Below, piece by piece: positions 1 to 64,000 of a stretch of 64,000 bases of DNA (positions are counted from its first letter, which is position 1; each line of letters opens with the position of its first letter). Made by a program: the position numbers and the translations under genes. Source of the stretch: Bosea sp. OAE506 (GTDB taxonomy: Bacteria; Pseudomonadota; Alphaproteobacteria; Rhizobiales; Beijerinckiaceae). The notes under the pieces were generated by a model, which saw only the letters and a program-made list of their open reading frames with translations, did no database searches and was not told where the DNA came from. The stretch lies in the NCBI RefSeq assembly GCF_040546595.1, contig NZ_JBEPOB010000001.1:2109001-2173000 (forward strand), given 5' to 3'.

Positions 1-231
1 CAGCAGTCGCGCCCGCTCGAGAGCCGCTTCGCCCTGGAAAAGGCGGTTGCCCTGCAGGCGGCGAAGTTCGGCGTCGGCACGATCCCGCGGCCGCCGCACT
101 GGACGGGTTTTCGCATCAGCCCGGTCTATCTCGAATTCTGGCGGGACGGCGCATTCCGGCTGCATGATCGTGTCGTCTTCCGCCGCCCCGCCGTCGACCA
201 GCCCTGGACGCGCGAGCGCCTTTACCCCTGA
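1..231 (+). CDS. pdxH: Pyridoxamine 5'-phosphate oxidase, C-terminal part (5' end outside window)
   Basis: This is the last 76 codons of a frame already open at base 1. The enzyme is the FMN-dependent cytoplasmic oxidase that makes pyridoxal 5'-phosphate from the pyridoxamine or pyridoxine phosphate. The visible end carries the family's C-terminal signature: RPPHW at residues 30-34 followed by GFR, then EFW, RLHDR and a final W..ERLYP. In the family the RLHDR region contributes to FMN and substrate binding. An SDR gene starts 14 bases after the stop, so the two are probably co-transcribed. The start lies upstream of the window. Confidence 0.9.
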
Positions 232-245
232 GGATCGATAGCGCC

Positions 246-1023
246 ATGGCGATGCCGAAATTCGACTTTCCCAAGACCGAGCCGGGCAAACGTCCGGTGA
301 TGCTGCTGACCGGGGCCAGCCGCGGCATCGGCCATGCCACGGTGATGCAGTTCGCGATGGCGGGCTGGCGCATCCTGTCCTGCTCGCGGCAGGGATTCTC
401 GGACAAGTGCCCCTGGCCGTCAGGGGCAGACGATCATGTCCAGATCGATCTCGGCGACCCCGAGGACACGATGCGCGGCATCGCCGAAATCAAGCGGCGG
501 CTGGGCGGCGGAGGGCGGCAAGCTCAACGCGCTGGTCAACAATGCCGGCATCTCGCCGAAGGGGCCGAAGGGCGCGCGGCTCGGCGCGGCGACGACCTCG
601 TTCAACGACTGGCACAAGGTCTTCCAGGTCAATTTCTTCGCGCCGATCATGCTGGCGCGCGGGCTGCTGGACGAGTTGACGGCGGCGAAGGGCACGATCG
701 TCAACGTCACCTCGATCGCGGGCTCGCGAGTCCATCCCTTCGCGGGGGCGGCCTATGCGACCTCCAAGGCAGCGCTCGCCAGCCTGACGCGCGAGATGGC
801 CTCGGATTTCGGACCGCTCGGGATTCGCGTGAACTCGATCTCGCCGGGCGAGATCGACACGGCGATCCTGTCGCCCGGAACCGAGAAGATCGTCGCGACG
901 CTGCCGCTGGGCCGGCTCGGGCGGACGGAGGAGGTCGCCCGCGCGATCCATTTCCTCTGCACCGACGCCTCGAGCTACGTGACCGGGGCGGAGCTCCACA
1001 TCAATGGCGGCCAGCACGTATGA
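246..1023 (+). pseudogene. SDR-family NAD(P)-dependent oxidoreductase with an internal +1 frameshift
   Basis: The gene reads as a short-chain dehydrogenase of about 258 residues only if one base is skipped near 501-510. The first frame, from ATG 246, gives the Rossmann TGASRGIG motif (residues 22-29). After the G-rich run at about 504-516 the homology continues in the next frame with NNAGI, the catalytic YATSK pair and a C-terminal GGQHV end. Without correction the first frame runs on as non-homologous low-complexity residues to 1037. One surplus G (or C) in the run accounts for it. It follows pdxH by 14 bases and the NUDIX gene starts 16 bases after its stop. Either the gene is broken or the base is a sequencing error; both halves keep family-like composition, which favours a recent lesion or an error. 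Substrate unknown. Confidence 0.8.
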
Positions 1024-1038
1024 TCCGGGCCGGCTGAG

Positions 1039-1947
1039 ATGAGCGGCGACGGCGCGCAGGTCATCCGCTTCCCGGCGCCGGGCAAGGCTCCGGCGCGCCC
1101 GGTGCTGGCGGCATCGGTCGCCGTCTTCAAGGAGGGCAAGGTGCTGCTCGCGACCAGGACCAAGCCGCCCGCCGACCGGCTCTGGTCGCTGCCGGGCGGC
1201 AAGGTCGAGGCAGGCGAGACGCTGGAAGAGGCGGCTCTGCGCGAACTGGAGGAGGAGGTGGGCGTCAGCGCCCGCATCCTCGGCTTCAACCGCCATGTCG
1301 AGATCTTCGGGCGCGACGAGAGCGGCGCGATCACCCATCATTTCGTGGTCGCGTCCTTCGTCGGCGAATGGGTTTCCGGCGAGCCGACGCCGGGGCCGGA
1401 GGCGGGGGCCGTGATGTGGGCGGACCCGCTCAAGCTCGGCGGGCTCGCCACGACGCGGGAGCTCGCCGACGTGGTGCGGCGGGCGCAGCGCATCCTGCTG
1501 GGAGGACGCGCCCGCATGAGGTGGCCCGGACTGTGGCTGCTCGCATTGCTGATCGGCGCGGCACCGCAGGCGGCGTTCGCGCAACAGCCGCGCGCGCCTG
1601 CCGCGGCCAAGCCGGCCGAGCCGCCCCCCGCGCCGGAGCCGCCCCCGCCTCCCTATGAGCCGCAACTGCTGAAGCTCGCCGAGATCATGGGGTCGCTCGC
1701 CTATCTGCGGACGCTCTGCGCAGGGTCGGAGGCGCAGGGCTGGCGCGAGCGCATGGCCGCGCTCGTCGAGGCGGAGGGGCGCAGTGCGGGGCGGCGCGAA
1801 AGGCTGACGAGCGCCTATAACCGGGGTTTCCGCGCCTATTCGCTGACCCACCGCTCCTGCACCGAGGGCAGCCAGGAGGCCTCGACCCGCCTGGCGGCGG
1901 AGGGCGAACGGCTCGCGCGTTCGCTGGCCGGACGCTATGGCGGATAG
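1039..1947 (+). CDS. NUDIX hydrolase frame, continuous with a TIGR02301-type secreted domain
   Basis: Residues 1-155 are a NUDIX hydrolase. The NUDIX box is complete: G54, E60, then REL at 68-70, EE at 71-72, and G75. This motif binds the divalent metals that cleave nucleoside-diphosphate-linked substrates; the actual substrate cannot be read from sequence. Stand-alone NUDIX proteins of this type are about 150 residues, but here no stop follows. The frame continues through a classical signal peptide starting at Met160 into a TIGR02301-like domain. A cytoplasmic NUDIX enzyme joined to an internal signal peptide makes little sense as a single product, so the second half is probably translated separately (see the entry at 1516), or a small indel removed the NUDIX stop. 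Confidence 0.8.
   Translation: MSGDGAQVIRFPAPGKAPARPVLAASVAVFKEGKVLLATRTKPPADRLWSLPGGKVEAGETLEEAALRELEEEVGVSARILGFNRHVEIFGRDESGAITHHFVVASFVGEWVSGEPTPGPEAGAVMWADPLKLGGLATTRELADVVRRAQRILLGGRARMRWPGLWLLALLIGAAPQAAFAQQPRAPAAAKPAEPPPAPEPPPPPYEPQLLKLAEIMGSLAYLRTLCAGSEAQGWRERMAALVEAEGRSAGRRERLTSAYNRGFRAYSLTHRSCTEGSQEASTRLAAEGERLARSLAGRYGG
1516..1947 (+). CDS. TIGR02301-family exported protein, probable internal start
   Basis: An in-frame ATG at 1516 is preceded by a strong Shine-Dalgarno sequence, GGAGGA at 1501-1506, nine bases upstream. The 143-residue product begins MRWPGLWLLALLIG and has a hydrophobic segment ending in AFAQ, a good Sec signal peptide. A proline/alanine-rich linker follows (about residues 25-55), then a helical domain with two conserved-looking cysteines in LRTLCAG and HRSCTEG. 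The length and layout match TIGR02301, a periplasmic alphaproteobacterial family of unknown function often found next to a NUDIX gene. It shares its frame with the NUDIX gene without an intervening stop, which is unusual. Confidence 0.65.
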   Translation: MRWPGLWLLALLIGAAPQAAFAQQPRAPAAAKPAEPPPAPEPPPPPYEPQLLKLAEIMGSLAYLRTLCAGSEAQGWRERMAALVEAEGRSAGRRERLTSAYNRGFRAYSLTHRSCTEGSQEASTRLAAEGERLARSLAGRYGG

Positions 1948-2163
1948 GTGACAGCCGCCCGCCAACTTCGCCGTTGCGCGCGATTTGGCTCCGGGCATTA
2001 ACCTTTTCGAAAGGGGGCAGTAGCGTGCCGCTCTGGCACGCCCTATGGTCGCTTTGAACGCGATCCCTCGCGAAGCGCGCCCAAACCGGCACGATTTGCG
2101 ACATCAGCGCCAGCGCCGCGCGACAAGACGCCGATCCGAGCAAGCCGTAGAGTCCTCGCCTTC

Positions 2164-2433
2164 ATGTCCATCATCTCCGACGATCTGCCGCTCGATCTGG
2201 TTTCGGTCGAGGATACGCATGACGCCCGGCGCGTCGCCTATGGTTATGTCGAGGACGCCTTCGCCGAGGCGCAGCAGGATGGGCTGGACAGCGATGCGCT
2301 CGCCCATGCCGCGTTGTTCGCGGCCTTCCGCACGCTCGTCGAGACCTATGGCGAGGAGGCCACCGCCGTCTTCGCCGAAGGGCTGGCCGACAAGATCCGG
2401 ACCGGCGCCTTCAGCAACGGGACGCGCCACTAG
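2164..2433 (+). CDS. Small conserved-type hypothetical protein (89 aa)
   Basis: An acidic, alanine-rich, probably all-helical protein with no signal peptide or membrane segment. I do not recognise a named domain. The sequence has a regular helical pattern (VAYGYVEDAFAEAQQ, then ALFAAFRTLVETYG) that looks like real coding sequence rather than a shadow frame. It lies alone between the TIGR02301 gene and the GNAT gene, with 216 bases upstream that contain a small inverted repeat at 2023-2041. There is no strong Shine-Dalgarno sequence, so the start at 2164 is the first plausible ATG and not certain. Confidence 0.6.
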   Translation: MSIISDDLPLDLVSVEDTHDARRVAYGYVEDAFAEAQQDGLDSDALAHAALFAAFRTLVETYGEEATAVFAEGLADKIRTGAFSNGTRH

Positions 2434-2568
2434 CGCAGCCGTTTCGGCACGCGCCTGAGCCGTCCAGCAGGCGCGGCCGGGACCATCCATCGCTTGCGGG
2501 CCGGGATCGCGGCCCCATATCCCGTTCTGGACCCGCGCCGATTCTCGGCCGGAGCGACGGGAGTTATC

Positions 2569-2865
2569 ATGCCAGCGCAGGAGCGACAGACCGGCATCGT
2601 CATCGAGAACGCAGCCGCCGGCCGCTTCGAGATGAGCTTTCCCGGCGGCACCGCCTTCGCATCCTTCCGGCGCGACGGCGACCGGCTGATCATTACCCAC
2701 ACCGAAGTGCCGGCTGCCCATGAAGGCCGGGGAATCGGCTCGCAGCTGGTGCGTGGCCTGTTCGAATCGGCCCGCGACAGCGGCCGCCGGATTGTCCCGG
2801 CCTGCTCCTTCGTCGCGACCTGGGCGCGCCGTCACCCTGAATTCGCCGAAGTGCTGGCCCATTAG
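2569..2865 (+). CDS. Small GNAT-fold N-acetyltransferase (YidJ/COG2388 type)
   Basis: A 98-residue single-domain protein of the short GNAT family (COG2388). Its acetyl-CoA-binding loop is visible as HEGRGIGSQLV at about residues 49-59, preceded by the strand IITHTEVP and followed by ARDSGRRIVPACSFV, the usual strand-helix-strand run. These small proteins are thought to acetylate unknown cytoplasmic acceptors. The ATG at 2569 is chosen because GGGAG lies five bases upstream; the same frame is open further 5' from 2494 but without family similarity. The gene stands alone, 40 bases before a small membrane-protein gene on the same strand. Confidence 0.8.
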   Translation: MPAQERQTGIVIENAAAGRFEMSFPGGTAFASFRRDGDRLIITHTEVPAAHEGRGIGSQLVRGLFESARDSGRRIVPACSFVATWARRHPEFAEVLAH

Positions 2866-2905
2866 GGCTCGGTCCCGCCCAGCCCCTCAACCCTACAGAG
2901 CGACG

Positions 2906-3229
2906 ATGAGCCAGACGCAGCCTCTCTTCAGCGCCCAGCAGGAGCTTCGCGCCGCCTTCAAGCGGCTGGAGCGAATCTTGCCGGCGCGCCTGGCCTCGGG
3001 GCTGCGCTGGTTGCGGCATCCGGCTTCGCGCTGGGCGCGGCTGCCCGCCGGGCTCCTGCTGATCCTCGGCGGCGTGTTCTCCTTCCTGCCGCTGCTCGGC
3101 GTCTGGATGCTGCCGCTCGGGCTGATGCTGATCGCGGCCGACGTTCCCTTTCTGCAGCGGCCGATGGCCCGCTTCACAATGTGGATCATCGACCGCGTCG
3201 AAAGCTGGCAGGGACGGCGCTCCCCATAA
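2906..3229 (+). CDS. Small membrane protein of unknown function (107 aa)
   Basis: After an amphipathic, arginine-rich N-terminal half there is one long hydrophobic region at about residues 48-80 (AGLLLILGGVFSFLPLLGVW, then MLPLGLMLIAADVPFLQ). It can form two closely spaced transmembrane helices with a short turn, followed by a basic C-terminus. I do not assign a family; the glycine/leucine hairpin is reminiscent of the PGPGW membrane proteins, but this is only a resemblance. The next gene on the strand, a 24-codon membrane peptide, begins 114 bases after the stop. Function unknown. Confidence 0.65.
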   Translation: MSQTQPLFSAQQELRAAFKRLERILPARLASGLRWLRHPASRWARLPAGLLLILGGVFSFLPLLGVWMLPLGLMLIAADVPFLQRPMARFTMWIIDRVESWQGRRSP

Positions 3230-3343
3230 CGCCATCGCCGCGGTGGCTGCGTGCCGGCCCCGCGGCGTCGAGAGCGGAACTTCTGTCCGGCCGTTTCGTT
3301 GAGCGGGCATCGGCGTTTGCGCGCCTGCTCAATGGGGGCTGTC

Positions 3344-3418
3344 ATGAACAGTATCATCTATCTCGTCGGTCTCGTCGTGGTCGTGCTCGCGATCCTGTCC
3401 TTCCTCGGACTCCGGTGA
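3344..3418 (+). CDS. 24-residue single-span membrane peptide
   Basis: A very short gene encoding MNSIIYLVGLVVVVLAILSF plus LGLR: a polar Met-Asn-Ser start, one uninterrupted hydrophobic helix and a C-terminal arginine. A purine-rich GGGGG run lies about 6-10 bases upstream of ATG 3344, and the stop at 3416-3418 is eight bases before the start of the larger membrane protein at 3427, so the pair looks like one transcript. I recall similar tiny open frames beside this gene in other rhizobia, which would favour a real gene, but I cannot check that here. Its role is unknown; it could be a partner of the downstream membrane protein. Confidence 0.55.
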   Translation: MNSIIYLVGLVVVVLAILSFLGLR

Positions 3419-3426
3419 GGTCCGCC

Positions 3427-4299
3427 ATGTCGCTCGGCTCAACTGACGTCGTCGTCGTCTCACCACCCGGTTCCGAAACCGCGGCGGGCTCCTATCTCGA
3501 ATGGAGCCCCATCCTCGGCGGAGCGGTGCTCTCCGCCGCGATCTCCACGATCATGGCCGCCTTCGGCTCCGCCATCGGCCTGTCGCTCGTCTCGGCCGAG
3601 ACGGGGCGCTCCACCAGCCTGATGGCGCTCGCCATCGCCGGCGCCCTCTGGGCGCTGTGGGTCACGGTGTCCGCCTGCGGTGCAGGCGGCTATCTCGCCG
3701 GCCGCATGCGCAAGCCGCTCGGGGATGCCAGCGCGCATGAGCGCGGCGTGCGCGACGGAGCCCACGGTCTCGTCGTCTGGGCGGTCGGTGCGCTTCTCGT
3801 CGCCTTCCTGACCTCGTCCTCCCTGATGGGCGCGGCGCGGACGGCGGCCTCGGGCGCGGCCTCGCTTGCGAGTGGTGCCTCCTCGCTGGTCAGCCAGCAG
3901 GCCGATCCGCTCGCCTCGGCGCTCGACACCGTGATGCGCTCCAACGGCGCCACCCCGCCGACGCAGGGCGAGCGGGAGGAAGCCTCGCGCATCCTCGTGC
4001 GCAGCCTGGCGAATGGCAGCCTCGACGCCGGCGACCGCCAGTATGTCGCCTCGCGGATGGCGGCGCGGATGAACATCCCGCAGGCCGAAGCCGAGAAGCG
4101 CATCGACGACGCCTATGCGGGCCTGAACCAGGCCAAGGAAACCGCCAAGCAGGCGGCCGAGAAGGCCCGTCGCACGGGCATCATCGTCGCCTTCCTGACG
4201 GCGGCCGTGCTGCTGGTCGGTGCTGCGGCGGCGTATCTCGCCGCGATGCTGGGTGGCCGCCATCGCGACGAGGAGATCGACCTCTTCGGCGGTCGCTGA
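3427..4299 (+). CDS. Polytopic membrane protein ('PhnA-like' rhizobial family)
   Basis: A 290-residue protein with transmembrane segments at about residues 27-60 (SPILGGAVLSAAISTIMAAF onward), 67-90, 115-135 and 255-280. The N-terminal helices are followed by an Ala/Ser-rich stretch and a soluble central region with glutamine/alanine-rich helices. Similar proteins are annotated 'PhnA-like' in rhizobia, although nothing here suggests phosphonate metabolism; the central segment (residues about 180-245) resembles an envelope-stress-type helical domain. It follows the 24-residue membrane peptide by eight bases and is terminated by the hairpin at 4325-4350. Function unknown. Confidence 0.7.
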   Translation: MSLGSTDVVVVSPPGSETAAGSYLEWSPILGGAVLSAAISTIMAAFGSAIGLSLVSAETGRSTSLMALAIAGALWALWVTVSACGAGGYLAGRMRKPLGDASAHERGVRDGAHGLVVWAVGALLVAFLTSSSLMGAARTAASGAASLASGASSLVSQQADPLASALDTVMRSNGATPPTQGEREEASRILVRSLANGSLDAGDRQYVASRMAARMNIPQAEAEKRIDDAYAGLNQAKETAKQAAEKARRTGIIVAFLTAAVLLVGAAAAYLAAMLGGRHRDEEIDLFGGR

Positions 4300-4324
4300 T
4301 CCTCGGTTCCGATTGAACCAAGCG

Positions 4325-4350
4325 AAAGGGCGCCTCCGGGCGCCCTTTTT
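4325..4350 (+). terminator. Rho-independent terminator
   Basis: A perfect 7-bp GC stem (GGGCGCC at 4328-4334 with GGCGCCC at 4339-4345) with a TCCG loop, followed by five T and preceded by AAA that can extend the stem. It sits 26 bases after the stop of the membrane-protein gene. Because the stem is symmetric and flanked by A/T runs it may also act for the convergent DUF1365 operon ending at 4392. Confidence 0.9.
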
Positions 4351-4391
4351 CGTGTGTCGTCGCGTGGGGTCTGCCGACGGCCCAGCTGCGG

Positions 4392-5195
4392 CTAGGAGCG
4401 CCCCGTCTCGCGTGCAGGAAGCGGGTGTCCGAGCGTCACGTTCGGTTGCAGCGGCGGCGAATGCCGGACGAGCGGGATGCGCTTCAGCACCAGTCTCAGC
4501 GCATGCCAGTGGATGGCGAGCGTGACCTTCAGCGTCAGCAGGGGGTGGCTCGCCAGGAGGCCGAGCAGCGCGCTGTCGGAGATGGGCTGCCTCTCGCCGC
4601 TCATCGTTGCCGCGATCAGCCGCCCCTCGGCGTCGGAGCCGTCGATAGAGACGGACATCGTGGCCGCCGGTGGCGCCACCGCAAAGCGATAGTCCATGGC
4701 GAGGTTCATGAAGGGCGAGACATGGAAGCGCTTCGGGGCTTCCTGGGCGACCGGGCCGTCCGTCTCCACGACTTTCGAGACATAGCTGTGCGTCTCGCCG
4801 AAGGTGTTGTGCACCTCGTAGACGATCCCCATCAGCGTGCCGTCGCGGCGGTGGCAGAACCAGGTGCTGAGCGGATTGAAGGCGTAGCCCAGGATGCGTG
4901 GCATGGTGAGCAGGCGGATCGGCCCGCCATCGGGATCGAGCCCCGCCTCGCGCAGCAGGGCCTCGACCTGCGGGCGCAAGGGCGCGCCGGTGCGGTCGCC
5001 GTAGTCGGCATCGCGGAAGGCGTAGAGATTTAAGCGGTTGCGGGAGAAGACGCGCAGCCGCTGCGCGAGGCCGTCGATCTCGTCGAGATCGAGCAGCATC
5101 CAGAAAACACGATAGGCGAGCTTGTGCCGGCGCGGCCGAAACCGCAGGTGCCGCACCCGGCCGACATACAGCGCCGAGGCGGTCTCCGTCGTCAT
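4392..5195 (-). CDS. DUF1365 domain protein
   Basis: A 267-residue protein that matches DUF1365 along its whole length: the N-terminal YVGRVRHLRFRPRRHKLAYRVF block, then RLLTMPRILGYAFNPLSTWF at about residues 93-112, and EVHNTFGETHSY. DUF1365 genes sit beside an FAD amine-oxidase-like gene and CFA-like methyltransferases in the sigma-E (singlet oxygen) regulons of alphaproteobacteria. Its start overlaps the stop of the FAD gene by ATGA, so translation is coupled. Placement next to lipid-modifying enzymes suggests membrane fatty acid chemistry; DUF1365 is one of the families to test for the oxygen-inserting or desaturating step of furan fatty acid synthesis. That role is inference. Confidence 0.9.
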   Translation of the reverse strand: MTTETASALYVGRVRHLRFRPRRHKLAYRVFWMLLDLDEIDGLAQRLRVFSRNRLNLYAFRDADYGDRTGAPLRPQVEALLREAGLDPDGGPIRLLTMPRILGYAFNPLSTWFCHRRDGTLMGIVYEVHNTFGETHSYVSKVVETDGPVAQEAPKRFHVSPFMNLAMDYRFAVAPPAATMSVSIDGSDAEGRLIAATMSGERQPISDSALLGLLASHPLLTLKVTLAIHWHALRLVLKRIPLVRHSPPLQPNVTLGHPLPARETGRS

Positions 5196-6544
5196 GCCGC
5201 GCGTTCCAGCCCCGCCGTCACCGGCGTGCGGACGATCCTGCCGGAGTCGTCTGCCACGTTCCAGGGGCGTTTCAGACCGCCGAGATCCTCCGCGACCGCG
5301 AGGCCGGCCTGCAGGCCGTCCTCGTGGAAGCCGGCGCCGAAATGCGCACCGCAGAACCAGGTGTTCCGGCCGCCCTGCAGCGACCAGAGCCGCTCCTGCG
5401 CGGCCAGGGCCGGCCCGTCGAAGATCGGGTGCTCGTACATCTCCTCGCGCAGCACCGTGCCAGGGGCCGGATCGCGCGGCGGGTTGAGGGTGACGAAGAG
5501 GGGCTGCTCGGTTTCGAGACCCTGGAGCAGGTTCATCCAGTAGGTGACGGCACAGGGTGCGTCCGGCGCCCTGCGCTCGCCGAGATGGTTCCAGCTCGCC
5601 CAGGCGTTGCGGCGGCGCGGCATCAGCGTCGCATCGGTGTGCAGGATGGCGCGGTTGCAGCTGTAGCGGAACGCGCCCAGCAGAGTCGTCTCCTCGGCCG
5701 AGGGATCGGCGAGCATCGCCAGCGCCTGGTCGGCATGGGTCGCCAGCACGACGTGGTCGAACCCGCGTACCTCGCCATCCACGGTCTCGACGCTCACGCC
5801 GCTCTCGAGGCGGGTCACCTGCCGCACGGCGTTGCCCAGCACGATGTCACCGCGAAACGCCTCACGCAGACGCTTGACATAAGAGCGGCTGCCGCGATCG
5901 ACCGTGCGCCAGACCGGGCGATTGGTCAGCTTCAGCAGGCCGTGATTGTGGTGGAAGCGGATGAAGGCGGCCGCGGGGTAGGACAGCATCTCGTTGCAGG
6001 GGGCCGACCAGATCGCAGCCGCCATGGGCAGAAGGTGGTCCTCGCGGAACGCCTGGCCATAGCGGCCGGCATCGAGATAATCGCCGAGCGACTGGCCGGC
6101 GAGCGCCGAAGACTGCGCGTCCCGCGTCGCCTGGGCATAGAAGCGGCGCAGGTCTGACAGCATCGACCAGAAGCGCGGGCTGAGCAGGTTGAGACGCTGG
6201 GCGAACAGGCCCGACAGGCTGGTGCCGCTGTATTCCAGCCGGCCCTCGTCGAGCGAGACGGCGAACGACATCTCGGTCGCCTTGGTGGCAACGCCCAGAT
6301 GGGCCATCAGCGCGGTGAAGTTGGGATAGGTCGCCTCGTTGTAGACGATGAAGCCGGTGTCGACCGGGACATCCCCGCCACTGCGCTGCGCGACATCGAC
6401 CGTGTTGGCGTGCCCGCCCAGCCGCGGCGCGCTCTCATAAAGCGTGACGTCATGTCGCTGCGACAGCAGCCAGGCGCTTGAGAGCCCCGAGATACCGGAG
6501 CCAATGACGGCGATACGGAGGGGCTGGGGAAAGGAGCCGTGCAT
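5192..6544 (-). CDS. FAD/NAD-binding amine-oxidase-like protein (COG2907)
   Basis: A 450-residue flavoprotein. The dinucleotide-binding motif is GSGISG at residues 15-20, followed by SSAWLLSQRHDVTLYE with the ribose-binding Glu, then GGHANTVD. This is the COG2907 'predicted NAD/FAD-binding' family that travels with DUF1365 and CFA-like genes. In Rhodobacter sphaeroides members of such clusters belong to the sigma-E regulon and to the furan fatty acid pathway (UfaD is a desaturase), so a phospholipid acyl desaturase role is plausible but inferred. The start at 6544 is chosen because homology begins at once; the frame is open to 6745 without similarity. A candidate sigma-E promoter on this strand lies at 6574-6602. 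Confidence 0.88.
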   Translation of the reverse strand: MHGSFPQPLRIAVIGSGISGLSSAWLLSQRHDVTLYESAPRLGGHANTVDVAQRSGGDVPVDTGFIVYNEATYPNFTALMAHLGVATKATEMSFAVSLDEGRLEYSGTSLSGLFAQRLNLLSPRFWSMLSDLRRFYAQATRDAQSSALAGQSLGDYLDAGRYGQAFREDHLLPMAAAIWSAPCNEMLSYPAAAFIRFHHNHGLLKLTNRPVWRTVDRGSRSYVKRLREAFRGDIVLGNAVRQVTRLESGVSVETVDGEVRGFDHVVLATHADQALAMLADPSAEETTLLGAFRYSCNRAILHTDATLMPRRRNAWASWNHLGERRAPDAPCAVTYWMNLLQGLETEQPLFVTLNPPRDPAPGTVLREEMYEHPIFDGPALAAQERLWSLQGGRNTWFCGAHFGAGFHEDGLQAGLAVAEDLGGLKRPWNVADDSGRIVRTPVTAGLERAA

Positions 6545-6573
6545 GAACCGACCTTTGTCGCGGCAGACCGAAG

Positions 6574-6602
6574 GGTTACGACCGGCCGTCCCAAACGGTT
6601 CA
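6574..6602 (-). promoter_or_regulatory. Candidate ECF11/sigma-E promoter for the FAD-DUF1365 operon
   Basis: On the minus strand TGAACC (6602-6597) is followed after exactly 18 bases by TAACC (6578-6574). The RpoE-ChrR family recognises TGATCC-N18-TA type promoters, so this is a one-mismatch match with the expected spacing. The predicted transcript would start near 6568, about 24 bases before the ATG at 6544. The facing promoter at 6685 has the same spacing, which strengthens both. Confidence 0.5.
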
Positions 6603-6684
6603 GTCTTTATCCTTAGGGCAGGGAATGGTAGCCGGTCCTCCAGCCACCGTCCCGGGAGGGAGATGGCATTCGCGGCTGGCGTTC

Positions 6685-6713
6685 TGATCCAGATGCGAAC
6701 GGGCCGCGTAGAA
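6685..6713 (+). promoter_or_regulatory. Candidate ECF11/sigma-E autoregulatory promoter
   Basis: TGATCC at 6685-6690, then 18 bases, then TAGAA at 6709-6713. This fits the TGATCC-N18-TA promoter known for the RpoE-ChrR family and lies just upstream of the sigma-factor gene, as expected for autoregulation. Transcription would begin near 6718-6720, giving a leader of about 80 bases to ATG 6800, or an almost leaderless message if the in-frame ATG at 6719 is used. Confidence 0.6.
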
Positions 6714-6799
6714 GGGCCATGTTCGCAACGCCCGCAACAGGACAAAAGTCACGAGCCTCGGTTCCGGCCGGGGTGCGGAGAGGTTCGATCACCGTCCCC

Positions 6800-7342
6800 A
6801 TGGATGCAGACGCCCTTGTTCAGGCCATCGCGTCTTCCGCCGACCGCCAAGCCTTCGCGCGACTGTTCGACCATTTCGCGCCGCGTGTAAAAGGGCTGCT
6901 GATGCGGGGCGGCACTCCGCCGGATCTGGCGGAGGAGCTGGCGCAGGAAACGCTGATGACGGTCTGGCGCAAGGCGGCGCTGTTCGACCCCGCCAAGGCC
7001 GGCGCCAGCACCTGGATTGCGACGATCGCGCGCAATCTCAGGATCGATTACGCAAGGCGGGAGAAGCGCTCGCGCCTCTCGCAGGTCTTCGACATCCTCG
7101 AGGATGAAGAGGGGCCGGAGCAGCCCGATGACGTGCTCTCCGGATCCGAACGCGACGCGCGGGTTCGCGTCGCGCTCAAGGGACTGTCCAAAGAGCAATA
7201 CAGAGTCGTCGAACTCGCCTTCCTCGAGGGCTTCAGCCACCAGGACGTGGCCAACAAGCTTTCGATCCCGCTCGGAACGGTGAAGTCGCGGCTAAGACTG
7301 GCCATGGCGCATCTGCGCCGACATCTGGAGGATCTGCGATGA
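6800..7342 (+). CDS. rpoE: ECF sigma factor, RpoE/ECF11 type (singlet-oxygen response)
   Basis: A 180-residue sigma-70-family factor. Region 2 covers about residues 15-90 (RQAFARLFDHFAPRVKGLL, AEELAQETLMTVW, ARNLRIDYARR). Region 4 covers about 120-175 (YRVVELAFLEGFSHQDVANK, then LGTVKSRLRLAMAHLRRHL). It is directly followed, with a 4-base overlap, by a ChrR-like anti-sigma gene, the hallmark of the ECF11 group that responds to singlet oxygen in alphaproteobacteria. I chose ATG 6800 because it gives the family's usual length; an in-frame ATG at 6719 would add 27 residues. It probably controls its own operon and the divergent FAD-DUF1365 pair through the paired promoters upstream. Confidence 0.92.
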   Translation: MDADALVQAIASSADRQAFARLFDHFAPRVKGLLMRGGTPPDLAEELAQETLMTVWRKAALFDPAKAGASTWIATIARNLRIDYARREKRSRLSQVFDILEDEEGPEQPDDVLSGSERDARVRVALKGLSKEQYRVVELAFLEGFSHQDVANKLSIPLGTVKSRLRLAMAHLRRHLEDLR

Positions 7343-7968
7343 ACGCCCGGCATCTCCCGTCGGACGAGACCTTGGCCGGCTTCGCCGCAGGCCGGCTCGA
7401 CGAAGGCATGTCGCTCGTGGTCGCGGCGCATGTCGAGATGAATGCCGCCGCCGCAAGGGCGCTGCGCGAGATCGAGGCGGTCGGCGGCGGGGTTCTGGCC
7501 ACCGGCGAAGCCGTGCCGATGCTCACCTCGGCGGAGGACGCGCTGGCTCGACTGGAGCGGGAGGGGCGCGATGTACCGGCCCCGGTCCGGCCGGTTGAGC
7601 GGGGACTCCCGCGCGTGCTGCAGCCCTACGAGCTCGGCCGCTGGCAGCCGATCGGGCTCGGCGTGGCGCTGCGCCGCGTCAATGTCCCCGGTGCCGAAGC
7701 GCGCGTCTTCATGCTGCGCGCGGCACCCGGAACGCGGCTGCCCGAGCATCGCCATAGCGGCCATGAGTGGACCACGATCCTGTCCGGCGCCTACGAGCAC
7801 GAATATGGCCGGTTTGCCCGCGGCGACTTCGACGAGGCGAACGAGAACCACGAGCACCACCCCCATGTCGATGCCGTGGAGGGCTGCACCTGCATCGTCG
7901 CGCTGACGGGTGAAGTGCAGTTCCGGGGCTGGCTCGGCCGGCTGCTGCAACCGCTGGTGCGGCTGTGA
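7339..7968 (+). CDS. chrR: ChrR-like anti-sigma factor with cupin C-terminal domain, zinc cysteines replaced
   Basis: A 209-residue protein of the ChrR family, which binds and silences its cognate ECF sigma factor until singlet oxygen triggers release. The N-terminal anti-sigma domain has His5 and His31, but the ZAS zinc motif H31-x3-C-x2-C is here H31-x3-N35-x2-A38, so both cysteine ligands are missing. The C-terminal cupin domain is intact, with H137, H139 and E143 (HRHSGHE), histidines at 171, 173, 174 and 176, and the CTC pair at 183-185. It overlaps the sigma gene by four bases and the next gene by GTGA. Loss of the zinc ligands suggests a different stability or release mechanism, or weakened inhibition. 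Confidence 0.88.
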   Translation: MNARHLPSDETLAGFAAGRLDEGMSLVVAAHVEMNAAAARALREIEAVGGGVLATGEAVPMLTSAEDALARLEREGRDVPAPVRPVERGLPRVLQPYELGRWQPIGLGVALRRVNVPGAEARVFMLRAAPGTRLPEHRHSGHEWTTILSGAYEHEYGRFARGDFDEANENHEHHPHVDAVEGCTCIVALTGEVQFRGWLGRLLQPLVRL

Positions 7969-8771
7969 CGGCGCTTTCGTTCCTGCTCGCGCTGGCGACC
8001 GTCGCAGTCGTGATGGTCGTGGCGATGACGGGAGCCTGGCTGGTCGAGCGGCGCACCGGCAATTCGGGCTGGATCGACTCGGTCTGGACCTTCGGTCTGG
8101 GGACAGCCGGTATGGTCGGCGCCCTGCTGCCCTTCGGTGCGGGGCCGATGTCGCGCCGCCTGCTCGTTGCAGGGCTCGCTGCGGCCTGGGCGCTGCGGCT
8201 GGGGCTGCATGTCGCCTCGCGCACCCGGGGCATCTCGGACGATCCGCGCTACGCCAAGCTGAAGCGCGACTGGGGGGCCGACAAAGACCGCCAGATGTTT
8301 CGCTTCCTGATGCTGCAGGCCCTCGCGAGCACGCCGCTGGCGATCGCGATCGTGCTGGCGGCGCATCATCCCGCGCCGACGCTCGGCCTGCAGGATCTCG
8401 TCGGCGTGCTGGTCTTCGCCATCGGCGTCGGGGGCGGCGCCATTGCCGACCGGCAGTTGCGGGCCTTCGCCCGTAATCCCGCCAACAAGGGCCGGATCTG
8501 CGACGAAGGGCTCTGGGCGTGGTCGCGCCATCCGAACTACTTCTTCGAATGCGTGCTGTGGAGCGCCTATCCCGTGATCGCCATTGCGGCGTCGGGCTAT
8601 GGCTTCGGCTTCGTCGCCCTGCTCGCACCGCTCGCGATGACACTGCTCCTGACGCGGATCTCCGGCATTCCGCCGCTCGAAGAGCACATGGTCGCCAAGC
8701 ATGGCGACGCCTACCGGGCCTATCAGCGGCGGACCAGCGCCCTGCTGCCTTGGCCTCCGGCCGCCGGCTGA
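7965..8771 (+). CDS. DUF1295 membrane protein (steroid 5-alpha-reductase-like fold)
   Basis: A 268-residue integral membrane protein with about seven hydrophobic segments. The DUF1295 signature is near the C-terminus: EGLWAWSRHPNYFFE at about residues 182-196, then the SGIPPLEEHM segment and a final YRAYQRRTSALLPW. The family is related to steroid 5-alpha-reductases and isoprenylcysteine methyltransferases. It starts with GTG overlapping the chrR stop (GTGA), so it is translationally coupled to the sigma/anti-sigma pair and probably sigma-E dependent. Its substrate is unknown; with two CFA-like methyltransferases nearby, a lipid substrate in the membrane is likely. Confidence 0.9.
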   Translation: MTALSFLLALATVAVVMVVAMTGAWLVERRTGNSGWIDSVWTFGLGTAGMVGALLPFGAGPMSRRLLVAGLAAAWALRLGLHVASRTRGISDDPRYAKLKRDWGADKDRQMFRFLMLQALASTPLAIAIVLAAHHPAPTLGLQDLVGVLVFAIGVGGGAIADRQLRAFARNPANKGRICDEGLWAWSRHPNYFFECVLWSAYPVIAIAASGYGFGFVALLAPLAMTLLLTRISGIPPLEEHMVAKHGDAYRAYQRRTSALLPWPPAAG

Positions 8772-8779
8772 GGTTTCCG

Positions 8780-9805
8780 ATGACGATACTCGACCACCTG
8801 GGCAACTGGGGCGAGCGTTTGCCGCTTCCGGATTTCGTCACCCGTGCCGGGATCGCGACGCTGGTCGGCCGCACCGACCGCAAGCTGCAGCAGGGCGACG
8901 CCCTGCCTGACAGCGACTTCGTCGCGTCGATGGGGAACTACCCCATCGCCCAGCATGCAGACGCCGCCAATGAGCAGCATTACGAGGTGCCCGCCGCCTT
9001 CTTCCAGGCCGTGCTCGGCGCCCGGCGCAAATATTCGTCCTGCTTTTACGAGACGGCTCAGACGACGCTGGACGAGGCCGAGGTCCGCGCGCTCGAACTC
9101 ACGCTCGAGCATGCCGATCTGCAGGACGGGCAGCGCATCCTCGAACTGGGCTGCGGCTGGGGCTCGCTGTCGCTGTTCATGGCGGAGAAGCTGCCCAGCG
9201 CCGAAATCCTCGCGGTGTCCAACTCCGCCTCGCAGCGAGCCTTCATCGAAGGCGAGATCGCAGCGCGTGGGCTCTCCAATTTGCGGGTCGTCACCGCGGA
9301 CATGAACGCCTTTTCGACCTTGGGCGGCTTCGATCGCATCGTGTCGGTCGAGATGTTCGAGCATATGGCGAACTGGACCGAGCTGCTCTCGCGTGCGCGC
9401 GGCTGGCTGAAGCCGGAGGGACGGCTGTTCCTGCATGTCTTCACCCACCGCTCGGCCTGCTACCGCTTCGATGTCGAGGACAAGTCGGACTGGATCGCGC
9501 AGCACTTCTTCACCGGTGGGCTGATGCCGAGCCGGCGCCTCGTGCATGGCTTCCCGGAGCTATTCGACGTCGAGTCGGAATGGCACTGGAGCGGCGAGCA
9601 TTACCAGCGGACCGCCGAGGACTGGCTCGTCAATTTCGACCGCAATCTCCCGGTCATCGACCCGATCCTGTCCCAGGTCTATGGCGCGGACGCGGCGCTC
9701 TGGCGCCGGCGCTGGCGGCTGTTCTTCCTCGCGACCAGCGGGCTGTTCGGCTATGCGGGCGGCGACTCTTGGGGCGTCGGCCATTACCGGCTGAAGCCGG
9801 CCTAG
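8780..9805 (+). CDS. CFA-synthase-like SAM-dependent fatty acid methyltransferase
   Basis: A 341-residue class I methyltransferase. The SAM-binding motif is LELGCGWG at residues 121-128, with VSVEMFEHM and RLFLHVFTHR further on, as in cyclopropane-fatty-acid synthases. The N-terminal region is short compared with Cfa. It starts eight bases after DUF1295 and so belongs to the sigma-E operon. Enzymes of this branch methylate unsaturated phospholipid acyl chains; in the alphaproteobacterial furan fatty acid pathway two such enzymes are known, UfaM (first methyl) and FufM (second methyl). Which one this is cannot be decided without alignment. It ends four bases into the convergent DUF2177 gene. 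Confidence 0.88.
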   Translation: MTILDHLGNWGERLPLPDFVTRAGIATLVGRTDRKLQQGDALPDSDFVASMGNYPIAQHADAANEQHYEVPAAFFQAVLGARRKYSSCFYETAQTTLDEAEVRALELTLEHADLQDGQRILELGCGWGSLSLFMAEKLPSAEILAVSNSASQRAFIEGEIAARGLSNLRVVTADMNAFSTLGGFDRIVSVEMFEHMANWTELLSRARGWLKPEGRLFLHVFTHRSACYRFDVEDKSDWIAQHFFTGGLMPSRRLVHGFPELFDVESEWHWSGEHYQRTAEDWLVNFDRNLPVIDPILSQVYGADAALWRRRWRLFFLATSGLFGYAGGDSWGVGHYRLKPA

Positions 9806-10215
9806 AGCCACCCCCAGCCGCGCATCGTCACGACGCCGGCATAGGCGGCGAGCGTCGACACGCCGGCCACCAGGCTGCCATAGGCGAGGTCCGCCATGGT
9901 GATACCCAGCGTCCAGCGCCGGAGCGTGGCGTAGTTGGTGAGGTCGTAGGTTCCGTAGGCCAGCAGGCCGAGCAGGGCGCCGTTGACGAAGGCCGCCATC
10001 GCCGAGCCGCCAGCCAGGGCGGGCATCAGCGCAAAATGGATCAGCCCGGCCGGGAAGGCGAAATAGAACAGCAGGGCCGGCACCCAGCGGATCTTCTCCA
10101 GCAGGGCATCGCCCAAAGCCGGCCGGTAGAGCGCCCCCGCCATCAGCGAGAGCCAGATCACATCGATCACCCCGAAGACGAGCAGGAAGACGAGGTAGCC
10201 TGCAAGGAAGGTCAT
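9802..10215 (-). CDS. DUF2177 family membrane protein
   Basis: A 137-residue protein with four transmembrane segments and the DUF2177 features: the FGVIDVIWLSLMA segment at about residues 14-26, a central hydrophobic FYFAFPAGLIHFAL segment, GLLAYGTYDLTNYATL at about 84-99 and an AYGSLVAG segment. Function is unknown. In several alphaproteobacteria DUF2177 genes occur with ECF sigma factors and CFA-like genes, which fits this island. It converges on the methyltransferase gene with a four-base overlap of coding ends and is divergent from the CFA synthase gene, with 213 bases between. Confidence 0.85.
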   Translation of the reverse strand: MTFLAGYLVFLLVFGVIDVIWLSLMAGALYRPALGDALLEKIRWVPALLFYFAFPAGLIHFALMPALAGGSAMAAFVNGALLGLLAYGTYDLTNYATLRRWTLGITMADLAYGSLVAGVSTLAAYAGVVTMRGWGWL

Positions 10216-10428
10216 TCTGCTCTCCGGATTGTGTCGTCGTGATACGTCGAGGTCGGGGCTGCAGATCGCGTCCCGGACGGGTTCAAGTCTGCATTCGCAA
10301 ATCTGTTTGCCGTGTCGCAGCGTATGGAGTCACAAAACCACCAACGGCGAAGGATGCGTGGCAGCAAGCCCCTGCCTCCAACGTTCGGACCGGGGTGGCG
10401 TTCCAGCGGAAACGGTCGGACACTGGCG

Positions 10429-11685
10429 ATGACAGATGAAGTACGGCAGCAGCCTCAGGATCGTCGGGCACGCAGCGGCACCGATTGGAGCTTAGGACTG
10501 TCGCGAGCCTTCCTGGCGAAGCTGATGGCGCGGCTGGCGCGGGGCCGACTGACGGTTGTGACGCCCGACGGGTCGGTGATCGTGCAACAGGCGCCGGAGC
10601 CCGGACCAGAGGCGGTGATCGTGCTCAAGCGCTGGCGGGCGATCCGCCGGCTCGTGCTGCAAGCCGATATCGGCTTCGCGCGCGCCTATTGCGACGGCGA
10701 TTTCAGCAGCCCGGACATGACGGCGGTGATCGAGCTCGCGGCGGTCAACGACCACACGCTGCGCGCCCTGATCTCGGGAAGCTGGCCGGCCCGCCTGCTG
10801 ACGCGGATGCTGCATCTGGGGCGCGCCAATACGCGCCGCGGCAGCAAGCGCAACATCACCGCCCATTACGATCTCGGCAATGCCTTCTATGCGCAGTGGC
10901 TTGACGAGAGCATGACCTACTCCTCGGCGCTCTACACGCAGCCCGGCCAGACGCTCGAGCAGGCCCAGACCGCCAAGCTCGACCTGATCGTCGAGCGGCT
11001 CCAGCTCAAGGGCGGAGAGCGCGTGTTGGAGATCGGCTGCGGCTGGGGGGCTCTGGCGGAGCGGCTGGCGCGCGAAGGCTGCCATGTCACCGGCATCACG
11101 CTCTCGCCGTCGCAGCTGGCCTATGCGCAGAAGCGCCTGGCGGATGCCGGCCTTGCCGAGCAGGTCGATCTGCGGCTGCAGGACTATCGCGACGTGACCG
11201 GCCAGTTCGACCGCATCGTCTCGATCGAGATGATCGAGGCGGTCGGCCGCGAGTTCTGGCCCGCCTATTTCGCGACGCTGCGCAACTGCCTGAAGCCGGA
11301 TGGCCGCATCGTGTTGCAGGCGATCACGATCGAAGACAGCCGCTTCGCCTCCTATGCGAGCGGCGCCGACTTCATCCAGCACTACATCTTCCCGGGCGGG
11401 CTGCTGCCGTCGCACAGCGCCATGAACGAGCAGATCACCGCGGCAGGACTGAACCTCGCCGACCGCTTCAGCTTCGGCGACAGCTACGCGCTGACGCTGC
11501 AGGAATGGCGCCGGCGCTTCCTGGTGCAGTGGCAGTCGATCCGCCCGCTCGGCTTCGACGAGCCGTTCCGCCGGCTCTGGGAGTTCTATCTCTGCTATTG
11601 CGAGGGCGGCTTCCGCAGCGCGGCCACCGATGTCGGCCTGTTCGCGATCACCGTGAGCGACGGCAAGGCGAAGGCCGTCGCCTGA
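10429..11685 (+). CDS. cfa: Cyclopropane-fatty-acyl-phospholipid synthase family protein
   Basis: A 418-residue protein with full Cfa architecture: an N-terminal lipid-binding region (about 1-130), then NITAHYDLGNAFYAQWLD at 142-159, the SAM motif VLEIGCGWG at 199-207 and IVSIEMIEAVG. A C-terminal catalytic core follows with HYIFPGGLLPS and the C-terminal FYLCYCEGGF. Cfa transfers a methylene from SAM to unsaturated acyl chains of membrane phospholipids; the close relative UfaM transfers a methyl group instead and starts furan fatty acid synthesis. ATG 10429 is chosen because the upstream frame to 10312 lacks similarity; no strong Shine-Dalgarno sequence is visible. It is the second CFA-like enzyme in the island. 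Confidence 0.9.
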   Translation: MTDEVRQQPQDRRARSGTDWSLGLSRAFLAKLMARLARGRLTVVTPDGSVIVQQAPEPGPEAVIVLKRWRAIRRLVLQADIGFARAYCDGDFSSPDMTAVIELAAVNDHTLRALISGSWPARLLTRMLHLGRANTRRGSKRNITAHYDLGNAFYAQWLDESMTYSSALYTQPGQTLEQAQTAKLDLIVERLQLKGGERVLEIGCGWGALAERLAREGCHVTGITLSPSQLAYAQKRLADAGLAEQVDLRLQDYRDVTGQFDRIVSIEMIEAVGREFWPAYFATLRNCLKPDGRIVLQAITIEDSRFASYASGADFIQHYIFPGGLLPSHSAMNEQITAAGLNLADRFSFGDSYALTLQEWRRRFLVQWQSIRPLGFDEPFRRLWEFYLCYCEGGFRSAATDVGLFAITVSDGKAKAVA

Positions 11686-11710
11686 GGCGGCGGCCGCGAC
11701 CGGGCGTACT

Positions 11711-14700
11711 TCAGCCGCGGCCCAGCAGCGCTGCGATCTTCGCGACCGCGGCTGCCAGGTGGCTCGGCTGATAGGGCTTCACCACCAGCGCAGTCCTGTC
11801 GTCGATCTCGACGCCCTCGACGCGCGAATGCCCGGTGGCGAAGACCACCGGCAGGTCCGGTCGCTTCTCGCGCGCCCTGGCGACGAGCACCGTTCCCGGC
11901 ATGTCAGGCAGACCGACATCGGTTAGCAGGATGTCGACATGCGCCTTGTCCAGCATGGCGAGCGCGTCACGGGCCAGCCCCGTCTCGATGACCGAGTGGC
12001 CGAGATCCTCGAGCATGTCGACGGTCGCCATGGCGATCAGGGCGTCGTCCTCGCAGAGCAGGATCGAGAGCTTGCGCTCCGCGACCGGTGCCGGAGCCGG
12101 CTCCGCGGCCGGGGGAAGCTCGGTCGCCTGCCGCTGCTGCGCGGCATTGGCGAGCTGGTGGCGCACCTTCCGGGCGAGCTGCTCCAGCGAATAGGGCTTG
12201 CTGAGCAGCTCGACGCCCTCGTCGAGCCGTCCCTCATGGACGATCGAATTCTCGGTGTAGCCCGAGGTGAACAAAACCTTCAGCCCGGGCAGGCGCTCGA
12301 CCGCCTTGCGCGCGAGTTCCGTGCTCTTCATCGGGCCCGGCATCACCACATCGGTGAAGAGCAGGTCGATCGGGATGCCGCTCTCGACGATGGCGAGCGC
12401 CGATTTCGCATCCGGCGCCTGCAGGACCCGATAGCCGAGATCCGTCAGCGTCTCGATGACCGTCTCGCGAACGCCCTTGTCGTCTTCCGCGACGAGGATG
12501 GTCTCGGTACCGCCGGCGATCGGGCCTGAATCCAGGGTGACGAGCTCGTCCTCGCCCTCGGCCGAGCGGGGCAGATAGAGGCGGATCGTGGTGCCCTCGC
12601 CGGGCTCGCTGTAGATCTTCACATGCCCGCCGGATTGCTTGACGAAGCCGTAGACCATGGAGAGCCCGAGCCCCGTGCCCTTGCCCTCGGGCTTGGTGCT
12701 GAAGAAGGGATCGAAGACCTTGTCGACGATCTCGGGCGGGATGCCGGAGCCGGTGTCGGTGACCGCGAGCATGACGTAGCGGCCCGGCGTGACATCGGGA
12801 TGGGCGCGGGCATAAATGCTATCGAGCACCGCGTTGCCGGCCTCGATCGTCAGTTTGCCGCGGCCCTCCATGGCGTCGCGGGCGTTGATAGCGAGATTGA
12901 GCAGGGCGTTCTCGACATTGCTGGGGTCGACCAGCGTGTTCCAGAGCCCGCCGGCGACGACGCTCTCGATCTCGATCGTCTCGCCGAGCGCGCGCCGCAG
13001 CATCTCGTCCATGCCGCGGATGAGCTTGCCGAGATTGATGACCTTGGGCGCCAGAGGCTGGCGCCGTCCGAAGGCCAGCAGCTGCGAGGCGAGCCGGGAC
13101 CCACGGGCCACGCCCTCCATCGCGTTCTGGATGCGGCGGGCCGCCCTCTCATTGCCGGCTACGTCGCGGGCGAGGAGCTGGAGGTTGCCGCTGACGACCT
13201 GCAGGAGGTTGTTGAAGTCATGGGCGACGCCGCCGGTGAGCTGGCCGATCGCCTCCATCTTCTGGGCCTGCCGCAGGGCGGCCTCGCTGCTGGCCAGCGC
13301 GGCGGCGGCTTCCGTTTCCGCCGTGATGTCGCGGCCGAAGGCGTAGATCGTGTCGCCGTCGGGCACGCTCGTCCAGGCGATCCGGCGCCGGCCGCCATCG
13401 GCGGTCAGGATCACGCTTTCGGAGGACATGATCGGGGCGCCCTCGGCGAGCCGGGCGAGGCGCGCGGCAGCCGCCTCGCGATCTGCCGCCTCGACGAAAT
13501 CGAGGATCGTCCGGCCGATGGTCTCGGTGGGGGACCAGCCGAGGACCTTTGTCCATGTCGGGTTCGCGGCGGTCACGGTGCCGTCGCGCGCGGCGACGAC
13601 CTTGAGCACGGGCGAGAGGTTCCAGATCCGGTCGCGGTCGCGGGTGGCGCGCCGCTCTTCGGTGATGTCGCGGCCGATGGCGTGGATGCGCCCGTCATCC
13701 GGTACGGCGGTCCAGTCGAGCAGGCGGTAGCTGCCATCCCGGCAGCGATAGCGGTTCTCGAAGGCCAGCGTCGTGGCGCCATGCGAGAGCTTGAGGACCT
13801 CGGCGGCCGTGCTGTCGAGGTCGTCGGGATGGACGAAGTCCGCGAGGGGGCGGCCCACCATCTCGCATTCGGTCCAGCCGAGCAGGCGTTCGGCCGAGGG
13901 ATTGACCGCCGTGACGAGGCCTTCGTAGTCGCAGACCAGCATCAGCTCCTGCGACAGCTTCCACAGCCGGTCGCGGTCCCGCGTGGTCTCGACCTCGGCG
14001 AGCTTCTGCTCGTGGATGTCCGTGTTGGTTCCGATCCAGCGGATGATCTCGCCCTCGCCGGTGCGGATCGGCACAGCGCGGACGAGGTGCCAGCGGAATT
14101 CGCCGGCCGCGCTGCGGATGCGGAACTCGGTCTCGTAGCGGTCGCCGGAGGTCAGCGCTTCCTGCCACAGCTTGACCGCGGCATCGCGATCGTCGGGATG
14201 GACGATGGCGATCCAGGCCTCGCCCAGCAGTTCCTGGGGTTCGCGGCCGCTGTATTCGGTCACGCGCTCGTTGAACCAGTCGAGCCGGCCGTCGGCAGGC
14301 GCTGTCCAGACATGGTTCGGCATCGCCTGGGCGAAGGTGCGGAACTGCGTCTCGCTGGCGCGGATCGCTTCCTGCGCGACGATGCGGTCCGAAACATCGA
14401 TGCCGTCGACGAAGATGCCGGTGACCGTGCCCGAAGCGTCGGCGATGGGCTGGAAGACGAAATCGACGAAGCGCGTATAGGACGGCCCGCCATCCGGATG
14501 GCGCGCCTGGAAGCGCGCGCCCGAGGCGCGATAGGCCACGCCGCTGGCGAAGACGTCGTCGAGGATGCGGACATAGCCCTGCTCGGCGGCGTCGGGGAGG
14601 GCTTCGGCAACCGTCCTGCCCATCACGTCGCGACGGCCGATCAGATCCTGATAGGCTTCGTTGACGAGGGTGAAGCGGTGCTCGGGCCCTTCCAGCATCG

Positions 14701-15259
14701 CCATGAAGGAGGGCGCCTGCTCGTACATCTGCTGCAGCCGCAGACGCTCGTTGCGCAGCTGCCGGTCCGCCGTGACCTTCTCCGTCGTCTCGACGACGAT
14801 CGCGATGACACCGAGCGGGACGCCGTCGTCGCCGAGGATCGGAGAATAGTCGAGATTCATCCAGACCTGTGCCGGGCCTGCGCCGCGGTTCAGGGTCAGT
14901 TCCTGGTCCTTGTAGGAGAGCGTGCGGCCCTGCCGGAAAACAGTGCTGACGACATGGTCGTTGAAATCGGCGACCTCGGGCCAGCCCTTGCGGACCTCGG
15001 AGCCCAGCAGCTGCGGGTGGCGCGCGCCGGCGAAGCCGGAATAGGCGTCGTTATAGATCATGATGCCGGGCTCGCCCCAGAGCGTCACCATCGGCAGCGG
15101 CGAATGCAGGATCATGCCGACGACCGAGCGGACGGTGGCGGGCCAGGTCTCGATGGCACCGAGCGTGGTCGCGGACCAGTCGAACCGGGCGATCAGCCCG
15201 GCGAGCTCGCTGTCGCCCTTGAGGAACTGGAGAACCGGGGCAGGGTCGGCGTCGGGCAT
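11711..15259 (-). CDS. Hybrid sensor histidine kinase with five PAS domains and two receiver domains
   Basis: A 1182-residue soluble kinase without an obvious membrane segment. An N-terminal PAS-like domain (about 8-165, containing RFDWSATTLG and TWPATVRS) is followed by PAS domains at about 170-295, 300-420, 430-540 and 545-650. The HisKA phospho-acceptor is H680 in GGVAHDFNN, and the HATPase domain spans about 775-898 (NARDAMEG, GSGIPPEIV, GTGLGLSMV). Two receivers follow, with phospho-acceptor Asp970 (LLFTDVVMP) and Asp1114 (LLTDVGLPDM). There is no HPt domain, so a separate phosphotransfer protein or direct receiver output is needed. ATG 15259 fits the domain start; another in-frame ATG at 15382 would add 41 residues. 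Signal unknown. Confidence 0.9.
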   Translation of the reverse strand: MPDADPAPVLQFLKGDSELAGLIARFDWSATTLGAIETWPATVRSVVGMILHSPLPMVTLWGEPGIMIYNDAYSGFAGARHPQLLGSEVRKGWPEVADFNDHVVSTVFRQGRTLSYKDQELTLNRGAGPAQVWMNLDYSPILGDDGVPLGVIAIVVETTEKVTADRQLRNERLRLQQMYEQAPSFMAMLEGPEHRFTLVNEAYQDLIGRRDVMGRTVAEALPDAAEQGYVRILDDVFASGVAYRASGARFQARHPDGGPSYTRFVDFVFQPIADASGTVTGIFVDGIDVSDRIVAQEAIRASETQFRTFAQAMPNHVWTAPADGRLDWFNERVTEYSGREPQELLGEAWIAIVHPDDRDAAVKLWQEALTSGDRYETEFRIRSAAGEFRWHLVRAVPIRTGEGEIIRWIGTNTDIHEQKLAEVETTRDRDRLWKLSQELMLVCDYEGLVTAVNPSAERLLGWTECEMVGRPLADFVHPDDLDSTAAEVLKLSHGATTLAFENRYRCRDGSYRLLDWTAVPDDGRIHAIGRDITEERRATRDRDRIWNLSPVLKVVAARDGTVTAANPTWTKVLGWSPTETIGRTILDFVEAADREAAAARLARLAEGAPIMSSESVILTADGGRRRIAWTSVPDGDTIYAFGRDITAETEAAAALASSEAALRQAQKMEAIGQLTGGVAHDFNNLLQVVSGNLQLLARDVAGNERAARRIQNAMEGVARGSRLASQLLAFGRRQPLAPKVINLGKLIRGMDEMLRRALGETIEIESVVAGGLWNTLVDPSNVENALLNLAINARDAMEGRGKLTIEAGNAVLDSIYARAHPDVTPGRYVMLAVTDTGSGIPPEIVDKVFDPFFSTKPEGKGTGLGLSMVYGFVKQSGGHVKIYSEPGEGTTIRLYLPRSAEGEDELVTLDSGPIAGGTETILVAEDDKGVRETVIETLTDLGYRVLQAPDAKSALAIVESGIPIDLLFTDVVMPGPMKSTELARKAVERLPGLKVLFTSGYTENSIVHEGRLDEGVELLSKPYSLEQLARKVRHQLANAAQQRQATELPPAAEPAPAPVAERKLSILLCEDDALIAMATVDMLEDLGHSVIETGLARDALAMLDKAHVDILLTDVGLPDMPGTVLVARAREKRPDLPVVFATGHSRVEGVEIDDRTALVVKPYQPSHLAAAVAKIAALLGRG

Positions 15260-15460
15260 GCGGATCCGCCATTCAGGGCCATCGCGCCGGGCGGAATCCG
15301 GTGCGAGCCCCACCGCGGAGGCGATGTCGGGCACGAGACTTCTAGAGCATTGCCGGAACGGGAGGGAATTCGTTTTTTGCAAGCGACGGCAGAGGTTTCA
15401 TGCCCCGACGCATGGAACCAAATACCGCTTCATCCGTTAGGCGGCCCCGGTCCCCGCCTC

Positions 15461-16189
15461 TCAGGCCCGGAGCGGGCCGGCCATCGCAGGGGCGCCGAGC
15501 GGAAGCCAGGGCATCGCGCTGGTGCCGAAGATGGCAGCGCGCTCGTCCTCCCGGGCGCGAAAGAACGGGTACAGCCGTTCGACCCGGGGCGCTGCGCTGG
15601 CGTAGTCGAGCTGGGAGAGCATGACCGGCTTCGAAAGGCCTGGATAGAGCGTGGCCGGGGCGACGACGGTATTGCCCCAGAGCCGGCGGTAGAACGGATA
15701 ATGCTCGGGCCGGACGGCCGCGAGCATGATGTCCGCGCCGAAATGCTCCATGGCGAGCCAGGGCAGGCGCAGCGTCAGATAGGCGAGTTCCGGCAGGGCC
15801 CGCGACCAGAGCGGATCGGCGACGAAGCGGGTCGGGTCGACGAGAACATGACCGGCCTCGATCAGAGGCAGGACCGCATCGGGAAACACCTGCGCGGTCG
15901 GGATTTGCGGCAGGCCCGGCACGGTGATGCCGAGGCGGATGGCCCCCGCGAGATCGCCATCGGCATAGACGCCGAAGATCAGGCAGTTCGGATGGTCGTC
16001 GACTGGATCGGTGAAGCGCTCATCGTCGCTTTGCGCGATCGCGCCTTCGCGGAGATAGGCGCGGTAGCGCAGGTTGAAGACGCGGTCGCGGTCGTCCGCC
16101 GAGGTCGCGAGGCGGTATTCGATGCGCTCCAGCGACCGCAGGACGCGGTCGGCCAAGGAGGAGCCCGGGAGAGCGGCGGTTTCGACCAT
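15461..16189 (-). CDS. FeeM/LuxI-like N-acyl amino acid synthase (GNAT superfamily)
   Basis: A 242-residue protein with the autoinducer-synthase-like acyltransferase fold. Visible are the N-terminal VFNLRYRAYLREG block at about residues 37-49 (the conserved R..Y of the family), a DDHPNCLIFGVYADGDLAGAIR strand-helix segment, RFVADP, then LPWLAMEHFGADIMLAAVRP followed by HYPFYRRLWG. This pattern matches FeeM-type N-acyl amino acid synthases, which use acyl-ACP to make long-chain N-acyl amino acids, and is more distant from AHL synthases. A perfect 14-bp inverted repeat ends seven bases before the start codon and no clear Shine-Dalgarno sequence is seen. The upstream gene on the same strand encodes a GGDEF-EAL protein. 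A signal-molecule role is inferred. Confidence 0.7.
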   Translation of the reverse strand: MVETAALPGSSLADRVLRSLERIEYRLATSADDRDRVFNLRYRAYLREGAIAQSDDERFTDPVDDHPNCLIFGVYADGDLAGAIRLGITVPGLPQIPTAQVFPDAVLPLIEAGHVLVDPTRFVADPLWSRALPELAYLTLRLPWLAMEHFGADIMLAAVRPEHYPFYRRLWGNTVVAPATLYPGLSKPVMLSQLDYASAAPRVERLYPFFRAREDERAAIFGTSAMPWLPLGAPAMAGPLRA

Positions 16190-16196
16190 GACGCGA

Positions 16197-16230
16197 CCGA
16201 TGATGGTTAACTGGATTTAACCATCATCGG
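16197..16230. promoter_or_regulatory. Perfect 14-bp inverted repeat abutting the FeeM-like start codon
   Basis: Arms CCGATGATGGTTAA (16197-16210) and TTAACCATCATCGG (16217-16230) are exact reverse complements separated by CTGGAT. On the minus strand the repeat ends seven bases before the ATG at 16189. In DNA it has the form of an operator; in RNA it would fold into a strong hairpin covering the ribosome-binding region. There is no U-run, so it is not a terminator. Confidence 0.8.
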
Positions 16231-16346
16231 CGCGCGCGAGAGTCGTCAAGCGGCCGTCTGCACAAGTTTGAGCCTGCCGCAACGTCGCTTGCGGGCGTTT
16301 TGTGGGCTGTGCGACCGGTATGTGACGGTGGCGGGCCGGCTGTGCC

Positions 16347-18680
16347 TCAGCCGGCGCTGCGGCGCACCGGCAGACGCTCCACGCTGGCGGTGAGCGAGCG
16401 CTGGGCGAAGGCGGCGATCAGGTCGCGCACCTGCGCCGTGGGCTGGGGCCGGGCGAGGAGATAGCCCTGGACCTCGTCGATCGCCCCCATGCGGGCGAGG
16501 GTGTCGAGCTGGCCCACCGTCTCCACGCCTTCCGCGACGACCGTGAGACCGAGTTCCTTGCAGAGGCGGGCGATGCCGACGAGCAGGGTCTGGTCCTTCT
16601 GGGTCTCACGACCTCCGGAGACGAAGGAGCGATCGATCTTGATCTTGTGGAGCGGAAAGGTCTGGAGATAGCTCAGGCTCGAATAGCCGGTGCCGAAATC
16701 GTCGAGCGCGATCCGCACGCCGAGCTCGCGCAGCCGGTTCAGCGTCGAGAGAGCCAGTGCGTCGTCCTGCATCAGGGCCGATTCGGTCAGCTCGACGACG
16801 AGGCGCGAGGGGTAGAGCCCCGTGCGCCCCAGAGCCGCCGCGACATCCTCCACCACCGCATCGCCGCGGAAATGAATGGCCGAGATGTTGACCGCGACCG
16901 AGACGCTGCGCGGCCAGTGCATCGCCTCGCGGCAGGCCTTGTCGAGCACGACGCGGCCGATCTGCGCGATCAGCCCGACCTCCTCGGCGATCCCGATGAA
17001 CTCGCCGGGCGAGACGATGCCGCGCTCGGGGTGACGCCAGCGCAGAAGCGCCTCGCAGCTCGTGATCCGGCCAGATTTCATCGCCACGATCGGCTGGTAG
17101 AACAGCTCGAACTGGTCCTGGGCGAGGGCCTCGCGTAGGTCGATCTCGACGATGCGGCGCGCGCGGGCGACCTCGATCATGCTGCTGTCGTAGAAGCGCG
17201 CGCAGCCGCGCCCGCCCGATTTGGCGGCGTAGAGCGCGAGATCGGCGTTGCGGATGACGATGTCGGGGTCGCGCCCGTCATCGGGGCTGATCGCGATGCC
17301 GATGCTGGCGCTGCTGACGATGGCGTTGCCCTCGATCTCGTAGGGCTGCAGCAGGCTCGCGCTGACGCGGGCGGTGATCTTCTCCAGCGCCTCGCGGTCG
17401 ATCATGTCGGGCATGATGACCACGAACTCGTCGCCGCCGAGGCGGGCGATGAGCGAGGCGGAGGGCAGCAGGGCGGTGAGCCGGCGCGAGACCTCGACCA
17501 GCAGCGCATCGCCGCAAGGGTGTCCGAGAGTGTCGTTGACCTTCTTGAAGTGGTCGAGGTCGATGAACAGGATGGCGAAGCTCTTCCCCGCCTCGGCGAT
17601 CAGGCTCTGGAGATGCGCCCGCAGCAGGCTGCGATTGGGCAGGCCGGTGAGCGGATCGTAATGGGCGAGCTGGCGGATCATGTCCTCCTGCTGCCGCTGC
17701 TCGGTGATGTCCTCGATCACCACGACCGTGCCCGTGACGTCGGAGGTGCGGAAGGTGAGCTCGAGGATGCGCCCGTTCACGAGGCTGGTGGTGAGGCGGG
17801 CCTCGCTGTGGTCGCGCAGCGCCAGCCGGGCCGCGAGGACGAGGCTGCGCAACTGCGTGCGGCCGATGAGGCCGGCCCGCTGCGCACGCACCAGAAGGCG
17901 CCCGATGCCACGGCCGGGCTCCGCCAGGCCGACCGGGAGGCCGACGATGCCCGGCAGGCGCCGGTTGACCAGCGAAAGCATGCCGGCCTGGTCGAACATG
18001 CACAGGCCGTGAGCCATGTTGTCGAGCGCCGTCTCGAGGCGGGCCGCCAGCAGGCGCTCGTGCTTGGCGGAGATGACGGCCGTCGTCAGCGTTGCGCGCA
18101 GCTTGTCGGCGATCGACTTGAAGCTGAACAGGAAAGGCGCGAGCACGCAGGCAACGACGGCATAATGGCTGTTGCCGGCCAGAGTGAGCCCCGCCAGCAA
18201 CGGAATGCCGGCGCAGCTCAGCTGCGTCATCACCAGCATGCGGCTGCCGTAATTGCGGCCGGCCACGCCGATCATGTTGGCCAGCGTCATCGAGAAGGCG
18301 AGGAGCTGGACGGGCGCGCTGGCATGCAGCGCGAAGGCGAGGAAGGACCAGAGCCCCAGCACGAAGACATAGATCGACGAGAAGGCGGTGTAGCGCAGCT
18401 CCCAGCGTGCGGCCTGGCTGGGTCGGCGAATGGTCCGGGATGCGGCCCTGAACTGCGCGGCGTCGACGGCCCTGACCAGGGTCATCAGCAGCATGACGAC
18501 GGCGCAGCCATAGAAGGCGACGTGCTCCGTGATGGCAGCCGTGACGAAGGCGGCGATGACGGAGCCGCTGGAACCGACGATCAAGGTGCGCGGATCGGCA
18601 TAGAGCGAGCGGACCAGCGAGATGTAAACCTCGTCGCGCAATCCCTGATCGATGACGCGATGGGAGGATCGAGAGGGCAT
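16347..18680 (-). CDS. Membrane GGDEF-EAL protein (c-di-GMP turnover)
   Basis: A 777-residue protein. The N-terminal 195 residues hold about five to six transmembrane helices. A PAS-like region follows (about 205-330), then a GGDEF domain with an intact GGDEF at about 415-419 and YDPLTGLPNR before it, and an EAL domain with EALLRWRHP at about 543-551, DDFGTGYSSL and KIDRSFV. Both catalytic signatures look complete, so it could make and degrade c-di-GMP; no RxxD inhibitory site precedes GGDEF. ATG 18680 is chosen (AGGGA upstream); an in-frame ATG at 18713 would add 11 residues. It is upstream of the FeeM-like gene on the same strand, 157 bases apart. Confidence 0.93.
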   Translation of the reverse strand: MPSRSSHRVIDQGLRDEVYISLVRSLYADPRTLIVGSSGSVIAAFVTAAITEHVAFYGCAVVMLLMTLVRAVDAAQFRAASRTIRRPSQAARWELRYTAFSSIYVFVLGLWSFLAFALHASAPVQLLAFSMTLANMIGVAGRNYGSRMLVMTQLSCAGIPLLAGLTLAGNSHYAVVACVLAPFLFSFKSIADKLRATLTTAVISAKHERLLAARLETALDNMAHGLCMFDQAGMLSLVNRRLPGIVGLPVGLAEPGRGIGRLLVRAQRAGLIGRTQLRSLVLAARLALRDHSEARLTTSLVNGRILELTFRTSDVTGTVVVIEDITEQRQQEDMIRQLAHYDPLTGLPNRSLLRAHLQSLIAEAGKSFAILFIDLDHFKKVNDTLGHPCGDALLVEVSRRLTALLPSASLIARLGGDEFVVIMPDMIDREALEKITARVSASLLQPYEIEGNAIVSSASIGIAISPDDGRDPDIVIRNADLALYAAKSGGRGCARFYDSSMIEVARARRIVEIDLREALAQDQFELFYQPIVAMKSGRITSCEALLRWRHPERGIVSPGEFIGIAEEVGLIAQIGRVVLDKACREAMHWPRSVSVAVNISAIHFRGDAVVEDVAAALGRTGLYPSRLVVELTESALMQDDALALSTLNRLRELGVRIALDDFGTGYSSLSYLQTFPLHKIKIDRSFVSGGRETQKDQTLLVGIARLCKELGLTVVAEGVETVGQLDTLARMGAIDEVQGYLLARPQPTAQVRDLIAAFAQRSLTASVERLPVRRSAG

Positions 18681-18774
18681 GGGGGGTCCCTGGGGCCGCA
18701 ACCGGGTGAGCATCGCGGCGGGCGGTTAAAATGCCGTTGTGCAAGGCGACGCCGGCTGCAGATTGCTGACGTTG

Positions 18775-18801
18775 CGTCAATTTGACAGCCCGGTTAACCG
18801 G
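18775..18801. promoter_or_regulatory. Two palindromes in a divergent promoter region
   Basis: GTCAATTTGAC (18775-18785) is an 11-base palindrome around a central T, and CCGGTTAACCGG (18790-18801) is a perfect 12-base palindrome. They lie between the GGDEF-EAL gene (minus, start 18680) and the small plus-strand gene at 18813. The second ends three bases before the GGAGAG Shine-Dalgarno of that gene, so a bound protein could block its expression. Confidence 0.45.
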
Positions 18802-18812
18802 TTGGAGAGACC

Positions 18813-19124
18813 GTGGCGCCACAATCGATACCGGCTTCGCCCGAAATCGCCGGATCGTCCCCGATGCTCCCCTCACCGCGCCTCGTCGGCCGCAAGGCGG
18901 CGCGCTTCCCCGAGGCGCCCTGCACCTCCTGCCTTCTCGATCTCGCCGAGAGCTCCGGCATGGCGGGCGGCGGCGCCTGCCTGCTGAAGGGCGCGCTGCT
19001 GCGCCGCTTGGCCGACAGGCGGATATTGGCCCCGTCCTGCGACGCTTACCTGCCCGGTTTCGCCGAGGATGGGGCGGAGGACACGGCGAGCATGGACACG
19101 ATGCCGGGCCGCCGCCTGAGCTGA
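18813..19124 (+). CDS. Small cysteine-containing hypothetical protein (103 aa)
   Basis: A GTG start preceded by GGAGAG at 18804-18809. The product has four cysteines in a C37-x2-C40-x15-C56-x19-C76 arrangement within PCTSCLLDLAESSG, GACLLKG and PSCDAYLPGF, which could bind a metal or form disulfides. No signal peptide or membrane segment is evident, and I recognise no family. It is divergent from the GGDEF-EAL gene and its stop at 19124 is ten bases from the convergent pepT stop. An alternative ATG at 18864 would remove 17 residues but keep all cysteines. Moderately likely to be a real gene. Confidence 0.5.
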   Translation: MAPQSIPASPEIAGSSPMLPSPRLVGRKAARFPEAPCTSCLLDLAESSGMAGGGACLLKGALLRRLADRRILAPSCDAYLPGFAEDGAEDTASMDTMPGRRLS

Positions 19125-19133
19125 GGCGCCGCC

Positions 19134-20354
19134 TCAGCCGGCCTCGACGACGACCGCCCGCGCGACCGCGAAGGCGGTCTCGAAGGCGGGGATCGGCAGG
19201 AATTCGAAGCGCGAATGGAAGTTGTAGGCGCCGGTGAAGAAATTCGGCGTCGGCAACCCGCGAGCCGAGAGCGCCGCGCCATCGGTGCCGCCGCGCATCG
19301 GGATCAGCTTCGGCTCGACGCCTTGGCTTTTCATCGCCGCCAGCAGACGATCGACCGGCCGCCGGTCGTCGCCGAGGCTGTCGGAGATGTTGCCATAGGT
19401 GTCCGTGATGCTGCAGGAGACCCGCCCCGTCGGGTAGCGACCCGCGATCGTCTCCGCCACCTCCGCCACACGCCGCTTGCGCTGTGCGAAGCTCTGGCGG
19501 TCGAAATCGCGGATGGCGAGCTTGAGATGGGCCTGGCCAGCATTGGCGGTCATCTCGATGAACCAGACATAGCCCTCGCGGCCTGCCGTGTGCTCGGGCG
19601 TCTCGGCGCGGTCGAAGGCGGCGATGAAGTCGTGCGCCATCAGCAGCGGGTTGACCATCACGCCCTTGGCCGACATCGGATGGGCGGGGACGCCGGTGAA
19701 GACGATCTCTCCCGCCGCGGCGTTGAAATTCTCGATGACGACCTCGCCGACCTCGCAGCTGTCGATCGTATAGGCGAAGTCGCAGGGGAAGCGGGCGAGA
19801 TCGAGCGCCTTGGCGCCGCGCAGGCCGATCTCCTCGTCCGGCACGAAGGCGACCGCGATGTCGCCATGGCTGTCCGTGGGGCCGAGCCGCGCCAGCAGCG
19901 TCATGATGATCGCGACGGCCGCCTTGTTGTCGGCGCCGAGCACGCTCGTGCCATCGCTGAACAGGATGTCGGCGCCGCGCCAGCGCGCGATCTCGGGATG
20001 GTCGGCAACGCGCAGCCAGATGTCCTGCTCGCGGTTCAGGCGGAGATCCTCGCCCTCGAAGCGCAGGATCTGCGGGCGGATCACGGGAGACAGGCCTGAA
20101 TCGACCGTGTCGATATGGGCGATGAAGCCGATCCGCGGCGCGCCAGGCCGGTTGCCACGCTTGATCGCCGTAACGGTGGCGTGATCGTCGACGACGACGT
20201 CGGACAGGCCGAGACCGCACAGCTCCTGCGCCAGCAGATCGGCCAGGCGCTGCTGGCCTGGCGTGCTGGGCAGCGTCGTCGCCGCGGCGTCGCTCTGGCT
20301 CTCGATGGCGACGTAGCGCAGGAAGCGCTCGGTCAGTTCCGCGCGGATGGTCAT
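19134..20354 (-). CDS. pepT: Peptidase T (tripeptide aminopeptidase, M20B)
   Basis: A 406-residue cytoplasmic zinc aminopeptidase that releases N-terminal residues from tripeptides. Metal-binding motifs are seen in order: IAHIDTVD with H80 and D82, GADNKAAVA with the bridging Asp, VPDEEIG with the catalytic and ligand Glu, TIDSCEVG with Asp, and the C-terminal NFFTGAYNFHSRFE with the last His. Length matches PepT (about 408). The ATG at 20354 has GGAGA five bases upstream. It lies 35 bases downstream of a complete oligopeptide ABC transporter operon on the same strand, so imported peptides are probably finished off by this enzyme. Confidence 0.95.
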   Translation of the reverse strand: MTIRAELTERFLRYVAIESQSDAAATTLPSTPGQQRLADLLAQELCGLGLSDVVVDDHATVTAIKRGNRPGAPRIGFIAHIDTVDSGLSPVIRPQILRFEGEDLRLNREQDIWLRVADHPEIARWRGADILFSDGTSVLGADNKAAVAIIMTLLARLGPTDSHGDIAVAFVPDEEIGLRGAKALDLARFPCDFAYTIDSCEVGEVVIENFNAAAGEIVFTGVPAHPMSAKGVMVNPLLMAHDFIAAFDRAETPEHTAGREGYVWFIEMTANAGQAHLKLAIRDFDRQSFAQRKRRVAEVAETIAGRYPTGRVSCSITDTYGNISDSLGDDRRPVDRLLAAMKSQGVEPKLIPMRGGTDGAALSARGLPTPNFFTGAYNFHSRFEFLPIPAFETAFAVARAVVVEAG

Positions 20355-20389
20355 GGCATCTCCGGTGGCCAGGGCCGCGCCCACGCCGG

Positions 20390-22012
20390 TCAGAGGGCGG
20401 GTGCGGGCTCGCGCAGGCCAAATTCGCGGCCGGGAATCGCGGCGAGCAGTGCCTTGGTATAGGCGTGCTGCGGCTCGCCGAACACCTGCCCGATCGGGCC
20501 CGCCTCAACGACCTCGCCATTCTTCATCACCGCCACGAGATCGCAGACCTGAGCCGCGACGCGAAGGTCATGGGTGATGAAGACAATCGAGAGGCCGAGA
20601 CGGGCGCGCAGATCGGCCAACAGCTTCAGCACCTGCGCCTGGACGGAGACGTCGAGCGCCGAGACCGGCTCGTCGGCGACCAGCACGCGCGGCTCCAGGG
20701 CGAGCGCGCGCGCCAGGCCGATGCGCTGGCGCTGGCCGCCGGAAAATTCATGCGGGTAGCGGTCGATGGCGGATGGATCGAGCCCGACCAGCGCGAAGAG
20801 CTCGCGGGCGCGCGCCATCGCCTCGGCGCGGGGCGTGCCGTGGACGATCAGCCCCTGGGCGACGGCATCGCCCGCCTTGCGGCGCGGGTTGAGCGAGGCG
20901 AAGGGGTCCTGGAAGACCATCTGGATATGGCGCGTCTCGGCGCGCAGTTCGGATTTCGAGAGGCTGGCGATGTCGGTGCCGCCGATGCGGATGGCGCCGC
21001 TGTCGGGATCGATCAGGCGCACCAGGCAGCGCGCCAGCGTCGACTTTCCCGAGCCGGATTCGCCGACGATGCCGAGCGTCGCGCCCTTGGGCAGGACCAG
21101 CGAGACGTCGCGGACGGCATGGGTAACGCGCTGGCCCCGGCCGAGGAAGCCGCCGGTGCGATAGGTCTTTGAGACGTGCTCGACCGCGAGGATGGCCTCC
21201 GTGGCGAGCTCGCGCGGGGGCGGGGCCTTCAGCGGCGGGACGGCAGCAATGAGCTGCTTCGTATAGGGGTGCTGCGGGTTGCCGAGCACGGCTTCGGCCG
21301 TGCCCTGCTCGACGACGCGGCCCTGGCTCATCACCGCGACGCGGTCGGCGATCTCGGCAACGACGCCGAAATCATGGGTGATGAACAGGACGGCGGTGCC
21401 CTTGCGCTTCTGCAGGTCGCGGATCAGTTCGAGGATCTGGGCCTGGGTGGTGACGTCGAGCGCCGTCGTCGGCTCGTCGGCGATCAGCACCCTCGGATCG
21501 AGCGCCAGTGCCATCGCGATCATGGCGCGCTGGCGCTGCCCGCCGGAGAGCTCGTGCGGATAGGCTTTTGCGGCCGCGAGGGGGTCGGGAATCCGCACCT
21601 CTTCGAGCAGGGCCTGGACCTTGTCCCGGATCTGCGTCTTGCCGAGATCGGTGTGGAGCTGGAACATCTCGCCGATCTGGTCGCCGATGGTGCGCAGCGG
21701 GTTGAGCGCCGTCATCGGCTCCTGGAAGATCATCGCGATCCCGGCGCCGCGGACCTTGCGCATCTGCGGCTCGGTGAGGCCCGCGAGATCGCGCCCTTCG
21801 AACAGGATGCGCCCGCCATCGATGGCGACGCCGGGTGGCAGGAGCCGCATCACGGCATTGGCCGTCATCGACTTGCCGGAGCCGGATTCGCCGACGACGC
21901 AGAGGATCTCGTTGGCAGAGAGCGACAGCGAGACCTCGCTCATCGCATGGGGGCGGTCGGCGTTTTTGGGCAGGCTGACGCTGACGGCGTCGAGGGTAAG
22001 GATCGCGCTCAT
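20390..22012 (-). CDS. Oligopeptide ABC transporter, fused dual ATPase (DppD-DppF type)
   Basis: A 540-residue protein with two complete ABC ATPase domains in one chain. The first has Walker A GESGSGKS at 41-48, signature LSGGQRQR at 155-162 and Walker B LIADEP at 176-181. The second has Walker A at 317-324 and signature FSGGQRQR at 423-430, with VADEP after it. Each is followed by the oligopeptide-binding C-terminal motif ([10 protein letters not shown] and [10 protein letters not shown]). Fused dual ATPases energise dipeptide/oligopeptide/nickel-type importers. It overlaps the permease gene by ATGA (22009-22012) and is the last transporter gene before pepT. Confidence 0.95.
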
Positions 22013-22839
22013 CGGCCCTTCAGCCTCGGGTTCAGCGCATCGTTCAGGCCCTGCCCGACGAGAGAGACGGCGAGCACGGTGACGAGGATGGCGACGCCGG
22101 GAATGGCGGAGACGTACCATTGCACCCGCAGCACGTCGCGGCCGGCGCCGATCAGATTGCCCCAGGAGGCGACATTGGGGTCCGACAGCTTGAGGAAAGC
22201 GAGCGCGCTTTCGAGCAGGATCGCGATCGCCATGACGACGCTGGCATAGACGATGACGGGGGGCAGGGCATTGGGCAGGATCTCGCCGAAGATCAGCTTC
22301 ACGTCGCGCAGGCCGAGCGTGCGGCCGGCCTGGACGAATTCGCGGTTGCGCAGGGACAGGAACTCGGCCCGCGTCAGCCGCGCCGAGGCGGGCCAGGAAA
22401 CGATGCCGATCGCGACCGTGACCGTCGTGATGGTCGAGCCGAAGACAGCGACCAGGACCAGCAGCAGGATGAAGTTCGGCAGGGTCTGGAAGGCCTCGGT
22501 GACACGCATCAGGATGGTGTCGACCCAGTCGCCGTAATAGCCGGCGACGGCGCCGATGGTGATGCCGATCACCACCGAGATCAGCGTCGCGACCAGCCCG
22601 ATCAGCAGCGAGATGCGGGCGCCGTGAAAGATCTGGGCGGCGATGTCGCGGCCGGAATTGTCGGTGCCGAGCAGGAAGCGGGGATTGGCGAACGGCCAGA
22701 TCAGCGGCCGCCCGGCGAGTGCGAGGGGATCGCGCGGATAGAGCCAGTCGGCGCTGACAGCCATCGCCAGCACGAGGATCAGGAGCAGGAGGCCGATCAC
22801 CGCCGGCGGGCTGCGGAAATAGAGCTTCAGGAGGGACAT
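22009..22839 (-). CDS. Oligopeptide ABC transporter permease (DppC type)
   Basis: A 276-residue inner-membrane permease with an N-terminal helix (PPAVIGLLLLILVLAMAVSA), the DppC family segment LGTDNSGRDIAAQIFHGARI at about 56-75, and five further helices. The cytoplasmic EAA loop is seen in AGRTLGLRDVKLIFGEILPN. It ends in VSLVGQGLNDALNPRLK, the typical family end. It pairs with the DppB-type permease whose stop is four bases upstream, and its own stop overlaps the ATPase start, so all subunits are made from one message. It forms half of the transmembrane channel for a peptide-like substrate. Confidence 0.94.
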   Translation of the reverse strand: MSLLKLYFRSPPAVIGLLLLILVLAMAVSADWLYPRDPLALAGRPLIWPFANPRFLLGTDNSGRDIAAQIFHGARISLLIGLVATLISVVIGITIGAVAGYYGDWVDTILMRVTEAFQTLPNFILLLVLVAVFGSTITTVTVAIGIVSWPASARLTRAEFLSLRNREFVQAGRTLGLRDVKLIFGEILPNALPPVIVYASVVMAIAILLESALAFLKLSDPNVASWGNLIGAGRDVLRVQWYVSAIPGVAILVTVLAVSLVGQGLNDALNPRLKGR

Positions 22840-22843
22840 CGTG

Positions 22844-23821
22844 TCAGCTCCCCGTCGAGATGCGCGGGTCGAGCCGAGCGTAGAGCAGGTCGACGATGAA
22901 GTTGACGGTGATGACGAGCAGTGCCGAGACGAAGACGATGCCGAGCAGCGTGTTGAGATCGCGCTGGATCACCGATTCATAGGCGAGGCGGCCGAGCCCC
23001 GGCAGGGAGAAGACGCTCTCGACCACGACCGAGCCGCCGAGCATCGTGCCGGCCTGCAGGCCGATCAGCGTCACCATCGGCAGGAGCGCGTTGCGCAGGA
23101 CGTGCCGGACGACGACGCGGGTCTCGTCCATGCCCTTGGCGCGGGCGGTGCGGACGAAATCGAGCGTCAACACCTCCAGCATCGAGCCGCGCATGATGCG
23201 CAGATAGATCGCCATGTAGAACAGCGCGAGCGTCAGCGTCGGCAGGACGAGATGGCTGGTGATGTCGAGCGTGCGCGCAAAGCCGGTGCGGGCGACCGTG
23301 ATGTCCTCGAAGCCGCCGGCCGGCAGCCATTGCAGGTAGATCGAGAAGACGACGATCGCCATCAGCCCGAACCAGAAGGTCGGCATGGCGTAGAAGACGA
23401 GGCCGAGCGTCGAGATCAGGGTGTCGGGCCAGCGGTTGACGCCGCGCGCGGCGATGACGCCGAAGATCAGGCCGAAGAAGAAGGCGAGCGAGAGCGAGGC
23501 GGTCATCAGCAGGATCGTGGCCGGCAGGCGCTCGCCGATGACGGTCGCGACCGGCTTGCCGTAGATCGCCGAGAAGCCGAGATCGAGCCGCACCAGCCGC
23601 CAGAGATAGTTGCCGAGCTGCGCCCAGGCCGAGACGTCGAGCCCGTAATACTGGCGCAGCTGCTTGGCGGTCTCGGCGTCGCCACCGCCCATCTGCGCCA
23701 TCAGCGCATCGACCGTGTCGCCCGGCGCGAATTGCAGCAGGACGAAGACCCCGATCAGGATCAACAGCAGCGTCGGGATCGAGGCGGCGAGACGCCGCCC
23801 CGCGAGGGTCAGGATGCGCAT
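22844..23821 (-). CDS. Oligopeptide ABC transporter permease (DppB type)
   Basis: A 325-residue inner-membrane permease with about six transmembrane helices. It begins LTLAGRRLAASIPTLLLILI, has the DppB motif LQFAPGDTVDALM, and the EAA loop in EVLTLDFVRTARAKGMDETR followed by HVLRNALLPMVTLIGLQAG. The end carries VVVESVFSLPGLGRLAYESV and the usual VNFIVDLLYARLDPRI. It is 29 bases downstream of the binding-protein gene and four bases upstream of the DppC-type gene. It forms the second half of the channel for the same peptide-like substrate. Confidence 0.94.
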   Translation of the reverse strand: MRILTLAGRRLAASIPTLLLILIGVFVLLQFAPGDTVDALMAQMGGGDAETAKQLRQYYGLDVSAWAQLGNYLWRLVRLDLGFSAIYGKPVATVIGERLPATILLMTASLSLAFFFGLIFGVIAARGVNRWPDTLISTLGLVFYAMPTFWFGLMAIVVFSIYLQWLPAGGFEDITVARTGFARTLDITSHLVLPTLTLALFYMAIYLRIMRGSMLEVLTLDFVRTARAKGMDETRVVVRHVLRNALLPMVTLIGLQAGTMLGGSVVVESVFSLPGLGRLAYESVIQRDLNTLLGIVFVSALLVITVNFIVDLLYARLDPRISTGS

Positions 23822-23850
23822 CAGATCTGCACTTCAGCGATCGAGGGCGG

Positions 23851-25458
23851 TCACTCCGCCAACCACAGATCGTGCCAGGAGCTCGAGCCCCAGCGCGGGG
23901 TGTTTGAGTGGTTGCGCGCCTTGGCGCTGATCGCGGTCAGGAAGATCTGCTCGATCGGCGTCCAGATCGGCAGTTCGGTGTTGGCGCGGCGGACGAACTC
24001 CCCATAGAGCGCCTTGCGCTTGGCGACGTCGACCTCAGTCGCCGCGTCGTCGATGATCTTGTCGATGGTCTCGTCGGTCCAGCCCCACTGGTTGGTCCAG
24101 GGCGCACCCTTGGGCTGCCCCGAGCGATACCAGACCGTGGTCGAGACGGCCGGGTCGTTGCGGTACTGGTGCCAGCCGGTGGCGAGATCGAAGGCGTGGT
24201 CGTCATAGACCTGCTTCAGGAAGCCGCCGCCATCGGTCCTGACGACCTCGACCTTGATGCCGACATCGGCCAGCGACTGCTGGATGAAGGTGGCAAACAG
24301 CGTGATGTCCTCGCCCCAGGGAGCCGGCAGCAGGCGCAGCGAGAAGCGGGTGCCGCCTGCGCCCGCCTTGAAGCCGGCCTCGTCGAGCAGGGCACCGGCA
24401 CGCTTCTTGTCGAAGGGGTACTGCGGGCCGTTGTCGGCGGGATAGAAATCCGTCGAGACCGAGGGGACCGGGCCCGTGCCGCGCTTGGCGAAGTCGCCGA
24501 GGAAGTTCTCGATGAAGAAGGGGATGTCGAGCGCATGGGCGATGGCGCGGCGGACGCGGATATCCGCCAGCTCCTTGCGGCGGAAGTTGAACTCGATCGT
24601 GTTGGTGCGGGCGTTGCCCTCGTTACCCTTGGTCGAGACGATGAAGCGCGGGTCCTTGCCGAGACGGGCGGCGTCCGAGATCGTCAGGCCCGAGAACGGG
24701 CTGTAATGGATCTGGCCGGCTTCCATCTGGGCGGCCGCGGCGGCGCGGTCGGTGACGACGCGCCAGACGATGCGGTCGAGATGGGGCGCGTTGGGGCGCC
24801 AGTAGTCGGTGTTGCGGTCGGCGATGACGTGCTGGCCGCGCTCATAGGTGACGAACTTGAACGGGCCGGTGCCGATCGGCGCGAGATTGGCCGGGTTCTG
24901 GCGGATGTCGCCCTTGCCCTCATAGATGTGGCGCGGCGAGATGTAGCCGAGATCGGGAAGAGCGCGCAGCAGCAGGTTCAGCGGCATCGGCCGCTCGTAA
25001 CGGAAGACCGCAGTCAGCGGATCGGGCGTGTCGACGGCGGTGAGGAAGAGCTGCAGCGTCGTGCCGTAGTTGAGGATCTTCTTCCACATCTCCATTGCGG
25101 TGAACTGCACGTCCGCCGAGGTGAAGGGGCGCCCGTCATGCCACTTCACGCCGTCGCGCAGCTTGAAGGTGATGGTCTTGCCGTCGGGCGCGGCTTCCCA
25201 GCTCGTCGCCAGCACGCCGACGGGTTTGCCCGTGGCGTCCAGATCGACCAGCTGTTCCTGGATCTTGCCGCCGATGATGTAGACGCCGGTCGAGGCCTGG
25301 AGGCTCGGGTTCAGCTGGCGCTGCTCGGCGCCGTAATGGACGGTGAAGACTCCGCCCTTGCGCGGCGTCTCCTGCGCGAACAGCGAGCGCATCGGGAAGG
25401 CGACGCTGGAGGCGATGGCGGCGCTGGTCAGAAGCGCGGCGCGGCGGGTCATGTCCAT
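23851..25458 (-). CDS. Oligopeptide ABC transporter solute-binding protein (SBP_bac_5)
   Basis: A 535-residue periplasmic binding protein. The N-terminus (TRRAALL followed by a hydrophobic run ending FAQ) is an export signal that may be Tat-type. The mature part shows the family 5 features: LNPSLQAS, FKLRDGVKWHDGRPFTSADV at about 105-124, the GTGPFKFVTYERGQHV segment, and a C-terminal RANTELPIWTPIEQIFL block. The start at 25458 has GAGGA seven bases upstream. It is the first gene of a four-gene operon (binding protein, two permeases, dual ATPase). The ligand is probably a short peptide, supported by pepT downstream, but family 5 also binds other compounds. Confidence 0.94.
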   Translation of the reverse strand: MDMTRRAALLTSAAIASSVAFPMRSLFAQETPRKGGVFTVHYGAEQRQLNPSLQASTGVYIIGGKIQEQLVDLDATGKPVGVLATSWEAAPDGKTITFKLRDGVKWHDGRPFTSADVQFTAMEMWKKILNYGTTLQLFLTAVDTPDPLTAVFRYERPMPLNLLLRALPDLGYISPRHIYEGKGDIRQNPANLAPIGTGPFKFVTYERGQHVIADRNTDYWRPNAPHLDRIVWRVVTDRAAAAAQMEAGQIHYSPFSGLTISDAARLGKDPRFIVSTKGNEGNARTNTIEFNFRRKELADIRVRRAIAHALDIPFFIENFLGDFAKRGTGPVPSVSTDFYPADNGPQYPFDKKRAGALLDEAGFKAGAGGTRFSLRLLPAPWGEDITLFATFIQQSLADVGIKVEVVRTDGGGFLKQVYDDHAFDLATGWHQYRNDPAVSTTVWYRSGQPKGAPWTNQWGWTDETIDKIIDDAATEVDVAKRKALYGEFVRRANTELPIWTPIEQIFLTAISAKARNHSNTPRWGSSSWHDLWLAE

Positions 25459-25551
25459 GGGAAGGTCCTCGGTGCCTGAGCTCACGTAAGGGAAACGATG
25501 GGCGCGGGTGGAGCGGGCGTCAACGGTCCCGCTCCCGACCGCGCAGGCGGG

Positions 25552-26403
25552 TCACTGCGGGCGGAAGGTGACGACGATGCCGTTGGCGGCGCTCGCCGCG
25601 ACGCTGAGGGCGCCGTCATGGGCCGTGGCGGTCCCGCCGAGGCTGGCCTGCGCCGCGGCGATGTCGGTCGTTGCGACGACGAGCGCCACAGCGCCTTCCG
25701 GGGCGGCGCCGTCACGGACGGCCTGCGGGTAGCGCTTGGCGAAGGCGGCGGCGTCGTAGAACAGGATGTCGGCCCGCTTGCCGCCGCTCGGCACCAGCCA
25801 GGCATCGCCCTCGGCGCGGGCGGGCTCGTCGATCAGACGGCCGAGATGGGCGGCGGCCGCTGCGGGATCTGCAGTTAGCACTTCGAGACGGATGATCCGC
25901 TGTGCGCCGTTGGCGTGCTCCAACAACTCGGGGATCCAGACCGTCTCGCGGGTGAGGTGCTGGCAGGCGAAGATGCGCAGGCCCCCCGGCTGCTCGCCGA
26001 GCGGCCAGCGGATGACGTTGAAGCGCGCCTCGCCCGTGCCGCCGCCCGGCAGTTCGACCGGTCGGCCGAAATGGATCGGGCCGAGCGCCTCGATGCCGCG
26101 GCTCTTCAGCTCCTCGGCGCCGGCGGCGGCGTCATCCGTGGTGAAGGCGGCGCGCTCCAGGCCCTCGCGCTTGGCGAGATAGTCACGCGTCGGCTTGTTC
26201 TGCTCGGTCTCGGTGAGAATGCCGAGCAGTTCGACGTAATCTTCGCCGAACATGATCGTGTAGTTGCCGGTGCCGAGGATCGGCGAATGCGTGCCGCGCG
26301 GCGAGACGGTGAAGCCGAGCGCGCGCCACTGCGCGGCAGCGGCGTCGAGATCGCGGACGGTGACCACGACATGGTCGAGGCCGAGGATGTGCTGGAGCGA
26401 CAT
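25552..26403 (-). CDS. VOC-superfamily protein (glyoxalase-like domain)
   Basis: A 283-residue cytoplasmic protein with vicinal-oxygen-chelate folds. It opens with LGLDHVVVTVRDLDAAAAQWRALGF, the standard beta-alpha-beta-beta start with a metal-ligand His at about residue 9. FGEDYVELLGIL follows and carries the Glu ligand, and a second repeat is centred on QRIIRLEVLTADPAAAAAHLG. This corresponds to the Glyoxalase_3-like group, whose substrates are mostly unknown. ATG 26403 has AAGGG upstream. It is 93 bases from the transporter operon on the same strand and divergent from the FAD oxidase gene across a 317-base AT-rich region. Confidence 0.88.
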   Translation of the reverse strand: MSLQHILGLDHVVVTVRDLDAAAAQWRALGFTVSPRGTHSPILGTGNYTIMFGEDYVELLGILTETEQNKPTRDYLAKREGLERAAFTTDDAAAGAEELKSRGIEALGPIHFGRPVELPGGGTGEARFNVIRWPLGEQPGGLRIFACQHLTRETVWIPELLEHANGAQRIIRLEVLTADPAAAAAHLGRLIDEPARAEGDAWLVPSGGKRADILFYDAAAFAKRYPQAVRDGAAPEGAVALVVATTDIAAAQASLGGTATAHDGALSVAASAANGIVVTFRPQ

Positions 26404-26720
26404 GGGGAACCCTTGGTCGAAGGCCGACAGGGATGAGAGTTCAGTTGAAGCGCGGCCGGGGCGCAATCGCCTCGTCGCTCCGTCCCGACAGCCCCCTGCT
26501 GCGCTGCAAACATAGCGAGACGTGGATGAATATTCCAAGCTCAGAATGATATATCGATGATTTTAGAACAACGTATTCGCTAGACTACGCTTCAGGAGAA
26601 AATCCAACTCCACTTGTTCTCGGCGCGAGAAGGCGCCCCTTGCGTCCGTGCCGTGAGGTGGCAAGGATGGCTCCCGCCGCCATCTCGGCGCCCCTGTCGC
26701 CGCCTCGGGAAGCTAAGCCC
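26404..26720. promoter_or_regulatory. Divergent intergenic region with an AT-rich core
   Basis: This 317-base gap separates the VOC gene (minus) from the FAD oxidase gene (plus). The half next to the VOC start and the last 100 bases are GC-rich like the surroundings. The core at about 26517-26600 is clearly AT-rich and holds short palindromic words (GAATATTC at about 26528, ATATATCGATGAT at about 26550), a likely location of divergent promoters and a regulator site. I see no RNA gene or convincing small open frame. Confidence 0.4.
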
Positions 26721-28049
26721 ATGTCCGCCTCTGCCCCCGTCACCTGGCCGCCCTCGCTCTGGGCCGCGACCGCCCCGGCCGGCCCGGTCCTGCCCGCGCT
26801 GGAGGGCGAGGTGCAGGCGGATGTTGTGGTGATCGGCGCCGGCTTCACCGGCCTGTCGACGGCGATCCATCTGCGCGAGGCCGGCGTCGACGTTACGGTG
26901 GTCGAGGCGGCCGAGCCGGGTTGGGGGGCGTCTGGCCGCAACAATGGCCAGGTCATCCCGACGCTGGCAGGGCACGACCCTTCCGCCATGGTGGCGCGCC
27001 ATGGCGAGGCCGGCGAGCGCTTCAACGCGGTGCTGCGCGACAGCGCGCAATATCTCTTCGACACGGTCCGCAAATACGACATTGCCGCCGAGGCCGAGCA
27101 GGCGGGCTGGGTCCAGCCGGTGCATTCGCCCGGCCGCTTCAGGCTGGCGGAGCAGCGGGTGCGCGAATGGTCGACGATCGACGCGCCGGTCGAGCTGCTC
27201 GACCGGGCCGCGACCGCGCGGATGACCGGCTCGGAGGCTTGGTTCGGCGGCTTCTGGAACCGCACCGGCGGCCATATCAACCCGCTCGCGCTGGCGCGCG
27301 GGCTGTCACAGGTCGCGCTCAAGCTGGGCGCCGTCATCTATGCACGCTCGCCTGTCGCCAGCATGACACGGCAGGGCGACCGCTGGCTGGTGAAGACCGC
27401 GCGGGGCTCGGTGACGGCCCGGGCGCTGGTGCTGGCGACCAATGCCTATACGGACGAATTCGAGAGCGGGCTTGCCCCCGGGATCGCCGCCGAGGTGGTC
27501 CCCGTGTTGTCCTGGCAGATGGCGACCAAGCCGATCAGCGACAACATCGCCAAGACCATCATTCCCGACCGGCAGGCGATGTCGGACACGCATCGCGAGC
27601 TCTATTTCGCGCGCTGGGACGCGCGCAACCGGCTGGTTACGGGCGGTGCAGCGGTGTTCCCCGGGGCCGGCGGCGACAATCTGCGCAAGCCGGTGGCGGA
27701 GCGGCTGATGCGCCTGTGGCCGCAGCTGGGCGAAGTCTCCTTCGACTATGTCTGGTCCGGCTATATCGGGATGACGCCGGACGACGTGCTGAAACCCCAG
27801 GTGCCGGGCTATCCGCGCATCCACCGGCTCGGGCCGGACGCCTTCGGCTGGGTCGGCTGCAATGGCCGAGCGGTGGCGCTGTCGGTTTCGCTGGGCCGGG
27901 AACTCGCGCGGGCGACGCAAGGCGTACCGGTCGAAACGCTCGGCCTGCCGCTCTCTGAGCCGAAGGCCCAGCCGATGCGCGACGTCATCCGTCGCATCGC
28001 GCCGCTGGCCCTGCCGCTTTACCGCGCGCTGGATGCCAAGGAAATCTGA
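26721..28049 (+). CDS. FAD-dependent oxidoreductase (DadA/PuuB-like amine or D-amino acid oxidase)
   Basis: A 442-residue flavoprotein of the DAO family. The FAD-binding motif VVVIGAGFTGLSTAIHLREA lies at about residues 35-54, followed by VVEAAEPGWGASGRNNGQ, the conserved GASGRN flavin contact. A substrate domain follows, and a C-terminal GWVGCNGRAVALSVSLGREL closes the FAD site. The family oxidises amine groups such as those of gamma-glutamylputrescine or D-amino acids to the imine, with electrons to O2 or a quinone. ATG 26721 places the FAD domain at the normal distance from the N-terminus; the frame stays open to 26640. Divergent from the VOC gene. Confidence 0.88.
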   Translation: MSASAPVTWPPSLWAATAPAGPVLPALEGEVQADVVVIGAGFTGLSTAIHLREAGVDVTVVEAAEPGWGASGRNNGQVIPTLAGHDPSAMVARHGEAGERFNAVLRDSAQYLFDTVRKYDIAAEAEQAGWVQPVHSPGRFRLAEQRVREWSTIDAPVELLDRAATARMTGSEAWFGGFWNRTGGHINPLALARGLSQVALKLGAVIYARSPVASMTRQGDRWLVKTARGSVTARALVLATNAYTDEFESGLAPGIAAEVVPVLSWQMATKPISDNIAKTIIPDRQAMSDTHRELYFARWDARNRLVTGGAAVFPGAGGDNLRKPVAERLMRLWPQLGEVSFDYVWSGYIGMTPDDVLKPQVPGYPRIHRLGPDAFGWVGCNGRAVALSVSLGRELARATQGVPVETLGLPLSEPKAQPMRDVIRRIAPLALPLYRALDAKEI

Positions 28050-28198
28050 GCGGCTGCATCGGCCGGGCTTTTGCAAACCGCAGAAATCAGGGCTGGCGCT
28101 TGCGTTGCGCGCCGGCTTCGAGGAGAGAGGCCACGCCTCATCGGAACGAACGGGCGCCCGGGTAGGGCGCGTGACATGGGCTGACGGAAGACGCGAGC

Positions 28199-28972
28199 AT
28201 GAGCAACCAGTATGTCGAGAAGGTTCTGTCGGTTCACCACTGGAACGACACGCTGTTCAGCTTCCGCACCACCCGCAATCCCGCCTTCCGCTTCGAGGCC
28301 GGCCAGTTCGCGATGATCGGCCTGATGGTCGAGGGGCGCCCGCTGCTGCGCGCCTACAGCATGGCCTGCGCGCCCTATGACGAGGAGCTCGAATTCCTCA
28401 GCATCAAGGTGCCGAACGGCCCGCTGACCTCGCGGCTGCAGACAATCGTGCCTGGCGACGAGGTTCTGATCGGCCGCAAGGCCACTGGCACACTGCTGCA
28501 CGACAATCTGGTGCCCGGCCGCAACCTGTATTTCCTCTCCACCGGCACGGGGTTGGCGCCCTTCATGAGCCTGATCCGCGACCCCGCGACCTATGAGCGT
28601 TTCGAGAAGGTCGTCCTTGTTCATGGCGTGCGGCTGGTGTCGGAGCTGGCGTACGAGACCTTCATCCGCGAGGAGCTGCCGGCCGACGAGCTGATCGGCG
28701 AGATGGTCGCCACCCAGCTGATCTACCACCCGACCGTGACCCGCGAAGAATATCGCAACCGCGGGCGCGTGACCGAGCTGTTTGCCTCGCCGGACTGGTT
28801 TGCCTCGCTCGGCCTGCCCTTCGCCGATGCCGAGAGCGACCGCGTCATGCTCTGCGGCAGCCCGGCGATGCTGGCCGACATGAAGCTCCAGCTCGAGGGA
28901 CGCGGCTTCGTCGAGGGCTCGAGCTCCACGCCTGCGACCTATGTGGTGGAGCGCGCCTTCGTCGAGAAGTGA
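28199..28972 (+). CDS. fpr: Ferredoxin--NADP+ reductase
   Basis: A 257-residue FAD enzyme of the bacterial Fpr class. The FAD-binding motif RAYSMA is at about 51-56, with IKVPNGPLTSRLQ after it. The NADP-binding domain shows STGTGLAPFMSLIRD at about 114-128, VHGVRLVSELAY, and the C-terminal LCGSPAMLADMKLQLEGRGF. It moves electrons between NADPH and ferredoxin or flavodoxin in the cytoplasm, which supports oxidative-stress defence and Fe-S or oxygenase chemistry. The protein ends with VVERAFVEK, typical of Fpr with a C-terminal extension rather than a final Tyr/Trp. A 149-base gap precedes it and a weak terminator follows. Confidence 0.95.
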   Translation: MSNQYVEKVLSVHHWNDTLFSFRTTRNPAFRFEAGQFAMIGLMVEGRPLLRAYSMACAPYDEELEFLSIKVPNGPLTSRLQTIVPGDEVLIGRKATGTLLHDNLVPGRNLYFLSTGTGLAPFMSLIRDPATYERFEKVVLVHGVRLVSELAYETFIREELPADELIGEMVATQLIYHPTVTREEYRNRGRVTELFASPDWFASLGLPFADAESDRVMLCGSPAMLADMKLQLEGRGFVEGSSSTPATYVVERAFVEK

Positions 28973-28985
28973 CGGCGGCGGCTGC

Positions 28986-29016
28986 GCTGCCTCTTTGAGA
29001 GGCAGCCGTCGCGTTT
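28986..29016 (+). terminator. Probable terminator after fpr
   Basis: GCTGCCTCT (28986-28994) and AGAGGCAGC (28998-29006) form a perfect 9-bp stem with a 3-base loop 14 bases after the fpr stop. A short T run (29013-29016) begins six bases beyond the stem, so it is a weaker version of the classical form. Confidence 0.55.
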
Positions 29017-29086
29017 TCGGCCTTGAAGCCGGTCCGCTGGCGTGATGACCTGCGCCGGTTCGCTGTCGGACCGGAGCCTGCCGTTC

Positions 29087-30586
29087 ATGTCGCCTCGCAT
29101 CGCCTTCGGCGGATTCCTGCACGAGACCAATACCTTCGCGCCGAGCAAGGCAGGCCTCGACGCCTTCGTCCAGGGTGGCGGCTGGCCGTCCCTGGCGCGG
29201 GGCGAGGCCGTGTTCGAGGCGGTGCGCAACGTCAATGTCGGCGCGTCGGGCTTCGTCGAGACGGCGCGCGGGCTCGGCTGGGAGATGGTGCCGACGCTGT
29301 GGTGCGCCGCCAGCCCCTCCGCCCATGTCACGGCGGAGGCCTTCGAGACGCTGCTGAGCGAACTGGTCCAGTGCATCACGGCGGCCCTGCCGCTCGACGG
29401 GGTCTATCTCGATCTGCACGGCGCCATGGTGGCGGAAGGCTTTCCCGACGGGGAGGGCGAGACGCTGCGGCGGGTGCGGGCCGCGATCGGCCCCGATGTG
29501 CCGCTGGTTGCTAGCCTCGACCTGCACGGCAATGTCACGCAGCTGATGGTCGACAGCGCCGATGCACTCGTTGCCTACCGGACCTATCCCCATGTCGACA
29601 TGGCGCTGACGGGCAGCCGCGCGACGACCTATCTTTCAAGGCTGATCGGAACGGCCAGGCGCGACGCGAAGGCCTTCCGCCAGATTCCCTATCTGATCCC
29701 GATCGCCTGGCAGGCCACCGCGATGGAGCCGTGCGCGACGATCTATGCCGAACTCGCCGCGCTCGAGGATGAGAGCGTGCCGACGCTGTCCTTTCTGCCG
29801 GGCTTTCCGGCCGCCGATTTCGCCGATTGCGGGCCGACCGTCGTCGCCTATGGCGCGACGCAAGGAGACGCCGACCGCGCGGCCGATGCTGTTGCTGCGC
29901 GCGTCATGGCGAGCGAAGCGGCGTTCAACGGCAAGGTCTTCGAGCCCGATGCGGGCGTTCTGGAAGCTATTTCGTTGTCGGTGGGGGCGACGAAGCCGAT
30001 CGTCATCTCCGACACGCAGGACAATCCCGGTGCCGGCGGGGATTCCGATACGATGGGCATGGCGCGCGCGCTCGTCCGCAATGGCGCGCAGCGGGCGGCG
30101 ATCGGGCTGATCGTCGATCCCGAGGTGGCGGCGCAGGCCCATGCTGCAGGCGTCGGGGCGACGATCAAGGCGGCGCTCGGCGCCAAGTCCGGCATTGCCG
30201 GCGATGTGCCGCTGGAGGGCGAGTTCATCGTCGAGCAGTTGTCGGATGGGCGCTTCGTGGCGCCGGGCCCGTTCTTCGGGGGATCGCGGATGAATCTCGG
30301 CCCCTGCGCCGCGCTGCGGATCGGCGGGGTCCGCATCGTCGTCGCCTCGCGCAAGGCGCAGATGGCCGACCAGGCGATGTATCGGCAGGTCGGCATCGAG
30401 CCGACCGAGCAGGCGATCCTCGTCAACAAGAGCTCCGTGCATTTCCGGGCCGATTTCGAGCCGATCGCGCATTCGATTCTGGTCTGTGCCGCGCCCGGCC
30501 CGATGCCGGTCGATCCCTCCGTGCTGCCCTGGAAGCATCTGCGCCCGGGCCTTCGTACCGCGCCGCTCGGCCCCGTCTTCGGCTGA
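29087..30586 (+). CDS. M81-family metallopeptidase (MlrC/microcystinase C-like)
   Basis: A 499-residue protein of the MlrC family, zinc enzymes first known from the last step of microcystin breakdown and since found widely in peptide or amide catabolism. Metal-site motifs are visible: FLHETNTF at about 10-17, YLDLHGAM, then VASLDLHGN with the Asp-x-His pair, and RTYPHVDMA. The C-terminal MlrC domain starts around KPIVISDTQDNPGAGGDSDT. The start at 29087 is where similarity begins. It is followed by two M20 hydrolases and then a complete oligopeptide ABC transporter, all on one strand, so its substrate is probably an imported peptide or amide; microcystin itself is not implied. Confidence 0.92.
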   Translation: MSPRIAFGGFLHETNTFAPSKAGLDAFVQGGGWPSLARGEAVFEAVRNVNVGASGFVETARGLGWEMVPTLWCAASPSAHVTAEAFETLLSELVQCITAALPLDGVYLDLHGAMVAEGFPDGEGETLRRVRAAIGPDVPLVASLDLHGNVTQLMVDSADALVAYRTYPHVDMALTGSRATTYLSRLIGTARRDAKAFRQIPYLIPIAWQATAMEPCATIYAELAALEDESVPTLSFLPGFPAADFADCGPTVVAYGATQGDADRAADAVAARVMASEAAFNGKVFEPDAGVLEAISLSVGATKPIVISDTQDNPGAGGDSDTMGMARALVRNGAQRAAIGLIVDPEVAAQAHAAGVGATIKAALGAKSGIAGDVPLEGEFIVEQLSDGRFVAPGPFFGGSRMNLGPCAALRIGGVRIVVASRKAQMADQAMYRQVGIEPTEQAILVNKSSVHFRADFEPIAHSILVCAAPGPMPVDPSVLPWKHLRPGLRTAPLGPVFG

Positions 30587-30616
30587 TCGCCCCCAACCCT
30601 CCCGGAGTTGCTTGCC

Positions 30617-31777
30617 ATGCCTGCCCTGACCGCGATCGAGGCCTTCACGGACGAACTCGTCGCCATCCGCCGCGATCTCCACGCCCATCCCGAGATCGGC
30701 TTCGAGGAGGTCCGAACCTCCGGCATCGTCGCGGCGAAGCTGGAAGCCTGGGGCATCGAGGTGCATCGCGGCATTGGCGGCACCGGCGTGGTCGGTGTCC
30801 TCGAAGGCACGGGCGGGCCGGGCCGGCGCATCGGCCTGCGCGCCGATATGGACGCGCTGCCGATGGACGAGATCACCAACCTGCCATGGCGCTCGACCAT
30901 CCCCGGCCGGATGCATGCCTGCGGCCATGACGGCCACACCACGATGCTGCTGGGGGCGGCGCGCTATCTCGCCGAGAATCGCGGTTTTGCGGGCACGGCG
31001 ATCTTCGTGTTCCAGCCGGCGGAGGAGGGGCTCGGCGGGGCGCGCGCCATGCTCGCGGACAATTTGTTCGAGCGCTTTCCCTGCGACGAGATCTACGGCA
31101 TCCACAACGCGCCCAATCTCGAGCCCGGTCAGATCGCGGTGTTTCCCGGCCCGGCAATGGCGGGAGCGGATTTCTTCGACATCAAGATCACCGGCAAGGG
31201 CAGCCATGGCGCCATGCCCCATGTCGGGCGCGACCCGGTCATCGTCGCGATCTCGCTCGCGGCGGCGCTGCAGACGATCGTCAGCCGCAATGCCGATCCG
31301 CGCGAGGCCGCCGTGCTCTCGATCACGCAGATCCATGCCGGCTCGGCCTATAACGTGATCCCGGAGGAGGCCGCGCTGGCCGGCACGGTGCGGACCTTCT
31401 CGCCCGAGATCGCCAAGCTGATCCGCGAGCGCATGCGCGAGATCTGCGCCGGCATGGCGCTGACCTTCGGCGTGCAGATCGACATCGACATCCGCGGCAT
31501 CTTCGACGTGCTGGTGAACCATCCCGAGCAGGCGGTCGCCACAGCAGCGGTCGCCACCGAGATCGTCGGGGCGGGCAATGTCCTGACCGAGCCGAAGCCG
31601 GTGATGGGCAGCGAGGATTTCGCCGACATGCTGCGCGTGGTGCCGGGCGCCTATGCCTGGGTCGGCCATGCCGGCAGCGTGCCGGTCCACAATCCCGCCT
31701 TCGTGCTCGATGACGGCATCCTACCGATCGGGGCGAGCCTGCTGGCGCGCCTTGTCGAAACGCGCAGCAAAGCCTGA
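30617..31777 (+). CDS. M20-family amidohydrolase (hippurate hydrolase/IAA-amino acid hydrolase type)
   Basis: A 386-residue M20D metal-dependent amidohydrolase. The signature is complete: RRDLHAHPEIGFEE at about 18-31, GLRADMDALP with an Asp ligand, MHACGHDGHTTML with C102 and H104, FQPAEEGLGGA with the Glu pair, and GSHGAMPHVGRDP in the dimer domain. It ends with the KPVMGSEDFADML ligand segment. It removes acyl groups from amino acids, or cleaves similar amides, in the cytoplasm. GGAG lies nine bases before ATG 30617. It follows the M81 gene by 30 bases and is followed by another M20 gene after 11 bases. Confidence 0.93.
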   Translation: MPALTAIEAFTDELVAIRRDLHAHPEIGFEEVRTSGIVAAKLEAWGIEVHRGIGGTGVVGVLEGTGGPGRRIGLRADMDALPMDEITNLPWRSTIPGRMHACGHDGHTTMLLGAARYLAENRGFAGTAIFVFQPAEEGLGGARAMLADNLFERFPCDEIYGIHNAPNLEPGQIAVFPGPAMAGADFFDIKITGKGSHGAMPHVGRDPVIVAISLAAALQTIVSRNADPREAAVLSITQIHAGSAYNVIPEEAALAGTVRTFSPEIAKLIRERMREICAGMALTFGVQIDIDIRGIFDVLVNHPEQAVATAAVATEIVGAGNVLTEPKPVMGSEDFADMLRVVPGAYAWVGHAGSVPVHNPAFVLDDGILPIGASLLARLVETRSKA

Positions 31778-31788
31778 AGGCGCCCCGC

Positions 31789-32925
31789 ATGAACCCCGCC
31801 GATCTGCCGCTCGATCTCGACACCCTGCTCGCGGGCCTTCGGCCCTGGATCGAATGCGAGAGCCCGACCTTCGACGTCGCGGCCGTCAACCGGATGATGG
31901 ACTTCGCGGCGAGCGAACTCGCGGCGGCGGGGGCGAGCGTCACGCGCTTTCCCGGTCCGCCCGGGCTCGGCGACTGCGTGCGCGGCGACTTTCCGCATCC
32001 GCGGCAGGGCGAGCCGGGCATCCTGATGATGTCGCATCTCGACACGGTGCATCCGGTCGGCACGCTGAAGACGCTGCCCTTCCGGCGCGATGGCTGGCGC
32101 TGCTACGGGCCGGGCATCCTCGACATGAAGGGCGGCGCCTATGCCGGGCTGCAGGCGATCATCGCGCTGGCCAAGGCGGGGATCGAGACGCCTCTGCCGG
32201 TCAGCGTGCTCTTCACCAGCGACGAGGAGATCGGCAGCCCCGGCACGCGCGAGCTGATCCTCGAGCAGGCTCGCCGGCACCGCTTCATCCTGGTTCCCGA
32301 GCCGGGGCGGCCGGGCAACGGCGTCGTCACGGGACGCTATGCGATCGCGCGCTTCAACCTGCTCGCCGAGGGGCGGCCGAGCCATGCCGGCTCGCAGCTC
32401 AAGAACGGCCGCTCCGCGATCAGCATGATGGCGCAGCAACTGCTCGCGATCGAGGCGATGACGGATGACGACTGCACCTTCAGCGTCGGCGTCATCCAGG
32501 GCGGGCAGTGGGTCAACTGTGTGCCGACAACCTGTTGTGCCGAGGCGCTCAGCATGGCGAAGCGGCAGGCCGATCTCGACCGCGGGGTCGAGCGGATGCT
32601 GGCGCTCACCGTGCAGAACGCCGACAGCACGCGCTTCACCGTGACGCGCGGCGTCACCCGCCCGGTCTGGGAGCCGGACGAGGCCACGCTGAAGCTGTTC
32701 GGCCTTGCCCGCGAGGTCGCCGCAGAGCTGGGCTGGAACCTCGAGCACAGCTCGGCCGGTGGCGGTTCGGACGCCAATTTCACCGGAGCCGCCGGGCTGC
32801 CCTCGCTGGATGGGCTCGGCCTGCTCGGCGCCGGCTACCACACGCTCGAGGAGCATATCGAGCTGGAAAGCCTGCTGCAGCGGACGCGGTTGATGGCCGG
32901 GCTGCTGGCGCGATTGACCGCGTGA
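31789..32925 (+). CDS. M20-family metallopeptidase (glutamate carboxypeptidase/CPG2 type)
   Basis: A 378-residue M20A-like zinc peptidase. Motifs in order are MMSHLDTVHP with H83 and D85, GPGILDMKGG with the bridging D112, SDEEIGS with E146 and E147, and a ligand-bearing EPGRPGNGVVTGR segment. GRPSHAG in the dimerisation domain and a C-terminal LGAGYHTLEEHIE ending with the last His ligand complete the pattern. This is the pattern of carboxypeptidase G2-like enzymes that release C-terminal glutamate or related residues. It lies in the M81-M20-M20 series just upstream of a binding-protein gene, consistent with a pathway that hydrolyses an imported peptide or N-acyl amino acid. Confidence 0.93.
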   Translation: MNPADLPLDLDTLLAGLRPWIECESPTFDVAAVNRMMDFAASELAAAGASVTRFPGPPGLGDCVRGDFPHPRQGEPGILMMSHLDTVHPVGTLKTLPFRRDGWRCYGPGILDMKGGAYAGLQAIIALAKAGIETPLPVSVLFTSDEEIGSPGTRELILEQARRHRFILVPEPGRPGNGVVTGRYAIARFNLLAEGRPSHAGSQLKNGRSAISMMAQQLLAIEAMTDDDCTFSVGVIQGGQWVNCVPTTCCAEALSMAKRQADLDRGVERMLALTVQNADSTRFTVTRGVTRPVWEPDEATLKLFGLAREVAAELGWNLEHSSAGGGSDANFTGAAGLPSLDGLGLLGAGYHTLEEHIELESLLQRTRLMAGLLARLTA

Positions 32926-33015
32926 GGAAGCCGGGCGAGCATGCACGGCGCTGTGGCACAGCGCCTGCATGACGGCGGCGCGCCGCAAGCGCATCAGACA
33001 GGGAGGAAGAGCACC

Positions 33016-34581
33016 ATGGCCTGGCGTTTGAAGACTTTGGTGGCTGCATGTGCCGTCGTGGCGGGCGCCTCGCTGGGGCAGGCGCAGACCCTCAAGGTCG
33101 TGATGCATTCCGACGTGAAGATCGTCGATCCGATCTGGACGACGGCCTATATCGTCCGCAATCACGGCTACATGATCTACGACACGCTGTTCTCGATGGA
33201 CGAGGCCGGCGCGATCAAGCCGCAGATGGTGGAGACCTTCACCGAGTCGCCGGACAAGCTGACCTATACCTTCAAGCTGCGCGACGGGCTGCTCTGGCAT
33301 GACGGCAAGCCCGTCACCTCCGAAGACTGCATCGCCTCGATCAAGCGCTGGTCGGCCAAGGACCCCGTCGGCCAGAAGCTGATGACATTCGTCGAGACGA
33401 TCACCGCCGATGACGCCAAGAGCTTCACGGTGAAGCTGAAATCGCCGACTGGCCTGCTGATCTTCGGGCTCGGCAAGCCATCGTCGAACGTGCCCTTCAT
33501 GATGCCCGAGCGCGTCGCGAAGACCGACCCCAACACGCAGATCTCGGAGTTCATCGGGTCGGGCCCCTTCGTGCTGAAGCTCGACGAATGGAAGCCGGGC
33601 GACAAGATCGTCTACACGAAGTTCAAGGACTACAAGCCGCGCGCCGAGCCGGCCTCGGGCTTGGCCGGTGGCAAGGTTGCGAAGATCGAGCGGATCGAAT
33701 GGCTGGCGGTCACCGACCAGCAGCAGGCGGTGAACGCGCTGCTGGCGGGCGAGATCGACATGATCGAGCAGCCGGCCTTCGACCTGATCCCGCTGGTCGC
33801 CAGCGACAAGAACATCAAGCTGTGGAACTACAATCCGCTCGGCTTGCAGTACACGATGCGCTTCAACCACACGCAGCCGCCCTTCGACAATCCGAAGGTC
33901 CGGCAGGCCGTGACCTATGCGCTCAACCAGAAGGACTTCCTCGAGGCGACCGTCGGCAATCCCGAATACTACGACGCCTGCAAGGCGATGTTCGTGTGCA
34001 AGACGCCGCTCGCCTCCGAGAAGGGCATGGAGGGGCTGCTCGAATCCAACTTCAAGAAGTCGCAGGAGCTGCTCAAGGAAGCCGGCTATGACGGCAAGCC
34101 GATCGTGCTGCTCCACTCGACCGACCTGCAGTCCCTGACCAATCTCGGGCCCGTCGCCAAGCAACTGCTCGAAAAGGGCGGCTTCAAGGTCGATATGCAG
34201 TCCTCCGACTGGCAGACGGTGGTGTCGCGCCGCGTGCGCAAGGACCCCGTCGACAAGGGCGGCTGGAACCTGATGCAGACCTCCTGGGTCTCGGCTGACA
34301 TCCTCAACCCGGTGATGGCCGGTTTCTTCAATGCGAGCTGCGACAAGGCCGCGTTCGGCTGGCCCTGCGACGAGCAGATGGAGAAGCTGCGCGACGATTT
34401 CGCGCGCGAGCCCGATCCGGCCAAGCAGAAGGCGATCGCCGAGGCGGTGCAGATGCGCTGGCGCGAGGTCGTCACCCATGTCCATCTCGGCCAGTACAAT
34501 GTGCCGATCGCGGCCCGGAAAAGCCTCACCGGCATCCTGACCGCGCCGGCGCCGGTGTTCTGGAATGTCGAGAAGAAGTGA
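33016..34581 (+). CDS. Oligopeptide ABC transporter solute-binding protein (SBP_bac_5)
   Basis: A 521-residue periplasmic binding protein with a Sec signal peptide (WRLKTLVAACAVVAGASLG then QAQ). The family 5 signature follows: VDPIWTTAYIVRNHGYMIYD, YTFKLRDGLLWHDGKPVTSE at about 88-107, and EFIGSGPFVLKLDEWKPGDK. The very strong GGGAGGAAG Shine-Dalgarno at 33001-33009 precedes ATG 33016 by six bases, as expected for the most abundant subunit. It heads the second complete oligopeptide transporter in the window and follows the M81/M20/M20 hydrolase genes. The ligand is probably a peptide-like compound handled by those hydrolases. Confidence 0.95.
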   Translation: MAWRLKTLVAACAVVAGASLGQAQTLKVVMHSDVKIVDPIWTTAYIVRNHGYMIYDTLFSMDEAGAIKPQMVETFTESPDKLTYTFKLRDGLLWHDGKPVTSEDCIASIKRWSAKDPVGQKLMTFVETITADDAKSFTVKLKSPTGLLIFGLGKPSSNVPFMMPERVAKTDPNTQISEFIGSGPFVLKLDEWKPGDKIVYTKFKDYKPRAEPASGLAGGKVAKIERIEWLAVTDQQQAVNALLAGEIDMIEQPAFDLIPLVASDKNIKLWNYNPLGLQYTMRFNHTQPPFDNPKVRQAVTYALNQKDFLEATVGNPEYYDACKAMFVCKTPLASEKGMEGLLESNFKKSQELLKEAGYDGKPIVLLHSTDLQSLTNLGPVAKQLLEKGGFKVDMQSSDWQTVVSRRVRKDPVDKGGWNLMQTSWVSADILNPVMAGFFNASCDKAAFGWPCDEQMEKLRDDFAREPDPAKQKAIAEAVQMRWREVVTHVHLGQYNVPIAARKSLTGILTAPAPVFWNVEKK

Positions 34582-34614
34582 GGGGACGAGGCTGATCGCG
34601 CGGACCCGGCCCTG

Positions 34615-35556
34615 ATGCTTGGCTACATCCTGCGGCGCCTGCTGGCGACGATCCCCGTGCTGGTGATCGTCGCCGTCCTGGTCTTCCTCATGCTGCGCCT
34701 GACGCCGGGCGACCCGGCCGCGGTGATCGCCGGCGACAATGCGACGACCGAGCAGATCGCCTTGATCCGCAACCGGCTCGGGCTCGACAAGCCGATCCCG
34801 ACGCAGTTCGCGATCTGGGCGGGCAACCTGATGCGGGGTGAGCTCGGGGAAAGCTTCTTCTTCAAGAAGCCGATCGGCGAGCTCATCGCGGGACGGATCG
34901 AGCCGACCCTGTCGCTCGCCTTCGCGACCATGCTGATCGCGATCTGCGTCGCGATCCCGCTCGGCGTGCTGGCGGCCTACAAGCACGGCTCCTGGATCGA
35001 CCGGATCGTGATGGGGTTCTCGGTGCTGGGCTTCTCGGTCCCGGTCTTCGTCATCGGCTACGCGCTGATCTATGTCTTCGCGATCACGCTGGGCTGGTTT
35101 CCGGTCCAGGGCTACCAGCCGATCTCGAGCGGGTTCGGCGGCTTCCTGCAGCGTCTGGTGCTGCCGGCCGTGACGCTCTCGGTGATCTACATCGCGCTGA
35201 TCGCGCGGATGACGCGGGCGAGCGTGCTCGAGGTTCTGAACGAGGATTACATCCGCACCGCGCGCGCCAAGGGGCAGGTTGAGCGCAAGATCCTGTTCCG
35301 CCATGCGCTCAAGAACGCGGCGGTGCCGATCGTCACCGTCGTCGGCATCGGCATCGCGCTGCTGATCGGGGGGGTCGTGGTCACCGAGAGCGTCTATGCG
35401 ATCCCCGGCCTCGGCCGGCTCACGGTCGATGCGGTGCTGGCGCGCGACTACCCGACCATCCAGGCCGTCATCCTGCTGTTCTCGGGCGTCTATGTCGGCA
35501 TCAACCTGCTGATCGACCTCGCCTACAGCCTGTTCGACCCGAGGATCCGCTATTGA
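34615..35556 (+). CDS. Oligopeptide ABC transporter permease (DppB type)
   Basis: A 313-residue permease with six predicted transmembrane helices. It begins LGYILRRLLATIPVLVIVAV, has the family motif LRLTPGDPAAVIAGDNAT at about 30-47, and the EAA loop EVLNEDYIRTARAKGQVERK followed by HALKNAAVPIVTVVGIGIA. It ends [16 protein letters not shown]. Its stop overlaps the next gene's TTG start (TTGA), so the two permeases are translationally coupled. It forms half of the inner-membrane channel of the importer headed by the binding protein at 33016. Confidence 0.95.
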   Translation: MLGYILRRLLATIPVLVIVAVLVFLMLRLTPGDPAAVIAGDNATTEQIALIRNRLGLDKPIPTQFAIWAGNLMRGELGESFFFKKPIGELIAGRIEPTLSLAFATMLIAICVAIPLGVLAAYKHGSWIDRIVMGFSVLGFSVPVFVIGYALIYVFAITLGWFPVQGYQPISSGFGGFLQRLVLPAVTLSVIYIALIARMTRASVLEVLNEDYIRTARAKGQVERKILFRHALKNAAVPIVTVVGIGIALLIGGVVVTESVYAIPGLGRLTVDAVLARDYPTIQAVILLFSGVYVGINLLIDLAYSLFDPRIRY

Positions 35557-36479
35557 GCGCCGAGCCGACACTCCTGGCGCCCGCCGCCTCCGAGCCGGTT
35601 GCGCCGGCGCGGACGGTGCTGAGGCGCCTGCTGCACAACCCCGTGGTCGTGATCGGGGCCGGGGTGCTGTTGCTGATGGCGCTGCTGGGGCTGCTCGCGC
35701 CCATGCTCGGCACGATGGATCCGACCGCGATCAATCCCAGCACGCGCAACCGCGTGCCGGGCTTCGAGCGGACGATCCGCGCCGACGACGGCACGACGAC
35801 GGTCTTCAAGCACCGTATGGGCACGGATTCGCTGGGCCGCGACGTCTATAGCCGCGTCGTCTACGGCGCCCGCGTGTCGCTGCTGATCGCCGTCTCCGTC
35901 GCCTCGATCGCGATCGCCATCGGCCTCGTGATCGGGCTGGTGGCCGGCTATGTCCGGCCGCTCGACGGCATCATCATGCGCTTCATGGACGGGCTGATGG
36001 CGATCCCCGGCATCCTGCTGGCTATCGCCGTCGTGTCGTTGTTCCGCAGCGGCCTGACTTCGGTGATCGCCGCGATCATCGTGCCCGAAATCCCCCGTGT
36101 CGTGCGGGTGGTCCGCTCGATCGTGCTGTCGGTGCGCGAGGAACCCTATGTCGAGGCCGCGATCATGGCCGGCACGCGGCTGCCCAAGCTGATGGTCCGC
36201 CATATCCTGCCCAACACTATCGCGCCGCTGATCGTGCAGGGCACCTTCATCGCAGCGTCGGCGATCCTGGTGGAGGCGATCCTGTCCTTCCTCGGCATCG
36301 GCATCCCGCCGGAGATCCCGACCTGGGGCAACATCATGGCGGAGGGGCGCAACCTCTTCCGCGTCTTCCCGCACAACATCCTCTATCCCGGCATCTTCCT
36401 CGGTATCACCGTGCTGGCCGTCAACATGCTGGGCGACGGGCTGCGCGACACCCTCGACCCGAAGATGACCGGCCGATGA
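35553..36479 (+). CDS. Oligopeptide ABC transporter permease (DppC type), TTG start
   Basis: A 308-residue permease. The start is TTG at 35553, overlapping the TGA of the preceding gene; this is the only start compatible with the tight overlap and with the N-terminal tail before the first helix ([20 protein letters not shown]). The DppC features are [20 protein letters not shown] at about 89-108, the EAA loop in [20 protein letters not shown] and the terminal [17 protein letters not shown]. Its stop overlaps the ATPase start by ATGA. Together with the DppB-type subunit it makes the translocation pore. Confidence 0.94.
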
Positions 36480-38116
36480 GCGATGCACAGACACCCGTCC
36501 TGGAGATCGCCGGGCTGAACATCGCCTTGCCCGGTGGCGGCGACCGGGCGCTGGCTGTCGACAATGTCTCGCTCAGCGTTGGCGCGGGCGAGATCGTCTG
36601 CGTCGTCGGCGAGTCGGGCTCGGGCAAGTCCGTCACCGCCTTCTCGGTGATGGGGCTGCTCGCCAAGGCGCTGAAGCCCGTGGCGGGGGCCATCAGGCTG
36701 GAGGGCGAGGATCTGCTGACGGCGTCGCCGCAGCGGCTGCGGGCGCTGCGCGGCGACCGCATGGCGATGATCTTCCAGGAGCCGATGACGGCGCTGAACC
36801 CGGTGCTGACGATCGGCGACCAGATCGAGGAGGTGCTGCGCATCCACACCGATCTCGGCCCGGCTGAGCGGCGCGCGCAGGTTCTCGCCATGCTGGAGGC
36901 GATGCGCCTGCCCGAGCCGGAGCGGATGCACGCCTCCTATCCGCACCAGATCTCGGGTGGGCAGCGCCAGCGCGTGATGATCGCCGCCGCGCTGATCCTC
37001 GATCCCGCGCTGCTGATCGCCGACGAGCCGACAACCGCGCTCGACGTCACCACGCAGGCGCAGATCCTGAAGCTGATCAAGGACATGCAGAGCCGTCGCG
37101 GCACGGGCGTCCTGTTCATCACCCATGATTTCGGGGTCGTCGCGGAAATCGCCGACCGGGTCGTGGTGATGGAGAAGGGCCGCGTCGTCGAGCAGGGCGC
37201 CGCGGCCGATGTCCTGACGCGCCCGCAGCATCCCTACACTCAGATGCTGATCGCTGCGGTTCCCAGCCTGAAGCCCGCGCAGCGCCAGCCGGTGCTCGGG
37301 CCGCTCGCGCTGGAAACGGCCGGGCTCGGCAAGACCTACAGTTCCAAGGCGCTGTTCCGGAAGGAGCGGGTCGTCCACGCGGCGAAGGACGTTGCGATCC
37401 GCGTGCGGCGGGGCGAGACGGTCGGCATCGTCGGGGAGTCGGGCTCGGGCAAGACCACGGTCGCGCGCTGCATCGCGCGGCTGATGCCACCCAGCGTCGG
37501 CTCCATCCTGGTGCCGGACATCGACATCGCGCAGCTGCCCGAGCGGCGGCTGAGGCCCTATCGCCGCAAGATCCAGGTGGTCTTCCAGGACCCATTTCGC
37601 TCGCTCAATCCGCGCCGGACGGTCGGGGCCTCGATCATCGAGGGGCCGATGAATTTCGGCCTCGGCGAGACGGAGGCGCTGCAGCGGGCGCGCGACCTGA
37701 TGGCACTGGTCGGCCTGCAGCCCAATGCGCTGGAGCGCTATCCGCACCAGTTCTCGGGCGGGCAGCGCCAGCGCATCGCGATCGCCCGGGCTCTGGCGAT
37801 GGAGCCGGAGATCCTGATCGCAGACGAGGCGGTCTCGGCGCTCGACGTCTCCGTGCAGAAGCAGGTGCTGGCGCTGCTGGCCGATGTGCAGGCGCGCTTC
37901 AACCTGGCGATCCTGTTCATCACCCATGATCTGCGGGTGGCCGCCCAGATCTGCGACCGCATCGTTGTGATGGAAAAGGGGGTTGTCGTCGAGCAGGGCG
38001 CGACCTCGCAGGTCTTCGCTGCGCCGGCGCATGCCTATACACGTGCCCTGATCGAGGCCGCGCCAGGTCGCGATTTCGCCACGGGCACCGCCACCGTTGA
38101 CGCGGTCGATGCCTGA
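36476..38116 (+). CDS. Oligopeptide ABC transporter, fused dual ATPase (DppD-DppF type)
   Basis: A 546-residue protein with two ABC ATPase domains. Domain 1 has Walker A GESGSGKS at 45-52, signature ISGGQRQR at about 159-166 and Walker B LIADEP. Domain 2 has Walker A GESGSGKT at 320-327 and signature FSGGQRQR, with [11 protein letters not shown], an alanine in place of the usual proline after the catalytic Glu. Both have the oligopeptide C-terminal motif ([16 protein letters not shown]). It ends the transporter operon. Its architecture is the same as that of the ATPase at 20390, so the two importers are paralogous systems with separate neighbours. Confidence 0.95.
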
Positions 38117-38158
38117 CCGGATAGTCCCGCTCCCTCGGGGGTCGACGGAAGCGGGCGC

Positions 38159-38941
38159 ATGGACGACGAAATCCTCTACGTGGTGGACAACGGGATCGGC
38201 ACGATCACGCTCAACCGCCCCCAGGCCCGCAACGCGCTGACCTTCGCGATGTATGAGCGGCTGGCGGCCATCTGCAGCGACCCGGCCGCGCATGGCGCGC
38301 CGAAGGTGCTGGTCGTCACCGGCGCCGGCGACCGCGCCTTCGCCGCCGGAACCGACATCGCGCAGTTCCGCAGCTTCGCCTCGGCGCAGGATGCGCTGGA
38401 TTACGAGGAGAAGATCGAGCGGGTCATCACCGCCATCGAGTGCTGCCCGGTGCCGATGATCGCGGCGATCGCGGGGGCGGTGACCGGCGGCGGCGCCAGC
38501 ATTGCCTGCGCCTGCGACATCCGCATCGCCACGCCGACGGCCCGCTTCGGCTTTCCGATCGCGCGCACGCTGGGCAACTGCCTGTCGATGGCGAACTACG
38601 CCCGACTCGCGGCGCTCCTGGGGCCGGCCCGGGTCAAGGACATCGTCTTCACCGCGCGGCTGATCGAGGCGGAGGAGGGGCACCGCGTCGGCCTCTACAG
38701 CGAGATCGTCGCCGATCACGCGGCGCTGATGAGCCGGGCCCGCGAACTGGCGACGACCATCGCCGGGCATGCGCCGCTGACCATGCGGGCCACGAAGGAG
38801 GCGCTGCGCCGGCTGACCGCGGCCACGGTGCCCGCCGATGGCGGCGACGACCTGGTGGTGATGTGCTACGACAGCGCCGATTTCCGCGAGGGCATGGAGG
38901 CTTTCCTCGGCAAGCGGCCTGCGCTCTGGCAGGGTCGCTGA
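38159..38941 (+). CDS. Crotonase-fold protein (enoyl-CoA hydratase/isomerase family) lacking both catalytic Glu
   Basis: A 260-residue crotonase-superfamily protein. The first oxyanion-hole segment is FAAGTDIAQF at about 61-70, and the second is AVTGGGASIACACDIRIA at about 107-124. Aligning by eye to mitochondrial crotonase, the two acid/base glutamates fall on Ser114 (GGAS) and Ile134 (FGFPIA). It is therefore unlikely to hydrate enoyl-CoA by the usual mechanism and may be an isomerase, hydrolase or lyase of an acyl-CoA. It starts 42 bases after the transporter ATPase and may be the last gene of that operon. The true substrate is not evident. Confidence 0.85.
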   Translation: MDDEILYVVDNGIGTITLNRPQARNALTFAMYERLAAICSDPAAHGAPKVLVVTGAGDRAFAAGTDIAQFRSFASAQDALDYEEKIERVITAIECCPVPMIAAIAGAVTGGGASIACACDIRIATPTARFGFPIARTLGNCLSMANYARLAALLGPARVKDIVFTARLIEAEEGHRVGLYSEIVADHAALMSRARELATTIAGHAPLTMRATKEALRRLTAATVPADGGDDLVVMCYDSADFREGMEAFLGKRPALWQGR

Positions 38942-39010
38942 GGCGACAGGCCGGCGGCGGGTTTACGCTTCGGCCTTCTATCGCCTAGATGCGCCTATTG
39001 AACGGGAGCG

Positions 39011-40108
39011 ATGGCGGCCTTGCCGACGAGTTCGAGGTTTCTGGTAACGGGTGGCGCGGGCTTCATCGGCTCGGCCGTGGTGCGCAGGCTGATCGCCGAG
39101 ACGGACGCGACCGTCTGCGTCGTCGACAAGCTGACCTATGCCGGCAATCTGGCGTCGCTGGCGCCGGTCTCTTCCGATCCGCGCTATCGCTTCGAGAAGG
39201 CGGATATCGCCGACGGCGAGCGGATGCGGGCGATCTTCGCTGATTTCGACCCCGATATCGTGCTGCATCTCGCCGCCGAAAGTCATGTCGACCGCTCGAT
39301 CGACGGGCCGGGCGCCTTCATCGACACCAATATCGTCGGTTCCTTCGTGCTGCTGCAGGAGGCGCTGCGGCACTGGCGCGGGCTCGATGGCGTGCGGCGC
39401 GAGGCCTTTCGCTTCCACCACATCTCGACCGACGAGGTCTTCGGCTCGCTCGGGCCCGATGGGTTGTTCGACGAGGCGACGGCCTATGCGCCGACCTCGC
39501 CCTATTCTGCCTCCAAGGCGGCTTCCGACCATCTGGTGCGGGCCTGGCACCACACCTATGGGCTGCCGACGCTCGTCACCAACTGCTCGAACAATTACGG
39601 GCCCTATCATTTCCCGGAAAAGCTGATTCCGCTGATGATCATCAACGCGGTCGAGGGCAAGCCGCTGCCGATCTATGGCGATGGCCGCAATGTGCGCGAC
39701 TGGCTCTATGTCGAGGACCATGCCGAGGCGCTGCTGCTGGTGGCGCAGCAGGGCCGGCCGGGCGAGACCTATGCGATCGGCGGATCGGCCGAGATGTCGA
39801 ACCGGGAGGTCGTCGGTGCGATCTGCGCGCTGCTCGACGAGATGCGGCCCGATCCCGCCGGGCCGCATGCGCGGCTGATCACCCATGTCGCAGACCGGCC
39901 CGGCCATGATGCGCGCTATGCGATCGACGCCGGCAAGATCCGCCGCGAGCTCGGCTGGGCGCCGAGGCAGAGCTTCGCCAGCGGTCTGCGCCGCACCGTG
40001 GAATGGTATCTCGCCCATGCCGACTGGTGGAACGACATCCGCTCCGGGGTCTATCGCGGCGAGCGTCTCGGCACCGGTGCGGTCCCGGCGGCCGATGGGG
40101 GCCGCTGA
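39011..40108 (+). CDS. rfbB: dTDP-glucose 4,6-dehydratase
   Basis: A 365-residue extended SDR that converts dTDP-glucose to dTDP-4-keto-6-deoxyglucose, the second step of dTDP-L-rhamnose synthesis. The NAD-binding motif GGAGFIG is at 14-20, [11 protein letters not shown] at about 86-96, the catalytic Asp141 and Glu142 lie in STDEVFG, and Tyr165-x3-Lys169 in YSASK. The typical [20 protein letters not shown] segment and a [11 protein letters not shown] motif follow. It heads the rfbB-rfbC-rfbD-rfbA operon, with the rfbC start two bases after its stop. Product use is presumably in the surface polysaccharide built from this locus. Confidence 0.96.
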
Positions 40109-40110
40109 CG

Positions 40111-40668
40111 ATGCTGCACGTCGAGTCGACGGCGCTGCCGGCGGTCAGGATCATCGAATCCAAGCGGTTCGGCGACCATCGCGGTTTCTTTTCGGAGACC
40201 TATAGCCGCCAGGCCTTCGCCGAGGCCGGGATCACGCTCGATTTCGTGCAGGACAATCATTCACTCTCGGCGGCGGTAGGCACACTGCGCGGCCTGCATT
40301 TCCAGGCGCCGCCCTTCGCGCAGGACAAGCTGATCCGTGTGCCGCGCGGGCGCATCCTCGACATCGCGGTCGATATCCGCGTCTCCTCGCCGGATTTCGG
40401 CAAGTTTGTGGCGGTCGAGCTGTCGGCGGCGAACTGGCGGCAGATGCTGGTGCCCGCCGGCTTCGCCCATGGCTTCGTCACGCTCGAGCCCGACACTGAG
40501 GTGATCTACAAGGTCAGCGCGCCCTATGCGCCGGAGCATGACCACGGCCTCGCCTTCGACGATCCCGCGCTCGGCATCGATTGGGGCCTGCCGGCAGAGC
40601 GCCTGATCCTCTCCGACAAGGACCGCCGGCACCCGCGCCTGGCCGAGCTGCCGCGGTATTTCGCGTGA
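40111..40668 (+). CDS. rfbC: dTDP-4-dehydrorhamnose 3,5-epimerase
   Basis: A 185-residue cupin-fold epimerase acting on dTDP-4-keto-6-deoxyglucose, third step of dTDP-rhamnose synthesis. It has [15 protein letters not shown] at about 20-34 and [20 protein letters not shown] with the catalytic His in LRGLHFQ, then [20 protein letters not shown]. The catalytic Tyr/Phe region is in [20 protein letters not shown], and the end has [10 protein letters not shown]. All positions match RmlC. It begins two bases after rfbB and overlaps rfbD by GTGA. Confidence 0.96.
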
Positions 40669-41570
40669 GGGTCGTCGTCACCGGACGCGAGGGCCAAGTC
40701 GCGCGGGCGCTGGCCGAGCGCGCGCCGGCCGCGGGCGTGACGCTGATCGCCCTTGGGCGGCCGGAACTCGATCTCGAACGCCCGCAGACGATCGCGCCGG
40801 CGCTGGCGGCGGCACGGCCGGACATCGTCGTCAACGCCGCCGCCCATACGGCGGTCGATCTCGCCGAGAGCGAGGAGGCGCAGGCCTTCGCGGTCAACGC
40901 CGCCGGTGCGGGCGCGGTCGCCGCCGCGGCGAGGACGCTTGGCGTGCCCGTGATCCAGATCTCGACCGATTATGTCTTCGACGGCAGCTCGCCGCAGCCT
41001 TATCGCGAGGACGACGCGACCGGTCCGGTGTCGGCCTATGGCCGCAGCAAGCTGGCCGGCGAGCAGGCCGTGGCGGCGGCGACGCCCGATCACGCCATCC
41101 TTCGTACCGCATGGGTCTATGCGCCCTACGGCCGGAACTTCGTTCGCACCATGCTGCGGCTGGGCGAGAGCCGCGACGAGGTGTCGGTCGTCTGCGACCA
41201 GATCGGCTGCCCGAGCTCGGCCCTCGACATTGCGGACGCGGTTTTGTCCGTGGCGCGAAACCTCGCCGGCGCGCCTGCCGAGCCGGTTCTGCGCGGCGTC
41301 TTCCACATGGCCGCGCAGGGCGAGGCCGACTGGGCGTCCTTCGCGGAGGCGATTTTCGCGGAGGCGGCCGCGCTCGGGCGCCGGCCCGTCGCGGTCCGGC
41401 GCATCGTCACCAGCGATTATCCGACGCCGGCGCGACGGCCGGCCAATTCCCGCCTCGACGGGACGAAGCTCGCCGCCGCGCATGGTGTGCGGCTGCCGCC
41501 CTGGCGCGGTTCGCTCGCCGCCTGCGTCGCGCGGCTGCTGCAGCAGGAAGCATTGGAACAGAAGCCATGA
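40665..41570 (+). CDS. rfbD: dTDP-4-dehydrorhamnose reductase
   Basis: A 301-residue SDR-type reductase that makes dTDP-L-rhamnose with NAD(P)H. It starts with GTG (40665) overlapping the rfbC stop. The cofactor motif is [12 protein letters not shown], a GxxGQ form typical of Rml[21 protein letters not shown] follows at about 56-75, then STDYVFDG and the catalytic YGRSKLAGE. The C-terminal RRPANSRLD motif is present. It overlaps the rfbA start by ATGA. No unusual features apart from the alanine-rich, high-GC codon use common to the window. Confidence 0.95.
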
Positions 41571-42466
41571 AGGGCATCATTCTCGCCGGCGGATCCGGCA
41601 CGCGGCTCCACCCGATGACGCTCGCGATGTCGAAGCAGCTTCTGCCTGTCTACGACAAGCCGATGATCTACTACCCGCTGACCACGCTGATGCTGGCGGA
41701 TATCCGGGACATCCTGATCATCTCCACCCCCTTCGACCTGCCGCATTTCCAGCGCCTGCTCGGCGACGGCTCGGAATGGGGGCTGAGGCTGAGCTATGCC
41801 GAGCAGCCCCATCCCGGCGGGCTGGCGCAGGCCTATCTGATCGGGGCCGATTTCGTCGCCGGCGAGCCTTCGGCGCTGATCCTCGGCGACAATCTCTTCT
41901 ACGGTCACGCGCTGACGGCGATGATGCGCGCGGCGCGCCAGCGCCAGGGCGGGGCCACCGTCTTCGCCTATCAGGTGCGCGATCCCGAACGTTACGGCGT
42001 CGTCAGCTTCGACGCCGCGGGCAAGGCCCTCTCGATCGAAGAGAAGCCCAAGGCCCCCCGCTCCAACTGGGCGGTGACGGGTCTCTATTTCTACGACGCG
42101 CAGGTCGTCGAGATCGCTGCCTCGCTCGCCCCCTCGCCACGGGGCGAACTCGAGATCACCGACGTCAACCGCGCCTATCTGGCGCGAGGCGAACTCGCCG
42201 TGGAGCGCATGGGGCGCGGTTTCGCCTGGCTCGACACCGGCACGCCCGACAGCCTGCTGCAGGCGAGCGAGTTCGTCCGCACGCTGGAAAGCCGCCAGGA
42301 TCTGCGGATCGCCTGCCCCGAGGAAATCGCCTGCCGCCAGGGCTGGATCGACACAGCCCAGCTCGAGACCCTTGGCTCCCGATTGTCGAAAAGCGACTAC
42401 GGGCAATATCTGCTGCGGATGGCCGCCGAAATCGCCGCGGCTCCGGGCGAGCAGACCGAGTTCTGA
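41567..42466 (+). CDS. rfbA: Glucose-1-phosphate thymidylyltransferase
   Basis: A 299-residue nucleotidyltransferase that makes dTDP-glucose from dTTP and glucose 1-phosphate, the committed step of the rhamnose pathway. The N-terminal signature is [17 protein letters not shown], followed by [31 protein letters not shown] at about 104-114 carries the metal-binding Asp, and [20 protein letters not shown] is present. The length and the Q/D-loop pattern match RmlA. ATG 41567 overlaps the rfbD stop (ATGA), so the four rhamnose genes are translationally coupled in the order B-C-D-A. Confidence 0.96.
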
Positions 42467-42559
42467 CGTAAGGCGAAGCCAGTCCTGTGCCGAAACAGGC
42501 CAGAACAGGCTGGCCTCGTTCTTGCAAAACGGACCGCAAGAGAGTGGCGGGAGGTTCCG

Positions 42560-42838
42560 GTGGCCGACATCAAGACGATACAGGCCTTCGATTCCTGCGT
42601 CTGCGGTGCGGTGTCGGTCGTGGCGCCGCCCGTGATCGCGGACGATGCACCGGTCACCTGCGGTGGCTGTTCCCGGGTTATCGGATCCTGGCTCGGCTAC
42701 AAATCCTTCGTCGGTCGCGCGCTCGAGCGGGAAACGGGCGGGTCCGCCCGATCGGGCTGGATCTGCGTGGATCCGATGCCAATGGGCGTGGCTCTCGCGG
42801 CTCCCTCGGGCGGCGCGTGGCGGCCCCTGGTTTCATAG
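42560..42838 (+). CDS. Small zinc-ribbon-like hypothetical protein (92 aa)
   Basis: A GTG start at 42560 with a strong CGGGAGG Shine-Dalgarno at about 42547-42553. The product has C13-x-C15 and C34-x2-C37 in DSCVCGAVSV and PVTCGGCSRV, a spacing typical of a small zinc ribbon, plus C69. The C-terminal third is glycine/alanine-rich with little pattern. I recognise no family. It lies between rfbA and the UDP-glucose dehydrogenase gene on the same strand. Whether it acts in polysaccharide synthesis is unknown. The 207 bases that follow it contain no convincing gene. Confidence 0.5.
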   Translation: MADIKTIQAFDSCVCGAVSVVAPPVIADDAPVTCGGCSRVIGSWLGYKSFVGRALERETGGSARSGWICVDPMPMGVALAAPSGGAWRPLVS

Positions 42839-43045
42839 GGCTGGGGAAGCTGTCGATCTCCGCAGCGCGACGAGCGGCCCAGACGGCGCCAAGGGATGGC
42901 ACCTGCGGAGCGAGGGGCGGTCATATCGTTGAAGTCGGCCGGGTCTATCGGCTGAGCGCCCGGATCCGCGAAGGACTTGGGCGACCCGTCTCCGCATGGT
43001 AAGCGCGCTACGGGATTGGTTTGGGACGGTTTTGGGGAGTGTCCG

Positions 43046-44392
43046 ATGAAGATCGTGATGGTCGGGTCAGGTTATGTCGGGCTGGTGTCCGGCGCCTGCT
43101 TCGCGGATTTCGGCCATGAGGTCGTCTGCGTCGACAAGATGGAGAGTAAGATCGCGGCGCTGAAGCAGGGCGAGATCCCGATCTTCGAGCCCGGCCTGTC
43201 GGAACTCGTGCGCAGCAATGCCGAGGCCGGGCGCCTGTCCTTCACGACCGATCTGGCCGGGCCGGTCGCCCAGGCGGATTCGGTCTTCATCGCGGTCGGC
43301 ACCCCCTCGCGGCGTGGCGACGGCTTTGCCGACCTATCCTATGTCTATGCCGCGGCGCGCGAGATCGCCCATGCGCTCGACGGCTACACCGTCATCGTGA
43401 CGAAATCGACGGTGCCGGTCGGGACCGGCGACGAGGTCGAGCGGATCATCCGCGAGCTGCGCCCGGATGCCGATTTCGCCGTCGTCTCGAATCCCGAATT
43501 CCTGCGCGAGGGCGCGGCGATCGACGACTTCAAGCGCCCGGACCGCATCGTCATCGGCACGGACGACCCGCGCGCCCAGACGCTGATGGCCGATGTCTAC
43601 CGGCCGCTCTACCTCAACAGCGCGCCGATCCTGAACACCAGCCGCCGCACGGCCGAGCTGACCAAATACGCCGCCAACGCCTTCCTCGCGACGAAGATCA
43701 CCTTCATCAACGAAATGGCGGATCTGTGCGAGCAGGTCGGCGCCAATGTGCAGGACGTGGCGCGCGGCATGGGCCTCGACAACCGCATCGGGAGCAAGTT
43801 CCTGCATGCCGGGCCGGGCTATGGCGGCTCCTGCTTCCCGAAGGACACGCTGGCGCTGATCAAGACGGCGCAGGATTACGGAACGCCCTCGCGCATCGTC
43901 GAGGCTGTCGCCTCCGTCAACGATCTGCGCAAGCGGGCGATGGCGAAGAAGGTCGTCGCGGCCTGCGGCGGCTCGGTGCGCGGCAAGACCATCGCCGTGC
44001 TGGGTCTGACCTTCAAGCCGAACACCGACGACATGCGCGACGCGCCTTCGCTGTCGATCGTCACCGCGCTGCAGGATGGCGGCGCGACCATCCGCGCCTT
44101 CGATCCGGAGGGCATGGAGCAGGCCAAGGGCATGCTGCCGGGCGGCGTCGTCTACTGCAACGACGCCTATGAATGCGTCGAGGGTGCGCATGCGGCGGTG
44201 ATCGTCACCGAGTGGAACATCTTCCGCGCGCTCGATTTCCAGCGGCTCAAGGCTACCATGGCGGCGCCGGTCCTCATCGATCTACGCAATGTCTACCGGG
44301 CCGAACAGGTCCGCGCCAAGGGTTTTACCTATGTCGATGTCGGGCGTGGTGTCCTCGCGCCCGAGGCAAGGAAGAAATATAACGCAGCCTAA
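43046..44392 (+). CDS. ugd: UDP-glucose 6-dehydrogenase
   Basis: A 448-residue enzyme that oxidises UDP-glucose to UDP-glucuronate with two NAD+. The N-terminal Rossmann motif is VGSGYVGLVSGACFADFGHE at 6-25, with AVGTPSRRGDG at about 83-93 and KSTVPVGTG at 120-128. The catalytic Cys263 is in GPGYGGSCFPKDT, and the C-terminal domain has LTFKPNTDDMRDAPSL. ATG 43046 is the obvious start because similarity begins at MKIVMVG; the frame is open a little further upstream. UDP-glucuronate is also the substrate of the epimerase gene at 62263. Confidence 0.96.
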   Translation: MKIVMVGSGYVGLVSGACFADFGHEVVCVDKMESKIAALKQGEIPIFEPGLSELVRSNAEAGRLSFTTDLAGPVAQADSVFIAVGTPSRRGDGFADLSYVYAAAREIAHALDGYTVIVTKSTVPVGTGDEVERIIRELRPDADFAVVSNPEFLREGAAIDDFKRPDRIVIGTDDPRAQTLMADVYRPLYLNSAPILNTSRRTAELTKYAANAFLATKITFINEMADLCEQVGANVQDVARGMGLDNRIGSKFLHAGPGYGGSCFPKDTLALIKTAQDYGTPSRIVEAVASVNDLRKRAMAKKVVAACGGSVRGKTIAVLGLTFKPNTDDMRDAPSLSIVTALQDGGATIRAFDPEGMEQAKGMLPGGVVYCNDAYECVEGAHAAVIVTEWNIFRALDFQRLKATMAAPVLIDLRNVYRAEQVRAKGFTYVDVGRGVLAPEARKKYNAA

Positions 44393-44415
44393 CTCCTATA
44401 CGGTTTGCCTGAGAC

Positions 44416-44430
44416 TTATCCCCGGCACCT
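44416..44430 (+). repeat. Shared upstream motif, copy 1
   Basis: TTATCCCCGGCACCT lies 46 bases before the start of the first virion-like gene. A near-identical 15-mer (two differences) lies at 49000-49014, upstream of the other phage-type gene. A CCCCG/CGGGG inverted repeat overlaps this copy. It could be a shared regulatory element. Confidence 0.4.
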
Positions 44431-44475
44431 CGGGGCATGCCTAGACTTCCCCTCCATCCAGCGAGGGGATCAATC

Positions 44476-44811
44476 ATGCTTGCCTTCCATGAGGAGTATC
44501 CGCTGAATTCGGGGCGCCTGGCCCAGGCGCCGCAATTCTCCGACACCATCTATGACATCGTGCTCGCCGCCGACACGCTGCTGCGCGTGGCCATTCCCGC
44601 CGGGGCGCGCTTCGTCTCGCTCTCCTTCGACGGCGATGTCCGGGTCAAGGCGGGGCTCGTCGACACCGCGCTGACCCTGCCCGCGGCGACGGTGACCGAC
44701 GGCAGCGGCAGCGCCCTCAATCCCGGGGTCAGGCGGCTGCCGGCGGCGGCGACGCATCTGTGCCTGCGGGCGGCGACCGCCTGCAAGGGCTCGCTCGAAT
44801 ACTGGGGCTGA
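44476..44811 (+). CDS. Small phage/GTA virion-type protein
   Basis: A 111-residue beta-rich protein without signal peptide. The pattern IPAGARFVSLSFDGDVRVKAG, then AATVTDGSGSALNPGVRRLP and ATHLCLRAATACKGSLEYW, resembles small structural proteins found next to tail or head-fibre genes in alphaproteobacterial prophages. I know it from context rather than a named domain. GAGGGG lies about six bases upstream of ATG 44476. It is two bases upstream of the head-spike-fibre gene, so the two form a pair. No capsid, portal, terminase or tail-assembly gene is present in the window, so it is not part of an intact prophage here. Confidence 0.6.
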   Translation: MLAFHEEYPLNSGRLAQAPQFSDTIYDIVLAADTLLRVAIPAGARFVSLSFDGDVRVKAGLVDTALTLPAATVTDGSGSALNPGVRRLPAAATHLCLRAATACKGSLEYWG

Positions 44812-44813
44812 CC

Positions 44814-45920
44814 ATGGTCGCACAGCCCGTTACCCTGACGCGCCGCCGGCGCGACCCGCTCGATCTGGCGCGCCTGACGCCCGCGGGCAAGCGCGCCTGG
44901 TTCGAGGCGCCGGCCTATGCCGACTTCGCGGCCATCGCCGATTTTTCGGCCGACCGCTACGCCATCACCACCGTGCCGCTCGCCGGCATTGCCGGGGCGA
45001 GCGCGGCGGCGCTGCGCGTCAAGCGGGCGGCGAGCTTCGCTGAGCTGATCGCCTTCACCTGCAGCTCGGGCCCGGCGCGCTCCTATCTCGACGCGCAAGG
45101 CGTGATGCGGGCCGATCTCGCCGCCGACCAGCCGCGCTTCGACTGGACGAACGGGCGCCGGCAGCTCGCGCTCAACGGCGCCTCCGCCAATCTGCTGCTG
45201 AACAGCGCCGCTCCGGCCAGCCAGAGCCTAGCGGTGACGGCGCAGAGCTATGCGCTCTCCTTCACCGGCACGGGCAGCATCGCGCTGTCCGGCGCGTCGA
45301 GCGCCGGGCCGCTGGCGGGGGCGGGCGCCGCGAGCCGCGTCTCACTCGTCTTCACTCCGGCGGCCGGCACGCTGACGCTGACGATGAGCGGCGATGTCCG
45401 CCTCGCCCAGCTCGAGGCCAACAGCTTCGCCTCGCCCTACATCGCGACAGTCGGCGCGGCGGTGAGCCGGGCGGCGGAGACGGCCGAACTCTCGCCCGTG
45501 CTGGAGGCGCTGCTTCAACGCAGCGCCGCGACGCTCGCGGTGCGCGGCCAGAGGCTGGAGCGGAATGCAGCCCGCATTGTCGGCGTCAACGGAACCTCCT
45601 CGTTGCTGCGCGCCCAGTCGAACCGCTTGTCCGTGCTGATGGACGGCTCGGCGCAACTTGCCACAGCGGCGGGGGCCGATCTGCGCATGAGCAGCTACGC
45701 CGCCGCCTGCGCCTTCGACGGAACCGGTCGCTCCGTGGCCCGCAACGGCGTCGCGGTCGTCACCGACACGGGTTCTCCGCCGTCGAGCCGCGGCAGCGTC
45801 TATCTCGGGCGGGACGCGGCTAACACTGCAACAGCTTATGGTGATGGCTGGTATGAATATTTGGGTATCGCGCCGACCCGGCTTTCAGAGGGTAAGATTC
45901 AAGAAATTATTTTATACTGA
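44814..45920 (+). CDS. Phage head-spike-fibre-like protein with an AT-rich 3' end
   Basis: A 368-residue protein. Residues about 80-225 match the phage head spike fibre domain pattern: ARSYLDAQGVMRADLAADQP, LNGASANLLLNSAAP, SYALSFTGTGSIALSGAS, RVSLVFTPAAGTLTLTMSGD, and QLEANSFASPYIATVGAAVS. The C-terminal part (about 230-368) looks like a beta-sandwich (lectin-like) module ending in DGWYEYLGIAPTRLS and EIILY. Such proteins are receptor-binding fibres of phages or gene transfer agents and often recognise capsules or exopolysaccharide. The last 80 or so bases become AT-rich and run into a stretch with very low GC, suggesting a recombined receptor-binding tip. Confidence 0.65.
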   Translation: MVAQPVTLTRRRRDPLDLARLTPAGKRAWFEAPAYADFAAIADFSADRYAITTVPLAGIAGASAAALRVKRAASFAELIAFTCSSGPARSYLDAQGVMRADLAADQPRFDWTNGRRQLALNGASANLLLNSAAPASQSLAVTAQSYALSFTGTGSIALSGASSAGPLAGAGAASRVSLVFTPAAGTLTLTMSGDVRLAQLEANSFASPYIATVGAAVSRAAETAELSPVLEALLQRSAATLAVRGQRLERNAARIVGVNGTSSLLRAQSNRLSVLMDGSAQLATAAGADLRMSSYAAACAFDGTGRSVARNGVAVVTDTGSPPSSRGSVYLGRDAANTATAYGDGWYEYLGIAPTRLSEGKIQEIILY

Positions 45921-46060
45921 TAGATTAATTTCTCGTAAATATTATGTTATTTTATAACAATTTTTATCTAGTCACGGCGGCTGCACGGAGGCTGAAATCG
46001 AATTTTATGAAGACTGATGAAATGACCGCTTCGTGCTTGGCATTGCGGCAATGCCGCGCC
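45895..46060. other. Very AT-rich patch after the spike gene
   Basis: Bases 45901-45960 contain only about nine G or C in 60, against about two-thirds G+C in the rest of the window. The patch covers the end of the spike gene and most of the gap to the antitoxin gene at 46061. It has no gene. This composition is a sign of recent acquisition or a recombination junction. Confidence 0.7.
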
Positions 46061-46330
46061 TCATGCGGGGTTCAGCAGGGCATTGTGACAATCATGCTCG
46101 GGCGCCATCCGGCATTGTGCGATCAAACTGATCAGATCGAATGGCAAATCTTTGGTAGCAAAACTCTGTTGCCCAATCTGCCTGTAGCGCTGCAGTTCCT
46201 CGTAAGCAGTCGCCGACACCAAATAGGTGCTAACTCGGCCATGGCTCTTCACGGCTATAGGTTCGCGCTGTGCTATGTCCATGTAGCGGCTGAAATTCTT
46301 GATGAGTTCGGCAGCCGTCGCTTCTGCCAT
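46061..46330 (-). CDS. Phd/YefM-family antitoxin, apparently without its toxin
   Basis: An 89-residue protein. Residues about 4-55 give the Phd/YefM pattern: ATAAELIKNFSRYMDIAQRE, then PIAVKSHGRVSTYLVSATAY, and EELQRYRQ. This is the DNA-binding and dimerisation domain of type II antitoxins. The start at 46330 is supported by GGGAGC six bases upstream. The C-terminal tail, which would bind the toxin, continues to residue 89. No RelE, Doc or PIN open frame lies on either side: the downstream 140 bases are AT-rich and empty, and upstream is the sugar transferase. GC content is visibly lower than in neighbouring genes, consistent with transfer. Confidence 0.75.
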   Translation of the reverse strand: MAEATAAELIKNFSRYMDIAQREPIAVKSHGRVSTYLVSATAYEELQRYRQIGQQSFATKDLPFDLISLIAQCRMAPEHDCHNALLNPA

Positions 46331-46472
46331 TGTAAGCTCCCAAAGCTGTTCGGCAACCGACAACACCGTGTAAGCTCCGGCGTGCACCCAACCGGCCGCT
46401 GAAATAGCGCTCTTTACGATATTGTTGCCAGTCAACCTTAGCAACTGAGGTGTCGACGCCCAGCCGCTGCGT

Positions 46473-47927
46473 TTACCGCGCGTTCTGGAAGGCCTTCGGG
46501 CTGAAGACGGTGCGCAGCAGGATCGCGAGGTCGAGCCAGAACGACCAGTTGTCGACATACCAGTGATCATAGGCGATGCGACGCGCCATCTTCTCGTCGG
46601 TATCGGTTTCGCCGCGCAACCCGTTCACCTGTGCCCAGCCGGTGATCCCCGGGCGGACGTTGTGACGCCGGGCATAGAGCGCGATCTTGCGCTCGAAGGC
46701 CTCGTCATGCGCCAGCGCATGGGGGCGCGGCCCGACCAGCGACATCTGCCCAGCGAGCACGTTGAGCAACTGCGGCAGCTCGTCGAGATTGGTGCGGCGC
46801 AGCAGCCGCCCGACGCGGGTGACACGCGGGTCGTCGCGCCGGGCCTGGACGATGACGTGGCCGTCGTCGGTCGTCGTCATCGTGCGGAACTTGAAGATCC
46901 GGAAGGCCTCCTGATTGAAGCCGTAGCGTCGCTGCCGGAACAGCACGGGGCCCGGCGAATCGAGGCGGATCGCCAGGGCCACCAGAAGCAGCAGCGGGGC
47001 CGACAGGACCAGGATGGCGAAGGCGGCGACGAAGTCGAAGGCGCGCTTCAGCGCGATCTCCGCCAGGGAGAGCGGCGGCCGGGTCAGGCGCAGGCTCGTC
47101 AGGCTGCCGGTGCGCACGATGTGGGGCCGCTCGAAGCGATCCATGATCTTTTCCGGTGTGAGATGGATCGCGACGGGCAGCGTCATGAAGGCGGCGATGC
47201 AGGCGTCGATCGTCTCCTGGTCCGACCAGGGCAGCGCGATGAAGACCGAGTCGGGGCGCTTGGTCCGGCAGGTCGCGACCGCGCTGGCGAGATCGGCGGC
47301 GAGCGCAGCCGCGGGGTCGTTGATCCGGCGGGCATCGTTGCTGCGCAGGAAGGCGACATCGATGATCGCGTAGCCGACATTCCAGGGCTGGTGGCGCGAG
47401 ACGAAGGACATCACGTCCGGCTCGCGACCGATGAGGAAGACGCGTTCGCTGGTGATGCGCCCGGTCTTGCTGCCGATCGATATCGTCCGGACCATGGCCG
47501 AGCGCGCCAGAGCAATGACGGGGATGCCCACCAGATAGCTCGCCAGCACGACACCGCGGGAATAGTGGTCGGCGATCTTGGCCAGGAACAGGATGGCGAT
47601 GAAGGCGACCATCGTGACGTTCCAGAGCGAGAAGGCCGATGCGATCTGCCCCTTGGTCGAGAGGTAGTTGGCAAGCTGGTAGCGGCCGCGCGTGGCGTTC
47701 ACGAAGACGAAGATGGCGGCGAGCATGAGGGCGAGTTCGAGCGTGGCCTTGTCGGCGCGGGCATCGCCATAGACCGGCAGGTGATAGGCCAGCGAGACGA
47801 GGCCGACCATCACCAGGATCACCACCGCATCGGCCGCCGCCGTGATCAGCCAGAGCCAGTGACGCAGCATGTGGGCGCGGGCGTCGCGCGCCGCAAAGGC
47901 TGCCGGTGCGATGTCGTTGACGCTCAT
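46473..47927 (-). CDS. Undecaprenyl-phosphate sugar phosphotransferase (exopolysaccharide initiation)
   Basis: A 484-residue membrane enzyme. Four N-terminal transmembrane helices cover about residues 25-140, a CoA-binding-like (PglD-type nucleotide-binding) domain spans about 150-255, then a fifth helix in AFDFVAAFAILVLSAPLLLL. The catalytic sugar transferase domain follows, with LDSPGPVLFRQRRYGFNQ, FRIFKFRTM, the conserved RRTNLDELPQLLNVL and MSLVGPRP. It loads the first sugar phosphate onto undecaprenyl phosphate to begin exopolysaccharide or capsule repeat-unit synthesis. The start at 47927 is preferred; the frame is open to 48242 without similarity. It is transcribed opposite to the rhamnose genes. 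Confidence 0.92.
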   Translation of the reverse strand: MSVNDIAPAAFAARDARAHMLRHWLWLITAAADAVVILVMVGLVSLAYHLPVYGDARADKATLELALMLAAIFVFVNATRGRYQLANYLSTKGQIASAFSLWNVTMVAFIAILFLAKIADHYSRGVVLASYLVGIPVIALARSAMVRTISIGSKTGRITSERVFLIGREPDVMSFVSRHQPWNVGYAIIDVAFLRSNDARRINDPAAALAADLASAVATCRTKRPDSVFIALPWSDQETIDACIAAFMTLPVAIHLTPEKIMDRFERPHIVRTGSLTSLRLTRPPLSLAEIALKRAFDFVAAFAILVLSAPLLLLVALAIRLDSPGPVLFRQRRYGFNQEAFRIFKFRTMTTTDDGHVIVQARRDDPRVTRVGRLLRRTNLDELPQLLNVLAGQMSLVGPRPHALAHDEAFERKIALYARRHNVRPGITGWAQVNGLRGETDTDEKMARRIAYDHWYVDNWSFWLDLAILLRTVFSPKAFQNAR

Positions 47928-48220
47928 GGGCGCGCTCACTCCGCGATGCACCTGGGCGCGCTGTGCCGCTCCGGCACAGGCTGCGCATTCGGCGCTGTCG
48001 GGGTGCGAGGGTCGCAATCGGCGTACCGGCGGAGACTGGTTCAGATCCGGTCGGGATGGGATCAAATCCCTGATAAATCGGCCTTTTCGCCTCGATGGCT
48101 CTGGCCTGGCCAGCGGGCGGCGGGTAGGGCTGTGCCATTCCGGAACGGTGGCGCGTTCCGGCTTGGCGGGCTGGCTTCCCCGGGCTAGGTCTGGTGGAGA
48201 CGCATCGCAGGACAAAGCCC

Positions 48221-48967
48221 ATGACCAACGCCGCCGTTCCATCGCAGGGGCAGCGCATCGCGCGCGGCGGCAAGGCCATCTATGGCGCGCCGCTCGGCAT
48301 TCTGATGCTGGAGGCGCGCTTCCCGCGTATCCTCGGCGACATGGGCAATGGCGGGACCTGGCCTTTCCCGGTGCTCTACCGCGTGGTGGGCGGGGCGAGC
48401 CCCGACAAGGTCGTGCTCAAGGGGGCTGCCGGCCTGCTGCCGGACTTCATCGCCGCCGCGCAGGATATCGTGCGGCTGGGGGCGGAAGCGATCACCACCA
48501 ATTGCGGCTTCCTCTCCCTGTTCCAGCGCGAGCTCGCGGCGGCTGTGGGCGTGCCGGTCGCGACCTCCTCGCTGATGCAGGTGCCCTGGGTGCAGGCGAC
48601 GCTGCCGCCGGGCCAACGGGTCGGCGTCGTGACGGTGTCGGCCGGCAGCCTGACGCCCGCTCATCTGGAGAAGGTGGGCGTGCCGCTCGACACGCCGGTC
48701 ACCGGGACGGAGGGCGGCCGCGAGTTCTTCCGCGTGCTGATCAAGGCCGAGAAGGACGACATGGATGTCGATCTGGCGCGGCAGGACGTCGTCGATGCGG
48801 CGCTCGATCTGGTGGCGCGGCATCCGGAGGTGGGCGCGATCGTGCTCGAATGCACGAACATGCCGCCCTATGCCGCGGCCGTGCAGGCGGCGACCGGGCG
48901 GCCGGTCTACGACATCTATTCGATGATCACCTGGTTCCATGCGGGCCTGAGGCCGCGTGTGTTCTGA
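48221..48967 (+). CDS. Aspartate/glutamate racemase-family protein
   Basis: A 248-residue protein of the Asp/Glu/hydantoin racemase superfamily. The two catalytic cysteines are visible: Cys95 in AITTNCGFLS and Cys211 in VLECTNMPPYA, each in the expected strand-turn context. Length and motifs fit amino acid racemases, but hydantoin racemases and arylmalonate decarboxylases share the fold, so the substrate is open. ATG 48221 is preferred over an in-frame ATG at 48194. It is divergent from the sugar transferase and precedes the DUF2793 gene by 114 bases. A link with the polysaccharide genes is not evident. Confidence 0.85.
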   Translation: MTNAAVPSQGQRIARGGKAIYGAPLGILMLEARFPRILGDMGNGGTWPFPVLYRVVGGASPDKVVLKGAAGLLPDFIAAAQDIVRLGAEAITTNCGFLSLFQRELAAAVGVPVATSSLMQVPWVQATLPPGQRVGVVTVSAGSLTPAHLEKVGVPLDTPVTGTEGGREFFRVLIKAEKDDMDVDLARQDVVDAALDLVARHPEVGAIVLECTNMPPYAAAVQAATGRPVYDIYSMITWFHAGLRPRVF

Positions 48968-48999
48968 CAGGCCAGTGACGCGGGGATAGGCGAGGGGGT

Positions 49000-49014
49000 T
49001 TATCCCCGGTGCCT
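49000..49014 (+). repeat. Shared upstream motif, copy 2
   Basis: TTATCCCCGGTGCCT, matching 13 of 15 positions of the copy at 44416. It lies 67 bases before the DUF2793 gene. Here GGGGATA (48982-48988) and TATCCCC (49001-49007) also form an inverted repeat with a 12-base spacer. The possible role is shared control of the phage-type genes. Confidence 0.4.
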
Positions 49015-49081
49015 GCGCGGGAGGCGATGCTGGGCTTCGCATCCCCCGGCGCCGAGGCGGCGCCCGACCCCGCGAGGCCCC

Positions 49082-50476
49082 ATGACCGCAACGCCGCGGC
49101 TTTCCCTGCCCCTGCTCGCCGCAGGCCAGGCACAGAAGCACGTCACCCATAACGACGCCCTGACGCGGCTCGACGCGCTGGTGCATCTCACCGTCGATAG
49201 CCGCTCTGCAGGCACGCCGCCGGCGGTGCCGAGCGAGCTCTCGGCCTTCATCATCCCGCCCGGCGCGACGGGCGCCTTCGCCGGCCGCACCGACCAGATT
49301 GCGCTGTTCGAGGATGGCGGCTGGATCTTCCTGATGCCACGGCCGGGCTGGCAGGCCTGGGTCGCCGACGAGGCCGAGCATAACCTCTGGACCGGCAGCG
49401 AATGGCGCCGCGACAGCCCGCTAAGCAGCCTCGGCGCCAGCCTCTGGGGCGTGAACGGCACCGCCGACATGACGACCCGCTTCGTGGTGCAGGCGCCGGC
49501 GAGCCTGTTCAACCATGACGGCGCCGGCCATCAGCTCAAGCTCAACAAGGCGGCCGCCGGCGAGACGGCGAGCCTGCTGTTTCAGGACGGCTATTCCGGC
49601 CGCGCCGAGATCGGCCTTGCCGGCGACGACGATTTGCATCTGAAGGTCAGCGGCGACGGCGCGGCCTGGACCGAGGCGCTCACCGTCGAGCGGTCGACGG
49701 GCGAGGTCTCGCTGCCGGCGACGCTGTGGGCGAGCGCCGGCAATCTCCTGCTCAATGGCGATCTCCAGATCAACCAGCGCGGCTTCGCCGGCGGCGCATT
49801 GGCGGCGGGCATCTATGGCTTCGACCGCTGGAAGGCTGGCTCGGTCGGGGCGACGATTTCCGTGGCGGGCTACGACCTCACCCTCAGTGCCGGGGCACTG
49901 GTGCAGCCGGTCGAGCCGGCGCTGTGGGGGCTCTCGTCCTTCGCCGGCCTTCCGCTGACGCTGTCGGTCGAGGGGCTGTCGGGTGGGGCGCTCGCGGTGA
50001 CCGTCGGCAGCGTCTCGGGTTCGATCACCGCGGGGACGGGCCGGCGCAGCGTGACCCTGACGCCGGCCGTCGGCGACACCGGCGCGCTCCCGGTCCGGCT
50101 GGCGCCGGTGGGGCCTGCCGTGACGCTGCGCCGGATCAAGCTGGAGTTCGGTCGCCGCGCCAGCGCCTGGGTCCCGCGGCCGGCGACGCTCGAAGAGCTG
50201 CTCTGTGCCCGCTATTTCTGGCGGTTCGAGAGCTCGCTGTCGGTCGACGCCTATCAGGCCGCGGGCGGAGCGGTGGGCCACACCCCGATGCTGCCGGCCC
50301 GGATGCGGGCGACGCCCAGCGCCAGTTTCGCCGTCTCGGGCATGGTGAATGTCGCGGGTGGAAGTCCGGCGCTCACGGTGCTGTCCCGTCGCGAGGCGCG
50401 TGTTTCAGTGACGGCCTCGGCCGTTGGCCGCGTGCAGGCTGCGTTCGGCAGCATCGCCTTCGACGCCGAGCTGTGA
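49082..50476 (+). CDS. DUF2793 domain protein (phage/GTA-associated)
   Basis: A 464-residue protein. The first 115 residues are a clear DUF2793 domain: TPRLSLPLLAAGQAQKHVTH, NDALTRLDALVHLTVDSR, an EDGGWIFLMPRPGWQAWVAD core and NLWTGSEWRRD. DUF2793 is found mainly in alphaproteobacterial prophages and gene transfer agents, generally with tail or head-spike genes. The rest has a beta-rich appendage: a fibre-like LKVSGDGAAWTEALTVERS segment, then NLLLNGDLQINQRGFAG and several beta-sandwich repeats. Likely a fibre or spike component. It lies 3 kb from the head-spike-fibre gene, separated by polysaccharide and racemase genes, and converges on the FkbM gene. Confidence 0.75.
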   Translation: MTATPRLSLPLLAAGQAQKHVTHNDALTRLDALVHLTVDSRSAGTPPAVPSELSAFIIPPGATGAFAGRTDQIALFEDGGWIFLMPRPGWQAWVADEAEHNLWTGSEWRRDSPLSSLGASLWGVNGTADMTTRFVVQAPASLFNHDGAGHQLKLNKAAAGETASLLFQDGYSGRAEIGLAGDDDLHLKVSGDGAAWTEALTVERSTGEVSLPATLWASAGNLLLNGDLQINQRGFAGGALAAGIYGFDRWKAGSVGATISVAGYDLTLSAGALVQPVEPALWGLSSFAGLPLTLSVEGLSGGALAVTVGSVSGSITAGTGRRSVTLTPAVGDTGALPVRLAPVGPAVTLRRIKLEFGRRASAWVPRPATLEELLCARYFWRFESSLSVDAYQAAGGAVGHTPMLPARMRATPSASFAVSGMVNVAGGSPALTVLSRREARVSVTASAVGRVQAAFGSIAFDAEL

Positions 50477-50487
50477 ACGGGCCCGAT

Positions 50488-51237
50488 TCAGTCGAGATAG
50501 ATGCTCTTCACATGCGCGTTGATGGCGGCGATGTCGGGCAGCATCCCGCCATTGCGCGCGCGCAGATGGCCCTCATGCCAGTACCAGTCGTCGAAGCCGA
50601 CATTCAGCCGCTGATAGCCGGCCTCCGCCAGCAGCGTCCGCATCGTCTCGCGGCGCGGTTCGACGAAATTGTGCTCGATGGTGAAGAGGGCGATGGCATG
50701 GCGGGAGAGGTCGATCGTCCTGAGGATGTCGAGCTCCGAGCCTTCCGTGTCGAGCGAGACATAGTCGAAGCCCGAGCCCACCTGCCCGTCGGCTTCGTCC
50801 ATCTGGTCGAAGGTTACGGTCTCGACGGTGATCAGCCCGTTCTCGCTGATCGCCTGGCGCCTGTGCTCGGCATAGCCGTCGGATTCGGCGTATTCGGCCA
50901 GCGTGCCGATCTCCTGCGAGGGAACAAAGGACAGGAACTGCCCACCCTCGCGATGGACGGCCCGCTCCAGGCAGGCGGCCTTGCGGCTGGCAGTGAGCCT
51001 GGCGAAAAGGATCGGGTTGGGCTCGACCAGCACGCCGCCCCAGCCATGATCGGCTTCGAGGAAGCAGGTGTTGCTGTGCAGGACGCCGTCGAAGGCGCCG
51101 ATCTCGGCGAAGCGCCCACCCCGGCGGCCGCCGCACATCGCCAGCACCCAGCGCTCCTGCTCGATCTGCGAGTTCGTCGGCGTCTCGAAGGCGTCCTGCC
51201 AGGAGAGGGAGGGCGAGACAGCCGGCGAATGGGTCAT
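50488..51237 (-). CDS. FkbM-family methyltransferase
   Basis: A 249-residue SAM-dependent methyltransferase of the FkbM type. The SAM motif is RFAEIGAFDGVLHSNTCFLE at about 40-59, with VLVEPNPILFARLTASR next. The FkbM DYVSLDTEGSELDILRTID segment is at about 152-170, and a FTIEHNF motif follows. FkbM methylates sugar or polyketide hydroxyls; in bacterial polysaccharide loci such genes O-methylate sugars such as rhamnose. ATG 51237 is chosen; the frame is open to 51402 but low-complexity. It ends 11 bases from the DUF2793 stop. With dTDP-rhamnose and glucuronate genes nearby, methylated sugar decoration of the same polysaccharide is likely. Confidence 0.87.
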   Translation of the reverse strand: MTHSPAVSPSLSWQDAFETPTNSQIEQERWVLAMCGGRRGGRFAEIGAFDGVLHSNTCFLEADHGWGGVLVEPNPILFARLTASRKAACLERAVHREGGQFLSFVPSQEIGTLAEYAESDGYAEHRRQAISENGLITVETVTFDQMDEADGQVGSGFDYVSLDTEGSELDILRTIDLSRHAIALFTIEHNFVEPRRETMRTLLAEAGYQRLNVGFDDWYWHEGHLRARNGGMLPDIAAINAHVKSIYLD

Positions 51238-51286
51238 GGATCGTTCCGTCGCGCTGGCGGTCTTGCCCTCGCTTGCGGGCTCGAGG

Positions 51287-52171
51287 CTAGCCGCTCGCCT
51301 GCGCGAAGGCCAGCCGCGTCGAGGCTGCGAGGTCCGGCGGGCTGTGCGGCATCTCGCGCAGGAACTTGTAGCGGCCGTGCTGCTTGATGGCGGCCAGTTC
51401 ATGCGAGACCAGCCCCTGCGGGCGGATCGCCGCGGTCGTCACGATGTCGCCATCGAGATCGAGCGTCAGGAAGCCGCAGGCCGGATCATCCGGATAGCCA
51501 TGGCTGCCGGCGAAGGCACAGGAGGGCACCCAGAGATGGCGGATGCCCCCGACGACGCGGTCGCGATGGGTGTGGAGATGGCCGCTGACGATCAATCGCG
51601 TATCGGCGCCCGCCAGGCGTCGCATCAGGTCGCGCCGGGGCGCGAGGCCCATCGAGCCGATGGTGGGATCGGCCTCATTCGCATGCTCGATGAACAGCGG
51701 CTTGTGCAGGATGAGCGCGATGCGCTGGCCGCGGCTGTCGGCGAGCGCCGCGTCGAGCCAGTCGTTCTGCCCGGTCTCGCGGGCCAGGCCCGAACCGAAG
51801 AGCTGGGCGTTGACGCCGAGCAGGGTCCAGCCATCGAGGTCATGGCGCCAGCGGTCGGGGCCGATGAAGCGATCCCAGCGGGCGAGGCGGGACTCGTCGA
51901 TCAACTGCCTGACGTCCTGGCCCGGGGGCTCGTCGCCAACATCGTGATTGCCGGGTAGCGGCAACACCGTCCCCGGCAACGCGCAAAGGGCCTCTGCCGC
52001 GAATTCCATCTCGGCGTCGCTGTCGGGGCCGTCGATGCAGAGATCGCCGTTGACGATGGTGCAGGTGGCCTCGATCCGCGCGGCGGCATCGCGCACCAGA
52101 AGCCATTTCTCCCAGAAGAAGCCATGCGTCGGCGAGAGATGGGGGTCGGACAGGATGATGATGCGGGTCAT
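51287..52171 (-). CDS. Metallophosphoesterase (calcineurin-like)
   Basis: A 294-residue phosphoesterase with all five metal-binding blocks: LSDPHLSP with D9 and H11, VNGDLCIDG with the GD pair at 42-43, GNHD at 74-77, a His in LILHKPLF, and VSGHLHTHRD. It has no signal peptide and is probably cytoplasmic. This group includes cyclic-nucleotide phosphodiesterases (CpdA-like) and phospholipid- or nucleotide-cleaving enzymes, so the substrate is open. It lies seven bases downstream of a frameshifted solute-binding-protein gene on the same strand, and 49 bases upstream of the FkbM start; whether they share a transcript is not clear. Confidence 0.9.
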   Translation of the reverse strand: MTRIIILSDPHLSPTHGFFWEKWLLVRDAAARIEATCTIVNGDLCIDGPDSDAEMEFAAEALCALPGTVLPLPGNHDVGDEPPGQDVRQLIDESRLARWDRFIGPDRWRHDLDGWTLLGVNAQLFGSGLARETGQNDWLDAALADSRGQRIALILHKPLFIEHANEADPTIGSMGLAPRRDLMRRLAGADTRLIVSGHLHTHRDRVVGGIRHLWVPSCAFAGSHGYPDDPACGFLTLDLDGDIVTTAAIRPQGLVSHELAAIKQHGRYKFLREMPHSPPDLAASTRLAFAQASG

Positions 52172-52178
52172 GCCGGCC

Positions 52179-53730
52179 TCAGGCGAAGTCGAGGTTGAAG
52201 GAGCGGAAGTCCATGTAATAGAGCGGGTAATGCGTCCATTTCACGCTTCGGCGCTTGGCGAAGTATTCGCGCACCGGGTAGAGAATCAGCGCCGGAGCTT
52301 CCGCCTCGTATTCGTCCATGAGACGCAACCAAAGACGCCTGCGCTCGGCCGGGTCGGTCGCGAGGCGCAGTTGATCGCTGATGGCGTTGAAGGTCGTCGG
52401 CTGCCAGAAACCCGACTTTTGCAGGAAATAGTCCTTCGACAGGTGCACCATCAGCCCGCCGCCGAGCGGGTCGGGAAAGCGGAAGGCGATCGAGGTCGGC
52501 CGGACATCGGCGCCCGGGTTGACCAGCTGCGCCAGGTTCTCGATCGTCTCAAGCCGGCTCTTGACGCCGACGGCTTCCCACATCTGCTGGATGACCTGCA
52601 CGGCCAGCAGCATCTGGAGATAGTAGCCCGGCGTGATCCGGATCACGATCTCCTCCCCCTTGTACCCCGCCTGGCGCAGCAGTTGGCGCGCCCGCTCGGG
52701 GTCGTGGGTGAAGCCGCGACGCTCGCTGTCGTAGAGCGGGCCGAAGGAGGGCGTCTGGAGCGCCGCCATGCGCTGGAAGCCAGCCCCCCAAAGCGACTGG
52801 CCGAGCGTGTCGTAATCGACGGCGTAGTTCAGGGCCTGACGAACACGCGCATCCCGCAGGACCGGATTGCGCGTGTCGTAATAGAGGATGTGGGCGAATT
52901 CCAAGGGCATATCGACGGCCTCGAAGGTCCTGTTACCTGAGAGCGTCTGCGCCTGCTCGGGCAGCAGATTGGTGACCAGATCGAAGTCGCCGGCCTGGAG
53001 CCCGGCCAGCCGGCTCGATGCGTCGGGGACGACGGTGAAGACGATCTGCCGGGCCTTGGGTTGCCCCATCCAGTAGTCGTCATGGCTTTCGAGAACGGCG
53101 CGCTGGTCGCGCTGGAACGATGCGACGCGGTAAGGTCCGCTGCCGATCGGCTTTTGACGGAGGCCGGCGATGCCCTGCTCGGCATAGGCTTTGGCTGAAT
53201 GGATCCAGCCGCCATAGGCGGCCAGGCGCTGCGGCATCACCACGTCGGGCGTCTTGGTGCGCAACAGAATGGTGTCGCGCGATTCCGCCTCGACCGAAGC
53301 GAGATGGCCGAAATTGACGCGTCCCTCATGATGTTGAACCTGAGCCCCGTACATGCGCTCCGGCGAGAAGGTGGAGAGCACGTCGTCGGCGCTCAGCACG
53401 GTCTCGTCATGCATCCGCACGCCCTGTCGGAGCTTGACCTCCCAGGTCAGCGGGTCGCGCTGGCGCAGCGAGGTGGCGAGATGCGGCACGAGCTGCTGCC
53501 GCGCCTTCGGCTGCCTCAGCCAGGAAGTCGCGGCGCCAGAGCGTGTCGAAGACGTTGTACGTGACCCGCAAGCCGACATTCGAGATCGACTCGAGCGGCT
53601 CCAGCGTCGGCGGCAGGGCCTGCACCGCGACGCGCAGGATCGGCCGCGTATCGCTCTGTGCCCGCACCAGGCGGGGCAACAAAGCCGGCGCGGCAATGCC
53701 GCCGGCGAGCAGATGACGACGCGTGACCAT
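52179..53730 (-). pseudogene. Oligopeptide-type solute-binding protein with a frameshift, no transporter partners
   Basis: The intact form would be an approximately 516-residue SBP_bac_5 periplasmic protein. The N-terminal part from ATG 53730 gives a twin-arginine-like signal (VTRRHLLAGGIAAPALLPRL) and ISNVGLRVTYNVFDTLWRRD, then leaves the family at about 53500-53530. Homology resumes in the neighbouring frame with LVPHLATSLRQRDPLTWEVK and LRQGVRMHDETVLSADDVLS, and continues to 52179 (SFNLDFA). One surplus base in a run of GCC/CGG words explains the break. No permease or ATPase is adjacent, so it is an orphan binding protein. Either a decaying gene or a sequencing error; the remaining frame is long and clean, which favours a recent event. 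Confidence 0.8.
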
Positions 53731-53792
53731 GGCTTCCCCTCCTCACGGGAGCGGCAAACTGGTCAGCGGCGTTGACAGGCTGATGACGGCTT

Positions 53793-55541
53793 TCAGTGAA
53801 TCTCCGGCTCGGGGATTTTCGCCGTGCCCTCGAGGTAGTCGAAGTCGCAGCCCTTGTCTGCCTGGCGGATATGGGCGGCCGACATCTTGCCGTAGCCGCG
53901 CGGATAGTCGCGGTCCGGTGGGGTCCAGGCGGCGAGACGGGCGGCGATTTCCGCGTCGGTCAGGGCGACCGAGATGCTGCGCGCCTCGACATCGACGCTG
54001 ATGACGTCGCCGGTCTGCACGGCGGCGAGCGGCCCGCGGATATAGGCTTCGGGCGCGACATGCAGCACGCAGGCGCCGTAGCTGGTGCCCGACATGCGGG
54101 CGTCCGAGATGCGCAGCATGTCGCGCACGCCTTGCTTCAGCAGCTTCTTCGGGATCGGCATCATGCCCCATTCCGGCATGCCGGGACCACCGACCGGGCC
54201 GCAGTTCTTCAGCACCATGATGTGGTCGGCGGTGACGTCGAGGCTCTCGTCGTTCACGGCCTTCATCATCGCGTTGTAGTCCTCGAAGACCAGCACCGGG
54301 CCGGAATGCTTCAGCAGGCGCGGCTCGGCGGCGGAGGGCTTGATGACGCAGCCATCGGGGGCGATGTTGCCCTTGAGCACCGCGAGGCCGTTGGCGGTCG
54401 TCACCGCGTTGTCGAGCGGGCGGATGACGTTGTCGTCATAGACGGTGGCGAGCGCGATGGTCTCCGAGATCGGCTTGCCGGTGACCGTCATCGCGTCGGT
54501 GTGGAGTTTGCTCTCGAGCTGCTTCAGCAGGGCAGGCAGCCCGCCGGCATAGAAGAAATCCTCCATCAGGAATTCGCCGGACGGGCGCAGATTGGCGATC
54601 ACCGGCACGGTACGCGAGACGGCGTCGAAATCGTCCGGCGTCAGCGACACGCCGGCGCGCCCGGCCATGGCGATCAGGTGGATGATGGCGTTGGTCGAGC
54701 CCGCCACCGCCATGTGGACGGTCAGCGCATTCTCGAAGCTCTTGCGGGTGAGGATGCGGTCCGGCGTCAGATCCTCCCAGACCATCTCGACGATGCGCTT
54801 GCCTGATGCTGCGGCCATGCGGGGATGGGCGGCGTCGGCGGCGGGGATGGCGGAGGCGCCCGGCAGGGTCAGGCCGAGCACCTCGGCATGGCTCATCATG
54901 GTGGCGGCCGTGCCCATCACCATGCAGGTGCCATGCGAACGGGCGATGCCGCTTTCCATGTCTTTCCACTGGTCGTCAGTGATGTTGCCGGCTTCCTTCT
55001 CGGCCCAGTATTTCCAGACGTCCGCGCCCGAGCCCAGCACCTTGCCGGCCCAGTTGCCGCGCAGCATCGGCCCCGCCGGGACATAGATGAAGGGCAGCCC
55101 GGCGCTGCAGGCGCCCATGATCAGGGCCGGCGTGGACTTGTCGCAGCCACCGAGCAGCACCGCGCCATCCAGCGGGTGGGAGCGGATCGATTCCTCCGTC
55201 TCCATCGCCAGGAAGTTGCGATAGAGCATGGTGGTCGGCTTCTGGTACTGCTCCGAGACCGACATCACGGGGATCTCGACCGGAAAGCCTCCCGCCGCCC
55301 AGACCGCCCGCTTCACCGCATCCGCGCGGTCGCGCAGATGGGTGTGGCAGGGGTTGATCTCCGACCAGGTGTTGATGATGCCGATGACCGGCTTCCCCAT
55401 GAACTCGTCATGGGCGAACCCCATCTGCAGCGCCCGCGAGCGGTGACCGAAGGAGCGCAGATCGCTGGCGCCGAACCAGCGCTTGCTGCGCAGCGTGTCG
55501 GGCGTCTTGCGGGCAGGATCCTTGCGGGGATGGGACGACAT
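53793..55541 (-). CDS. IlvD/Edd-family sugar-acid dehydratase (L-arabinonate dehydratase-like)
   Basis: A 582-residue Fe-S dehydratase of the dihydroxy-acid dehydratase family, the length of L-arabinonate dehydratases. It has NPCHTHLRDRADAVKRAVW, the cluster-ligand motifs GAVLLGGCDKSTPA and SHGTCMVMGTAATM, ILTRKSFENALTVHMAVAGS, and the C-terminal RISDARMSGTSYGACVLHV. The neighbourhood (DapA-family enzyme, SMP-30 lactonase, GntR regulator, TctC binding protein) points to aldonate catabolism, not branched-chain amino acids. GAGGAAA lies eight bases before ATG 55541. Expected reaction: aldonate to 2-keto-3-deoxy-aldonate. The exact sugar is not determined. Confidence 0.9.
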   Translation of the reverse strand: MSSHPRKDPARKTPDTLRSKRWFGASDLRSFGHRSRALQMGFAHDEFMGKPVIGIINTWSEINPCHTHLRDRADAVKRAVWAAGGFPVEIPVMSVSEQYQKPTTMLYRNFLAMETEESIRSHPLDGAVLLGGCDKSTPALIMGACSAGLPFIYVPAGPMLRGNWAGKVLGSGADVWKYWAEKEAGNITDDQWKDMESGIARSHGTCMVMGTAATMMSHAEVLGLTLPGASAIPAADAAHPRMAAASGKRIVEMVWEDLTPDRILTRKSFENALTVHMAVAGSTNAIIHLIAMAGRAGVSLTPDDFDAVSRTVPVIANLRPSGEFLMEDFFYAGGLPALLKQLESKLHTDAMTVTGKPISETIALATVYDDNVIRPLDNAVTTANGLAVLKGNIAPDGCVIKPSAAEPRLLKHSGPVLVFEDYNAMMKAVNDESLDVTADHIMVLKNCGPVGGPGMPEWGMMPIPKKLLKQGVRDMLRISDARMSGTSYGACVLHVAPEAYIRGPLAAVQTGDVISVDVEARSISVALTDAEIAARLAAWTPPDRDYPRGYGKMSAAHIRQADKGCDFDYLEGTAKIPEPEIH

Positions 55542-55678
55542 AGGCGTTTCCTCGGATGGTTTCTTGTGTTGAGCACCGGGCGTCATGGTCGGGCTTGACC
55601 CGACCATCGCGAAAACCAATGCGATCGCGTCCTGAGATTCTCGGGTCTACGCTTCGCTGCGCCCGAGAATGACGGATC

Positions 55679-56596
55679 TCACTCCGCAGCCGCGCGCTGG
55701 GCGCCCCAGCCGGAGACGATGGCGCGCAGTTGCGCCTTCTCCTCGGCGTTGAGCTCCGGCAGGCCGGGCAGGCGGACGGGGCCGACGGCGGTGCCGAGCA
55801 GGCCGAGCGCTTCCTTGACGACGGTGACGTTGGCGCCGTTGCCGTATTTCGTGCGCAGCGTCTCGAAACCGGCGATGGCGTCGACCTCGACCCGCGCGGC
55901 GGCGTAGTCGCCCTTTTCTAGTGCGTGCCAGACGGCGAGCGAGCGTTCAGGGGCGACATTGATCAGGCCGGAGGTGAAGCCGCGGGCGCCCAGTGCATAG
56001 AAGGGCGCCGCCCAGCCCTCGGCGAGGCCGCAGATCCAGTTCGCGGATGTGCCTTGCGTGGCCCGCACGCATTCGGACAGCAGCATCATATTGGTCGAGG
56101 CGAATTTGACGCCGGCGACATTCGGGTGGGTCGCCACGCGTACCAGATCCTTCACGCCGATCGCATCCGAGCGGATATAGGCCACCAGCGGTAGCGTCAG
56201 CGCCTCGGCGATGGCGAGGATGTAGTCCGCCTGGGATTGCGGCGCGGCGAAGGGGTCGAGCGGGTGATGCACCATCACCGCGTCGCAGCCGGCCTTGGCT
56301 GCGAGCTTCCCGGTCGCGACCGCCTCGCGCAGGGACCTGCCAATTCCGGCGGTGACCAGCGCCTTGCCGGCGGCCGCCTCGGCGGCCACCGCATGGCTGC
56401 GCACGACCTCGTCCGTCGTCATCGGGTAGAATTCGCCGGTGTTGCCGGCCGAGACGATATTGTGGATGCCCGCGGCGGCGATGCGCGCAACAATCTTCCC
56501 CGTCACCGCCCAGTCGGCCTCGCCATCCGCGCCCCAGGCGGTGACATGCACGCCCGAAATGCCGCGCAACGCACCGCGGATTTTATCACTCGTCAT
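55679..56596 (-). CDS. DapA-family aldolase/dehydratase (2-keto-3-deoxy sugar-acid enzyme)
   Basis: A 305-residue TIM-barrel enzyme of the dihydrodipicolinate synthase family. It has GVHVTAWGADGEADW, the pyruvate/ketoacid-binding SAGNTGEFYPMTTDE at about 50-64, and MVHHPLDPFAAPQSQADY. GVKFAST at about 161-167 holds the likely Schiff-base lysine and VAYIRSD lies before it. The length and cluster suit a 2-keto-3-deoxy-arabinonate dehydratase or 2-keto-3-deoxygluconate aldolase acting after the IlvD-type dehydratase. Its start overlaps the end of the GntR gene by 11 bases, so regulator and enzyme are co-transcribed. The IlvD-type gene follows after 137 bases. Which reaction it performs needs assay. 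Confidence 0.87.
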   Translation of the reverse strand: MTSDKIRGALRGISGVHVTAWGADGEADWAVTGKIVARIAAAGIHNIVSAGNTGEFYPMTTDEVVRSHAVAAEAAAGKALVTAGIGRSLREAVATGKLAAKAGCDAVMVHHPLDPFAAPQSQADYILAIAEALTLPLVAYIRSDAIGVKDLVRVATHPNVAGVKFASTNMMLLSECVRATQGTSANWICGLAEGWAAPFYALGARGFTSGLINVAPERSLAVWHALEKGDYAAARVEVDAIAGFETLRTKYGNGANVTVVKEALGLLGTAVGPVRLPGLPELNAEEKAQLRAIVSGWGAQRAAAE

Positions 56597-57290
56597 AGTC
56601 CAACCCTTCCGCATCGGCGCCGAACACCTGCCGCACATGGGCTTTCGCCGAGCGGACGATGTGGCGGCGCATTCTTTCTTCGGCGAGCGCGGGATCGCGC
56701 GCTCGCAGTGCCTCGTAGATGGAGCGATGTTCCTCGAAGCCCTGGCCGCGCTCGGACGGCTCCGAGAGCAGGGCGATGCGCTGGGCATGGTCGTACATGC
56801 GCTGCCCGTCGAGCCGGCGTTCGAGATAGCCGCAGCCCGAGATTCGGTGGATTGCGCCGTGATAGGCCTCGTTCAGGGTGACGAGGTCCTCCAGCGCGCT
56901 GTGCTGCGTCGCATGCGCCATCTCCTCGATCAGCCGCGCGATCTCCGACAGGTCGGCCTCGCTGAGACGGTTGGCGGCAATATGCGTCATGACGCTTTCG
57001 AGCGCGGCGCGCCCCAGCGCCATCTCGAGCGCTTGGCGGGGCGAGAACTCAACGAAGACGCCGCGGCGCGCCTCGGTGCGCACCAGTCCCTCGCTCTCCA
57101 GCTTTCGGATGGCATCCTTCACCGGCGTCGTGCTGACGCCGAGCATCTCGGCCAGATGGCGTTCGTTCAGGCGTTCGCCATTGCGAAAGCGCCCCGCCAC
57201 GATCGCCCGGCGCAGCCGCTCATGCACATGCTCGCGCAGGGAGCGCAGCAGGTGAGGGGCGACGGGTTCGATGGTCAGCGTCTGGGGCAT
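56586..57290 (-). CDS. GntR-family regulator (FadR/FCD type)
   Basis: A 234-residue repressor-like protein. The winged helix is at about 20-80: LREHVHERLRRAIVAGRF, NERHLAEMLGVSTTPVKDAI as the recognition region, and RKLESEGLVRTEARRGVFV. The C-terminal FCD ligand-binding domain (about 85-225) has the metal/ligand motif seen as DLVTLNEAYHGAIHRISG, with a later HRSIYEALRARDPALAEERM helix pair. Its ligand is probably a sugar acid or its keto product. It is divergent from tctC; palindromes at 57396-57423 between them are the natural operator. It overlaps the DapA-family gene downstream. Confidence 0.92.
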   Translation of the reverse strand: MPQTLTIEPVAPHLLRSLREHVHERLRRAIVAGRFRNGERLNERHLAEMLGVSTTPVKDAIRKLESEGLVRTEARRGVFVEFSPRQALEMALGRAALESVMTHIAANRLSEADLSEIARLIEEMAHATQHSALEDLVTLNEAYHGAIHRISGCGYLERRLDGQRMYDHAQRIALLSEPSERGQGFEEHRSIYEALRARDPALAEERMRRHIVRSAKAHVRQVFGADAEGLDYDE

Positions 57291-57395
57291 TGTCTGTCCG
57301 GGGGCGGGCGCCGGCCCTCGCGAATCCGCCATGCGGCCCGCGAAGCCGATGCTCCATCACCGCATCACTCACCACAAAGGACAAGCGGCGACAAG

Positions 57396-57423
57396 TCTGA
57401 AATTTCAGATTTCAAATCTGGAA
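57396..57423. promoter_or_regulatory. Two overlapping palindromes, candidate GntR operator
   Basis: TCTGAAATTTCAGA (57396-57409) is a perfect 14-base palindrome and CAGATTTCAAATCTG (57406-57420) is a perfect 15-base palindrome around a central C. They overlap by four bases. The second extends to 21 bases (57403-57423) with one mismatch pair. They sit between gntR (start 57290) and tctC (start 57513), the expected position for control of both. They do not match the classic FadR half-site TGGTN. Confidence 0.6.
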
Positions 57424-57512
57424 TCCTGTGCTATCGGATGGGGCAAGGATCCGACAACGGACCGCGCCGGCGCCGATGTGCCGGCACAGCGACAGTCATG
57501 GGAGGACTACAG

Positions 57513-58484
57513 ATGACGATGACACGCAGGGCGGCGCTGGCCGCCGCTTGCCTGCTGGCCGCTCCGGCCGCGCTGGCGCAGAGCGACTATCCCGGCAACA
57601 AGGTGGTGACGATCGTGGTGCCCTTCGCGGCCGGCGGCACGACAGACCTGCTCGGACGCGTCTTGGCCGAGCGGCTCGGCGCCCGGCTCAACGGCAAGTT
57701 CATCGTTGAGAACCGGCCCGGCGCCGGCGGCAACACCGGCGTGGCGGCGGTCGCCCGGGCTGCTCCCGACGGCTACACCCTGACCATGGGCACGGTCTCG
57801 ACCCATGCGATCAATCCGGCCGTCTATGCGAAGATGCCCTTCGACCACATCAAGGATTTCGCGCCGATCTCGCAGGTGGCGAGCGTGCCCAACATCCTGA
57901 TGGTCAATGTCGATCTGCCGGTGAAGACGGTGCCAGAGCTGATCGACCTGCTGAAGAAGAACCCCAACAAGTATTCCTTCGGCTCCTCGGGGGCGGGCAC
58001 CTCGACCCATATGGCGGCCGAGCTCTTCAAGGTCTCGACCGGCACCGACATGGTGCATGTGCCCTATCGCTCGAGCGGGCAGGTGACGCAGGACCTGCTC
58101 TCGGGCCAGATCCAGATCACCTTCGACAACATCACCATCGCCTGGCCGCATGTCGAAGCCGGCAAGATCCGGGCGCTCGCCACGGCCACGCCCGAGCGCC
58201 TCGCCGTCGCCAAGGACATGCCGGCGCTGGCCGAGTTCATTCCGGGTTATGCCGCGGCGTCCTGGCACGGCTTCTTCGCGCCGTCCGGTGTGCCGAAGGA
58301 GATCGTCGCCAAGCTTTCGACTGAAGTTCAGGCGATCATGCGCGAGCCCGGCGTCATCGACCAGATGAAGAAGCTCGGCGTCGATCCGGTGGGGTCGAGC
58401 CAGGAGCAGTTCACCGCCCATATCGCCGCCGAGACCAAGCGCTGGGCTGATGTGGCGCAGAAGGCGAATGTCCGGATCGAGTGA
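57513..58484 (+). CDS. Tripartite tricarboxylate transporter solute-binding protein (TctC family)
   Basis: A 323-residue periplasmic protein with a signal peptide (TRRAALAAACLLAAPAALAQ). The Bug/TctC fold is clear: DYPGNKVVTIVVPFAAGGTT at about 24-43, ENRPGAGGNTGVAAVARAAP, GYTLTMGTVSTHAINPAVY, HVPYRSSGQVTQDLLSGQIQ and FFAPSGVPKEIVAKL. ATG 57513 is supported by GGGAGGA at 57500-57506. These proteins deliver carboxylates to the TctAB permease, but no tctA or tctB is in the window, which is common because Bug proteins are often orphan. Its gene cluster suggests binding of a sugar acid. Confidence 0.94.
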   Translation: MTMTRRAALAAACLLAAPAALAQSDYPGNKVVTIVVPFAAGGTTDLLGRVLAERLGARLNGKFIVENRPGAGGNTGVAAVARAAPDGYTLTMGTVSTHAINPAVYAKMPFDHIKDFAPISQVASVPNILMVNVDLPVKTVPELIDLLKKNPNKYSFGSSGAGTSTHMAAELFKVSTGTDMVHVPYRSSGQVTQDLLSGQIQITFDNITIAWPHVEAGKIRALATATPERLAVAKDMPALAEFIPGYAAASWHGFFAPSGVPKEIVAKLSTEVQAIMREPGVIDQMKKLGVDPVGSSQEQFTAHIAAETKRWADVAQKANVRIE

Positions 58485-58645
58485 TCGAAGGGCCGATCAT
58501 CCCGCCAGCGCGACCGCCTGACGCGGCGGTCTGCGCTTCCGGTGCTCACGGACCGATGTCCGCTCCGCTCCGGTTCTCGACCGCCACGCCATTCGTCTCA
58601 CGCTGACGACATGCTCGACCCTTCGCTGGAGCCTTAGCCAACATC

Positions 58646-59359
58646 ATGACCACCCTCACCGACGAAAACCGCAAGAAGCTCAAGCGCGTCTCGACCGCGA
58701 CCCTGACGACGGCGCTGTTCAAGCGCGGCTTCCGCAATGTCTTCATCCAGGACGTGCGGCCGCTGAGCCAGAAGGGCGAGAGCATGGTCGGCGAGGCGTT
58801 CACGCTGCGCTACATCCCGGCGCGGGAGGATCTCGATCATCTCGGCACCTTCGAGGGGACGCAGCATCCGCAGCGCCGCGCGGTCGAGGACTGCCCGCCT
58901 GGCCATGTCATGGTGATCGACTCACGCAAGGACCCGCGCGCGGCCTCCGCCGGCGGCATCCTGGTGTCGCGGCTGATGCAGCGCGGCGTCGCCGGCATCG
59001 TCACCGATGGCGGCTTCCGGGACTCGCCCGAGATCGCAGCCATGGCGATCCCGGCCTATCACAACCGCCCGAGCGCGCCGACCAACCTGATCCGCCACCA
59101 CGCACTCGACATCAACGCGCCGATCGCCTGCGGCGATGTCGCGGTCTATCCGGGCGACATCATCGTCGGCGACGGCGAGGGCGTCTGCGTCATCCCCGCC
59201 CATCTCGCCAACGAGATCGCGCCCGAGGTCTACGAGCAGACTGCCTATGAGGACTTCGTCGCCGAGCGGGTCCGCGGCGGGCAAGGCATCTTCGGGCTCT
59301 ATCCGGCCAACGAACAGACCAAGGCCGAGTTCGCGGCGTGGCGGCCCGGCTGGTCCTGA
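58646..59359 (+). CDS. RraA-family protein (4-hydroxy-4-methyl-2-oxoglutarate aldolase-like fold)
   Basis: A 237-residue protein of the RraA/HMG-aldolase superfamily. It has VSTATLTTALFKRGFRNVFI at about 15-34, GEAFTLRYIPAREDLD, the conserved HVMVIDSRKDPRAASAGGIL with metal-site neighbours, and GVAGIVTDGGFRDSPEIAAM at about 114-133, the usual GxxGxVxDGxxRD motif. PGDIIVGDGEGVCVIPAHLA completes it. Family members are pyruvate-type class II aldolases or decarboxylases, or regulators of RNase E. Here, between TctC and SMP-30 genes, an aldolase in sugar-acid breakdown is more likely than an RNA role. Confidence 0.88.
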   Translation: MTTLTDENRKKLKRVSTATLTTALFKRGFRNVFIQDVRPLSQKGESMVGEAFTLRYIPAREDLDHLGTFEGTQHPQRRAVEDCPPGHVMVIDSRKDPRAASAGGILVSRLMQRGVAGIVTDGGFRDSPEIAAMAIPAYHNRPSAPTNLIRHHALDINAPIACGDVAVYPGDIIVGDGEGVCVIPAHLANEIAPEVYEQTAYEDFVAERVRGGQGIFGLYPANEQTKAEFAAWRPGWS

Positions 59360-59413
59360 CCGACCTGATCCAGACCTGAATGACGGCGAAGCCGGCCGTG
59401 ACGCGGGCTGAAT

Positions 59414-59441
59414 CGGGACGCTGCCGAGGCGGCGCGTCCCG
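59414..59441. repeat. 8-bp inverted repeat upstream of the lactonase gene
   Basis: CGGGACGC (59414-59421) and GCGTCCCG (59434-59441) are exact reverse complements with a 12-base spacer, 37 bases before ATG 59479. No T-run follows, so it is not a terminator. It may be a regulator site or simply GC-rich chance. Confidence 0.35.
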
Positions 59442-59478
59442 CCACGACCACAATCACCATAAAATCTGGGGGGACATC

Positions 59479-60570
59479 ATGGTTGAAACGTCGCGTCGTC
59501 AATGGCTCGCGGGCGGCCTCGCCGCTGCCGGTTCCGCGCTGGCGGGGCCGGCGCTCGGACAGGCCTTTCCGTTCAAGCCGAACCAGCGTTATCCCGATCC
59601 GTCGGTCGAGATCCTCGATCCGAGCTTCGGCAAGTACCGGATCTATTCGAGCACGATCGAGCAGGTCGCCAGCGGCATGCGCTGGGCCGAGGGGCCGGTG
59701 TATTTCCCGGAAGGGCGCTATGTCCTGGTCAGCGACATCCCCAACAACCGGATCATGAAGTATGACGAGGTGAAGAACAGCTTCACCGTCTTCCGCGAGA
59801 ACGCCAATTTCGCCAACGGCAATGCGCGCGACCGTCAGGGGCGGCTCGTCACCTGCGAACACTCGATCACGCGCCGCGTCACCCGCACCGAGAAGAACGG
59901 CAAGATCACCGTCCTGGCCGACCGCTTCGAGGGCAAGCGCCTGAACGCGCCCAACGATGTCGTCGTGAAGTCCGACGACACGATCTGGTTCACCGATCCG
60001 CTCTTCGGCATCAACGGGGAGTGGGAGGGCTCGCGCGCCAAGTCCGAGCAGGCGACGACCAACGTCTACCGCATCGGCACGGACGGGAAGCTGATTGCGG
60101 TCGTGACCGACCTGCTCAACCCCAATGGGCTCGCCTTCTCGCCCGACGAGAAGAAGCTCTATGTCGTGGAATGGCGGGGCACGCCGAACCGCAGCATCTG
60201 GAGCTTCGACATCGACGCACAGGGCAAGGCCTCGAACAAGACGAAGGTCGTCGACGCCGCCGATTTCGGCGCGCTCGACGGGTTCAGGGTCGATCGCGAC
60301 GGCAATCTCTGGTGCGGCTATGGCAGCAACGGCGCCCTCAATGCCGAGCCAGTCGAGACGGGTGGACGCAAGGTCTTCGGCCTGCGCGGCAAGCCAGAGG
60401 ATCTCGACGGGGTCATGGTGTTCAGCCCGGCCGGAAAGCCGCTGGCCTTCATTCGACTGCCGGAGCGTTGCGCCAATCTCTGCTTCGGCGGCCCCAAGGG
60501 CAATCGCCTCTACATGGCGAGCAGCCATTCGCTCTACGCCCTCTATGTCGAGGCGCATGGCGCGGTCTGA
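59479..60570 (+). CDS. SMP-30/gluconolactonase-family protein, Tat-exported
   Basis: A 363-residue beta-propeller lactonase. The N-terminus ETSRRQWLAGGLAAAG is a twin-arginine signal (SRRxWL) followed by a hydrophobic stretch and a GQA cleavage site, so the enzyme acts in the periplasm. Propeller and metal-site motifs are GMRWAEGPVYFPEGRYVLVS with the Glu ligand, LNAPNDVVVKSDDTIWFTDP with the Asn and Asp ligands, LNPNGLAFSPDEKKLYVVEW and LDGFRVDRDGNLWCGYGSNG. It would open aldonolactones to the free acids that the TctC/IlvD/DapA pathway consumes. The GGGGGGA run about six bases upstream acts as ribosome-binding site. Confidence 0.92.
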   Translation: MVETSRRQWLAGGLAAAGSALAGPALGQAFPFKPNQRYPDPSVEILDPSFGKYRIYSSTIEQVASGMRWAEGPVYFPEGRYVLVSDIPNNRIMKYDEVKNSFTVFRENANFANGNARDRQGRLVTCEHSITRRVTRTEKNGKITVLADRFEGKRLNAPNDVVVKSDDTIWFTDPLFGINGEWEGSRAKSEQATTNVYRIGTDGKLIAVVTDLLNPNGLAFSPDEKKLYVVEWRGTPNRSIWSFDIDAQGKASNKTKVVDAADFGALDGFRVDRDGNLWCGYGSNGALNAEPVETGGRKVFGLRGKPEDLDGVMVFSPAGKPLAFIRLPERCANLCFGGPKGNRLYMASSHSLYALYVEAHGAV

Positions 60571-60660
60571 GGGATCTGGGAGCCCGGCACAACCTAAGCG
60601 ATTGACGCAGCGTCACCGTTAACCGCGGCTTGAGATGTCTTGACTAATCTCGCCTTCCCG

Positions 60661-62262
60661 ATGAGCGCTGGAGGCGAGCGTGAACGCGACGAAACAGGCC
60701 TGCCGGCGATGACAGCGAAAGCGACATGGCCGGCACGCTACCATGACTGGGTCAATCGCCGGCTGTGCATCGTCCCGCTGGACGAGGCCGAGGCGGCGTC
60801 GCTTCGCCGTGCGCAGGGGGAGCAGTTCGCCCGCATCCTGCCGGCGATCCTGCTTTCCAACCTGCTTTCGGCGGTGCTCGTCGCCATCACGGCCATGCTC
60901 CATGGCTGGCTCTGGTTTCCGTTGTTCTGGAGCGGCTCCGTCGTCGCCATCGGCGTGCTCGGCATTCTGCGGATCACACGGATCCGCGAGCGGAATCGCG
61001 ATGACTGTCCGTCCGCCAAGTTCAACGACCGCATCCTGATCGACTCCGCCCTGATGGCCGCGCCCTGGCTGGTGATGGCCGCGGTGTTCAACCCGACCGT
61101 CGTTCCCGAGATGGAGGTGCTGACGGCGACGCTGCTGGCGGGGCTCGTCTGCGCCGGCACCTTCACCATGGCCAGCATGCCCGCGGCGGCGCTGCTCTTC
61201 GCCGGGCTGATCCTCGGGGCGCGCGTTCTCCACATCGCCCTGTCGCCGCTCGACCATGCCGTCGAGAACCTGACCTTCCAGTGGATCTACGGTTCGGTGA
61301 TGCTGGTCTCGCTGCGCAGCATGGCGCAGCTCTTCCTGGACAGGGTGCGCGCCATCGGCAGCGCCCAGGCGCTGGGCGTCGAGGCGCAGGCGCGGGCGCG
61401 GGTCGAGGAGGCGCGGCGCGAGGAGGTGGAGCATCAGGCCGATGCGTTCCGCCACGAGATCGGCGCGATCCTCCAGCCGGTCTTCCAGTCGGTCGACCAT
61501 ATGAACGGGGCGGCCGAGCAGCTGGTGGCGATCTCGCAGCGCTCGCAGGACAAGCTCGGCGGGCTGCTGACGCAGGTTGGCGAGGCCAGCGACGACATCG
61601 CCTCCGTCGAAGCCTGCTCGCATCAGCTGACCGACACCATCGCGCTGATCCGCACCGAAGCGGACCGGACGACGCAGCTCGTGCGGACGGCGGCGGCGGA
61701 TGTGGCGGCGTCGATCGCGATCAAGGAGCAGCTGACCCGCTCCGTGCGGGATATCGGCGAAGTCTCGGACCTGATCCGTGAGATCGCCGCCCAAACCAAT
61801 CTGCTCGCGCTGAACGCCACCATCGAGGCGGCCCGCGCCGGCATCGCCGGACGCGGCTTCGCCGTGGTCGCGACCGAGGTGAAGGGGCTGGCCGAGCGCA
61901 CCGAGGCGGCGACGAAGGAGATCTCGGACCGGATCGAGGAGGTGAGGACGGCGACCGAGCGCTCGCTCGCCGCCGTGATGAACATCAGCGTCTCCACGGA
62001 GGCGATCGTCGGCGCGACCGGCGGGATCGTGCTCGCGGTCGATCAGCAGGCCGAGGCGATCCGTACCATGGTCGATCTGCTGGGGCGGGCGGTCCGGGAA
62101 ACGCAGCGCGCCGCGAGCGCGATCGATCTGGTCGCGGCCGATGCGGCGCTGACCATGGACAATGGCCGTCAGGTCTCCGAGGCGGCGGCCGGAGTCGATG
62201 GCTCCGCGCGGCGCCTGGACGATTCCGTGTCGCGCTTCTCGCGCCAGGTCGTCGGCGGCTGA
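60661..62262 (+). CDS. Methyl-accepting chemotaxis protein (membrane)
   Basis: A 533-residue protein. The first 70 residues are soluble; hydrophobic segments follow at about 63-100, 127-180 and 200-215, making a membrane bundle rather than a large periplasmic sensor domain. A coiled-coil helix ([20 protein letters not shown]) leads into the MCP signalling domain. The hairpin tip is [20 protein letters not shown], with [20 protein letters not shown] beside it. It relays signals to CheW/CheA. The start is uncertain: ATG 60661 is used, with TTG 60640 and ATG 60709 also in frame. It ends one base from the convergent epimerase gene. Confidence 0.88.
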
Positions 62263-63291
62263 TCAGCTTTCGCGGACGCCGTAGAAGTCGCGATACCAGG
62301 CGACGAAGCGGGCGATGCCGGTCTCGATCGGCGTGTCGGGACGGAAATCGACCCGCGCCATCAGGTCCGAGACATCGGCATAGGTCGCCCGCACATCGCC
62401 GGGCTGCATCGGCAGATGCCGCTTGATCGCGGCCTTGCCGCAGGCGGCCTCGATCACCGCGATGAAGCGGTCGAGCCGGACGGGCGTGTGGTTGCCGATG
62501 TTGTAGATGCGCCAGGGCGCTGCAGCCGTGGCGGGGTCATGAGCAGCACCCGCGTCGCCGGGTTTCGGCGGCAGCGCGGCCAGGCGGACGATCGCCTCGC
62601 TGATGTCGTCGACATAGGTGAAGTCGCGGCTCATCTCGGCCTCGGCATAAACCTCGATCGGCCGGCCTTCGAGGATCGCCTTGGTGAACTTGAAATAGGC
62701 CATGTCCGGTCGGCCCCAGGGGCCGTAGACGGTGAAGAAGCGCAGGCCCGTGGCGGGAATTCCATAGAGCTGGGCATAGCTGTGCGCCATCAGCTCGTTG
62801 GCGCGCTTGGTCGCGGCGTAGAGCGAGACCGGATGGTCGGCGCCGTCATGCTCGCTGAAGGGCACCTTGGCATTGGCGCCATAGACGGAGCTCGACGAGG
62901 CATAGACGAGATGCGCGACCGGGTGGCGCCGGCAGGCCTCGAGCACCGAGAGGAACCCGTCGAGATTGGAGTGGGCATAGGCGCGGGGATTGTCGAGCGA
63001 GTAGCGCACGCCGGCCTGGGCCGCGAGATGGATCACCGCCTCGGGGCGGAAGGCGGCGAAAGCCGCGAGCATCCCGTCATAGTCGGCGATGTCGAGCGGC
63101 TGGAACGAAAAGCCCTCGCGCGGCAGCAGGCGGTCGAGCCGCGCCTGCTTGAGAGCGGGGTCGTAGTAGGGCGTCAGATTGTCGATGCCGAGGACCTCGA
63201 CGCCGCGGGCGAGCAGGGCCTGCGTGACATGGAAGCCGACGAAGCCAGCCGCGCCGGTCAACAGGACGCGCCGGGGTGAAACCGTGGTCAT
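62263..63291 (-). CDS. UDP-glucuronate 4-epimerase
   Basis: A 342-residue extended SDR. The cofactor motif is GAAGFVGFHVTQALLARG at about 15-32, followed by VLGIDNLTPYYDPALKQARL. The signature AVIHLAAQAGVRYSLDNP at about 86-103 marks UDP-glucuronate/galacturonate epimerases, followed by YASSSSVYG and the catalytic YAATKRANE. It converts UDP-glucuronate to UDP-galacturonate, so it uses the product of the ugd gene at 43046. No glycosyltransferase is next to it. ATG 63291 follows GGCGGAACGG. It converges on the chemotaxis gene. Confidence 0.93.
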   Translation of the reverse strand: MTTVSPRRVLLTGAAGFVGFHVTQALLARGVEVLGIDNLTPYYDPALKQARLDRLLPREGFSFQPLDIADYDGMLAAFAAFRPEAVIHLAAQAGVRYSLDNPRAYAHSNLDGFLSVLEACRRHPVAHLVYASSSSVYGANAKVPFSEHDGADHPVSLYAATKRANELMAHSYAQLYGIPATGLRFFTVYGPWGRPDMAYFKFTKAILEGRPIEVYAEAEMSRDFTYVDDISEAIVRLAALPPKPGDAGAAHDPATAAAPWRIYNIGNHTPVRLDRFIAVIEAACGKAAIKRHLPMQPGDVRATYADVSDLMARVDFRPDTPIETGIARFVAWYRDFYGVRES

Positions 63292-63387
63292 CGTGCCCGT
63301 TCCGCCCTGTCGGGGAAAGAGCGGGAGGGTCGCGATCACGGCTCCCGCCTGACCGAACCCAATGTTTCAGATCGGCCGGCCTGTCAA

Positions 63388-63603
63388 TCAGGCGGGCTTG
63401 CGCGTGCCGCCGCGCGCCGTCGGCGCGTCCTCGTCCAGCAGATCCTCGACGGGGTCCAGGCCGAGATCGTCGTCCTGGAGCACGCGCCAGCCCGAGCCCT
63501 CGAGATCGGCATACTGGCCGTTGCGCATGCACCAGAAGAAGGCGGCGAGCCCGGCGAGGCCCAGCCCGAGCGCCAGTGGGAACAGGATGACGAGGATGTT
63601 CAT
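63388..63603 (-). CDS. ccoS: Cbb3-type cytochrome oxidase assembly protein CcoS
   Basis: A 71-residue protein with a single N-terminal transmembrane helix (ILVILFPLALGLGLAGLAAF) followed by the CcoS signature FFWCMRNGQYADLEGSGWRV at about 22-41. An acidic tail of unusual length for the family follows (to residue 71). It is needed for assembly of the cbb3 oxidase with its copper and haem cofactors. Its start overlaps the end of ccoI by ATGA (63600-63603), the normal ccoGHIS order. Its stop is 96 bases from the epimerase start. Confidence 0.93.
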   Translation of the reverse strand: MNILVILFPLALGLGLAGLAAFFWCMRNGQYADLEGSGWRVLQDDDLGLDPVEDLLDEDAPTARGGTRKPA

Positions 63604-64000
63604 GATGCGGCCTTGGTGATGGGCGCCGCCGGCTGCCGCGCCGCGCGAAGGGCGTTGAGCGTGACGACGAGCGAGGAGCCGGACATGGCGGCGGCGGCGA
63701 CGAGCGGCGTCGCGAACCCTGCGATCGCCACCGGGACGGCGATGGCGTTGTAGAGAACGGCGAACCAGAGGTTCTCCATCATCAGCGTGCGCGCCTTGCG
63801 GGCGATGGCGATGGTGGCAGCGACCGGTGCCAGGCTGTCGCCGAGGAAGACGATGTCGGCGGCCGCCTGGGCGAGATGGGTCGCGCTGATCGGCGACATC
63901 GAGACATGGGCCTTGGCGAGGGCGGGGGCATCGTTGAGCCCGTCGCCGACCATCAGCACCTTGCGGCCGGTCTTCGCCAGATCGTCGAGGACGTGCAGCT
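63600..64000 (-). CDS. ccoI: Copper-translocating P-type ATPase CcoI, C-terminal part (5' end outside window)
   Basis: The last 132 or so codons of a P1B-type ATPase. The hinge motif VLMVGDGLNDAPAL is intact, followed by the conserved AAADIVFLGDSLAPVAATIA and two C-terminal membrane helices (NLWFAVLYNAIAVPVAIAGF and an LVAAAAMSGSSLVVTLNALR segment). The final helices carry the MSGSS residues typical of copper pumps. CcoI supplies copper for the CuB site of cbb3 oxidase. The frame is open through 64000 on the minus strand, so the start lies beyond the window. Confidence 0.92.
   Translation of the reverse strand, partial: LHVLDDLAKTGRKVLMVGDGLNDAPALAKAHVSMSPISATHLAQAAADIVFLGDSLAPVAATIAIARKARTLMMENLWFAVLYNAIAVPVAIAGFATPLVAAAAMSGSSLVVTLNALRAARQPAAPITKAAS

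Follow-up and report, generated by a model that had tools for sequence, protein, structure and literature searches.

Introduction

Furan fatty acids are antioxidant lipids known from microbes, plants and fish. The systems closest to the locus studied here are the UfaM-UfaD-UfaO plus FufM pathway of Rhodobacter sphaeroides and Rhodopseudomonas palustris and the ECF11 sigma-E/ChrR singlet-oxygen regulon. In the pathway, UfaO contains DUF1365, FufM and UfaM share 26% identity, ufaM (RSP2144) stands separate from RSP1090-1091 in R. sphaeroides, and fufM (RPA0924) stands separate from RPA2569-2571 in R. palustris (PMC7380195). The consensus of ECF11 promoters is TGATCC-N16-CGTA (PMC5507510). Our study describes an island of Bosea sp. 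OAE506 in which counterparts of all four furan enzymes are encoded alongside the sigma factor at a single locus, which also contains DUF1295 and DUF2177.

Results

Organization of the island

The window, that is, the whole 64 kb stretch of DNA analyzed, contains eight intact open reading frames within 7.3 kb (4392..11685). All of them are open, and their Pfam matches in the profile search lie far over the cut-offs, which confirms the eight-gene sigma-E/ChrR island proposed in the sequence-only reading. On the minus strand, the UfaO-type DUF1365 gene (4392..5195; PF07103, 3.6e-81) overlaps by 4 bases the UfaD-type FAD oxidoreductase gene (5192..6544; PF01593, Amino_oxidase, 1.6e-22), whose frame opens at 6745 and for which the ATG at 6544 was used as the start. 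This pair is divergent from four plus-strand genes: the RpoE/ECF11-type ECF sigma factor (6800..7342; Sigma70_r2, 6e-16; the frame opens at 6719, with 6800 used as the start), the anti-sigma factor ChrR (7339..7968; ChrR cupin, 7.1e-14), DUF1295, a membrane protein of the RHPNYFF subtype (7965..8771; DUF1295, 3.4e-62), and the FufM-type methyltransferase MT1 (8780..9805; CMAS, 4.8e-39; the frame opens at 8519, upstream of the listed 8780). The first two junctions are overlaps of 4 and 4 bases, and the third is a gap of 8. Downstream of MT1 lie DUF2177, a four-helix membrane protein on the minus strand (9802..10215; PF09945, 1.1e-37), and the UfaM-type, full-length methyltransferase MT2 on the plus strand (10312..11685; CMAS, 9.7e-88), for which 10429 is a likelier start than 10312. 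Since largely the same gene set was found again in dozens of named genomes, the island is not a product of chance.

Promoters and ChrR

Both hallmarks of an ECF11 sigma-E/ChrR system, the rpoE-chrR pair and the TGATCC-N16-CGTA promoter, are present. A perfect consensus site precedes rpoE on the plus strand (6685..6710), where 0.09 would be expected in 64 kb, and the perfect motif was also found in 40 of 55 rpoE upstream regions of related loci. A near-perfect site on the minus strand (TGAACC-N16-CGTA, 6577..6602, one mismatch) faces the FAD gene as the candidate promoter of the FAD-DUF1365 operon; because sites with two or fewer mismatches number 59 in the window against 47 expected, this promoter is argued from its position, and the corresponding upstream regions of FAD matches in related loci carry the perfect motif in 35 of 110 cases. 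The minus-strand site before DUF2177 (CGATCT-N16-CGTA, 10243..10268, two mismatches) is no better than chance taken alone. The window ChrR contains the cupin domain and exceeds the TIGR02451 cut-off, and the cupin metal ligands, at their known positions, are presumably retained. This protein and five close relatives lack the cysteines of the N-terminal HxxxCxxC zinc motif, which is present in 39 of 52 rows (the 13 misses include one fragment). Their loss bears on the mode of sensing and not on the identity of the protein as ChrR.

Linkage of DUF1295 and DUF2177

Of the 80 nearest named FufM loci, 64 have a DUF1295 gene next to the FufM-type gene and in the same orientation; these loci span three phyla, R. 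palustris included. The RHPNYFF subtype occurs only with FufM or UfaD types in every locus examined. This DUF1295-FufM partnership is a new observation, and it marks a conserved, specific gene as a candidate partner for the final furan enzyme described so far. DUF2177 genes of island relatives have their own ECF11 motif in 13 of 59 upstream regions (fewer than 0.5 expected), which places a second family in the singlet-oxygen regulon. The linkage and the promoters thus back the earlier suspicion that both families may be parts of the pathway. Under a simpler explanation, UfaM, UfaD, UfaO and FufM would work under sigma-E while DUF1295 and DUF2177 would be co-regulated membrane protection not touching the furan lipid. 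FufM is active in vitro without a partner, nine Caulobacteraceae-type genomes have no linked DUF1295, and DUF2177 genes also occur outside the island, with the motif in just 1 of 9. However, we judge this explanation rather unlikely: DUF1295 abuts FufM and not rpoE, 10 loci, including that of R. palustris, have the pair but no further gene of the set within range, both gene orders exist, and the linkage label of DUF1295 must have been gained or lost three times or more on branches with good support.

Fold and predicted activity of DUF1295

The structural model of DUF1295 has the steroid-5-reductase/sterol-reductase fold, which is common to ICMT too, and its identity to superfamily members (steroid 5-alpha-reductase, delta-14 sterol reductase, and ICMT) is about 15%. 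Reductases outrank methyltransferases in both comparisons. In Pfam, the window protein scores over the Steroid_dh cut-off, with no ICMT or PEMT match listed at E <= 0.001; in addition, the NY of the reductase-type NADPH-site motif does not vary (84 of 84). From the model and these comparisons, DUF1295 is predicted to be an NADPH-dependent C=C reductase. The same evidence makes SAM-dependent methylation of lipid head groups or carboxyl groups, in the manner of ICMT/PEMT, a very doubtful role for DUF1295.

Predicted furan fatty acid enzymes

Identities refer to the named strain R. palustris JSC-3b, used in place of the characterized R. sphaeroides and R. palustris CGA009 sequences. The UfaM-, UfaD- and UfaO-type genes are all present in the island and match the JSC-3b cluster (FAD 47%, DUF1365 46%, MT2 47%), in which the match of DUF1365 is encoded between the UfaD and UfaM types. 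The FAD and DUF1365 assignments rest on this identity and gene order, while the tree covers the methyltransferases. MT1, the shorter and coclaurine-methyltransferase-like enzyme, forms one clade (100/100) with the JSC-3b FufM-type protein, to which it is 62% identical, compared with 27% to the UfaM type; the JSC-3b gene is taken as the RPA0924 orthologue from the gene inventory. MT2 clusters with UfaM-type proteins adjoining DUF1365 (99/98). E. coli Cfa and two Bosea paralogues fall outside both clades. On sequence grounds, MT2 can be assigned to the first-methyl (UfaM) type and MT1 to the second-methyl (FufM) type. These results agree with the furan pathway proposed in the sequence-only reading, including its two methyl-transfer roles and its placement of the FAD and DUF1365 proteins, and, of the outcomes named there as damaging, a grouping of both methyltransferases with ordinary Cfa was not observed.

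It is highly improbable, in our view, that DUF1295 and MT1 make a methyl-branched saturated chain by methylation followed by reduction, with MT1 being no furan methylase here. Actinobacterial 10-methylstearate synthesis follows this logic of a methyltransferase and reductase pair, and G025 has the DUF1295-MT1 pair with DUF1365 not detected; however, MT1 co-occurs with DUF1365 in 70 of 73 examined loci or genomes (seven further ones were left out), and its JSC-3b counterpart and the UfaM-type gene are the only strong CMAS genes of that strain. Database models and annotations read the two methyltransferases as cyclopropane synthases. In view of the tree, with its two outlying Bosea paralogues, and the gene order, it is extremely unlikely that the pair are ordinary enzymes of this kind and that cyclopropane lipids are the product of the island.

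Discussion

Our study observed the gene content, the grouping with R. palustris proteins, the linkage, the promoter motifs and the predicted fold, and we infer every catalytic step in Bosea and the DUF1295 substrate. We consider it probable that the products of this ECF11 sigma-E/ChrR island are dimethyl furan fatty acids, antioxidants that protect the membrane from singlet oxygen, and that the predicted DUF1295 reductase serves the dimethyl branch. ChrR would be inactivated by singlet oxygen or organic peroxide, and sigma-E would then activate transcription both of its own gene and of the divergent FAD-DUF1365 operon from their ECF11-type promoters. MT2 is predicted to perform the first methylation, on an 18:1 chain, the FAD protein to desaturate the methylated acyl chain, DUF1365 to insert the oxygen that closes the ring of the monomethyl furan, and MT1 to add the second methyl, giving the dimethylfuran. 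DUF2177 would be a co-regulated small membrane protein.

A furan reacts with singlet oxygen to give an unsaturated 1,4-dione. Because this is the type of conjugated ketone that the superfamily reduces, DUF1295, encoded just upstream of MT1, would most likely act as a membrane reductase after ring oxidation. A bolder idea, which we regard as unlikely, is that DUF1295 closes a regenerating antioxidant cycle: after singlet oxygen has converted the dimethylfuran lipid to the unsaturated 1,4-dione, DUF1295 would reduce the C=C of this dione with NADPH, and the saturated dione would re-cyclize to the furan with loss of water (Paal-Knorr), perhaps aided by DUF2177. If true, the singlet-oxygen quencher in the membrane would be renewable and not sacrificial, and the gene set would be common to bacteria and green algae. 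Gene deletion is routine in R. palustris, a carrier of the DUF1295-FufM pair.

Comparison with known systems

The four enzyme types resemble those of the R. sphaeroides and R. palustris furan pathway (PMC7380195) by family, identity and gene order, and the methyltransferases also by tree. DUF1295 resembles the steroid 5-alpha-reductase/delta-14 sterol reductase/ICMT superfamily in the fold of its model and the NY motif. The island shares with the ECF11 singlet-oxygen regulon the rpoE-chrR pair, the promoter consensus and furan lipid genes as core targets; in contrast, ChrR of the Bosea clade is without the N-terminal zinc cysteines, and that account, in its available portion, makes no mention of DUF1295, DUF2177 or DUF6134 (PMC6852236). 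According to the accessible part of its description, the sigma-Ec operon smlt2375-smlt2367 of Stenotrophomonas maltophilia compares with the Bosea island in its FAD protein, two CFA-type enzymes, lipocalin and two unnamed inner-membrane proteins, all of them induced by chrR loss, and differs in an additional acyl-CoA desaturase; furan is absent from the main text as available (PMC11832516). Finally, the SAK1-dependent singlet-oxygen genes of Chlamydomonas include CFA1, CFA2, DUF1365, DUF1295 and DUF2177, a likeness by annotation (PMC4067076, Table 5), with CFA2 being CPLD27, a coclaurine N-methyltransferase (Table 9). This is a eukaryote with a different regulator, and the tabulated portion of the source does not name an FAD protein. 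The presence of the names DUF1295 (Cre09.g401701) and DUF2177 (Cre14.g629061) in its singlet-oxygen response makes a cross-kingdom lipid defence open to testing.

Island gene content and the two methyltransferases

Open reading frame reading and profile searches identified eight intact genes with strong family matches at window positions 4392-11685, and the eight-gene island with two methyltransferases described in the sequence-only reading is thus confirmed. A minus-strand operon carries DUF1365 (4392..5195) and an FAD oxidoreductase gene (5192..6544), while the plus strand carries the run rpoE-chrR-DUF1295-MT1, whose neighbouring ends overlap by 4 bases or stand 8 apart; it includes DUF1295, a membrane protein and predicted reductase (7965..8771), and the shorter methyltransferase MT1 (8780..9805). 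They are followed by DUF2177, a small membrane protein (9802..10215, minus strand), and the full-length methyltransferase MT2 (10312..11685, plus strand). For both DUF1295 and DUF2177 the closest relatives with a name come from Bosea, which marks the genome as Bosea-like. The island is adjoined by genes for a large PAS hybrid histidine kinase (11711-15382) and for an N-acyl amino acid synthase of the FeeM type (15461-16189), and a short-chain dehydrogenase at 246-1037 / 436-1023 appears to be split across two overlapping frames, apparently by a frameshift or sequencing error.

In the furan fatty acid pathway as described in PMC7380195, UfaM methylates the 18:1 chain, the FAD protein UfaD desaturates the methylated chain, the DUF1365 protein UfaO inserts oxygen and, in Rhodopseudomonas palustris, FufM (RPA0924), 26% identical to UfaM, provides the second methyl; FufM resembles Arabidopsis AT4G33110 (PMC10940516). 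The closest PDB matches are coclaurine N-methyltransferase for MT1 (2e-61) and cyclopropane synthase 6bqc for MT2 (1.1e-51), and MT2 is 36% identical to E. coli Cfa. R. palustris JSC-3b has a FAD-DUF1365-MT2 cluster, whose proteins are 47, 46 and 47% identical to their window counterparts, respectively, and, far from it, a DUF1295-MT1 pair whose MT1 is 62% identical to ours; MT1 and MT2 are its only strong CMAS-family genes, the four other matches reaching at most 42.5 bits. In a tree of 59 proteins, one branch (support 100/100) separates the MT1 proteins from the rest and another (99/98) sets off the UfaM type; E. coli Cfa falls outside both groups, as do two paralogues from Bosea. Based on this tree and on the JSC-3b identities and inventory, the sequences assign MT1 to the FufM type and MT2 to the UfaM type, and we infer that the JSC-3b MT1 is the orthologue of RPA0924. 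The earlier proposal of a first- and second-methyl pair is therefore supported at sequence level, as is its reading of FAD and DUF1365 as the genes for desaturation and oxygen insertion, given their identities to the JSC-3b proteins.

DUF1295 is a conserved genomic partner of the FufM-type methyltransferase

Our study examined the best 80 of 577 FufM-related loci in GTDB species genomes (the nearest ones), which contained DUF1295 in 64, DUF1365 and FAD in 55 each, DUF2177 in 44, MT2 in 37, rpoE in 35 and chrR in 30. In all 64 linked loci DUF1295 lies on the strand of MT1, 53 times ahead and 11 behind, with ORF ends at most 50 nt apart in 58; among them are loci from Planctomycetota and Methylophilaceae, one Verrucomicrobiota genome and a gammaproteobacterium. 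The genomes of the 16 MT1 loci without DUF1295 were then searched. Two, from B. japonicum, have a DUF1295 of the RHPNYFF motif subtype adjoining FAD and DUF2177; one locus ended at a contig end, and its genome has DUF1295 beside an MT1 fragment on another contig; ten, of which nine are Caulobacteraceae-type genomes and the other a planctomycete, have the RHPNYFG subtype only; and in three Bradyrhizobium genomes, which also lack DUF1365, no full-length DUF1295 was found genome-wide. DUF1365 was absent in range at 25 MT1 loci; the genomes of 18 of these were searched, and 15 have it elsewhere. A DUF1295-MT1 pair without detected DUF1365 occurs in genome G025 (locus L098), which is 86% complete.

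Loci L082-L241 yielded 82 DUF1295 sequences: 59 of the RHPNYFF type (one reads FC), every one in an MT1 locus; 19 of the RHPNYFG type, with six in MT1 loci, one in a DUF1365 locus and 12 in neither; and four, likewise from MT1 loci, reading RHPNYVF, RHPNYLF or RHPNYLC. Among 142 evenly drawn alphaproteobacteria, seven genomes have MT1 and 17 a full-length DUF1295; RHPNYFF occurs in five of the seven versus none of the 135 others (p = 5e-8), and is absent from the 14 additional partial or weak DUF1295 matches for which there was a locus. DUF1365 is present in 15 of the 17 genomes with full-length DUF1295 (p = 6e-4). DUF1295 is a newly found, conserved genomic partner of FufM, of predicted reductase type.

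In a quick-search tree of 80 DUF1295 proteins, 54 MT1-linked and two FAD-linked proteins share one clade (support 98), and the linkage label changes at least three times on well-supported branches. These changes may reflect one gain followed by losses or several gains; the latter is favoured because both gene orders occur and the beta/gamma clade is separate.

ECF11 promoters and DUF2177

The perfect ECF11 consensus, TGATCC-N16-CGTA (PMC5507510), occurs once in the 64-kb window, upstream of rpoE, and a site with one mismatch faces the FAD gene; genome-wide there are six perfect matches, against one for the reversed control pattern. We counted perfect motifs with spacing 15-17 in the upstream regions of 160 fetched loci and the window, obtaining 40/55 for rpoE, 35/110 for FAD matches, 13/59 for DUF2177, 4/83 for DUF1295, 3/51 for chrR, 2/87 for MT1, 1/88 for MT2 and 1/111 for DUF1365. 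The background is 0.006 to 0.008 per upstream region, and reversed or swapped control motifs gave 1/644 and 0/644.

The motif starts 45-82 bp ahead of the DUF2177 start, and a looser version is found at 15 of 49 DUF2177 genes near island genes versus one of nine away from them. DUF2177 occurs in 14 of the 142 alphaproteobacteria, all with DUF1365 (70/142 overall; p = 2e-5). A second DUF2177 gene of the same genome, outside the window (G000:C1:3030044-3030477; loci L049 and L110), has one of the six perfect sites 43 bp upstream of its family match. The ECF11 motifs of DUF2177 genes are newly found, and the earlier suspicion that DUF1295 and DUF2177 may be undescribed parts of the pathway gains support from the FufM loci for the former and these motifs for the latter.

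The zinc-binding HxxxCxxC of the ChrR anti-sigma domain is kept in 39 of 52 aligned proteins; it is missing from the window ChrR (7339-7968) and from loci L162-L165 and L167, a Bosea-like clade. A DUF6134 protein recurs beside ufa genes (L197:3058-3801 and 36 other matches); with the motif near 9 of the 37, it is a further candidate regulon member. An alpha/beta hydrolase (BD-FAE/carboxylesterase-like; 24 matches, among them L232:9084-10001) frequently lies between chrR and DUF1295; it has the motif near 1 of the 24 and might release oxidised acyl chains. The module also occurs on plasmids, typed conjugative, of Rhizobium johnstonii 3841 and Rhizobium tropici CIAT 899 (L301, L303), accompanied by genes for TspO and DUF2147; pRL12 additionally has one for a lipocalin, and neither DUF1365 nor a UfaM-type gene was found in its incomplete gene table.

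Comparison with known systems

In the open-licence literature, searched by title or abstract opening, no link between DUF1295 or DUF2177 and furan lipids was found. PMC4067076 counts 104 SAK1-dependent singlet-oxygen genes in Chlamydomonas, and its Table 5 gives log2 changes of 5.92 for CFA1 (1.16 in sak1), 4.05 for CFA2 (0.18; Table 9 calls it CPLD27, coclaurine N-methyltransferase), 3.50 for DUF1365 (0.40), 3.25 for DUF2177 (0.08) and 3.04 for DUF1295 (-0.16). By family name, five of the six non-regulatory genes of the island recur in the SAK1 set; the parts of that paper covered name no FAD protein. In its core, the island is a new example of the known furan pathway and regulon, and an unusually complete one.
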